Below are positions 1 through 38,409 of a DNA stretch of 38,409 nucleotides, in pieces. The stretch is from an uncultured Lachnospiraceae bacterium (GTDB taxonomy: Bacteria > Bacillota > Clostridia > Lachnospirales > Lachnospiraceae): the NCBI GenBank assembly GCA_947175175.1, contig CAMWLV010000019.1, positions 1-38,409 of the forward strand. Reading direction: 5' to 3'. The notes beneath the pieces were generated by a model. The model was given only the letters and a program-made list of their open reading frames with translations, made no database searches and was not told the DNA's origin. The position numbers were made by a program, and so were the translations under genes. Numbering within the stretch: position 1 is the stretch's first letter; every line of letters begins with the position of its first letter.

Positions 1-72
1 GGTGTAAAAAGACTGAATTGCATAAAATAAATATACAAAAAAATAAAAATATAAAAAATAGTCAGAAAACTA

Positions 73-99
73 TAAAGTATTACAATTTTATTCCGATAT
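73..99 (+). promoter_or_regulatory. Sigma-28 (SigD/FliA) promoter of the first flagellin gene
   Basis: TAAA at 73-76 is followed by a 16-base spacer and CCGATAT at 93-99, a full match to the flagellar sigma-28 consensus. The predicted start near 107 gives a leader of about 200 bases before the flagellin start at 309. Bases 1-72 are AT-rich and I see nothing else in them. Confidence 0.88.
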
Positions 100-241
100 A
101 TAGTATGTAAATGAGGAAATGATAGACATCTTAAACTCATTTACAATGCCGGTAAAACTTTAGGTTGATGCCGAAATGGAATTTAAAGAATTTTCCGGGG
201 AATATAAAAACTTAATATGGTAAATTTTGTGTAACAAATGG

Positions 242-308
242 GGCGAAGGGAGTCGCCGACAACCGTATGTGAGGGAGTCGCATACGGCAATTACAAGGAG
301 GTAATTAT
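242..308 (+). promoter_or_regulatory. Candidate CsrA-binding flagellin leader: two GGA-loop hairpins plus a CsrA-like Shine-Dalgarno site
   Basis: Hairpin 1 (242-257) has a 5-bp stem, GGCGA/TCGCC, and the loop AGGGAG. Hairpin 2 (263-287) has a 10-bp stem (one GU pair) and the loop GGGAG. The ribosome binding site at 292-303 reads TACAAGGAGGTA, close to the CsrA consensus RUACARGGAUGU. In Bacillus subtilis, CsrA represses the flagellin gene hag by binding two such sites, one over the Shine-Dalgarno. The hairpins are visible in the sequence; CsrA control is inferred. Confidence 0.65.
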
Positions 309-1730
309 ATGGTAGTACAGCACAATCTTAGAGCAATGAACGCAAACAGAATGTTAGGAATCACAACAGGAACTTTGTCAAAATCTTCAGAGAAGCTTTC
401 TTCTGGTTACAAGATTAACCGTGCAGCAGATGACGCAGCTGGGCTTGCGATTTCAGAAAAGATGAGAAAGCAGATGAGAGGTCTGACACAGGCTTCCTCT
501 AACGCGGAAGATGGTATCAGCGCAGTGCAGACAGCAGAAGGTGCTTTAACAGAAGTGCACGATATGTTACAGAGAATGAACGAACTTGCAGTGAAGGCAG
601 CAAACGGTACAAACGCTTTGTCTGATCGTCAGACAATCCAGGACGAAGTAGAACAGCTCCTTACTGAAATCGATAGAGTAGCAGAGACAACCAAGTTCAA
701 TGAGATTTATCTCTTGAAGGGCGATGCAAACCGGGTTGAGAAATATCTGGAAGCTAAAGATGCAGGAATCGACGGACAGCTTCAGGATGGCGCGACATTT
801 GCGACATTTACCATGAATGCTTTACAGTTTGGCGATAGCATCACAATTGCCGGCAAGCAGTATTCTATCGGCGAAGTAGGTACTGCTGGCGCAAAGAATG
901 TTCAGGATATGATTACTGCTTCGGTAACGGCAGGAGAGCTGGTTACAATTGATGGTGTTCAGTATACAGTAGCTAGTGATGCTGCGACGGAGAATGCAGA
1001 TAAAAATATTTTGACCAAGGAAAATATTGCGGCGAAAGTCGTGGAGCAGAGTTCGGTACTGTATAAGGGCAGAACATATCATGTGATGAAAGATGAACAA
1101 AATGTTAATGGCACAGCTGGTAATGATGGAGTGGATGATGTAGATGCATCTGTTATTACAGCGGCAAAAGCGTATTCAATGATTCGTCAGGAACTCACAA
1201 TTGCCAACAGCATTGGAGCGAAGACAGGCGGAAATGCTGTCGTAGAAGATGTGGATGATAAGACAGTTGATGGCAAAGCAATCTTTGCAATTACTCAGAA
1301 AGGCAAGTACGACGTTCAGGAAGCACTTAACTTCCAGCTTCACGTAGGCGCTGACGCAGACATGACGAACAAGATTGGTGTTACGATCGACGCACTGGAT
1401 ACCAGGGGATTAGGCATCAATGGTCTAAATGTAAAGGATTCAACAGGTGCATATGCGACATATGCGATTGATTCGATCGCAGAGGCGATTGCACATGTAT
1501 CTAAGCAGAGATCACTGCTTGGTGCAGTCCAGAACAGATTAGAGCATACCATTAATAACTTGGACAACGTCGTAGAGAACACAACAGCCGCAGAGAGCCA
1601 GATTCGCGATACAGACATGGCAACTGAGATGGTGAAATACTCTAACGCTAACATCCTTCAGCAGGCAGGTCAGTCAATGCTTGCACAGTCTAACCAGGCT
1701 AACCAGGGTGTACTAAGCTTGTTACAGTAA
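309..1730 (+). CDS. fliC: Flagellin (filament protein), paralogue 1
   Basis: This is a 473-residue flagellin, the subunit that polymerises into the extracellular filament after export by the flagellar type III system. Residues 1 to about 140 are the conserved N-terminal D0/D1 helices (MVVQHNLRAMNANR, then the SSGYKINRAADDAAGLAIS block). About the last 90 residues are the C-terminal D1/D0 helices (QNRLEHTINNLDNVVENTTA, ending NQGVLSLLQ). The middle 240 residues are the variable surface domain. The start has a strong AAGGAGG site 7 bases upstream. The TLR5-contact stretch is LQRMNELAVKAA. The gene has its own sigma-28 promoter and terminator, so it is monocistronic. Its closest relative in the window is the inverted paralogue at 3590-5125, which also shares variable-domain segments. 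Confidence 0.97.
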   Translation: MVVQHNLRAMNANRMLGITTGTLSKSSEKLSSGYKINRAADDAAGLAISEKMRKQMRGLTQASSNAEDGISAVQTAEGALTEVHDMLQRMNELAVKAANGTNALSDRQTIQDEVEQLLTEIDRVAETTKFNEIYLLKGDANRVEKYLEAKDAGIDGQLQDGATFATFTMNALQFGDSITIAGKQYSIGEVGTAGAKNVQDMITASVTAGELVTIDGVQYTVASDAATENADKNILTKENIAAKVVEQSSVLYKGRTYHVMKDEQNVNGTAGNDGVDDVDASVITAAKAYSMIRQELTIANSIGAKTGGNAVVEDVDDKTVDGKAIFAITQKGKYDVQEALNFQLHVGADADMTNKIGVTIDALDTRGLGINGLNVKDSTGAYATYAIDSIAEAIAHVSKQRSLLGAVQNRLEHTINNLDNVVENTTAAESQIRDTDMATEMVKYSNANILQQAGQSMLAQSNQANQGVLSLLQ

Positions 1731-1773
1731 TCACCGGTTCCACAGGACGGTAAGGTTTCAATCTACCATGATG

Positions 1774-1806
1774 AAAAAGCTGCTGATTTATCAGCAGCTT
1801 TTTTTT
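1774..1806 (+). terminator. Intrinsic terminator after flagellin 1
   Basis: An 11-bp perfect stem (AAAGCTGCTGA / TCAGCAGCTTT) with a TTTA loop is followed by a run of eight T. It should isolate the first flagellin gene from the next. Confidence 0.9.
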
Positions 1807-1918
1807 GAAAATGCAAACATTAATTGTGATAAAACTAAAAGGAATTCGTTTTTTCACAAAATAAGAAAGAAAGGACAAGGAAACAAATCTTTGGCAGATA
1901 TCAAGGAGGATGAATGTC

Positions 1919-3520
1919 ATGATAATACAACATAACATTGAGGCAATAAATGCCAACCGTCAACTAAATATCACAGGAGGAGTGCTTGAGAAATCAACCA
2001 GAAACCTTTCAAGCGGCTATAAGATCAATATGGCGGCGGATGATGCTGCAGGCTTGAGCATATCAGAGAAGATGCGCAAGCAGATACGCGGATTGACCCA
2101 GGCATCCGCAAATTCTGAGGATGGAATTTCCATGATACAGGTGGCAGATGGCGCTATGGCAGAAGTACATGATATGATCGATAGATGCATAGAACTTTCC
2201 ATAAAGGCGGCAAATGAAACGAACAGCGAGTCGGATAGGGCGAAGATACAGGAGGAAATAGATCAGATTATCGAGGAGATCGATGCCATTCAGGAGAGGA
2301 CCAAATTCAATGAAATTTATGTGCTGAAGGGAGAAACCAAATATACCCAGAAGCCAGTGGCGACAGAAATTGCGAATGAGGGAAGTCTGCCAACATGGGT
2401 AGTATCACCATCAACAGATCCCCAAAATGCTGTGAATGGGAAAAATATTATGTGTGAGGAATATGCAAAGACATATCAGTATAAGAAGACAACCACAGTC
2501 ACTTCGACAACCAGCCCAACGGGGAGCGTGACGATAGTGAATAATGTGCCTGTAACCGTGATACATGCCGCTGCAAGTCTGGATTTTAGTGCTATGAATG
2601 CGACGAATAAGAAGGACTTGATCGGTATGGGATTTAATATGACTTGTTGCACCTGCTACAACTATTATAGTGTGGAATTTACGGACGGAGATGGTGTTGA
2701 GTATGACACTTCACAGGGGGCATATGTATACAAAATCGGAATCGATAATATTAATGATGGTAAGACTTTAGTGGAAAAGATTGTGGAGGCTACGAAAGGC
2801 AATCCGGCAAATCATTACACTAATTTGGAAATAGATTCTAAGGATTCAAACAAATTATGGATATACGATCACCGCGGCAAATATCCGGCGCCGTCATCTA
2901 TTGGAAGTGGCGGATATAAGAATTGGGTTGATTGGAAGGGAAGTGGGGCAGGCAGCTGGAATTGCAAGCCAAGTGCATCGTCAGGCAGAGGACTTTTTGG
3001 AACAGGCGTCATGCGCAGCCATATAATCTATGTCAATGATAAGCGTATCGAGAATCCAAATCAGCTTGCCCTGCAGGTTGGAGCTGATACAGGAAATTTT
3101 ATGTGTCTTAAAATGGCAACAATATCGAGTTGTGCTTTGGGCATCGACAATATAGATGTCAGGGGCGGATACACGCTCGAAGAGCAGATGATCAGAGATG
3201 AGGATGGCGTGAAGAGAATGGTGATGGTGAAAGTTACCGGGGCTGAGAACGCAATCAAGGCATTTAACAAGGCGAAAGATAAAGTCAGCGCGGAGCGCAG
3301 CCGTCTTGGTGCATACCAGAACAGGCTTGAGCATACGGTCAACAATTTGGATAATATCGTTGAGAATACGACAGCTTCAGAGAGCCAGATACGGGATACG
3401 GATATGGCAAAGGAAATGGTACAGTATTCTAATAAGAATATTCTCCTGCAGGCGGGACAGGCAATGTTAACACAGGCAAATCAGTCAAGACAAGGGATTT
3501 TGTCGCTGCTGGCTGGTTAA
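1919..3520 (+). CDS. fliC: Divergent cysteine-rich flagellin, paralogue 2
   Basis: This 533-residue flagellin has conserved N-terminal (MIIQHNIEAINANRQL, SSGYKINMAADDAAGLSIS) and C-terminal (QNRLEHTVNNLDNIVENTTA, GILSLLAG) D0/D1 regions. I chose the ATG at 1919 rather than 1910 because the AAGGAGG at 1903-1909 directly abuts 1910, and because 1919 aligns with the other flagellins. The variable domain contains eight or so cysteines counted over the whole protein, including the cluster TCCTC at residues 242-246; flagellins generally have few or none. The loop normally contacted by TLR5 is changed to MIDRCIELSIKAA. No sigma-28 promoter is visible in the 188 bases upstream, which follow a strong terminator. 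It may be a minor filament component or be expressed under other conditions; both are inference. Confidence 0.93.
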   Translation: MIIQHNIEAINANRQLNITGGVLEKSTRNLSSGYKINMAADDAAGLSISEKMRKQIRGLTQASANSEDGISMIQVADGAMAEVHDMIDRCIELSIKAANETNSESDRAKIQEEIDQIIEEIDAIQERTKFNEIYVLKGETKYTQKPVATEIANEGSLPTWVVSPSTDPQNAVNGKNIMCEEYAKTYQYKKTTTVTSTTSPTGSVTIVNNVPVTVIHAAASLDFSAMNATNKKDLIGMGFNMTCCTCYNYYSVEFTDGDGVEYDTSQGAYVYKIGIDNINDGKTLVEKIVEATKGNPANHYTNLEIDSKDSNKLWIYDHRGKYPAPSSIGSGGYKNWVDWKGSGAGSWNCKPSASSGRGLFGTGVMRSHIIYVNDKRIENPNQLALQVGADTGNFMCLKMATISSCALGIDNIDVRGGYTLEEQMIRDEDGVKRMVMVKVTGAENAIKAFNKAKDKVSAERSRLGAYQNRLEHTVNNLDNIVENTTASESQIRDTDMAKEMVQYSNKNILLQAGQAMLTQANQSRQGILSLLAG

Positions 3521-3549
3521 ACAAGAGAAATATAGTTTGCATTATAACG

Positions 3550-3586
3550 CCAAAGCCACCACATTTGTGGTGGCTTTGGTATTTTA
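3550..3586. terminator. Shared terminator between convergent flagellin genes
   Basis: A perfect 13-14 bp stem (CCAAAGCCACCAC / GTGGTGGCTTTGG) lies between the + strand gene ending at 3520 and the - strand gene ending at 3590. On + it is followed by a T-rich tract (GGTATTTTAT), so it works best in that direction. It can serve both genes. Confidence 0.85.
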
Positions 3587-3589
3587 TGA

Positions 3590-5125
3590 TCAGCCCAGTA
3601 AGCTGAGTACGCCCTGATTGGACTGGTTGCCCTGTGCAAGCATGGATTGACCTGCCTGTGAGAGGATATTGGCATTGGAGTACTTCACCATCTCTGTTGC
3701 CATCTCTGTATCACGAATTGCGGACTCCGCAGAGGTTGTGTTTTCCACTACGTTATCCAAGTTATTAATTGTATGCTCCAATCTGTTTTGGACTGCGCCG
3801 AGCAGGGAGCGCTGTGATGATACGGCTGCAATGGCATCTGCGATGGAGTCGATCGCGTATGTGGCGCCTGCACCAGTTGAATCCTTTACGTTCAAGCCCT
3901 CGATACCAAGTCCGGCTGTGTCAAGTGCCTTGATGCCTACACTGATTTTGTTGGCCATGTCAGCGTCAGCGCCTACATGAAGAGAGAAATTCAAGTCTTC
4001 CTGTGCGGTGTACTGGCCTTTTGTGAAAGAGAATACAACTTTCTTTGCGCCTGTAATGTCGCGTGTATCTGTCGCTGTTGACAGATTGAGAACTTTAGTT
4101 GGATCCTGGGCATCCTTTATTGTAATGTCAACCTCAGAATTCTGTTTGTTTGCCCCGATATTGTTGGCGAGGGCAAGTTCCTGACGGATCATCTTGTATG
4201 CCTGGGTATCTGTGATATAGGACGCATTGACATCGTCAATATCATCATGGTCAAGAGGACCTACGCCTGGAGTTGGCTCTTCGTCAAGAAGTGTATGGTA
4301 TATTTTTCCATTATATTTGGCAGTGCTGCCCATTTCAATCTTGCTGAGGACGTTGGAGAGTGTCAGCATATTCTTGTCCGCGTTCTCCTGGGTGGCATCT
4401 GTGACAAGCGTGTACTGCACGCCGTCAACGTCGATGTGTGAGCCGGCCATAACTGTGGCATTAACGGTATCTGGATCGGCATCCATGTCGTTGTACCCAT
4501 AGTTACCATTGGTAATGGACTTTATAATAGCATCCTGTGTCAATGATTCATCTATATTTGTGCCGATCCAATATTCTCTGCCGGCAATTGTGATGCTGTC
4601 GCCAAGCTTCAAAACATTCATCGTGAAAGAAGCCCTCGTAGCGTTCTGTAGAATTGTTCCGTCAAGACCCGCATCCTTTGCGTTGAGATATCTCGTCACA
4701 GTGTTCTTATCACCTTTCAGAAGATAGGTCTCGTTAAATTTGGTGGTTTCCGCCACCCTGTCAATTTCCGTGAGGAGCTGGTCAACCTCATCCTGGATCG
4801 TCTGACGGTCTGAGAGGGCATTTGTGCCGTTTGCTGCCTTTGCAGCAAGCTCATTCATGCGCTGCAGCATATCATGCACTTCGGTAAGTGCACCTTCAGC
4901 TGTCTGTACTGCACTGATGCCGTCCTCTGCATTCAGGGAAGACTGTGTCAGTCCCTTGATTTGTTTTCTCATTTTTTCGGAAATGGAAAGACCTGCTGCG
5001 TCATCTGCTGCACGGTTTACCTTGTAGCCTGATGACAGTTTTTCTGCGGATTTGGAAAGTGTTCCCTGTGTGATGCCTAACATTCTGTTGGCGTTCATTG
5101 CCCTGAGATTGTGTTGTACTACCAT
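3590..5125 (-). CDS. fliC: Flagellin, paralogue 3 (inverted relative to paralogue 1)
   Basis: A 511-residue flagellin with the conserved termini MVVQHNLRAMNANRMLGIT and GNQSNQGVLSLLG. The start at 5125 is chosen over an in-frame ATG five codons upstream, because that codon overlaps the GGAGG ribosome binding site at 5134-5138 and 5125 matches the family N-terminus. Residues about 140-420 are variable but align in patches with paralogue 1 (for example FTMN-L--GDSITIAG and LHVGADADM-NKI), so the two arose by duplication. The TLR5-contact stretch is LQRMNELAAKAA. A canonical sigma-28 promoter on the - strand drives it. It converges on the cysteine-rich flagellin. Confidence 0.96.
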   Translation of the reverse strand: MVVQHNLRAMNANRMLGITQGTLSKSAEKLSSGYKVNRAADDAAGLSISEKMRKQIKGLTQSSLNAEDGISAVQTAEGALTEVHDMLQRMNELAAKAANGTNALSDRQTIQDEVDQLLTEIDRVAETTKFNETYLLKGDKNTVTRYLNAKDAGLDGTILQNATRASFTMNVLKLGDSITIAGREYWIGTNIDESLTQDAIIKSITNGNYGYNDMDADPDTVNATVMAGSHIDVDGVQYTLVTDATQENADKNMLTLSNVLSKIEMGSTAKYNGKIYHTLLDEEPTPGVGPLDHDDIDDVNASYITDTQAYKMIRQELALANNIGANKQNSEVDITIKDAQDPTKVLNLSTATDTRDITGAKKVVFSFTKGQYTAQEDLNFSLHVGADADMANKISVGIKALDTAGLGIEGLNVKDSTGAGATYAIDSIADAIAAVSSQRSLLGAVQNRLEHTINNLDNVVENTTSAESAIRDTEMATEMVKYSNANILSQAGQSMLAQGNQSNQGVLSLLG

Positions 5126-5128
5126 GAT

Positions 5129-5168
5129 AAATACCTCCATGTATTTACAAATACAAATCCTTTTGTAT
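5129..5168 (-). promoter_or_regulatory. Candidate CsrA-binding hairpins in the leader of flagellin 3
   Basis: Read on the - strand, 5168-5151 forms ATACAAA-AGGA-TTTGTAT, a 7-bp stem with a GGA loop. The ribosome binding site at 5146-5129 lies in AAATAC-ATGGAG-GTATTT, a 6-bp stem with GGAG in the loop and a close match to the CsrA consensus (ATACATGGAGGT). This repeats the arrangement seen before flagellin 1 with unrelated stem sequences, which argues for selection on structure. Confidence 0.6.
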
Positions 5169-5245
5169 CAGTTGTTTCCGCGCAAATGTGTATCTGCCGT
5201 TTCTTGATCTGGATCAGTAGTATTTTGAAAAACTATATTAATGTA

Positions 5246-5273
5246 TATATCGGATAATATTTATATTTTTTTA
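5246..5273 (-). promoter_or_regulatory. Sigma-28 promoter of flagellin 3
   Basis: On the - strand TAAA (5273-5270), a 16-base spacer, then CCGATATA (5253-5246) match the flagellar consensus exactly. The leader to the start codon at 5125 is about 115 bases. The rest of the 5274-5400 stretch is AT-rich and without a gene. Confidence 0.88.
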
Positions 5274-5403
5274 ACCGTTTTTGCTGAATATGTGAAGTTT
5301 ATCTTTTAAATCTGGCAGCTGCAGTTCACACCAACAGGCCTTGTTCGTTTAAAATTTTTTGTTGTTTTTTGCACTGTTTTCGTATAAAATAATGTTATAC
5401 CAT

Positions 5404-5431
5404 TAATTTTTCAATATAATTTGACGATATA
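5404..5431 (+). promoter_or_regulatory. Possible degenerate sigma-28 promoter for flaG-fliD
   Basis: TAAT at 5404-5407, a 16-base spacer and ACGATATA at 5424-5431 differ from the consensus by one base in each box. The same TGACGATATAAT core recurs before the - strand gene at 17520-17993. Spacing is exactly that of the three strong promoters. A leader of about 140 bases follows to the start at 5579. Confidence 0.42.
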
Positions 5432-5578
5432 ATAAATGAAATCATTATGATTGCAGTTTGTTTGATAAAATTGGTAACTGTTCAAGACACGATTCTGTAT
5501 GGCTAGGAGCCTGTGATGACATGAATGGTTACAAGAATTGCATGAAGAATGCGCATGCGTGACATGGAGGTGATTAGC

Positions 5579-6040
5579 ATGTATATGGAGCCTATATCAA
5601 GGGGGAAAACCCGGCAGCAGACCGTTTCGACCGCTCAGACCATTCAAACCGTTCAGACAATGAAGGCGCCCGAACAGTCGTCAACACCCAAGGCTGCAGA
5701 GGCCAAGAAAGCAGATTCCACGGATGGAGTAATGGATGTACAGATCGCTAAAGAATCAGATGAATCAGTAACGTTGTCGATACCGGCTGACAGACAGCTC
5801 ATTGATGAGCAGAAGAATGTCAACCTCGACAAGCTGAAGAAAGTTATGGAACAGGCTGTTGCATCATTGCCTCATTCCGCTGCAAAGTTCGGTATTCATG
5901 AGAAGACGAACCGTATTATCATCAAGTTGGTGGACAGGGATACGCAGGAAGTGATCAAGGAGATTCCGCCTGAGAAGACACTTGATCTGCTGGCGAAGAG
6001 GATGGAGCTTGCGGGCGTGCTGGTTGATGAGAGGACGTAG
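5579..6040 (+). CDS. flaG: Flagellar protein FlaG
   Basis: A 153-residue FlaG-family protein, thought to influence filament length or assembly. The N-terminal half is low-complexity and rich in T, Q, S, A and K. The C-terminal 70 residues hold the conserved FlaG domain (LKKVMEQAVASLP, then FGIHEKTNRIIIKLVDRDT and EVIKEIPPEKTLDLLAKRME). I place the start at 5579, with GGAGG at 5566-5570 at good spacing, rather than at the upstream in-frame ATG codons. It lies 80 bases before fliD, as in many Firmicute flagellar operons, and is probably cotranscribed with it. Confidence 0.88.
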   Translation: MYMEPISRGKTRQQTVSTAQTIQTVQTMKAPEQSSTPKAAEAKKADSTDGVMDVQIAKESDESVTLSIPADRQLIDEQKNVNLDKLKKVMEQAVASLPHSAAKFGIHEKTNRIIIKLVDRDTQEVIKEIPPEKTLDLLAKRMELAGVLVDERT

Positions 6041-6120
6041 CAAGATCGAAAATAGTAAGTGAAGAGTAACTATGAGGTGCTGGATAGTTACAGGGAAGTA
6101 TGTAAATTGGAGGGATTACA

Positions 6121-8415
6121 ATGTCAGATTTATTGAGAATGACGGGTATGTATTCAGGTATGGATACGGAGTCGGTAATACAACAGTTGGTCAAGGCAAA
6201 ATCAACAAAGGTGACGAACCTGAAGAATGATCAGAAGAAGCTTGAGTGGAAAACATCTCTGTGGCAGGATTTGAACAAGAGGATCTATAAGCTCTACACA
6301 GGTACACTGTCCAACATGAGATTGGTCGGAAGTTATGCGAAGAAGAAGACAACTATCTCTGACCCTACGAAGGCAACAATCACAGCAGGTGACGGTGCAG
6401 TCAATGGAGTACAGTCATTGGAAGTAAAACAGCTTGCGAAATCAGGATATCTGACAGGCGCTGCTATTTCCAAGAAAGTAAATAAGGTCACGAAAGATAC
6501 GGCACTGAAAGATTTGGGTATCGCTGGTGGAACAATTGATGTCAGTGTTAATGGAAGTTCTGTAGGACAGATCAACATTGATGTTGCGGCAGAAGATGGC
6601 AGTATTCAGGATTTTGTTGATAATTTCAATGCGAACACTAATTTTTCATCAAATGGTCTCAGCATGGCATTCGACGAAAACACTGGTAAGATAACAGTAT
6701 CTGGACCGTCAACAGGATTTAGCTTTAGTTCATCGGGAGCATCGGGATTAAGTCCTGTGTATGCTCTTGGTTTGTCAGATATGACACCGGCAGACAATGC
6801 GTCAGGAACAGTTACGGGTAAGAAGATTCGTATTCCGGGCGATACCTCGAAGGATGAGACGAACACAACTCTTGAAGAATTAAACATCAAGGGTGGCAAA
6901 CTGAAAATAAACGTTACTGGTTATGCTGATGATAATTTCAATCCTGCTGATGCCAGGCTCAAGGAGATAGAGATCAATGTCGACAAAAATATGACTGTTG
7001 ATCAGTTTATCTCTGAGTTTAACAAGAAAAATGCCGAGGAACACACAGGACTTCAGATGAGTGTTGAAAATGGCAGGATATCAGTGCAGAGATCGATAAA
7101 TGATGGATATGCGTTCACGCTTTCAAGTACCAGTGACACAGCCAGCAATACACTTCTGCAGGGATTTGGATTAAAGGACATCGGTGGGGTACCCCAGTCT
7201 GGTACTGGCAAAATAACAGGTTCAATGGTCTCAAAGCTGAATCCGAATCCAGTCACACCCGATTATGCTTTGGATTCCAAACTTTCGGAGATTGATTCGA
7301 ACTTAGTCGGACAGAGACTGACACTTACAGTAGGTCAGGGTGCTGACGCGAAGGAGACTACGATCGAGATCACTGCTGATATGAAGATCAGTGAACTGTT
7401 GAATTCGCTGCGGGAAGGCGGTGTTAACGCATCCTTTGACGAGGCAAATCAGAGATTCTTTATCAGCTCTACAGGAACTGGTACAGCAAAGGAGTTTAAG
7501 CTTGAAGGAACAAATGATGCATTGGCATCCCTTGGCCTTGACACCAATGCTTCTTATGAGAATGGTTCAACAGCTACGCGAATCTGGGCAGAGGATGCAA
7601 TGATTTCGTTAAACGGTGCAGAATTTACATCAGATACAAATACTTTTACGATCAACGGGCTCAGCATTACCGCAAACGCATTGACGACAGATGGACCGAT
7701 TTCCATCACCACTGATACAGACTATGACGGCATCTACGACATGATCAAGGACTTCCTCAAAGAATACAACGACATCATGAATGAGATGACGAAACTTTAT
7801 AACGCTGATTCGGCAAGAAAGTACAATATGCTTTCCGACGAAGAGAAAGAAGCTATGACCGATGATGAGGTTGAGACGTGGGAGAATACGATTAAAGATT
7901 CATTACTCAGAAGAGACAAGGATCTCAACACTGTTATGCAGTGTATGATAGGTGCTGTCAACAAAGGCTACGATATAGGTGGCGAGACATTGTACCTTGT
8001 CAATTTTGGTGTAGGTACAGGCAGTTATTTCGATACAGAGAAGGCTGAGCGTAATGCACTGCATATATTTGGTGATAGCGATGATGAAAAGTATTCGGAT
8101 GAGAAGAATAAACTCAAAGAAGCGATTGCAGCGGATCCGGATAAGGTGATCGAGCTCTTCACGGCTATGAGTAAGGAGATGTACAATTCTCTTCAGAAGA
8201 CGATGGCAAGTACAGAGTACAGGAGTATCTACAAGGTATATGATGACAAGCGCATGAAGACAGAATATGACGACTATACCAAGAAGATTAAAGAAGCGCA
8301 GAAGAAACTGGACGCTTATGAAGACAAGTGGTACAAGAAGTTTTCTGCGATGGAGGTGGCACTGTCAAAACTGCAGTCCAGCCAGAACTCTCTTGCAAGT
8401 ATGTTGGGACAATAA
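6121..8415 (+). CDS. fliD: Flagellar filament cap protein FliD (hook-associated protein 2)
   Basis: FliD forms the cap at the filament tip and helps exported flagellin to fold into the filament. The 764-residue protein opens with a typical FliD N-domain (MTGMYSGMDTESVIQQLVKA, then KKLEWKTSLWQDLNKRIY) and the ANGVQSLEVKQLA-like segment near residue 95 (here NGVQSLEVKQLA). Residues about 540-600 begin the conserved FliD C-domain (IYDMIKDFLKEYNDIMNEM). The C-terminus ends in a heptad-rich helix (FSAMEVALSKLQSSQNSLAS) as expected for D0. It is longer than the roughly 500-residue Bacillus protein because the exposed middle domains are enlarged. RBS TTGGAGGG precedes the ATG. fliS follows after a palindromic element. 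Confidence 0.95.
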   Translation: MSDLLRMTGMYSGMDTESVIQQLVKAKSTKVTNLKNDQKKLEWKTSLWQDLNKRIYKLYTGTLSNMRLVGSYAKKKTTISDPTKATITAGDGAVNGVQSLEVKQLAKSGYLTGAAISKKVNKVTKDTALKDLGIAGGTIDVSVNGSSVGQINIDVAAEDGSIQDFVDNFNANTNFSSNGLSMAFDENTGKITVSGPSTGFSFSSSGASGLSPVYALGLSDMTPADNASGTVTGKKIRIPGDTSKDETNTTLEELNIKGGKLKINVTGYADDNFNPADARLKEIEINVDKNMTVDQFISEFNKKNAEEHTGLQMSVENGRISVQRSINDGYAFTLSSTSDTASNTLLQGFGLKDIGGVPQSGTGKITGSMVSKLNPNPVTPDYALDSKLSEIDSNLVGQRLTLTVGQGADAKETTIEITADMKISELLNSLREGGVNASFDEANQRFFISSTGTGTAKEFKLEGTNDALASLGLDTNASYENGSTATRIWAEDAMISLNGAEFTSDTNTFTINGLSITANALTTDGPISITTDTDYDGIYDMIKDFLKEYNDIMNEMTKLYNADSARKYNMLSDEEKEAMTDDEVETWENTIKDSLLRRDKDLNTVMQCMIGAVNKGYDIGGETLYLVNFGVGTGSYFDTEKAERNALHIFGDSDDEKYSDEKNKLKEAIAADPDKVIELFTAMSKEMYNSLQKTMASTEYRSIYKVYDDKRMKTEYDDYTKKIKEAQKKLDAYEDKWYKKFSAMEVALSKLQSSQNSLASMLGQ

Positions 8416-8450
8416 AGAATGACATTGATATGATATAGGTGAAAATGGTA

Positions 8451-8607
8451 AGGAGCTGTCATGAAATAACTTTCAATTTTGACGCAGAATAAATTCACAC
8501 AGGCTAGGCGGAGGAATGAGGCGTACTGGACGTACGCCGATTGACGACAACGACGCATGTGTGGATTTAGACAAGTCAAAATGAAAGGTTATTTCGTGAC
8601 AGATCCT
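8451..8607. repeat. Palindromic intergenic element (MITE- or REP-like) between fliD and fliS
   Basis: Arms 8456-8483 and 8575-8602 are inverted repeats with 24 of 28 positions matching; pairing resumes outward at AGGA/TCCT to 8451 and 8607. Inside, 8491-8503 pairs with 8556-8568, and 8520-8538 forms a perfect 7-bp hairpin (GGCGTAC/GTACGCC). Such layered palindromes without an ORF are typical of non-autonomous mobile repeats. I see no clear target duplication and no second copy in the window. As RNA it would form a large stem able to protect or separate the fliD and fliS messages. Confidence 0.65.
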
Positions 8608-8627
8608 AAGTAGAAAGAAGGAAATAC

Positions 8628-9080
8628 ATGCTCAAACAAAATGGATACGCACAATATCAAAACGCGAAAATTATGACAGCCTCACCGGCAGAGCTGACAC
8701 TGATGCTCTATGATGGGGCGATTAAGTTCGGTAATGTAGCTATTCTGGCAATGGAGAACAAGGATCCTGCAAAGGCACACGAGAATATCGTCAAGGTTGA
8801 GAAGATTATCCAGAATTTCAGGGATACTCTTGACAGGAAGTATGCGGTATCGCAGGAGTTTGAAAATGTGTACGTATATCTGTTGAGACGATGCCACGAG
8901 GCAAATGTAGCCAAGGATCCAGAGATTATGGAGGAAGTGTTAAAGCACCTGCGTTCCATGAGGGATAACTGGAAAGAGGTAATGAAAAAAGTTGCCGGGG
9001 ATAAGAGCAATCCGGCTGCGCAGGCAAAAGTGGCTGGCGGGCAGGGCAATTTAGGTGCTTATAAGAGAACTGGAACCTGA
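8628..9080 (+). CDS. fliS: Flagellin-specific export chaperone FliS
   Basis: FliS binds the C-terminal helices of flagellin in the cytoplasm and keeps it unpolymerised until export. The 150-residue product has the family signature (YAQYQNAKIMTASPAELTLM followed by LYDGAIKF) at residues 7-34 and a four-helix pattern with FENVYVYLLRRCHEANV. A short Gly/Ala/Lys-rich tail after residue 120 extends past the usual 125-135 residues. AGAAAGAAGG precedes the start. It follows the palindromic element and precedes a FlgN-like chaperone gene by 41 bases, so these two form a chaperone pair. Confidence 0.92.
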   Translation: MLKQNGYAQYQNAKIMTASPAELTLMLYDGAIKFGNVAILAMENKDPAKAHENIVKVEKIIQNFRDTLDRKYAVSQEFENVYVYLLRRCHEANVAKDPEIMEEVLKHLRSMRDNWKEVMKKVAGDKSNPAAQAKVAGGQGNLGAYKRTGT

Positions 9081-9121
9081 TTTTATAGTTCAGTCTGGTA
9101 CAGTATGGAAGGGGAACAGAC

Positions 9122-9598
9122 ATGACAGAAAATTATCTGCAGATCATGACAGAAAGTCTGGAAAAGAAACTTGAAGTACTTGACAAAGTCTATGAGATCA
9201 ACAAGCGCCAGCTGGCGGCTTCGACAAAGAGACCGTTTGACACAGAGGCGTATGATGCTATTATGGACGAAAAAGGTGAGCTGATCGATGAACTCAACCG
9301 CCTTGATGATGGATTTACGTCGACCTATGAGCTTGTCAGGGAGGAAGTACAGAGCAATCCCGACAAGTACAGGGAAAAGGTTCTAAGGATGCAGGATCTG
9401 GTCAGGGAAGCAGTTGACAAGGGCGTTTCAATCGAGGCGCAGGAGCAGCGCAACAAAGCTTCGATGGAAGCGGCATTGACTTCGAAGCGACAGGAGATCA
9501 GGGAGCGCAGGGTGACAGCGAGTGCAGCGACGAAGTATTACAGTGCCGTCAGTAAGTTAAATACGGTCGATCCACAGCTTATGGATCGAAAAAAATAG
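9122..9598 (+). CDS. FlgN/FliT-like flagellar chaperone, coiled coil
   Basis: A 158-residue, almost entirely helical protein with high charge and no membrane segment or signal peptide. Its opening (YLQIMTESLEKKLEVLDKV, then IMDEKGELIDELNRLDDGF) has the pattern of FlgN-type chaperones, which escort hook-associated proteins FlgK and FlgL to the export gate. It follows fliS by 41 bases with GGAAGGGGA upstream and is followed at once by an intrinsic terminator, so it ends the flaG-fliD-fliS transcript. The family call rests on length, helical pattern and context, not on a catalytic motif; FliT or an unrelated coiled-coil chaperone is possible. Confidence 0.6.
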   Translation: MTENYLQIMTESLEKKLEVLDKVYEINKRQLAASTKRPFDTEAYDAIMDEKGELIDELNRLDDGFTSTYELVREEVQSNPDKYREKVLRMQDLVREAVDKGVSIEAQEQRNKASMEAALTSKRQEIRERRVTASAATKYYSAVSKLNTVDPQLMDRKK

Positions 9599-9631
9599 GA
9601 ATGTATAACGACAGTTATAACGTCATGGATG

Positions 9632-9671
9632 ACGCGCAGGCATATTTGTATAAGTATGCCTGCGCGTTTTA
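9632..9671 (+). terminator. Intrinsic terminator after the FlgN-like gene
   Basis: A perfect 13-bp GC-rich stem (9632-9644 with 9655-9667, ACGCGCAGGCATA / TATGCCTGCGCGT) and a 10-base loop are followed by TTTTA. A second small palindrome (TACGTACAAAAATACGTA) follows directly. The T-tract is short, so some read-through into the glycosyltransferase genes is likely. Confidence 0.75.
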
Positions 9672-9702
9672 CGTACAAAAATACGTAAGGGGAGGACTAA
9701 AT

Positions 9703-10773
9703 ATGTCAAAGGTGCCGGTAACGGTATGCATTATTGCGAAAAATGAGGAAAAATTCATAGAGGATTGTCTGAAACATTTGCTGCCATACGGTATGGAGAT
9801 TATTGTGGCGGACACAGGTTCCACGGACAGGACAAAGGAAATTGCGGAGAAATATGCCGATAAGGTTGTAGATTTTGAGTGGATCAATGATTTTGCGGCT
9901 GCCAGAAACTATTGTGCTTCCTTTGCCAAAAACAACTGGATACTGGCAATCGACTGCGACGAGATCGTGCAGTCAATTGACATCAGAATTTTAAGAATGT
10001 TAATGCAGAAGCATGCCAAATATACAGGAGTGCTTCGCTTGAAAAATATCACGAATGATGGCAAGGGACATAAGGGATACGTCAATACAGATGTGCCGCG
10101 CATGTATAATAAAAATTTTTATACTTTTGATTATGCCATACATGAGCAGATCGTTCCGATTGATCCTGCAAAGCGTGATGATCCGATGGATGGATTTCTG
10201 CTCCCGATTGATATTATTCATCATGGATATGCACTTGACAATGAGACCATGAAAAAGAAACAGGTCAGAAATCTCGAACTGCTTTATCAGGAGCTCGAGG
10301 CGACGCCGGATAAGGGATATGTTTATTTCCAGATCGGTCAGTCACAGCTGACGCTCAATGGCGCCGAGGAGGCGATAGCTGCCTATGAGAAGGCGATGGA
10401 GCATATACCAGATTTGGGAAAATATTATGTGCCGGAGTTGATTATGTCCCTCGCAAACACTTATGCTGATGCGGACAGAATACCAGATGCGTTGGCACTG
10501 ATGGAGAAGTATGCTAAGGATTTTACATCGGCGAAGTATGTGTTTACATATGCAAATATTTTGTGGAAAGACGAACAGATCTTGAAGGCGCTGGGAAATT
10601 ATATTAAAGTAACAACACTGCCAGATATGGGAACTCTCGGCGGCGAGCTGACTGACTGCTATGGCAGAATCATACAGATTTATGAAGCATTTGGTGAGAA
10701 GGAGATGGCGGAGAATTTCCATCAGCGTTTTCTCGCGTACCATGCAGACAAGGAAAAAGTGACAAACGCATAA
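9703..10773 (+). CDS. Family 2 glycosyltransferase with C-terminal TPR-like repeats, copy 1
   Basis: A 356-residue cytoplasmic GT-A glycosyltransferase of the SunS-like, TPR-containing type. The catalytic domain has VCIIAKNEE (8-16), DTGSTD (37-42), DFAAARNY (63-70) and the metal-binding DCD at 84-86. The C-terminal half has helical repeats of TPR type (YFQIGQSQLTLNGAEEAIAA, YVPELIMSLANTYAD). I reject the longer frame from 9601 because it runs through the terminator; ATG 9703 has GGGGAGGA in front and matches the next gene. It lies 36 bases upstream of a paralogue and then the protease flagellin. Position in a flagellin island suggests flagellin O-glycosylation; the acceptor and sugar cannot be read from sequence. 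Confidence 0.88.
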   Translation: MSKVPVTVCIIAKNEEKFIEDCLKHLLPYGMEIIVADTGSTDRTKEIAEKYADKVVDFEWINDFAAARNYCASFAKNNWILAIDCDEIVQSIDIRILRMLMQKHAKYTGVLRLKNITNDGKGHKGYVNTDVPRMYNKNFYTFDYAIHEQIVPIDPAKRDDPMDGFLLPIDIIHHGYALDNETMKKKQVRNLELLYQELEATPDKGYVYFQIGQSQLTLNGAEEAIAAYEKAMEHIPDLGKYYVPELIMSLANTYADADRIPDALALMEKYAKDFTSAKYVFTYANILWKDEQILKALGNYIKVTTLPDMGTLGGELTDCYGRIIQIYEAFGEKEMAENFHQRFLAYHADKEKVTNA

Positions 10774-10809
10774 AAACATCATAAGAGAGGCGCAACAGGG
10801 GGAGAAATT

Positions 10810-11880
10810 ATGTCTAAGATACCAATTTCAGTGTGTATCATTGCCAAGAACGAGGAGGAGCACATAGAACAATGCCTGAAACATCTGAAAAAGTACGATT
10901 GGGAGATCATCGTGACGGACACCGGTTCCACAGACCGCACGAAGGAGCTTGCCGAAAAATATGCAGATAAGGTGGTTGATTTTGAGTGGATCGATGATTT
11001 TGCCGCTGCGAGGAACTACTGTGCTTCTTTTGCGAAAAATAACTGGATACTGGTGGTCGATTGTGACGAGTATGTCACCAATGTTGATATCAGCGCATTG
11101 AGGATCTTGATGCAGCGCTATCCGCGCTATGCAGGTGTGATGCGGCTTACCAATCTGATTCCTAAGAACAGTGGTGAAAAAGGGTATGTTTCGGATGATG
11201 TGCCGCGGATGTACAATAAGAATTTCTATCAGTATTTCTTTCCGATTCATGAGCAGATCTGCACCACGGAATCCGGAAAAAGTATGGACTCTTTGGAGGC
11301 CTTTCTGCTTCCGATGGAAGTCATTCATCACGGATATGCCCTGACAGGTGAGGCGATGGAGAGAAAGCAGAGGAGGAATCTGGATCTGCTTCAGAAAGCT
11401 ATTGAGAAGGATGGCGGAAACGGATATCATTATTTCCAGATGGGGCAGTCCTATTTTGTGCTTGATGATATCGACGAGGCGATCCGTTCATATGAGAAGA
11501 GCCTGGGCATAACGGAGAGTGTGGAGCACGTTTATGTTCCGGAGCTGATCATGTCGCTGGCAAAGGCATACTGCCGAAAAGACAGGTTTCCAGATGCACT
11601 GGAGCTCTTGGAGAAGTACAATAAAATTTACAATTCAGCGAAGTTTACGTATGAATATGCGAATCTGCTTAGGGAGAACGGTCGAATAGTCAAGGCGTTG
11701 ATGTTGTATGTCAAGGTGACGACAATGAAGGATTTGGAGACATTGGGGGAGAATCAGCTGTCATGCTATGCCCATATTGTTGACATATACAGAGGGATGG
11801 GCAATATGGAAATGGCAGAGCTGTTTGAACAGAAGCTTCAGCAGTGCGTGGCTGAGAGAGAACGTGTGGTGAACAGTTAA
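10810..11880 (+). CDS. Family 2 glycosyltransferase with C-terminal TPR-like repeats, copy 2
   Basis: This 356-residue paralogue of the preceding gene has the same length and the same motif positions: VCIIAKNEE (8-16), DTGSTD (37-42), DDFAAARNY (62-70) and DCD (84-86). Repeats in the second half include YHYFQMGQSYFVLDDIDEAI and VPELIMSLAKAY. The two copies are a tandem duplication, probably acting on different acceptors or adding successive sugars. GGGGGAGAA precedes the start. The flagellin protease gene begins 106 bases downstream with no terminator or recognisable promoter between, so cotranscription is likely. Confidence 0.88.
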   Translation: MSKIPISVCIIAKNEEEHIEQCLKHLKKYDWEIIVTDTGSTDRTKELAEKYADKVVDFEWIDDFAAARNYCASFAKNNWILVVDCDEYVTNVDISALRILMQRYPRYAGVMRLTNLIPKNSGEKGYVSDDVPRMYNKNFYQYFFPIHEQICTTESGKSMDSLEAFLLPMEVIHHGYALTGEAMERKQRRNLDLLQKAIEKDGGNGYHYFQMGQSYFVLDDIDEAIRSYEKSLGITESVEHVYVPELIMSLAKAYCRKDRFPDALELLEKYNKIYNSAKFTYEYANLLRENGRIVKALMLYVKVTTMKDLETLGENQLSCYAHIVDIYRGMGNMEMAELFEQKLQQCVAERERVVNS

Positions 11881-11925
11881 TTCATTTTAGTATTAAGGAG
11901 GTGAGGCCTGGCAGGATTGAGATAT

Positions 11926-11986
11926 GCCGCTTCAAGGATGAGGTTTATGCGGCGCCTAACGATAAGGAAATCAGGGGGTAAAAATT
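11926..11986 (+). promoter_or_regulatory. Leader hairpin with CsrA-like CAAGGATG loop before the flagellinolysin gene
   Basis: GCCGC near 11927 pairs with GCGGC near 11949, exposing TTCAAGGATGAG, which matches about 9 of 12 positions of the CsrA consensus. The ribosome binding site AGGGGGTA is weaker than those of other flagellins. No sigma-28 boxes are present in 11881-11986. Regulation by CsrA is inferred. Confidence 0.4.
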
Positions 11987-14104
11987 ATGGTAATAGCACA
12001 CAATCTTATGGCTATGAACAGTCAGAGACAATTATCTATAGTAAGTGGTACAGTATCAAAGAAAGCGGAAAAGCTCTCTAGTGGATATAAAATCAATAGA
12101 GCCGCTGACGATGCGGCAGGTTTGTCGATTTCTGAAAAGATGAGACGCCAGGTCAGGGGACTTACCAAGGCAACAGAAAATGCAGAGGATGGGATCTCCA
12201 TGGTACAGATCGCAGACGGCGCTTTAAGTGAAGTGCAGGATATGCTCCAGCGCATGAACGAGCTCTGCGTACAGGCTGCAAACGGTACAAATGCTGCATC
12301 TGACAGACAGAATATTCAGGATGAAGTCACACAACTGATCGCGGAGATCGACAGGGTGGCAGAGACAACGAAGTTTAACGAGACATACCTTTTGAACGGA
12401 AGCCTTTCTAAAGGTGGCAGGGGCGCGTACAATCTGGCGATCAATAACAGGAAGTTTGAGGAAGTCAAGAAAAAATATGAGGAAGACAAGGAAAAAGCAA
12501 AGCTGAAGCTGACAGCCTTAAATGGGGCGAATGCAGGGAAAGAACTGTCGCTGGATGCACTTTCGGATACCAAGGGTCTTAAGATTATCTACATGCAGGA
12601 TAGTATTCAGACCACTCAGACAGCAAATGGAAAACCAACTTCCACTGATCCGAAGTATACTCAGTTAAAGAATGCTTTGAAGATGGAAATTGTACCCAAT
12701 GCAGTGCAGGAAATCATTGCTGCATTTTCGCCGGCATACGATTTTTTGAATAATTCAAGTATTGGGATTGGGCTTGCACTTGGCGGAAACAACTATCCGG
12801 GACTTAGTTCATCGACACTTGCATATGTCAGGTTTGGACATTATTCCTATTCGGATGGTACAGTCGATCCAAACACACTGGAGTACCAGCTTGCGGTCAA
12901 TGTGGATGCATTGAAGATTGATAATAACGGAAATCTGGATGCAGATTCAAGGAAAAAACTTGAGGTTACGATCGTACATGAAATGATGCATGCGTTTATG
13001 GATGAAGCGCTCACAAACGGAATGACTGGCACAGTAGATGGAAAACATGCGGATGACCGTTTCCCGAAGTGGTTTATTGAGGGAATGGCGCAGGCAGCGG
13101 CAGGCGGATATTATGATGGAAATGACTGGGTGAATGGCGGACTTGGTATCAATACAACATCGGGCGACAGCTTTATCAGCTCACAGCTGCAGGCAAACAA
13201 GCTTGGAGGGAGCAGCAATACATCCAATTATGGAACCGGATATCTTGCAAGTATGTATCTTGGATATCTTGCGGGCGGAAAAACTGTAAATGCAGCATCT
13301 ATGAAAAATGGGCTTGCAACAGTGCTGAAAGACATACGAGATGGTGAAAGCCTTCAGGATGTCATCGTACGTCTGACCGGTAAGACATCGATTACGGACT
13401 TTGAGAACAGTTTTTCTAAAGATGCAAATGTTATCCAGTTTGTAAAAGATTTGACAGCTTTTGTCGGCGGTGGAACTGGTGGGGCAGTAGGTAATTTCAC
13501 GACAGCTAACGATATCCTGGCAGATAATGCGATAACATCAGGTACTCCGGCTACATTGTTTGAGTTGAATATTCAGAACGACAACGTAAAGAATGTTTAC
13601 AATGATCCTGATTATATTGTGTTCAAGGGTGGTTCTGCCACAAACGGTAAGGGTTCGTACAACAATGGTCCGCTTGAGATTGCAGCAAGTAAGCATATCA
13701 CAGGTTTTGGCGCAGCGATTCACGCAGGTACAGACACAGATATGAACAACAAGATTCATGTATACATTGATGCTATGGATGCAGCAAGTATTGGTGTGGA
13801 TCAGGTAGATGTCCGTACAGTAGACCTTGCCACACTTTCCATAGAGCGTGTGGCACTCGCACTGGCACAGGTCTCCGCACAGCGCTCAGAGTTAGGAGCA
13901 TGCCAGAACCGTCTCGAGCACACCATCAATAACCTTGATAATGTTGTAGAAAACACAACGGCAGCCGAGAGCCAGATCCGCGACACAGACATGGCAAAAG
14001 AAATGGTAGCATACTCCAATGCAAATATCTTACAGCAGGCAGGTCAGTCCATGCTCACACAGATGAACCAGAGCAATCAGGGAGTGCTTTCATTGATCGC
14101 TTGA
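11987..14104 (+). CDS. Flagellinolysin: flagellin with an internal zinc metalloprotease domain
   Basis: A 705-residue flagellin with conserved N-terminal D0/D1 (MVIAHNLMAMNSQRQL, residues 1 to about 145) and C-terminal D1/D0 (QNRLEHTINNLDNVVENTTA to NQGVLSLIA). The inserted central region of about 430 residues contains HEMMH at 331-335, a gluzincin-type HExxH, and WFIEGMAQ with E365 as the likely third zinc ligand. This is the arrangement described for flagellinolysins, which form proteolytically active filaments. H331, E332, H335 and E365 are all present, so it should be active. It lies behind two glycosyltransferases and before a mini-flagellin, and lacks its own sigma-28 promoter. Whether it is a major or minor filament subunit, and what it cleaves, is not visible. 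Confidence 0.93.
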   Translation: MVIAHNLMAMNSQRQLSIVSGTVSKKAEKLSSGYKINRAADDAAGLSISEKMRRQVRGLTKATENAEDGISMVQIADGALSEVQDMLQRMNELCVQAANGTNAASDRQNIQDEVTQLIAEIDRVAETTKFNETYLLNGSLSKGGRGAYNLAINNRKFEEVKKKYEEDKEKAKLKLTALNGANAGKELSLDALSDTKGLKIIYMQDSIQTTQTANGKPTSTDPKYTQLKNALKMEIVPNAVQEIIAAFSPAYDFLNNSSIGIGLALGGNNYPGLSSSTLAYVRFGHYSYSDGTVDPNTLEYQLAVNVDALKIDNNGNLDADSRKKLEVTIVHEMMHAFMDEALTNGMTGTVDGKHADDRFPKWFIEGMAQAAAGGYYDGNDWVNGGLGINTTSGDSFISSQLQANKLGGSSNTSNYGTGYLASMYLGYLAGGKTVNAASMKNGLATVLKDIRDGESLQDVIVRLTGKTSITDFENSFSKDANVIQFVKDLTAFVGGGTGGAVGNFTTANDILADNAITSGTPATLFELNIQNDNVKNVYNDPDYIVFKGGSATNGKGSYNNGPLEIAASKHITGFGAAIHAGTDTDMNNKIHVYIDAMDAASIGVDQVDVRTVDLATLSIERVALALAQVSAQRSELGACQNRLEHTINNLDNVVENTTAAESQIRDTDMAKEMVAYSNANILQQAGQSMLTQMNQSNQGVLSLIA

Positions 14105-14138
14105 TCATTTACACAATAGATAATTCGTTTGACAAAAG

Positions 14139-14171
14139 AAGGGTATATGCACATACATATGCTCTTTTTTT
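14139..14171 (+). terminator. Intrinsic terminator after the flagellinolysin gene
   Basis: AGGGTATATG pairs with CATATGCTCT (two GU pairs) across a short loop and is followed by seven T at 14165-14171. Confidence 0.75.
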
Positions 14172-14230
14172 GTTGAATTGTACAAGTTGTCTGAAATTAT
14201 AGAAATTTACATAAAATTTAAAATAATTAG

Positions 14231-14259
14231 TTGACATAGTCTGACAATTCGGGTACAAT
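14231..14259 (+). promoter_or_regulatory. Sigma-A promoter of the mini-flagellin gene
   Basis: TTGACA at 14231-14236, a 17-base spacer and TACAAT at 14254-14259 are a near-perfect housekeeping promoter. This contrasts with the sigma-28 promoters of the neighbouring flagellins. The 75-base leader includes an AATTAAT/ATTAATT hairpin with AAAGG in its loop and a CsrA-like ACAAGGAGGT ribosome binding site. Confidence 0.82.
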
Positions 14260-14342
14260 AGAATTGTTAAGAGGGGTGACATAACATCGTGTCATCAGAA
14301 TTAATATAAAGGATTAATTGTTTTTCACAAGGAGGTATTAGT

Positions 14343-14684
14343 ATGGATATCAAGAGTAGTTTCACCTATGACAGCAAGATCACAAACGATGCATATGCGG
14401 CAAAGGCTAGTGCAATAGCAGCAAAAGAGAACAAACTCGCGACAGGGCAGAGAGTTTCAGAGTTATCTTCTGATGCAGCATCTCTTCAGATCAAGTCCAG
14501 GGCAAGTGAATCTGCAGAGGCCGCACTTGAGAATATCAACGCAGCATCCAGTGCGGTTGAGGACGTGGCAAGGGCAGAGGAGATGATTCGTGAGGCAAAC
14601 CGCCGCATCTTAGAGCAGTCTGATGATTCCGTGCTTGCACAAGCAAACCAGTCGACAGCAGCAGTTACAAAGCTGTTAGGTTAA
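14343..14684 (+). CDS. Mini-flagellin: short protein resembling only the flagellin terminal helices
   Basis: A 113-residue, highly helical, Ala/Ser/Glu-rich protein. Residues about 25-60 (ENKLATGQRVSELSSDAASL) recall the flagellin SEKLSSGYKINRAADDAAGL segment. The last 45 residues (VARAEEMIREANRRILEQ, LAQANQSTAAVTKLLG) recall the flagellin C-terminal D0 helix (EMVKYSNANILQQAG, LAQ-NQSNQGVLSLLG). The MVVQHN start, the central domain and most of D1 are absent. It has its own sigma-A promoter, strong RBS and terminator, so it is a maintained gene and not a decayed flagellin. It might bind FliS or FliW as a mimic, cap or plug filaments, or be exported; none of these is shown. The function is unknown. 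Confidence 0.85.
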   Translation: MDIKSSFTYDSKITNDAYAAKASAIAAKENKLATGQRVSELSSDAASLQIKSRASESAEAALENINAASSAVEDVARAEEMIREANRRILEQSDDSVLAQANQSTAAVTKLLG

Positions 14685-14698
14685 TATCGATTTATATA

Positions 14699-14727
14699 AA
14701 AAACCGGTCGTGTGATCGGTTTTTTTG
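14699..14727 (+). terminator. Intrinsic terminator after the mini-flagellin gene
   Basis: ACCGGTC pairs with GATCGGT (one GU), extended by flanking A/T pairs, and ends in a run of eight T. The following 14728-14944 is AT-rich without a gene. Confidence 0.88.
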
Positions 14728-14776
14728 TATTTTATACACAAATTATTTAAATTGTGCATATTTTTGCAAAAATTTC

Positions 14777-14804
14777 TAATATTTACATAACGGATTGCCG
14801 ATAA
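14777..14804 (+). promoter_or_regulatory. Possible second, weaker sigma-28 promoter upstream of flagellin 4
   Basis: GCCGATAA at 14797-14804 is a perfect sigma-28 minus-10 box, but the upstream element is only TAAT and sits one base too far (17-base gap to CCGATAA). It may act in tandem with the strong promoter at 14945. Confidence 0.3.
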
Positions 14805-14944
14805 TTATAATATAGTAAACCTGTATCGGTCGGTTCCTATTCGGCTTTGGATCGTGTGATCTTATATGATACGATAAAATAGGTGGTAGAATGCCGTAAT
14901 TATGCGGTAAAATGAGAAAATTTAGAAAATTTCGCATAAAAGTC

Positions 14945-14972
14945 TAAATTTTCAGAAAATAAGGCCGATATA
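14945..14972 (+). promoter_or_regulatory. Sigma-28 promoter of flagellin 4
   Basis: TAAA at 14945-14948, a 16-base spacer and CCGATATA at 14965-14972 match the consensus exactly. The leader of about 140 bases holds CTGTAA-ACGGAG-TTACAG at 14977-14994, a 6-bp hairpin with GGA in the loop, which is a further candidate CsrA site. A second imperfect hairpin around 15020-15045 contains AAGGGGA. Confidence 0.87.
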
Positions 14973-15118
14973 TATACTGTAAACGGAGTTACAGAAAATA
15001 TTAACGATAACAAAAACTGATCGATTCAAGGGGAATGATCAAAGTATAAAAAGAAATAAAATTATGGGAAAGTTGCTTGGTGAAAGGGATGTCCTGGGCT
15101 GCTGAAGGAGGAGAAATT

Positions 15119-16783
15119 ATGGTAGTACAGCACAATCTTAAAGCTATGAACGCGAACAGAATGTTGAACATCAATACGAATGCGTCAGCGCGTTCTACAG
15201 AGAAACTTTCAAGCGGCTATCGCGTAAACAGGGCTGCAGACGACGCGGCAGGACTCGCGATCTCAGAGAAAATGAGAAAGCAGATCCGTGGTCTGACACA
15301 GGGTTCCCGCAACGCAGAGGACGGTATTTCCGCAGTGCAGACAGCAGAAGGTGCACTTGCAGAGGTACAGGATATGCTCCAGAGAATGAATGAGCTCTGC
15401 GTACAGGCAGCAAACGGCACAAACTCCGTTACAGACCGCCAGTATATCCAGGATGAGATCGATCAGCTTGTAACTGAGATGGACAGAATCTCAGAGACGA
15501 CCAAGTTCAATGAGACTTATCTTCTGAAGGGTGATAAGACACAGCCAGAAGATCTGGTACATACATTTAACTATATCAAAGGCGACAAGATTGACCAGAC
15601 AGGACAGTCCAAGGTTCTAAATAGTTCACTGGCTAAAGTAAAAGTAAATTACAATGGAACTGACAATGTATATGTTGTCAATGCAGCCAGCATCAATGCT
15701 TCCACAGTAAATAGTCCTATGACGGCGGATGTTGTCTCAAAAGGTTCTGATTTCACAAAGTACCTTGATGATGGTACGACGGTTGGTCCAAGCTCTTCTA
15801 TTACGGCTTTGAAGCTCAGTACAGATTATGCAATATTTAAGAATACAAAACTGAAGGATGATGCACTCGAGATTCAGACAGGTACGAAGAACCTTGTGAG
15901 CAAAGGTGGAGAAGATGCTTATATCTATGATACGAAGACGAAGAATATTATCCATGTAAAGGCAGGAGAAGACCTGTCAGAATATGTGGAGCTGATTGCA
16001 GGCGAGAAGGATAAATATACGATGAAAGAGCAGTACAGATTGCTCTACAATGCAAATAAGGATGCGACACCTGCAATAGCGGGGACTTTAGGAGAAGATC
16101 AAGTTAATGCTGAAGCAATAAAGGCAGAGGATCTCATTGGTGCAGTATCTGAGAATAGACTCTACAATAAAGACGGTGTTGAAGTATCAGGCATGGGGCT
16201 ATACAAGTATTTCAATGAGAATGGTGACTACAAGGGAGGCTTATTTGCTGATAAGGATGCGACAATGAAGATTACAGAACAGAAAGTGCTTGATGATGGT
16301 ACAACTGCATCCTTATATTTCGGAGGCTATATCAGCAGTCTGAGTGAGAAAGTGACAGCTCCGTTGACATTCAACGTTCACGCAGGTTCCGATTCTGATC
16401 TTACAAACAGAATTTCTGCGACAATTGATACCATGTCAGCAGCAGGACTTGGTGTCAATAGATTAAAGAGCACTTCTATTGGTATCGTGGATGAGACAGG
16501 TGACAATGCGAGAGAGGCGATCGATGTTGTCGGAGAGGCATTGAAGATTGTATCGACTCAGCGTTCTATCCTTGGTGCAGTGCAGAACCGCTTAGAGCAC
16601 ACGATCGCGAACTTGGACAACGTAGTAGAGAACACCACGGCGGCAGAGTCAGCAATCCGCGACACAGACATGGCAGAGGAGATGGTGAAGTTCTCCAACA
16701 ACCAGGTGCTTATGCAGGCAGGTCAGTCAATCCTTGCACAGGCAAACCAGGCAAATCAGGGTGTACTCTCACTCCTACAATAG
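15119..16783 (+). CDS. fliC: Flagellin, paralogue 4
   Basis: A 554-residue flagellin with conserved ends (MVVQHNLKAMNANRMLNI, and ANQANQGVLSLLQ). The start at 15119 has AAGGAGG at 15105-15111; the longer frame from 15077 would include non-conserved residues. The TLR5-contact stretch is LQRMNELCVQAANGTN, identical to that of the protease flagellin. The variable domain (about 145-460) is unlike that of paralogues 1 and 3 and contains long Asp/Lys/Thr-rich stretches. It is transcribed alone from a sigma-28 promoter and ends at its own terminator. Confidence 0.96.
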   Translation: MVVQHNLKAMNANRMLNINTNASARSTEKLSSGYRVNRAADDAAGLAISEKMRKQIRGLTQGSRNAEDGISAVQTAEGALAEVQDMLQRMNELCVQAANGTNSVTDRQYIQDEIDQLVTEMDRISETTKFNETYLLKGDKTQPEDLVHTFNYIKGDKIDQTGQSKVLNSSLAKVKVNYNGTDNVYVVNAASINASTVNSPMTADVVSKGSDFTKYLDDGTTVGPSSSITALKLSTDYAIFKNTKLKDDALEIQTGTKNLVSKGGEDAYIYDTKTKNIIHVKAGEDLSEYVELIAGEKDKYTMKEQYRLLYNANKDATPAIAGTLGEDQVNAEAIKAEDLIGAVSENRLYNKDGVEVSGMGLYKYFNENGDYKGGLFADKDATMKITEQKVLDDGTTASLYFGGYISSLSEKVTAPLTFNVHAGSDSDLTNRISATIDTMSAAGLGVNRLKSTSIGIVDETGDNAREAIDVVGEALKIVSTQRSILGAVQNRLEHTIANLDNVVENTTAAESAIRDTDMAEEMVKFSNNQVLMQAGQSILAQANQANQGVLSLLQ

Positions 16784-16844
16784 AATTGCATGCAATAAGA
16801 TTGATTATTATATTGTTCACTCTAACCAACCTAATATACAGAAA

Positions 16845-16873
16845 AGACCGCTCGGATTTTCCGGCGGTTTTTT
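16845..16873 (+). terminator. Intrinsic terminator after flagellin 4
   Basis: ACCGCTCGGA pairs with TCCGGCGGT (one GU, one bulged C), followed by TTTTTT. Confidence 0.85.
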
Positions 16874-16877
16874 CATG

Positions 16878-17003
16878 TTAGCACAGTAGTTCTTTGATCT
16901 CCTGCATGGAAAGCCCTGTGATTTTTGAGATGGTATCTGTTATTATACTTTTTTGCTGTGCAAATTTAAGTGATTTTACAGGTGGGATAATGTAAATTTG
17001 CTA
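16878..17003 (-). pseudogene. Short C-terminal coding fragment, possibly of an Rpn/PD-(D/E)XK transposase-like gene
   Basis: On the - strand an open frame of about 40 codons without an upstream start ends at 16878 and encodes TDTISKITGLSMQEIKELL. Such a terminal SKITGLS-x-EEI pattern is common at the ends of PD-(D/E)XK nuclease family transposases in Clostridia. No upstream part of such a gene remains here. The match is short and could be chance. Confidence 0.22.
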
Positions 17004-17081
17004 ATAAAGATGCATCGATTGCGGGCTTAGGGCGCAGTTAAATTAAAAATGATGAATCTTTTATAAAAAAAGAAAAATCCA

Positions 17082-17110
17082 TTGACTAAATTGGAAAATA
17101 GTGTTAAACT
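17082..17110 (+). promoter_or_regulatory. Sigma-A promoter of a candidate small RNA
   Basis: TTGACT at 17082-17087, a 17-base spacer and TAAACT at 17105-17110. It points into a stretch with no substantial ORF that ends about 105 bases later in a terminator hairpin. Confidence 0.6.
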
Positions 17111-17116
17111 GGATAA

Positions 17117-17221
17117 GTACGTTTGATGGATACTAAAACCATAAGTGTACACAGCTCACTCTAACTATTTAATAATATAAGCGTGCAGGAGAGGTTTATC
17201 CCTTCTGCACGCTTATATTTA
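17117..17221 (+). ncRNA. Candidate small RNA of about 105 nt
   Basis: The interval runs from the predicted start of the promoter at 17082-17110 to a 13-bp terminator-like stem (17176-17188 with 17205-17217) followed by an AT-rich tail. Only a 12-codon frame (MDTKTISVHSSL, from 17125) lies within, and it lacks a good ribosome binding site. A separate promoter starts just downstream, so this is not simply the leader of the next gene. I recognise no known RNA family. Confidence 0.45.
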
Positions 17222-17258
17222 TATATTAGTAGTTGGTAATTTAATAGATTTATAACGC

Positions 17259-17287
17259 TTTACACTTTTGGCATAATTCGCTATAAT
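17259..17287 (+). promoter_or_regulatory. Sigma-A promoter of the 51-residue protein gene
   Basis: TTTACA at 17259-17264, a 17-base spacer and TATAAT at 17282-17287. The leader is about 30 bases. Confidence 0.8.
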
Positions 17288-17322
17288 AACAGATAACAGT
17301 AGTGTTGGAATAAGGTGAAAGG

Positions 17323-17478
17323 ATGGTAAAAGGTATGGGGATGACAAACAAACAGTTTCAAGGTTTTATTAGGCTTGCCCTAGAATTAATCGACAAAGCA
17401 GTAAATAAATCGCCGGACAACGAGGAATTACAGAAATTAAAAGATATTTTTCAGCTAATGTTGGAAGAGGGGAATTAG
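17323..17478 (+). CDS. Small conserved-type helical protein, 51 residues, unknown function
   Basis: The frame from 17323 encodes a small acidic helical protein (MTNKQFQGFIRLALELIDKA from its third Met, then ELQKLKDIFQLMLEEGN). Short proteins starting MTNKQF are familiar from Lachnospiraceae genomes, but I know of no assigned role. AAGGTG at 17312-17317 supports the first ATG; the ATG at 17341 is an alternative that would give 45 residues. A strong promoter, an RBS and a terminator enclose it exactly, which supports its being a real gene. Confidence 0.72.
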   Translation: MVKGMGMTNKQFQGFIRLALELIDKAVNKSPDNEELQKLKDIFQLMLEEGN

Positions 17479-17482
17479 CAAT

Positions 17483-17509
17483 AAAAAAGGTGCTGTCTGC
17501 ACCTTTTTT
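17483..17509. terminator. Bidirectional intrinsic terminator
   Basis: AAAAAAGGTGC pairs perfectly with GCACCTTTTTT around a 5-base loop. A-tract and T-tract on both sides let it serve the small gene on + and the - strand gene ending at 17520. Confidence 0.9.
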
Positions 17510-17519
17510 GTTTGGCTAT

Positions 17520-17993
17520 TTATAGTTTCTTTTCAGGTACCAGCATAAAGACCTGCTTCTGTGATTCCGGAACTTCGCTGAGCGCCTTGTCCAGTTCCAG
17601 CGATTCCTTGTAATTATTGAGGCGGTTGATGATATCTGGATTGTTGATATCCTCTTTGTTGATGACCTGGCGGATATAGTAGTAAACCAGCAGCTGCAGG
17701 TCATTTAGGTGAAGATACATCGGATGGCTGTCAATCTCCTGGCAAAGCGCCCGAATGCCGTCTAGCTGATCATGAATGGGATCGATGGCGATCGAAATCT
17801 GATCCATCGTGACAATCAGGCGTTCCTTGTATTCGGTGACGCGGCAGACCTCCTCGACACTGGGACGATTGATCTGGGACAGGCGCGTGAGCTCCTTGTC
17901 ACACTGTTCCACGCCCTCTAGTAGTTTGAACATTTTATTGTATGCATTACATAACGCCTGTAATAAATTCTCATATTTCTGCCGATATTCCAT
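17520..17993 (-). CDS. Helical protein, possibly a flagellar chaperone-type protein
   Basis: A 157-residue, mostly helical, soluble protein (MEYRQKYENLLQALCNAYNK; VTEYKERLIVTMDQISIAID; LQLLVYYYIRQVINKED). I recognise no catalytic motif. GGAGGG precedes the start. The upstream region contains a sigma-28-like sequence nearly identical to that before flaG, which would place it in the flagellar regulon. Its size and coiled-coil pattern would suit an export chaperone or filament accessory protein. That is inference; an unrelated function is possible. Confidence 0.7.
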   Translation of the reverse strand: MEYRQKYENLLQALCNAYNKMFKLLEGVEQCDKELTRLSQINRPSVEEVCRVTEYKERLIVTMDQISIAIDPIHDQLDGIRALCQEIDSHPMYLHLNDLQLLVYYYIRQVINKEDINNPDIINRLNNYKESLELDKALSEVPESQKQVFMLVPEKKL

Positions 17994-18036
17994 AAGAACC
18001 CTCCTCGAATTATTTACATAATTACACTACATAAAT

Positions 18037-18064
18037 TATATCGTCAGAATATTCTGAAAACTTA
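18037..18064 (-). promoter_or_regulatory. Possible degenerate sigma-28 promoter of the 157-residue protein gene
   Basis: On the - strand TAAG (18064-18061), a 16-base spacer and ACGATATA (18044-18037) have the exact spacing of the strong flagellar promoters with one mismatch per box. The core TGACGATATAAT is shared with the site at 5422. Confidence 0.42.
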
Positions 18065-18142
18065 ACTTTTTATACAGATATTTTGTGAAATTTCGCTTGA
18101 GGAATAATACTCTGCAGTATCACAGTTTAAAAGTTATAGTCA

Positions 18143-19468
18143 TTAAAAAAGCAGATGGTTTTCTGCCCCGCGGATTTCCGCTACTCTGCGGAAGACAGCT
18201 GGCTGCATGGCATACAGAAATAACTGCAGGCTTGGCTCATAGTTCTTGATGAGAGCTACGTCCTCGCGGGTGGCGAGCATACGGTAGTTTTTGTCGATGT
18301 AGACTACATTTTCACTGAAATCAAGCGAAAAGTTGAAATCTTTGATGCCAAGGATAGAATCACAGCGGATTATGGTGACTGCACTTGGCGAGGGCAGCTG
18401 CATAAATACAATATCAGGGTTGATCTGGCGGATAACCTGTTCCAGAAAAGGATCGTCGTCCTCCATATAGACGGATTCCTGTTCCTGAAAAAAGCTTACA
18501 AAGCCAAGTCCGTTATCGTCATTTTCAAGGATGCGGTCGTCGGCTGCTTTGCCGTGTACGCCGTTCACTGCATCGAGAAGCGCGGATACGTCAGACTGTG
18601 CCATATTGTGAGCATGTCCCATTCTGTGCAGATAAAAAGCCTCAAAAACAGATCGCAGCAGGACAAGGCTCATCTTGTTGCACGCCTCTGGTTTTGTGTA
18701 TTTCATGAAAAAGTTCATGCAGTTTCGTGTCATGTAGTAATTTACCTTTGTGTTGTCACAGCGGTGCATAGGGCTTGCGGCATGGTAGAGATGGGCAGCG
18801 CCAAGCGCCACGACTTCAAAGCCGGCTTGCTTGATCCGGTATCCCCACTCAGTATCGTCCCAATAGAGAAAGTTGTCGGTCGGCATCAACCCTACATTGC
18901 GAATCGCGTCAGCGCGTACCATCATACAGCAGCTGCTGACAGCATCACAATATACGATATTTGGAATGTTTTCACTGTCTGGAGTGTCCGCATAGAGCAT
19001 GGAAGCACGGCAGTGTTTGAAATCGACAGAGATTCCAAACTGCTGTATGTAATGTGGCATATGTTTGTGATATACCTTGCCGCCCACGAGACCAGTCAAG
19101 GGGCTTGTGATCATATAGTCCAGCATGGCTGTAAGCGCATCGGGTGCAACGGTAATTTCTTCGCCGAGACAGCAGATGTATTCAAATCCCTCTTGTAACG
19201 CCTGCTCAATGCCGAGGTTGAGTCCGCCGCAGCTGCCGAGATCGACATCAGAATGTGTAAATACGATCGTATCCCCATATGTCTTTGCGATCACAGTCTG
19301 TGAGTCATCGTCCGAGGCATTGTCAATCACAAAGATTTTCAGATTGCTGCCCACATCAAGCAGCTTGGAGGCGAGTACAGATGCTATACAGTCAACAGTA
19401 CTTTTTACTTTATTGTAATTGCATATTACAACTGCAAGTTTTTCTTGATTTTTCATAGTCATAACCAT
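18143..19468 (-). CDS. Family 2 glycosyltransferase (rhamnosyl/galactofuranosyl-transferase-like)
   Basis: A 441-residue cytoplasmic glycosyltransferase. The N-domain has VVICNYNK (13-20), VIDNASDDD (47-55) and GSCGGLNLGI (78-87), the pattern of GT2 enzymes related to rhamnosyl- and galactofuranosyl-transferases. The conserved acceptor-side motif YWDDTEWGYRIKQAGFEV lies in the second quarter. At the usual DDD position the protein reads CLGEE (100-104), an unusual metal site. The last 150 residues match nothing I know. Three in-frame ATG codons (19468, 19462, 19456) are possible; AAAGG upstream favours 19462. A promoter on - (TTGTTG-N17-TATAAT) precedes it. It lies back to back with a TPR-glycosyltransferase-glf pair. 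Confidence 0.85.
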   Translation of the reverse strand: MVMTMKNQEKLAVVICNYNKVKSTVDCIASVLASKLLDVGSNLKIFVIDNASDDDSQTVIAKTYGDTIVFTHSDVDLGSCGGLNLGIEQALQEGFEYICCLGEEITVAPDALTAMLDYMITSPLTGLVGGKVYHKHMPHYIQQFGISVDFKHCRASMLYADTPDSENIPNIVYCDAVSSCCMMVRADAIRNVGLMPTDNFLYWDDTEWGYRIKQAGFEVVALGAAHLYHAASPMHRCDNTKVNYYMTRNCMNFFMKYTKPEACNKMSLVLLRSVFEAFYLHRMGHAHNMAQSDVSALLDAVNGVHGKAADDRILENDDNGLGFVSFFQEQESVYMEDDDPFLEQVIRQINPDIVFMQLPSPSAVTIIRCDSILGIKDFNFSLDFSENVVYIDKNYRMLATREDVALIKNYEPSLQLFLYAMQPAVFRRVAEIRGAENHLLF

Positions 19469-19506
19469 ACCTTTCTGAGCATCTGCACTATGGGTTTATC
19501 AATTAT

Positions 19507-19535
19507 ATTATACACACTATTACTGATATCAACAA
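19507..19535 (-). promoter_or_regulatory. Sigma-A promoter of the 441-residue glycosyltransferase gene
   Basis: On the - strand TTGTTG (19535-19530), 17 bases, TATAAT (19512-19507). Confidence 0.6.
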
Positions 19536-19577
19536 CTATAATTTGAAGACTTTTTCCTATTTTTATCAAAGAAACAG

Positions 19578-19606
19578 TTGAGAAATTATGTAAAGTTCGT
19601 TACAAT
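19578..19606 (+). promoter_or_regulatory. Sigma-A promoter of the glycosyltransferase-glf operon
   Basis: TTGAGA at 19578-19583, 17 bases, TACAAT at 19601-19606, about 80 bases before the start codon at 19685. Confidence 0.7.
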
Positions 19607-19684
19607 AATATCAGGCAAAAATATGAGATCATGGAGTATATATTGATTAAAATGCGTGCCAGGGCACGCAAGGGGGTATAAAGT

Positions 19685-20779
19685 ATGAAATTCAGCTTAT
19701 GCATGATTGTAAAAAATGAATCTGAAATATTGCGGGACTGTCTTGACTCGCTGAAGGATATTATGGATGAGATCATCATTGTGGACACGGGTTCCACAGA
19801 TGACACCAAAAAGGTTGCGGCAGAATACACGCCATACCTGTATGATTATGCGTGGAATGATGATTTTGCGGCTGCCAGAAATTTCGCTTTTTCAAAGGCA
19901 ACTGGAGATTATATTTACTCGGCGGACGCTGACGAGGTATTAGACCGCGAGAACCAGGACAAGCTCAAAGCGTTAAAGCGCGCTATGCTGCCAGAGGTGG
20001 AGATCGTGCAGATGATCTATGTGACAGAGCAGATCAACCACCCGACAGAAAACTTTGCACGCGACCTGCGCCCCAAGCTCTTTAAGCGGCTTAGGGAGTT
20101 TACATGGATTGAGCCGATTCATGAGACTGTGAATATCAATCCGGTCATCTATGACAGTGATATTGAGATTCAGCATCGTCCGCAGGGCAGTCACAGCAGC
20201 AGGGATTTGAGTGTGTTTGAGAAGATTATCACAGAACAGAGGGTTCTCTCTGACCGCCTGATGGGAATGTATCTGCGTGAACTGTACAAGGCGGGGACAG
20301 AGGAAGAACTGGGGACAGCAGAGGTATTTTTTGAGCGCGCCCTGATTGAAAAACGCGGGGAGGGTAAAGAATTGCTGTGTCGGCAGATAATCGCTGTGCT
20401 TTTGAAGATTTACAGGATAACGGACAATCCGATCAATATCCTGAAAGTGGCTTTGAGCGAGGAGGCGACCATACCATCGGCGGAGATCTGCATGGAGCTT
20501 GGCTATTTTTTTATGAAGAAAGAAGATTACGAGGAGGCTGCCAAGTGGTTTCACAGGGCAGGCTATGACTGCGAGAGCGAGATTGATGTGGCGAGCAGCG
20601 GAACGTCCGCGTTTATGGCACTGGCGCTGTGCTGCAGGAAGCTTACCAAGTCGCCGAAGGTCAGGGCTCTGCCGCAGAAGGAATACGAGCTTGAGCAGAC
20701 AAGACTGACAGAGAAGGCTGCCGAGTACGAGCAGCTTGCACGGGACTGGAAGCCGGTGGAGCCGAAATTGATTAATTAG
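19685..20779 (+). CDS. Family 2 glycosyltransferase with TPR-like C-terminus, copy 3
   Basis: A 364-residue member of the same family as the two tandem copies at 9703 and 10810 but more distant. It has LCMIVKNESE (5-14), VDTGSTDD (33-40), NDDFAAARNF (58-67) and the metal-binding DAD at 81-83, so it should be active. The second half contains helical repeats (CMELGYFFMKKEDYEEAAKW). The RBS GGGGG lies 7 bases before the ATG. glf begins 11 bases after its stop, so the two are one operon. That suggests, without proving, that a galactofuranose-containing glycan is being built. Confidence 0.87.
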   Translation: MKFSLCMIVKNESEILRDCLDSLKDIMDEIIIVDTGSTDDTKKVAAEYTPYLYDYAWNDDFAAARNFAFSKATGDYIYSADADEVLDRENQDKLKALKRAMLPEVEIVQMIYVTEQINHPTENFARDLRPKLFKRLREFTWIEPIHETVNINPVIYDSDIEIQHRPQGSHSSRDLSVFEKIITEQRVLSDRLMGMYLRELYKAGTEEELGTAEVFFERALIEKRGEGKELLCRQIIAVLLKIYRITDNPINILKVALSEEATIPSAEICMELGYFFMKKEDYEEAAKWFHRAGYDCESEIDVASSGTSAFMALALCCRKLTKSPKVRALPQKEYELEQTRLTEKAAEYEQLARDWKPVEPKLIN

Positions 20780-20790
20780 GAGAGCTGGAA

Positions 20791-21924
20791 ATGAATTATG
20801 ATTATTTGGTGGTCGGTGCGGGGCTTTTTGGCGCTGTGTTTGCCAGTGAGATGAAAAAAGCTGGAAGAAAGTGTCTGGTTATAGACAAGAGAGGACATAT
20901 CGCTGGAAATATTTTTACAGAGGAGATCAGTGGGATTCATGTCCACAGATATGGGGCACATATTTTTCACACCTCAGACAGGAAAATATGGGACTATGTC
21001 AATGAGCTGGCAGAGTTTAACAATTATGTCAATTCGCCGTTGGCAGTATATAAGGACGAACTCTACAATCTTCCTTTTAATATGAATACATTTGCTAAAA
21101 TGTGGAATATCAGGACGCCGAAGGAAGCGGCAGAGCGCATTCAGTCGCAGATTGCGGATTTAAATATCACAGAGCCCGCAAATCTGGAGGAACAGGCGCT
21201 GTCTCTGGTTGGAACGGACATCTACGAGAAGCTTGTGAAAGGTTATACAGAGAAGCAGTGGGGGCGTGACTGCAGGGAGCTGCCAGCGTTCATTATCAAG
21301 CGTCTGCCTGTTCGGTTTACTTTTGACAACAATTATTTTAATGATCCTTATCAGGGGATTCCCAAGGGCGGTTATACAGGCATGGTGGAGAAGCTCCTGG
21401 AGGGCATTGAAGTACGGCTTGACACTTCCTTTGAGGAATTTGTTAAAAAGGATAATAAAAATAACATATATGTCACAAATGACGGACACCATTCATTTGA
21501 AAAAGTGCTTTATACTGGTATGATCGATGCGTTTTTTGACTATTGTGAAGGTGCATTGGAGTACCGCTCCCTCGATTTTCAGACAGAGCTTTTAAAAGGT
21601 GAGGAGAATTATCAGGGGAATGCAGTGGTCAATTATACGGAAAGGGAAGTGCCGTTTACGCGTATCATTGAGCACAAGCATTTTGAGTTTGGACATCAGC
21701 CAGACACTGTGATTACGCGGGAGTATCCCAGGGAGTGGAAGCGCGGCGATGAACCGTATTATCCGGTCAATGATGAGAAGAATGCGGCGTTGTATCAGAA
21801 ATATTTGCTTCTGGCATCAGAGCAGAAAAATGTGCTTTTTGGAGGACGGCTTGGGCAGTATAAGTATTATGATATGGATAAGGTGATTGCGGCAGCACTG
21901 GAAATGGCTGCAAATGAAAAATAA
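20791..21924 (+). CDS. glf: UDP-galactopyranose mutase
   Basis: This flavoenzyme interconverts UDP-galactopyranose and UDP-galactofuranose, the donor for galactofuranosyl transferases. The 377-residue protein starts with the FAD-binding GAGLFG motif (residues 8-13) and has RYGAHIFHT near residue 52, YNLPFNMNTF near 91, YTEKQWGRDC near 151 and the C-terminal FAD-contact FGGRLGQYKYYDMDKVI. All hallmark regions and the usual length are present. It is translationally close to the upstream glycosyltransferase (11-base gap, GGAGAG RBS) and ends at a strong terminator. The flavin is reduced in the active form, which suits an anaerobe. Confidence 0.96.
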   Translation: MNYDYLVVGAGLFGAVFASEMKKAGRKCLVIDKRGHIAGNIFTEEISGIHVHRYGAHIFHTSDRKIWDYVNELAEFNNYVNSPLAVYKDELYNLPFNMNTFAKMWNIRTPKEAAERIQSQIADLNITEPANLEEQALSLVGTDIYEKLVKGYTEKQWGRDCRELPAFIIKRLPVRFTFDNNYFNDPYQGIPKGGYTGMVEKLLEGIEVRLDTSFEEFVKKDNKNNIYVTNDGHHSFEKVLYTGMIDAFFDYCEGALEYRSLDFQTELLKGEENYQGNAVVNYTEREVPFTRIIEHKHFEFGHQPDTVITREYPREWKRGDEPYYPVNDEKNAALYQKYLLLASEQKNVLFGGRLGQYKYYDMDKVIAAALEMAANEK

Positions 21925-21932
21925 AGAAATAA

Positions 21933-21966
21933 AAAAAATCGTCGCTTACAAGCGACGATTTTTTTA
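21933..21966. terminator. Bidirectional terminator between glf and the FliD-like gene
   Basis: AAAAAATCGTCGCTT pairs with AAGCGACGATTTTTT across a 2-base gap, with T-tracts in both directions. It separates two convergent genes; the stop codon of the - strand gene overlaps its edge. Confidence 0.9.
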
Positions 21967-23340
21967 CATATAATTATTGTATAACATACCTGTATAGATA
22001 CTCGTCATGTAGGGATTCGGATAGCTTGCGTTAGGGTTGGGATATGCGCAGATTCTTCTGTCGATATACTCCATCGGATCAAGCGAAATCGCATTCAGTT
22101 TCCGCAGAATCTGTGAGCCAAACCCTTTTATGGCAGCTGCGTCCGTGATCTCGTCGCTTTTCTGATAGTCAAGCGTGGCATCCGCGTTGACGCTGATACC
22201 ATATTTCTCGAGATTGTAGCTGTGCAGATCCAGGAACTTGTGCAGATCCTTGGACAAAAGTTTTGTGAGGGATTCCTCTGTCTCGTCATTGATCACACCG
22301 TTCATAAAACGGTTATAGCCTTCCACAAACGTCTCGATATTGTTAGAGAGTGATTCGGCGTCAGGATACAGACCGATCTTAGCACTGCCATTTTTTGCGG
22401 CAGTGTTATTTGCACTGGTTATGGCAGCTGCACGCGCTGTGATCTGGTCGGACATGGTGGTGCCTGCTGCGGAATTTTCAGGATGCAGTGTCACATGGTA
22501 TGCACCATGTACGCTGAAAGTATTGGAATATGAAGATTCCTCGTTTCCGTCAATGCTGTATATTGCGTTGGTGGCTTCCTTGATCGTTTTATTCAGTCCC
22601 AGATAATCAACGATACCACTGCGATAGGTGGTGTTTTCGTCCGTGATCGTGAAATGGCGCTCTCCTTGAACCGGAAGTCCATAGGCATCGGAAGTTACCT
22701 CCAATGCAGTGAGTCCGCGGGACTCGACCACTCTTGCAGATACGCCGATATCAGAGTTATTGATCAGACGGGAGAGCTTTTTTTGCAGATCATTGTTTGT
22801 GTCACCCTCATGCACATTAAACTGTAGCTCGTAGTGGAGCTTATTGGTCAGGATGTCAAAGGAATAACTGCCTGGCTCCAATGAGACTGGCTGGTTCGCC
22901 TTTAGGTATTTGCTGGTGTTGACCTGCGGAGATGCGAAATTCTCAACCTCGAGGGTAAAATCCGTTGGCACCTCACCGTCAGCATCGTCTGGTTCGTATT
23001 CCACACTTGCCAGCGATTCGTTGTCGCTGTAGGCGGATTTCATTGAGAACAGGTCATCATCGTTGCTGAGTAAACCGATCGTCTGTTTTAAGTTGTTAGC
23101 GCTTTCTTTCAAGTGAATAGCGTATGCGATGGAGCGCGGTGTGGGATCCGTGAGATAAAGCGGAGCAAAACGGTTTTTCCACTGGATGGTGCTGTATAAA
23201 TTTTGCAGCTCACTGGAATCATGCATAGCAAAACGGGAACTGCGTTTGTTGTATTTCCTGTTGAAATTGCTGTTGTCACTACTGCCATAGGTAGTCATAT
23301 ACTGATCCAGAGCCTGCAAAGTGTTCATAGTAACTGACAT
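21964..23340 (-). CDS. FliD-like flagellar hook-associated paralogue
   Basis: A 458-residue protein whose middle (about 125-280) resembles the FliD/hook-associated core: FTLEVENFASPQVN, SYSFDILTNKLHYELQFNVH, then NDLQKKLSRLINNSDIGVSA, ALEVTSD and FTITDE. A later helix, NIETFVEGYNRFMN, corresponds to the FliD C-domain start. It lacks the FliD opening (SGMDTESVIQQL) and the C-terminal heptad helix. Instead it has a basic Ser/Asn-rich start (NFNRKYNKRSSRFAMH) and a Tyr/Pro/Asn-rich end (YPNPNASYPNPYMTSIYTGM). GGAAGGAGG lies 9 bases before the ATG. No sigma-28 promoter is visible. It may be an alternative cap or a filament- or surface-associated protein; its role is unknown. Confidence 0.78.
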   Translation of the reverse strand: MSVTMNTLQALDQYMTTYGSSDNSNFNRKYNKRSSRFAMHDSSELQNLYSTIQWKNRFAPLYLTDPTPRSIAYAIHLKESANNLKQTIGLLSNDDDLFSMKSAYSDNESLASVEYEPDDADGEVPTDFTLEVENFASPQVNTSKYLKANQPVSLEPGSYSFDILTNKLHYELQFNVHEGDTNNDLQKKLSRLINNSDIGVSARVVESRGLTALEVTSDAYGLPVQGERHFTITDENTTYRSGIVDYLGLNKTIKEATNAIYSIDGNEESSYSNTFSVHGAYHVTLHPENSAAGTTMSDQITARAAAITSANNTAAKNGSAKIGLYPDAESLSNNIETFVEGYNRFMNGVINDETEESLTKLLSKDLHKFLDLHSYNLEKYGISVNADATLDYQKSDEITDAAAIKGFGSQILRKLNAISLDPMEYIDRRICAYPNPNASYPNPYMTSIYTGMLYNNYM

Positions 23341-23657
23341 ACTGATGTCCTCCTTCCTTGGGTAATAAATTCAGGTCTTATGTGAACTTGTTTTTGAACA
23401 CATAATTGAATATAAAATTCAAAAAACTTCCCTGTTTTAGAGACATACAGGACTTTAATTGTGCGGATATTCGCAGAAATGTTATGTATATCTCTTATTA
23501 TGTTAAACTTATCATGAATTGTGTGAAAAAGCAAGGGGTTTGCGCTAGAAAAAAGGAAAAATTTTTCTGCAATTGTATCAAAATACTGAAAATAGAATAA
23601 AAAGTATCAAAAATTGGCACAAAAGAGAAAAGAGTGACAGCGTTCAAAAAATAATTA
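23341..23657. other. AT-rich divergent spacer without a gene
   Basis: The spacer between the FliD-like gene and the ribosomal block holds the RBS of the former, a loose inverted repeat (TTATGTG / CACATAA near 23379-23408) and no convincing ORF. I could not identify the promoter of the FliD-like gene. Confidence 0.5.
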
Positions 23658-23686
23658 TTGACGCACAGCTGCTCATGTGGTATATT
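23658..23686 (+). promoter_or_regulatory. Sigma-A promoter of rpmG-secE-nusG
   Basis: TTGACG at 23658-23663, 17 bases, TATATT at 23681-23686. The leader to rpmG is about 115 bases. Confidence 0.75.
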
Positions 23687-23808
23687 GAAAAAGCAAGATG
23701 AATAAGAGGTCTTTTTTTTATGCAATTTTGGAACTTTTCTAAAATAAGCAGTATCTTGCACGATTAGAACAGTTGATGATTATTTAGAACGTTAGCGGAG
23801 GTGGAATT

Positions 23809-23958
23809 ATGCGTACAAAGATTACATTGGCATGTACAGAGTGCAAACAGCGTAATTACAATACTACAAAGGAGAAGAAGACTCATCCTGACAGAATGGA
23901 GATCAAGAAGTATTGTAGATTCTGCAAGACTCATACACTGCACAAGGAAACAAAATAA
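23809..23958 (+). CDS. rpmG: Ribosomal protein L33 (zinc-binding form)
   Basis: A 49-residue protein of the large ribosomal subunit, [17 protein letters not shown], ending [15 protein letters not shown]. The two CxxC pairs (C9/C12 and C36/C39 approximately) mark the zinc-binding C+ form. GGAGGTG lies before the ATG. It heads the rpmG-secE-nusG operon as in other Firmicutes. No tRNA-Trp gene sits between rpmG and secE, although one does in some Clostridia. Confidence 0.96.
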
Positions 23959-24000
23959 GCAATCGCATCAAGTGACAGATGGAGAAATAGGAGGCACATG

Positions 24001-24213
24001 ATGGCAGATTCAGCTAAGAAGGAAGCAAAAAAAGACAACTTCTGGAAAAGTGTAAAAACGGAATTTAAGAAGATTGCCTGGCCTGACCAGAAAGAAACTG
24101 TGAAACAGTCTGTAGCAGTTCTCTGTGTATCGGTTGTAGTAGGACTTATCATTACCTTTTTGGATACCCTTATCCAGTATGGCATTAACTTCTTAACAAG
24201 TATCGGCGTGTAA
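24001..24213 (+). CDS. secE: Preprotein translocase subunit SecE
   Basis: This essential small subunit of the SecYEG channel has 70 residues. It shows the amphipathic motif VKTEFKKIAWPDQKET (residues about 18-33) followed by one membrane helix (VAVLCVSVVVGLIITFL). Two adjacent ATG codons exist at 23998 and 24001; the second has the better distance from AGGAGG (23989-23994). It lies 42 bases after rpmG and 15 bases before nusG. Confidence 0.95.
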   Translation: MADSAKKEAKKDNFWKSVKTEFKKIAWPDQKETVKQSVAVLCVSVVVGLIITFLDTLIQYGINFLTSIGV

Positions 24214-24228
24214 AAGAGGTGACTATTT

Positions 24229-25035
24229 ATGGAAGAAAAGAAAAGGGCAGTAGCAAAAAAGCTCATTACTCCAAACATGCAGGAGTGGCTTCCTGTATCA
24301 CCAAAGATGCCGGAGAAAACGCATGAGGAATCGGTGGACGCAGAAACAGGTTCAGAGACAATGGATTTCGAAGAAAAAGTTGAAGAAACGGAAGAAATCG
24401 ATGCTGTTGAAGAATTTTCTGGAGAGACAGACACCACAGTGGAAGAGCCTGTCATGGAGGAGCCAGTCGAAGAGGAACCCCACAGCAGAGTAGCACTCAG
24501 CGACAACAAGAGTGGACTTGGCATGGGCTGGTATGTAGTCCACACCTATTCCGGATATGAGAATAAGGTAAAGGCAAATATCGAGAAGGCTATTGAAAAC
24601 CGGCATCTTGAGAATGAAATCCTTGAAGTGAGGGTTCCATTGCAGGATGTCATGGAACTCAAAAACGGCGTGGAGAAGACATCGCAGAAAAAGATGTTTC
24701 CAGGTTACGTTCTTCTGCATATGGATGCGGACAACAACGATGCATGGTATGTAGTCAGAAATACAAGAGGCGTTACTGGGTTCGTGGGACCGGGAAGTAA
24801 ACCCGTGCCGCTCACGGAGGCAGAGCTCAAAGCACTTGACTTTGGTGTTGACACTACTGTCGAATTTGCAGAAGGTGACGTGATCAGTGTTACGGCGGGC
24901 GTGTGGAAAGATACTGTCGGTACAGTTCAGAAGATCGATGCCGCCAGACAGACACTTACGATCAATGTCGAGATGTTCGGGCGCGAGACGCCTGTCGAGA
25001 TTAATTTCACGGATGTGAAAAAGATGTGGGATTAA
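24229..25035 (+). CDS. nusG: Transcription factor NusG with an acidic N-terminal extension
   Basis: NusG binds RNA polymerase and modulates pausing, termination and transcription-translation coupling. The NGN domain starts at residue 100 (WYVVHTYSGYENKVKANIEK) and includes the KKMFPGYVLLHM strand and TRGVTGFVG. The KOW domain follows (FAEGDVISVTAGVWKDTVGT). Ahead of these lie about 99 extra residues, rich in Glu and Asp and predicted disordered. Typical NusG has 170-190 residues against 268 here. AGAGGTGA at 24215 supports the ATG at 24229; an internal ATG at 24523 lacks an RBS, so I think the extension is translated. Confidence 0.94.
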   Translation: MEEKKRAVAKKLITPNMQEWLPVSPKMPEKTHEESVDAETGSETMDFEEKVEETEEIDAVEEFSGETDTTVEEPVMEEPVEEEPHSRVALSDNKSGLGMGWYVVHTYSGYENKVKANIEKAIENRHLENEILEVRVPLQDVMELKNGVEKTSQKKMFPGYVLLHMDADNNDAWYVVRNTRGVTGFVGPGSKPVPLTEAELKALDFGVDTTVEFAEGDVISVTAGVWKDTVGTVQKIDAARQTLTINVEMFGRETPVEINFTDVKKMWD

Positions 25036-25050
25036 AACAAAGAAAAGATA

Positions 25051-25080
25051 TTGACAATCGTAACGAATCAGTGTTAGTAT
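25051..25080 (+). promoter_or_regulatory. Sigma-A promoter of rplK-rplA
   Basis: TTGACA at 25051-25056, an 18-base spacer and TAGTAT at 25075-25080. Confidence 0.68.
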
Positions 25081-25087
25081 GATTAAC

Positions 25088-25140
25088 GGACTTGTGTCCG
25101 CGTGGGAGGGTTATCCGCCCAGACGACCACAAAACGGTTT
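25088..25140 (+). promoter_or_regulatory. Structured leader of rplK-rplA, probable ribosomal-protein autoregulatory element
   Basis: TTGTG (25092-25096) pairs with CACAA (25128-25132), enclosing TGGG-A-GG / CC-G-CCCA (25103-25121) and an unpaired GACGACCA-type strand. Leaders with a GTGGGAGG...ACCACA layout are common before rplK-rplA in Clostridia and are thought to mimic an rRNA site bound by L1 or L11. Which protein binds cannot be decided here. Confidence 0.55.
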
Positions 25141-25189
25141 TTCTATATTATTTTATAGGAGACTGAGAATAAATTAGGAGGTGCCTGAC

Positions 25190-25615
25190 ATGGCAAAGAA
25201 AGTAGTTGGATATATTAAATTACAGATTCCTGCCGCAAAAGCAACACCGGCTCCGCCGGTTGGACCTGCTCTTGGACAGCATGGCGTAAACATTGTAGAG
25301 TTTACAAAACAGTTTAATGCAAGGACAGCAGATCAGGAAGGTATGATCATTCCTGTTGTCATCACAGTATATGCAGACAGAAGCTTCAGCTTCATCACAA
25401 AGACTCCGCCGGCAGCAGTTTTATTAAAGAAGGCATGCAACCTTAAGACTGCTTCAGCAGCACCAAACAAGACGAAAGTTGCCAAGATCTCGAAGGCAAA
25501 GATCCAGGAAATTGCTGAGTTAAAGATGCCTGACTTAAATGCGGCAAGCCTTGAGGCTGCCATGAGCATGATTGCGGGTACAGCAAGATCCATGGGTATC
25601 ACAGTGGAAGATTAA
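25190..25615 (+). CDS. rplK: Ribosomal protein L11
   Basis: L11 binds the GTPase-associated region of 23S rRNA and is needed for elongation-factor function and the stringent response. The 141-residue protein has the diagnostic [20 protein letters not shown] and the C-terminal [20 protein letters not shown] segment. The start at 25190 ([10 protein letters not shown]) follows AGGAGG at 25177-25182; the GTG at 25181 overlaps that site and is rejected. rplA follows 16 bases later. Confidence 0.97.
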
Positions 25616-25631
25616 GCGGAGGTAAAGTAAT

Positions 25632-26321
25632 ATGAAACATGGTAAGAGATATAATGAATCCGCGAAGTTGGTTGATCGCGCAACATTTTATGAGATTGAA
25701 GACGCTGTAGCACTGGCTAAGAAGTCTGCTGCAGCAAAGTTTGATGAGACAGTGGAAGTTCATATCAGAACAGGCTGTGACGGACGTCACGCAGAACAGC
25801 AGATCCGTGGTGCTGTCGTACTCCCGAATGGAACAGGTAAGACGGTTAAGGTTTTGGTTTTCGCTAAAGGCGATAAAGTAGCAGAGGCAGAGGCAGCTGG
25901 TGCTGATTACGTTGGTGGCGATGAGCTCATTCCAAAGATCCAGAATGATGGATGGTTAGATTTTGATGTTGTAGTTGCCACACCGGACATGATGGGTATT
26001 GTTGGCCGTCTTGGTAAGGTTTTGGGACCTAAGGGCTTAATGCCAAATCCGAAGTCTGGAACGGTAACGATGGATGTCACGAAGGCAATCAATGATATCA
26101 AGGCTGGTAAGGTTGAGTACAGACTTGACAAGACAAACATCATTCACTGCCCGATCGGAAAGGTATCTTTCTCAGAGGAGCAGTTGACACAGAATCTCAA
26201 CACCCTGTTGGAGGCGATTGTGAAGGCGAAACCGTCATCACTTAAGGGACAGTACTTAAGGAGCATCACGCTTTCATCGACAATGGGACCTGGCGTAAAG
26301 GTTAGTGTTGCTAAGTTCTAA
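25632..26321 (+). CDS. rplA: Ribosomal protein L1
   Basis: L1 forms the mobile stalk at the ribosomal E site and in many bacteria represses its own mRNA. The 229-residue protein has [16 protein letters not shown] at the start, the two-domain boundary near LVFAKGD, and the signature [20 protein letters not shown] near residues 123-142. Length and C-terminus ([10 protein letters not shown]) are normal. GGAGGT is 8 bases upstream. A terminator follows. Confidence 0.97.
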
Positions 26322-26350
26322 TCAATATATTTGTGATAGAAAGATATATT

Positions 26351-26383
26351 AAGGTCTCGTTTGAAATAAAACGAGACCTTTTT
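26351..26383 (+). terminator. Intrinsic terminator after rplA
   Basis: AAGGTCTCGTTT pairs with AAACGAGACCTT around GAAAT, followed by TTTTT. It separates rplKA from the CapA-like gene. Confidence 0.92.
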
Positions 26384-26405
26384 CGATATAGAAGCGGGTG
26401 GGTAA

Positions 26406-27773
26406 TTGGCTGGTAAAAGGACCGGTAAAAAAGCTGGAAAAAGAAGACGCAAAAGGAAAAATAAAAATCTGAACGTATTTGTCAAATCATTAATACTTGT
26501 GTTGGTGATGGGAAGTCTTGTAATGCTGGGGTATTCTGCTGTGGCAAAGAGGCTGGATACGAGGCAGGAAGGTATTGCAGAAAAAACGCCGAAGGTTGTT
26601 GAGTTTTCCGGGCTTGGTCAACAGGGTGATCAAGCACGGCAGGATGGGACGACAGAGGGACAAAGCGCTGTATCTGCAGATGAGATGGCTTGTGAGCTGA
26701 ACACTTCAGAACAACCAATGTCCACAGAGGCGACCATGCCCACAGAAGATGAAAGACTTTTTAATGAAGCTGTTCAAAAGGGACAGAATGTCTACCTCGT
26801 AAACTGTGAGGACAGTGAGCGTGTCACATTTGCGTTTGCCGGTGATATACTGCTGGACGATGAGTATGCCATGATGTTCCACTACAGAACCAGGGGCAGC
26901 GATATCAATGACACATTCTCGGCAGATTTGCTGGAAAAGATGCGAAGTGCAGACGTCTTTATGCTCAACAATGAATTTCCGTTTTCAGCAAGAGGAAGGC
27001 CGACAGAGGATAAAACATTTACATTTCGGGCAAACCCGGCAAATGTAGAGCTGTATGAGCTGCTTGGAGTGGATATCGTGTCGCTTGCCAACAATCACGC
27101 CTATGATTATGGGGAAGAGGCACTCCTCGACACATTTACCACGCTCGAGAATGCGGGGATACCCTATGTCGGTGCGGGGAGAAATATTGACGAGGCGCGA
27201 AAGCCGGTGTATTTTATTGCGAATGGGATGAAAATTGCAGTTGTGAGTGCGACCCAGATCGAGCGCAATGCGGTGCCGGATACCAAGGAAGCAACCACGA
27301 CAAATGCTGGTGTACTCCGGTGCATGGATCCGGCAGCTCTTCTGGAGGTCATCGCGGAAGCAAAAGAAAACAGCGATTTCGTGATATTGTATATCCACTG
27401 GGGGACGGAGAGCCAGGCCGAGACGGACTGGCTGCAGGATAAGCAGGCACCGATCTATGCACAGGCGGGTGTGGATCTCATCATGGGCGATCACCCACAC
27501 TGTCTGCAGAAGCTGGATTCTGAATCAGGTGTTCCTGTCGTATACAGTCTGGGGAATTACTGGTTTAACTCAAAAACGCAGAATACCTGCCTTGTCGAAG
27601 TTGGTATCAGGAAAGACGGAATGGAATATCTCCGGTTTGTACCATGTGTACAGGAGAACTGCCGTACAAGACAGCTTGAGGGTGCCGAGAAGGAAGAGGT
27701 TCTGAATTATATGCGGAGATTGTCGCCCACTGTCAATATTGACAGTGAGGGATATGTGACTTTTGGTGGTTAG
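26406..27773 (+). CDS. Membrane-anchored CapA-family metallophosphatase-like protein
   Basis: A 455-residue protein of the CapA/PgsA family, named for poly-gamma-glutamate capsule synthesis though most members are unassigned. The very basic N-terminus (KRTGKKAGKRRRKRKNKNL) precedes one membrane helix (about 28-47), then a Ser/Thr/Glu-rich linker to about residue 135. The extracytoplasmic domain has FAFAGDILLDD, FMLNNEFP, SLANNHAYDYG, ILYIHWGTE, MGDHPHCLQ and YSLGNYWF, the metal-ligand motifs of the fold. The start is TTG at 26406 with a weak GGGTGGG site; no better start exists before the helix. No other capsule genes are near, so poly-gamma-glutamate synthesis is not supported by context. 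It interrupts the usual L1-L10 order. Confidence 0.85.
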   Translation: MAGKRTGKKAGKRRRKRKNKNLNVFVKSLILVLVMGSLVMLGYSAVAKRLDTRQEGIAEKTPKVVEFSGLGQQGDQARQDGTTEGQSAVSADEMACELNTSEQPMSTEATMPTEDERLFNEAVQKGQNVYLVNCEDSERVTFAFAGDILLDDEYAMMFHYRTRGSDINDTFSADLLEKMRSADVFMLNNEFPFSARGRPTEDKTFTFRANPANVELYELLGVDIVSLANNHAYDYGEEALLDTFTTLENAGIPYVGAGRNIDEARKPVYFIANGMKIAVVSATQIERNAVPDTKEATTTNAGVLRCMDPAALLEVIAEAKENSDFVILYIHWGTESQAETDWLQDKQAPIYAQAGVDLIMGDHPHCLQKLDSESGVPVVYSLGNYWFNSKTQNTCLVEVGIRKDGMEYLRFVPCVQENCRTRQLEGAEKEEVLNYMRRLSPTVNIDSEGYVTFGG

Positions 27774-27797
27774 GGACAGAAATGGTCTTGCGGACTG

Positions 27798-27939
27798 GTT
27801 ACTGTTCACACCCCTACTGTGTTTTGCATGTTTATACGTTTTTTCGGTGTGAACAGCAACATTTATGCACACAAAATGCTAAAGGGCAAGCATTTTGGCG
27901 CTTGATTCCCACTACTTAAATGGGGGAGTGAACAGTAAC
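27798..27939. mobile_element. 142-bp MITE-like element with 12-bp terminal inverted repeats and 8-bp target duplication
   Basis: GTTACTGTTCAC at 27798-27809 is the exact reverse complement of GTGAACAGTAAC at 27928-27939, with near-complementary C/G runs further in. Both ends are flanked by the identical 8-mer GCGGACTG (27790-27797 and 27940-27947), the signature of a transposition target duplication. No ORF for a transposase fits inside. The transposase that moved it must lie elsewhere; several families make 8-bp duplications, so I cannot name one. Confidence 0.85.
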
Positions 27940-27978
27940 GCGGACTGCTGTTAAACAGTAAAAAAACAAAAAATGGGG

Positions 27979-28008
27979 TTGACAGCCAGATATAAGTTAT
28001 GCTATGGT
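27979..28008 (+). promoter_or_regulatory. Sigma-A promoter of the L10 leader-rplJL operon
   Basis: TTGACA at 27979-27984, an 18-base spacer and TATGGT at 28003-28008. It starts about 30 bases downstream of the mobile element. Confidence 0.72.
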
Positions 28009-28020
28009 ATTAGAGGTTGT

Positions 28021-28172
28021 AAGACCATGCCGAAGACAGTAGGTGCAAAAGCATTGGAAATATAGGATAATGCGTTTTGCGTAAGAGTACCGCCTACCGA
28101 GGAAAAGAGTTTTTATGATGATGACTTTTGCCTCTCGGTATATGTGTTGACATATGACTGGGAGGTTTTTTA
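28021..28172 (+). promoter_or_regulatory. Ribosomal L10 leader RNA with transcription attenuator
   Basis: The segment has the hallmark L10-leader parts: CCGAAGACAGTAGGTGC at 28030-28046, the pairing partner CCGCCTACCGAGG at 28090-28102, and a terminator stem at 28131-28165 (CCTC...GTATATGT / ACATATGAC...GAGG) followed by TTTTTT. In Firmicutes the L10(L12)4 complex binds this leader and promotes premature termination, limiting rplJL expression. Confidence 0.9.
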
Positions 28173-28218
28173 TATCAAAAACTCCTTGTCGGCAAAAAAT
28201 CTATAAGGAGGTTAGAAA

Positions 28219-28794
28219 ATGGCAAAGATTGAATTAAAACAGCCTATCGTTGAGGAAATCGCAGCTACAGTCAAAGATGCAGCCACAGTTGTGATCGTGA
28301 GCTACAGCGGAATCACCGTTGCGCAGGATACACAGCTCCGTAAGCAACTTCGTGAAGCCGGCGTTACGTATAAGGTGTACAAGAATACGCTGATGACTCG
28401 TGCTTTCAAAGGTACTGAGTTTGAAGGTTTGACAGAGAGCCTTAAGGGAACAAACGCGCTTGCAGTCTGCAAGGATGACGCAACAGCTCCGGCAAGAATC
28501 CTGAGCAAGTTTGCTAAGGACTGTCCGGCGATTCAGCTCAAGGCAGGTATTGTAGAGGGCATTGTTTATGATGAAAAGGGAATGGCAGAAATTGCAAAGA
28601 TTCCTTCAAGGGACGAGCTCATTTCCAAGTTCCTTGGAAGTATCCAGTCTCCAATCACGAACTTCGCCCGTGTGCTTAATCAGATTGCAGAGAAGGGTGG
28701 CGCAGGCGCTTGTGAGCCAGCTCTGAAGGAAGATGAAGCAGCTACGGCGGAAGTCAGGGCAGAATCCACAGCAGAGGCTCCTGCGGCTGAGTAG
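28219..28794 (+). CDS. rplJ: Ribosomal protein L10
   Basis: L10 anchors the L7/L12 stalk on the 50S subunit and, with L12, binds its own leader RNA. The 191-residue product has the family N-terminus (KQPIVEEIAATVKDAATVVI, SYSGITVAQDTQLRKQLREA) and GTNALAVCKDD. The C-terminal helix for L12 binding (ITNFARVLNQIAEKGG) is followed by about 25 extra residues rich in Ala and Glu, longer than the usual 165-175. AAGGAGG precedes the ATG. rplL follows after 71 bases. Confidence 0.96.
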   Translation: MAKIELKQPIVEEIAATVKDAATVVIVSYSGITVAQDTQLRKQLREAGVTYKVYKNTLMTRAFKGTEFEGLTESLKGTNALAVCKDDATAPARILSKFAKDCPAIQLKAGIVEGIVYDEKGMAEIAKIPSRDELISKFLGSIQSPITNFARVLNQIAEKGGAGACEPALKEDEAATAEVRAESTAEAPAAE

Positions 28795-28798
28795 TTAA

Positions 28799-28822
28799 GG
28801 AACTGTTCTTAATTACAGTTCC
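28799..28822 (+). other. Intergenic hairpin between rplJ and rplL
   Basis: GGAACTGT (28799-28806) pairs perfectly with ACAGTTCC (28815-28822) around an 8-base loop. There is no T-run, so it is not a full terminator. It may be a processing or stability element that raises L12 over L10, which is needed in several copies; this is inference. Confidence 0.5.
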
Positions 28823-28865
28823 CAGGAAATGATATCAACAAATTTATTTATGGAGGGAAACAATA

Positions 28866-29240
28866 ATGGCAAAGTTAACAACAGCAGAATTTATTGAAGC
28901 GATCAAAGAGCTTACAGTATTAGAGTTAAATGATTTAGTAAAAGCTTGCGAGGAAGAGTTCGGCGTATCTGCAGCAGCTGGCGCAGTCGTTATGGCAGTA
29001 GGTGACGGTGCTCCGGCAGCAGAGGAGAAGGATGAGTTTGATGTAGAGCTTACAGAGGTAGGTCCTAACAAGGTTAAGGTAATCAAGGTTGTTCGTGAAG
29101 CAACAGGTCTTGGCTTGAAGGAGGCTAAGGATCTCGTCGACAGCGCTCCTAAGATCGTTAAGGAAGCAGCAGCTAAGGCTGAGGCTGAGGAGATTAAGAC
29201 AAAACTTGAAGCTGAAGGTGCAAAGGTTACTCTTAAGTAA
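28866..29240 (+). CDS. rplL: Ribosomal protein L7/L12
   Basis: The multicopy stalk protein that recruits translational GTPases. The 124-residue protein has the N-terminal dimerisation domain ([20 protein letters not shown]), an Ala-rich hinge near residues 38-55, and the conserved C-domain [26 protein letters not shown] precedes the ATG. The gene is followed by a terminator. Confidence 0.97.
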
Positions 29241-29262
29241 TTTTGTCCAAATGGCTATGACA

Positions 29263-29288
29263 GGTCGGGATACACTCCCGGCCTTTTG
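29263..29288 (+). terminator. Intrinsic terminator after rplL
   Basis: GGTCGGGA pairs with TCCCGGCC (one GU) around TACAC, followed by TTTTGGTTTTC. The interrupted T-tract suggests partial read-through to rpoB. Confidence 0.75.
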
Positions 29289-29361
29289 GTTTTCTTTGTT
29301 TACTTTATATTTTATTCATATCTAGGCTCAATTATTTATTCCAATTTTTTGAAAATTTTCA

Positions 29362-29390
29362 TTGACTTCAAAAAGGACTTGTGGTAATAT
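29362..29390 (+). promoter_or_regulatory. Sigma-A promoter of rpoBC
   Basis: TTGACT at 29362-29367, 17 bases, TAATAT at 29385-29390. The leader is about 95 bases. Confidence 0.78.
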
Positions 29391-29490
29391 GTAGAGTGCA
29401 CTATTGTGAAAAATTGTACCTATTTCAATGAGTGTCAATGGATACAATAATATATGATAGATGTATTAAAAAAGAACGGGGTGAAATGTC

Positions 29491-32400
29491 ATGGAAAAGA
29501 ACAGAATACGTCCAGTGGTCTCTGGTAAGACAATGCGTATGAGTTATCAGAGACAAGAAGAGGTTCTGGAGATGCCGAATCTGATTGAAGTCCAGAAAGA
29601 TTCCTACAAATGGTTTCTTGAGGAAGGCTTTCGGGAGGCATTGGCGGATATCTCTCCGATCACGGACTACAGTGGGCGTCTAAGTCTGGAATTTGTAGAT
29701 TACGTTTTGGCGGAAGACGAAATCAAGCATACAATCGAGGAGTGCAAGGAGAGAGACTTAACATATGAGGCTCCTGTAAAGATTAAGGTTCGTCTTCACA
29801 ACAGAGAAAAAGAAGAAATCACCGAGCATGAGATTTTTATGGGTAATTTTCCTCTGATGACAGAGACAGGTACTTTCGTGATCAACGGAGCAGAGCGTGT
29901 TATCGTCAGCCAGTTGGTGCGTTCCCCTGGTATTTACTATGGCATTGCACATGACAAGATTGGTAAGAGGCTGTTCTCATGTACTGTTATTCCCAATCGC
30001 GGTGCATGGCTTGAGTATGAGACTGATTCCAATGACGTTTTCTACGTTCGTGTAGATAGAACAAGAAAAGTACCAATCACTGTATTGGTCCGTGCATTAG
30101 GTGTAGGTACGAATGAAGAGATAGTGGAACTCTTTGGCGAGGAGCCTAAGATTCTGGCAAGTTTTACCAAAGATACTTCAGAGAACTATCAGGAAGGTTT
30201 GAAGGAGCTGTACAGCAAGATTCGTCCCGGCGAGCCGTTTAGCCTGGACAGTGCGGAAAATCTTGTGACAGCAATGTTTTTTGATCCCAGAAGATATGAT
30301 CTTGCAAAGGTCGGCAGATATAAATTTAATAAAAAACTCGCTTTGAAAAACAGAATCAGAAACCAGATTCTTGCGGAGGATGTGGTGGATCCGTTCAGCG
30401 GTGAGGTTCTTGGACAGAAAGGCGATAAAGTTACGATAGAGATGGCTGAGAGTATCCAGAACGCAGCGGTTCCTTTTGTATGGATTCAGACAGAGGAACG
30501 GCTTGTAAAGGTACTTTCCAACATGATGGTTGATATTACAAACTTTGTTGACTGCGAGCCGAGAAGTCTCGGCATTACAGAGCAGGTGTATTTTCCAGTG
30601 CTGCGTCAGATACTTGAGGAGTATTCCGAGAATCCGGAGGAGCTGGCAGATGCGATCACCAGAAATGTACATGAGTTGATTCCAAAACATATTACGAAGG
30701 AAGATATCCTGGCTTCTATTAACTATAACATGCACCTCGAGTATGGGCTTGGAAACAGCGACGATATTGACCACTTGGGAAACAGGCGTATCAGGGCGGT
30801 CGGCGAACTTCTGCAGAACCAGTACCGTATCGGTCTCTCCAGAATGGAGCGCGTTGTGCGCGAACGAATGACGACACATGACTCAGATGAGGTTTCACCA
30901 CAGGCATTGATCAACATCAAACCTGTACAGGCTGCCATCAAAGAGTTCTTTGGTTCCTCACAGCTGTCACAGTTCATGGACCAGAACAATCCCCTTGGTG
31001 AGCTGACACACAAGAGGCGTCTCTCCGCGTTGGGACCTGGCGGTCTGTCCAGGGATCGTGCGGGATTCGAGGTTCGCGATGTACACTATTCGCACTATGG
31101 CAGAATGTGCCCGATTGAGACACCTGAAGGACCCAACATCGGTCTGATCAACTCTCTTGCGTCCTATGCAAGAATCAATGAATACGGATTTGTTGAGGCG
31201 CCTTATCGAAAGATTGACAAGACCGATCCCAAGAATCCGCGTGTCACGGACGAGGTAGTCTATATGACTGCCGACGAAGAGGACAATTATCATGTAGCAC
31301 AAGCGAATGAGCAGCTTGATGAGAATGGTTATTTTGTGCGTAATTCCGTGTCAGGCCGTTATCTTGATGAGACACAGGAGTATCCCAAGGCGATGTTTGA
31401 CTATATGGACGTGTCTCCTAAGATGGTATTTTCCGTTGCTACAGCGTTGATTCCGTTTTTGCAGAACGATGACGCCAACCGTGCGCTGATGGGTTCCAAC
31501 ATGCAGCGTCAGGCGGTTCCGCTTTTGTTTACAGAGGCACCGGTAGTCGGTACTGGTATCGAGGTGAAGGCGGCTGTTGACTCCGGTGTGTGTGTGGTTG
31601 CAAAGAAGGCGGGAACGATTACTTATGTGTCATCAAGGATGATCAGAATTACCTACGATGACGGCGAGAAGGCGGAGTTCAAGCTGCACAAGTTTGAGCG
31701 AAGCAATCAGTCAAACTGCTATAACCAGAAGCCGATCGTGTTCAAGGGGGACCATGTAGAGGCAGGTCAGGTAATCGCTGACGGTGCGTCTACCAGCGGC
31801 GGTGAACTTGGGCTTGGCAAGAATCCGTTGATCGGGTTCATGACATGGGAAGGTTATAATTATGAGGACGCCGTGCTATTGAGTGAACGGCTTGTTATGG
31901 AGGATGTATATACTTCCATTCATATAGAAGAATACGAGACAGATGCGCGTGACACGAAGCTCGGACCAGAGGAGATTACAAGGGATGTTCCGGGTGTCGG
32001 CGATGATGCGCTCAAGGATCTCGATGACAGGGGTATTATCAGAATCGGTGCGGAGGTTCGTGCTGGAGATATCCTTGTCGGCAAAGTTACACCAAAGGGA
32101 GAGACAGAGTTGACGGCGGAGGAGCGGCTTCTGAGGGCAATCTTTGGCGAGAAGGCCAGGGAAGTGCGTGATACTTCCTTAAAAGTACCACACGGTGAGT
32201 ATGGTGTGGTTGTTGATGCGAAGGTATTTTCAAGGGCAAACGGCGATACAGAGCTTGCGCCTGGGGTAAACCAGACAGTGCGCATCTATATTGCACAGAA
32301 GAGAAAGATTTCCGTTGGTGACAAGATGGCTGGACGTCATGGTAACAAAGGTGTTGTTTCGCGTGTGCTTCCGGTTGAAGATATGCCATATCTGCCGAAC

Positions 32401-33351
32401 GGACGTCCTCTTGACATCGTGTTAAATCCACTCGGCGTGCCGTCCCGTATGAATATCGGTCAGGTGCTTGAGATTCATCTTTCGCTGGCAGCAAAAGCAC
32501 TTGGGTTTAATGTTTCCACACCTGTATTTGACGGTGCGAACGAGCTGGATATCATGGATACACTTGATCTTGCAAATGACTATGTCAATCTCGAGTGGGA
32601 AGAGTTTGAGGCAAAACACAAAGAGGAGCTTCTGCCTGAGGTATTGGAATATCTGTCAGAGAATAGGGAGCATAGAAAGCTTTGGAAAGGAGTGCCGATC
32701 TCGAGAGATGGCAAGGTAAGACTGCGCGATGGAAGGACAGGCGAGTATTTTGACAGTCCGGTTACGATTGGACACATGCATTACCTGAAACTCCATCACT
32801 TGGTAGACGATAAGATTCATGCACGTTCCACAGGACCGTATGGTATGGTTACACAGCAGCCGCTCGGCGGAAAAGCGCAATTTGGCGGACAGCGTTTCGG
32901 CGAGATGGAGGTGTGGGCTTTGGAGGCATATGGTGCATCTCATACACTGCAGGAAATCCTGACAGTAAAATCCGATGACGTTGTAGGACGAGTGAAGACT
33001 TATGAGGCGATCATCAAAGGTGAGAATATCCCGGAGCCTGGTATTCCGGAGTCGTTTAAGGTATTGCTCAAAGAGCTTCAGTCGCTTGGACTTGATGTGA
33101 AGGTATATGATGAAAATCAAAACGAAGTGGAGCTCAAGGAGTCAGTTGATTATACAGAGTCAGATTTCCGCGTTGAGATGGAAGGCGACCGTAAGTATGA
33201 CAACAGAGAGAATCTTGACGGATACCAGCAGAAGGAATTTGATGCTGTGAGCGGGGATTTGGTTGACGCCGAAGATGACTATGAGGAAGATGATTTTTCT
33301 GATGATGATTTTGAAGGCGATGATGATAACTTTGATGATGATGAATTTTAG
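29491..33351 (+). CDS. rpoB: RNA polymerase beta subunit
   Basis: The 1286-residue beta subunit forms, with beta-prime, the catalytic cleft of RNA polymerase. The rifampicin-binding region around residues 488-520 reads [14 protein letters not shown]...[16 protein letters not shown]497, H507 and S512 (equivalents of E. coli 513, 516, 526 and 531) are all wild type, so rifampicin sensitivity is expected. [15 protein letters not shown] and the C-terminal [20 protein letters not shown] are intact. The last 30 residues form an acidic Asp/Glu tail. The start at 29491 has GGGGTGA upstream. rpoC follows after 26 bases. Confidence 0.98.
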
Positions 33352-33377
33352 TGGAAATATCTGGAAGGAGTGCCAAA

Positions 33378-36300
33378 ATGTCTGAGAATAAAAATGAACA
33401 GAGCCAGTCAATTTCTTTTGATGCGATCAAAATTGGTCTGGCTTCCCCTGAGAAAATCAGGGAATGGTCAAGGGGCGAGGTAACGAAACCGGAAACCATC
33501 AACTACAGGACGTTAAAGCCTGAAAGGGATGGTCTGTACTGCGAGAAGATTTTTGGTCCCAGCAAGGACTGGGAATGCCATTGTGGAAAATACAAGAAGA
33601 TCCGCTATAAAGGCGTAATCTGTGACCGCTGCGGTGTGGAGGTTACAAAGTCAAGCGTGCGCAGGGAACGTATGGGGCATATCGAACTTGCCGCGCCTGT
33701 GTCGCATATCTGGTACTTCAAGGGGATTCCGAGCCGTATGGGGCTCATACTTGATCTGACGCCGCGTGTGCTTGAGAAAGTATTGTATTTTGCGTCCTAT
33801 ATCGTGCTGGATCCGAGAGAAACCACACTGGAATACAAACAGGTGTTGTCAGAGAAAGAATATCAGGACAATGTAGAGAAGTGGGGCAAAAATGCTTTCC
33901 GCGTAGGTATGGGTGCAGAGGCAATCAAGGAACTTCTCGAAGCGATTAACTTGGAAAGAGAGTGCGAGGAGCTTTCGGCTGAGCTTAGAAATGATAATAC
34001 GAAGGGGCAGAAACGCGCCAAGATCGTCAAGAGATTGGAAGTTGTGGAGTCTTTCCGGGCATCGGGAAACAGACCAGAATGGATGATTATGGACGCGATT
34101 CCAGTACTTCCGCCGGATCTGCGCCCAATGGTTCAGCTGGATGGCGGCAGATTTGCGACCTCTGACTTAAATGACTTATATCGTAGAATTATTAATAGAA
34201 ACAATCGTCTGAAAAGGCTGCTCGAACTGGGAGCACCAGATATTATTGTCAGAAATGAGAAGAGAATGCTCCAGGAGGCAGTCGATGCCCTGATCGACAA
34301 TGGCAGACGTGGACGTCCGGTTACGGGTCCCGGAAACAGGGCACTCAAGTCACTGTCTGATATGTTAAAAGGTAAAGGTGGACGTTTCCGTCAGAACCTG
34401 CTCGGCAAGCGCGTTGACTACTCAGGTCGTTCCGTTATTGTCGTGGGTCCTGAATTAAAGATTTACCAGTGTGGTCTGCCCAAGGAGATGGCAATCGAGC
34501 TTTTCAAGCCTTTTGTTATGAAAGAGCTTGTGTCAAGGCAGATTTCACAAAATATCAAGCATGCCAAGAAACTCGTAGAGAAATTGGATCAGGCTGTATG
34601 GGATGTGCTGGAGGAAGTTATTAAGGAACATCCGGTAATGCTGAACCGTGCACCGACACTGCACAGGCTTGGTATTCAGGCGTTTGAGCCAATCCTGGTA
34701 GAAGGTAAGGCAATCAAGCTCCACCCGCTGGTATGTACAGCATTCAATGCCGACTTTGACGGTGATCAGATGGCGGTACATCTTCCGTTGTCGGTGGAAG
34801 CACAGGCAGAATGCCGTTTCCTGCTTCTCTCGCCCAATAATCTGTTGAAGCCTTCTGACGGTGGCCCGGTTGCCGTTCCTTCGCAGGATATGGTGCTTGG
34901 TATCTACTACCTGACACAGGAGAGACCAGGTGCAGTTGGTGAGGGCAAATATTTTAAGAATGTGAATGAGGCAATACTTGCCTATGAGAATAAGGCTTGT
35001 ACGCTCCACTCAAGGATAAAGGTGCGGGTGACAAAGACAATGCCAGATGGCGAAGAGCTCACTGGTATCGTGGAGTCCACATTGGGACGTTTTATCTTCA
35101 ATGAGATTCTTCCGCAGGATTTGGAGTTTGTGGACAGAAGCAAGGATGAGAACAAGCTGCTTCCAGAGGTGGATTTCCATGTGGGGAAGAAGGGCTTAAA
35201 GCAGATATTGGAGAAGGTTATCAACATTCATGGCGCTACAAAGACAGCGGAGGTTCTCGACAGCATCAAGGCAATGGGATACAAGTATTCAACACGTGCT
35301 GCCATGACGGTTTCCATTTCCGATATGACTGTGCCTGCCGAGAAGCCGCAGATGCTTGCAGAGGCGCAGAAGACCGTTGACCGTATCACGATGAATTTCA
35401 GGCGTGGTTTGATGACAGATGAGGAGCGCTATAAGGCTGTTGTGGAGACTTGGAAAGAGACCGATGATGCGTTGACCGAGAAATTGATCGGTGGTCTTGA
35501 CAAGTATAACAATATTTTCATGATGGCAGACTCCGGTGCGCGTGGTTCCAACCAGCAGATCAAGCAGCTGGCGGGGATGCGTGGATTGATGGCTGATACG
35601 ACAGGCCGGACCATCGAACTGCCGATCAAGTCAAACTTCCGAGAGGGGCTTGACGTGTTGGAGTACTTCATGTCAGCGCATGGCGCACGAAAAGGTATGT
35701 CCGATACAGCGCTCCGTACAGCCGACTCCGGTTATCTGACGCGCCGAATGGTTGATGTGTGTCAGGAACTGATTATCCGTGAGATCGACTGCTGTGAGGG
35801 CAAGGACTTCATACCAGGTATGGAAGTGGCAGCGTTCATGGACGGTAAAGAAACCATCGAGGGCTTGAAGGACAGAATCACAGGAAGATATTCCTGTGAG
35901 GATATTAAGGATAGGGACGGCAACATTCTTGTCAAGAAAAATCATATGATTACGCCGAGCAGGGCAGCTAAGATTCTGGGTAAAGGTGTTGACGCGAAAG
36001 GGGAACCGATCGAGAAGGTAAAGATACGAAATATTCTCTGCTGTAAGTCCCACATTGGTATCTGCGCGAAATGTTATGGTGCCAATATGGCAACTGGTGA
36101 ACCTGTGCAGATTGGTGAAGCTGTCGGTATCATTGCAGCGCAGTCAATCGGTGAGCCGGGTACACAGCTTACTATGAGAACATTCCACAGCGGCGGTGTT
36201 GCCGGTGACGATATCACCCAAGGTCTTCCGCGTGTAGAGGAGCTTTTCGAGGCGAGAAAACCGAAAGGACTTGCAATTATCGCTGAGTTTGGCGGTACGG

Positions 36301-37043
36301 CTACGATCAAGGATACCAAGAAAAAGCGTGAGATCATTGTCTCAGATGGCATCAATGAGAAAACGTATCTGATTCCATATGGTTCCCGTATCAAGATTGC
36401 GGACGGTGCTGAGCTTGAGGCAGGTGACGAACTGACAGAAGGTAGCGTTAACCCACATGACTTATTGGAGATCAAAAAGATTGGCGCTGTTCAGAATTAT
36501 CTGCTGCGTGAGGTTCAGAGAGTTTACCGTCTGCAGGGCGTTGATATCGCTGATAAGCATATTGAGGTTATTGTGCGTCAGATGCTTAAGAAAAAGCGAA
36601 TCGAGACGAGTGGCGACACAGAATTCCTGCCGGGTACCCTTGTGGATGGCATTGAACTTGAGGACATTAACGAGAAGTTGATTGCCGAGGGTAAGCAGCC
36701 CGCAGAGTACAAGGATGTGATCCTTGGTATCACAAAGGCAGCTCTTGCGACAAGCTCTTTCCTGTCGGCAGCTTCCTTCCAGGAGACGACAAAGGTTCTC
36801 ACAGAGGCAGCAATCAAGGGTAAGATCGATCCTTTGATTGGTCTGAAGGAGAACGTTATTATTGGTAAGCTGATTCCCGCAGGTACAGGGCTTAGACGTT
36901 ATAGAAATGTCAAGCTTAACACGGATGTGGACCTCGACTCTACACTTGACCTGGAAGACGAGATTGATTTTGGATATTCTTCAGAAACGGAAGAAGAGGG
37001 CAGAATGGCAGAGATAGCACGTCCAGTAGGTGCTATGGAATAA
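33378..37043 (+). CDS. rpoC: RNA polymerase beta-prime subunit
   Basis: The 1221-residue beta-prime subunit carries the catalytic magnesium site NADFDGD at 457-463 (D459, D461, D463). The N-terminal zinc site is C67-H-C69 with C82-DR-C85. A second zinc site is in [15 protein letters not shown], and the trigger-loop region ([19 protein letters not shown]) is intact. The ATG at 33378 is preferred over the GTG at 33351, as GGAAGGAG at 33363 precedes it and MSENKNEQ is a normal start. It is cotranscribed with rpoB and ends at a terminator. Confidence 0.98.
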
Positions 37044-37055
37044 AGTAAATATAAG

Positions 37056-37086
37056 ATCGGGCAGGTGTAAATCTGCTCGATTTTAT
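37056..37086 (+). terminator. Intrinsic terminator after rpoC
   Basis: ATCGGGCAG pairs with CTGCTCGAT (one GU) around GTGTAAAT, followed by TTTTATTTT. Confidence 0.82.
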
Positions 37087-37170
37087 TTTGGACACAAAGA
37101 AATTTTGGTTTTAAAATAAATTGTATTTGATAAAAAACAGGAAAAATCTTAAAAATAATGAAAAAAATGA

Positions 37171-37199
37171 TTGACATTCCCAAATACTGTAAGTATACT
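37171..37199 (+). promoter_or_regulatory. Sigma-A promoter of the str operon (rpsL)
   Basis: TTGACA at 37171-37176, 17 bases, TATACT at 37194-37199, a near-consensus promoter about 80 bases before rpsL. Confidence 0.85.
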
Positions 37200-37279
37200 A
37201 TTCTAGTATGTGTGTAAATATCACACGTAATGTGCCTAATTGCATTGGCATTTAGTGATTAAAACAGGAGGTGAAAAGA

Positions 37280-37699
37280 ATGCCAACATTTAACCAATTA
37301 GTAAGAAAAGGACGCCAGGAAACAGTTAAGAAGTCTACTGCACCAGCACTTCAGAGGGGATACAACTCTTTGAGAAAGAAAGCAACAGATACATCTGCTC
37401 CTCAGAAGAGAGGCGTATGTACAGCAGTTAAGACAGCAACACCGAAGAAGCCTAATTCAGCGCTCAGAAAGATTGCCAGAGTTCGTCTTTCAAACGGTAT
37501 GGAAGTTACAAGCTATATTCCAGGAGAGGGACACAACTTACAGGAGCATAGTGTTGTACTGATCAGAGGCGGACGTGTTAAGGACTTACCAGGTACAAGA
37601 TACCATATTATCAGAGGTACACTTGATACTGCGGGAGTTGCTAACAGAAAGCAGGCTCGCTCTAAGTACGGAGCTAAGAGACCAAAAGCAGGTAAGTAG
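37280..37699 (+). CDS. rpsL: Ribosomal protein S12
   Basis: S12 lies at the decoding centre and controls fidelity. The 139-residue protein starts [13 protein letters not shown] and has [12 protein letters not shown]57 equals E. coli K43, so the streptomycin-sensitive residue is present. [20 protein letters not shown] and DLPGTRYH are also conserved. The start at 37280 follows AGGAGG; the GTG at 37271 overlaps it and is rejected. rpsG follows after 209 bases, longer than usual, and that gap contains a weak TTGGGA-N17-TATCAT promoter-like sequence at 37736-37764. Confidence 0.97.
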
Positions 37700-37908
37700 G
37701 ATTTACTGCCTTGTACCACAAAAAACTAATTAGTGTTGGGATTCTGATTTCATATCCTTATCATATAAATTTTTGTATCAAATAAGGCTAGAATGGAAAA
37801 CCGCACGAACACAAAGTTTTATAATGTGAGTACCGTTGATTTAATCGAATAGTGTATTGCCCACTATAGCGAAGGGATATACTATCAGTAATTAAGGAGG
37901 GAAGAATC

Positions 37909-38379
37909 GTGCCACGTAAAGGACATATTCAAAAAAGAGATGTATTAGCAGATCCTATTTACGGTAATAAAGTGGTTACTAAGCTTATCAATAATGTTAT
38001 GTTAGATGGTAAGAAAGGGGTAGCGCAGAAGATCGTATATGGAGCATTTACCAGAGTAGAGGAGAAAGCACAAAAGCCGGCATTAGACGTATTTGAGACA
38101 GCTATGAATAATATCATGCCAATGCTTGAGTGTAAGGCAAGACGTATTGGCGGTGCTACTTATCAGGTGCCACTTGAGGTAAAGCCAGAGCGTCGTCAGA
38201 CGCTAGGTCTTCGCTGGTTAGTATTTTTCGCACGTAAGAGAGGCGAGAAGACTATGGAAGAAAGACTTGCAAATGAAATTCTGGACGCATCAAATAACAC
38301 AGGTGCTGCAGTAAAGAGAAAAGAAGATATGCACAAAATGGCAGAGGCAAACAAGGCTTTCGCGCACTACAGATTCTAA
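37909..38379 (+). CDS. rpsG: Ribosomal protein S7
   Basis: S7 nucleates the 3' domain of 16S rRNA and is a common autoregulator of the str operon. The 156-residue protein begins [20 protein letters not shown] from a GTG codon with AAGGAGGG upstream. It includes [17 protein letters not shown] and the C-terminal [15 protein letters not shown]-like segment (here [20 protein letters not shown]). The window ends 30 bases after its stop; fusA would be expected next but is not in view. Confidence 0.97.
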
Positions 38380-38409
38380 GCTATATGAGATATATGAGCG
38401 CGGAAACCT

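Follow-up and report, generated by a model that had tools for sequence, protein, structure and literature searches.

The question raised by this locus is what could be the role of a protein of 113 residues that resembles one end of flagellin and is encoded among flagellin genes. The window, i.e., the whole analysed stretch of 38,409 nucleotides, belongs to an uncultured member of the Lachnospiraceae. The gene is referred to below as mini; in the available parts of the literature the term 'mini-flagellin' is used for other things. This small gene is real and conserved, derives from flagellin and is located near FliS; its product is probably a chaperone-bound mimic of flagellin and not a building block of the filament.

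Gene and Genomic Context

In the window mini is flanked by a 705-residue flagellin bearing an HExxH segment and by a full-length flagellin (Table 1). Flagellins with HExxH in the variable region represent the flagellinolysin type, as described in the accessible parts of PMC5595980 and PMC7643111. FlaG, FliS (recognized by Pfam), the FlgN-like gene and FliD, the last labelled from the position and appearance of its gene, are all located upstream of mini. Genes that look like those of glycosyltransferases (named by appearance) are interleaved with the flagellin cluster at 9601–10773, 10810–11880, 18143–19468 and 19685–20779.

An obligate link between mini and the flagellinolysin-like neighbour was considered and rejected. 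An insert related to the protease region of this neighbour is present in 14 of the 38 genomes of the genus, and 12 of the 14 also carry mini. Since the insert is absent from eight genomes with mini, and two genomes (G008 and G018) possess the insert without mini, the link is not obligate. The G012 copy of the gene with the insert is broken by stop codons.

Table 1. Features of the mini locus and of the related genes (positions in the window).
Feature	Position	Strand	Remark
FliS, presumed partner	8628..9080	+	PF02561, E=1.6e-36
FlgN-like gene	9122..9598	+	PF05130, 16.5 bits, below the cut-off of 30.5
Upstream neighbour, a flagellinolysin-like flagellin whose variable region bears an HExxH segment	11987..14104	+	
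Sigma-A-type promoter TTGACA-17-TACAAT	14231..14259	+	11/12 consensus matches
Leader hairpin GGUGACAU...GUGUCAUC	14275..14296	+	Modest covariation; close to the mRNA 5' end inferred near 14266
Shine-Dalgarno AAGGAGG	14329..14335	+	ACAAGGAGGT invariant in the 13 rows of each alignment
Mini-flagellin coding sequence (mini), 113 aa	14343..14684	+	ATG-initiated ORF
Weak trace of the flagellin KLSSGYKINRAADDAAGL stretch, residues 27–53	14421..14501	+	
Flagellin C-terminal D0 arm, residues 62–112	14526..14678	+	
S93-D94-D95 at the position of the flagellin AGQ motif	14619..14627	+	
Intrinsic terminator-like hairpin	14698..14725	+	
Sigma-28-like site ahead of the downstream flagellin (contrast to mini)	14777..14804	+	
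Full-length flagellin, downstream neighbour	15119..16783	+	

Distribution and Purifying Selection

Relatives of mini occur in 20 of the 38 genomes of the genus, a count that includes one genome (G456) whose mini came from inspecting the FliS loci. Fourteen carriers form a close clade, four a distant one (G006, G010, G012 and G031), and two (G014 and G023) are placed elsewhere. A search of 60 relatives gives 13 close matches, the window included, with 61–100% identity over the full or nearly full length, and further standalone matches that are shorter and more distant. A motif pattern picks up 18 of the 20 proteins, those of G015 and G023 being recognized by homology only.

Homologues restricted to non-flagellated contexts, which the earlier note held to speak against its reading, are not what is observed. 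The mini genes lie in a flagellar cluster or a syntenic region in 18 of the 20 genomes, and 17 of these 18 adjoin flagellar genes; in G032 the region is syntenic with the window and no recognized flagellin adjoins mini. In four distant relatives mini directly follows the counterparts of FlaG-FliD-FliS-FlgN (gene labels at the loci are the best BLASTP matches to the ORFs of the window). The relatives in G014 and G023 are located off the flagellar cluster, next to an M20 peptidase gene, with promoter-like sequence of their own (L052:9580–9912 and L053:9569–9901). G032 also has a divergent short frame with a mini-like C-terminus (L057:2502–2909), near a flagellinolysin-like gene and on a contig separate from that of its mini.

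No mini was found in the other 18 genomes of the genus, several of which are incomplete, and the gene is thus regarded as dispensable. Inspection of the FliS loci of 20 genomes, among them 16 of these 18, revealed mini only in G456; some of the contigs end early.

A profile search over 397 genomes of the family (334 genera) places the window protein at the top (160.7 bits). The next-best matches listed score at most 62.7 bits and are long flagellin-sized frames or short flagellin ends. No mini from other sampled genera is among the matches listed, down to about 49 bits, a score below which divergent minis could escape the search. The motif pattern also has matches in 10 further genomes of the family outside the genus, none of them a mini. 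Taken together, the profile ranking and the motif pattern indicate that mini appears to be confined to one genus, judged on few genomes per genus. Sixteen short-frame flagellin-like matches among those listed were considered as minis and rejected: 13 are flagellin ends cut by contig ends, and three are flagellin ends inside contigs. The AGQ motif of flagellin is kept in 15 of the 16, and the 16th (L095) was seen as a contig-edge frame only. In phages tblastn gives no match to mini. Of 16 loci in a named collection, nine belong to close relatives, each of them a member of the Lachnospiraceae, including bacterium A4 (L039) and IMSAGC_011, and these organisms presumably live in guts. The other seven loci match the C end only (39–49% identity).

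Purifying selection on the gene is strong: dN/dS amounts to 0.06–0.16 in the 14 ortholog pairs chosen, and the 13 close matches contain no internal stop codons. The values are 0.08–0.28 for the N half and 0.00–0.10 for the C half, the latter being lower in 14 of 14 pairs; the halves are short, and in one pair dS of the C half is saturated. Across 45 full-length flagellins from the loci retrieved, N60 (78%) and C55 (71%) show similar degrees of conservation. The 113-residue frame described in the earlier note is confirmed as a gene, and the dN/dS ratios of mini indicate more than chance.

Relation to Flagellin Domains

Two parts of flagellin, the N-helix and the extreme C-terminal D0 helix, had been seen in mini. 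The C-terminal one is upheld. The C-terminal 51 residues align with one of the flagellins of the window without gaps (22 of 51 identities, 43%), and the Pfam family Flagellin_C (PF00700) is passed with E=1.6e-6 and 28.8 bits at a cut-off of 23, which supports the claim that mini keeps the chaperone-binding end of flagellin. Among distant members PF00700 gives 16.9 bits for G014, below the cut-off, and no match for G010. Profile comparison of the C halves of the four distant-clade members with eight flagellins yields a probability of 96.5%. By these comparisons, the C half of mini clearly corresponds to flagellin D0-C, the distant clade included.

The N-helix is marginal, and undetectable in the distant clade. 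Flagellin_N (PF00669) reaches E=0.06 and 13.9 bits, short of the cut-off of 26.6, and BLASTP of the N half against the flagellin aligned above gives no alignment. For the N halves of 11 close members, a profile match of 27 columns over the KLSSGYKINRAADDAAGL stretch has a probability of 30% (E 5.5e-4). The best stretch of the NCBIfam LafA flagellin model covers residues 8–54 (E=4.6e-5, 22.9 bits, far under the cut-off); since this model touches residues 8–54, the N-helix of the earlier note is genuine, as a faint vestige within a single clade. In the four members of the distant clade the probability of a flagellin profile match is 0.4%, and no relation between the N halves of the two clades is detectable (probability 6.5%).

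The N-terminal D0/D1 helical region of flagellin was looked for in mini and not found, apart from this weak trace. The D1 core domain is missing, as only the C-terminal 51 of the 113 residues align firmly. With both regions lacking, mini is no proper flagellin. At the position of the AGQ motif the 20 minis carry SDD, ADD, ANE, SGD or SND, so the triad contains an acidic residue in 20 of 20. Among 59 full-length flagellin C-termini, collected with a motif filter, AGQ is found in 54 and Gly in 57. The replacement of AGQ by acidic triads in all 20 minis argues against a normal filament subunit. The AlphaFold model contains two helices (7–32 and 40–112) and is poor (mean pLDDT 65.4, pTM 0.26); Foldseek with this low-confidence model gives no match at E up to 10.

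Expression Signals

The sigma-A promoter that the earlier note had assigned to mini is supported as a conserved consensus match. All 16 orthologs scanned possess TTGACA-(16 to 18)-TAnnnT at 104–119 nt upstream of the start, a count that leaves out the window, G032, G014 and G023, and in none of these 16 does a sigma-28-like score upstream of mini exceed 8/12. G032 also possesses a TTGACA-type promoter with a longer leader, and in G014 and G023 TTGACA-17-TAATCT is seen by eye upstream of mini. A sigma-A scan of 5 kb gives 23 matches of at least 9/12 vs. 11.3 in shuffles, so a weak match alone would be meaningless; only two matches reach 11. The 20-nt stretch starting at -35 (TTGACATAGTCTGACAATTC) is almost invariant across 13 aligned orthologs.

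The claim that this promoter differs from those of the neighbours is valid for some of them. The contrast is clear for the flagellin at 15119, whose sigma-28-like site scores 11/12, a value reached in 3 of 400 shuffles. It is moderate for the flagellins at 309 and 3590 (10/12, reached in 23 of 400 shuffles), and absent for the flagellin at 1910 (9/12) and the flagellinolysin-like gene (8/12), both of which score at chance level.

The -35 element and the spacer (14231–14259) are conserved beyond the need of a promoter, and in the distant clade a perfect palindrome TTGACATTTTCTGTCAA occurs at the position of the mini promoter (L051 9600–9809). Together these observations suggest a bound regulator. 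A quasi-palindrome TTGWCA-N5-TGWCAA covering -35 is conserved together with the gene. Its role as the operator of a regulon was considered and rejected, since it occurs at five places in the genome, as does the reversed control (5), which gives no regulon signal. The sole other near-copy of the mini promoter (3 mismatches) was discarded as well; it sits within an opposite-strand ORF.

In the leader hairpin 90.2% of cells pair across 13 aligned orthologs vs. 12–83% when the positions are slid, and its covariation score is matched by 2 of 500 shuffles. The support for this hairpin is moderate because the double-change pairs are matched by 87 of 500 shuffles and, of five leaders folded singly, one does not surpass its shuffles (L047 has z -0.39, and L051, from the distant clade, z -1.18). 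An Rfam scan of 14100–14800 gives two matches, both far under the gathering scores. Of 20 orthologs, 17 have a T-run 3' of mini, and a stem is seen there by eye; G014 has a stem without a T-run, and in G015 and G032 mini runs into a glycosyltransferase-looking gene. Codon adaptation of mini, calculated against six ribosomal genes, is 0.65, close to that of rpoB (0.646), within the range of flagellins (0.55–0.70) and compared with 0.53–0.70 in 20 other genes of the window. The conserved promoter, the T-run and the codon adaptation suggest good expression of mini.

Candidate Partners and Possible Functions

The chaperones of flagellin differ in the ends that they bind, as reported in the available parts of the cited papers. 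In B. subtilis FliS is wrapped around D0-C of flagellin, and the contacts of FliW are mostly with the N-terminal region and also include residues 240–260 (PMC6070490). A 60-residue N-terminal construct binds FliW, and HDX marks residues 11–34, 50–72 and 240–260 (PMC6070490, PMC5466977). In C. jejuni FliS needs the C-terminal subdomain of flagellin and FliW the N-terminal one (PMC5466977).

The C end of mini matches the flagellin chains from the FliS complexes 6gow (2.3e-4), 6lea (0.0069) and 6ch3 (0.057); the match to the chain of 1ory is not significant (0.85). By homology mini contains the C-terminal segment that is held by FliS in other bacteria. Since the N-helix is marginal and undetectable in one clade, FliS is the better candidate partner, and the asparagine N64, discussed below, keeps FliW possible. 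A FliS-family match is present in 37 of 38 genomes of the genus and is strong in 35. G015 (86% complete) keeps mini though only a divergent FliS match was found there. In addition, 36 of the 38 genomes carry another gene of the FliS family, which is more divergent (G000:C5:32301–32618, minus strand).

The best explanation, proposed tentatively, is that mini is a lineage-specific D0-C protein, made from a sigma-A promoter, which binds FliS as a flagellin mimic, competes for FliS and is perhaps exported. Of its flagellin origin mini retains the C-terminal D0 arm; D1 is gone, together with the greater part of the N-terminal D0. Owing to its own sigma-A-type promoter, mini could be present before the sigma-D flagellins or without them. 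Since mini keeps the FliS end of flagellin, we infer a FliS-binding mimic that is independent of sigma-D. Most likely bound to FliS in place of flagellin, it would compete with flagellin both for FliS and for FliS docking at the export gate, and this competition would set the amount of free FliS. Then mini may be exported without joining the filament.

This explanation is favoured by the lower dN/dS of the C half, unlike the evenly conserved ends of flagellin, and by a known competitor for FliS, HP1076 (PMC7248283). Counted against it are the location of mini off the flagellar loci in G014 and G023, the divergent FliS of G015 and the 18 of 38 genomes in which mini was not found. In addition, deletion of HP1076 is described in the accessible part of the paper as giving no motility phenotype, and HP1076 is located at the membrane independently of FliS (PMC7248283).

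A more far-reaching version, which is doubtful, regards mini as a sigma-A-driven decoy that would keep FliS and the late export gate in a defined state, either ahead of flagellin synthesis or in its absence, i.e., as a second protein-level check besides FliW-CsrA. If this were true, flagellin export would be controlled by a homologous chaperone decoy made ahead of the sigma-D genes, a type of control without counterpart in the literature searched, and mini would be a natural minimal client of FliS by means of which export could be studied apart from assembly. The gene is present in the named strain Lachnospiraceae bacterium A4, which makes these proposals testable.

Alternatively, mini could be a secreted effector escorted by FliS, like FlaC of Campylobacter; it would be exported via the flagellum and act outside the cell, on a host or on neighbours, instead of controlling FliS. 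FlaC is a ligand of FliS but not of FliW, and is released by secretion instead of being assembled (PMC5466977, PMC4863622, available parts). In mini, too, the FliS end is retained and the FliW end is mostly lost, and its named close relatives belong to the Lachnospiraceae and presumably live in guts. This function is unlikely, since mini is devoid of any D1, the site of TLR5 recognition (PMC5578693), and retention of both D0 and D1, as reported for FlaC (PMC5466977), was looked for in mini and not found.

The asparagine N64 would be central if mini triggered the FliW-CsrA switch, binding FliW via this region, freeing CsrA and restraining flagellin translation until the sigma-D flagellin appears. 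It is nearly invariant in the 20 minis, and its counterpart in an alignment of eight flagellins is an asparagine present in all eight. Residues 55–112 of mini match 246–303 of the 304-residue flagellin 5wjv at equal lengths, which places N64 at position 255, and N255 of B. subtilis Hag is taken here to be a FliW-critical residue. FliW is present in 35 of 38 genomes of the genus, and CsrA directly follows FliW in the source genome. Such a trigger is nevertheless improbable: FliW does not track mini (it is present in 18 of the 20 carriers and in 17 of the 18 other genomes), and FliW binding maps to the flagellin N-terminus (PMC6070490, PMC5466977), which is degenerate or undetectable in mini. 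For C. jejuni, the accessible part of PMC5466977 argues against a role of the asparagine equivalent to N255.

A still less probable function is that of a minor axial subunit, which co-assembles at the filament tip, base or seams and primes or stops growth. The D0 region of flagellin, to which mini is homologous, lines the filament core, and nearly all minis are found in flagellar or syntenic regions. However, D1 is absent, one clade shows no detectable N-terminal partner helix, AGQ is replaced by triads with an acidic residue throughout, and a component of the filament would not be expected to have a sigma-A promoter. The loss of D1 and AGQ makes it less likely that mini primes, stops or plugs the filament, as suggested in the earlier note. 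Finally, a decaying flagellin relic without function, to which the patchy occurrence in the genus and the multicopy flagellins of the window could point, is hardly credible, as it is largely refuted by purifying selection; the promoter retained in every ortholog scanned and the intact frames of the 13 close matches also speak against it.

Comparison with Known Systems

The statement that mini has no described counterpart is correct in so far as no D0-C-only flagellin was found in the open literature searched (subscription papers were mostly outside this search). It overlooked FlaC, HP1076 and YvzB; these precedents are known, and none of them was seen to be D0-C only. The comparison below follows the available parts of the cited papers.

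FlaC of C. jejuni (PMC4863622, PMC5466977) is, like mini, a flagellin homologue; it is not involved in motility. It is bound by FliS, not by FliW, and largely lacks the variable domains. FlaC carries D0 and D1 (PMC5466977), whereas in mini D1 is missing and the N-terminal D0 is reduced to a trace. Both FliS binding and secretion have been demonstrated for FlaC, whereas mini is known from its sequence. YvzB of B. subtilis, a smaller homologue of the main flagellin Hag that is dispensable for assembly and motility (PMC4793158, PMC8929632), can be likened to mini by its description.

HP1076 of H. pylori, a small lineage-restricted competitor of flagellin for FliS (PMC7248283), is proposed here as the functional analogue of mini. 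Such competition is shown only for HP1076 and is a sequence-based proposal for mini. The two proteins would use different parts of the flagellin-FliS interface: HP1076 consists of 171 residues and has a D1-like structure (PMC7248283), whereas mini is homologous to the D0-C arm.
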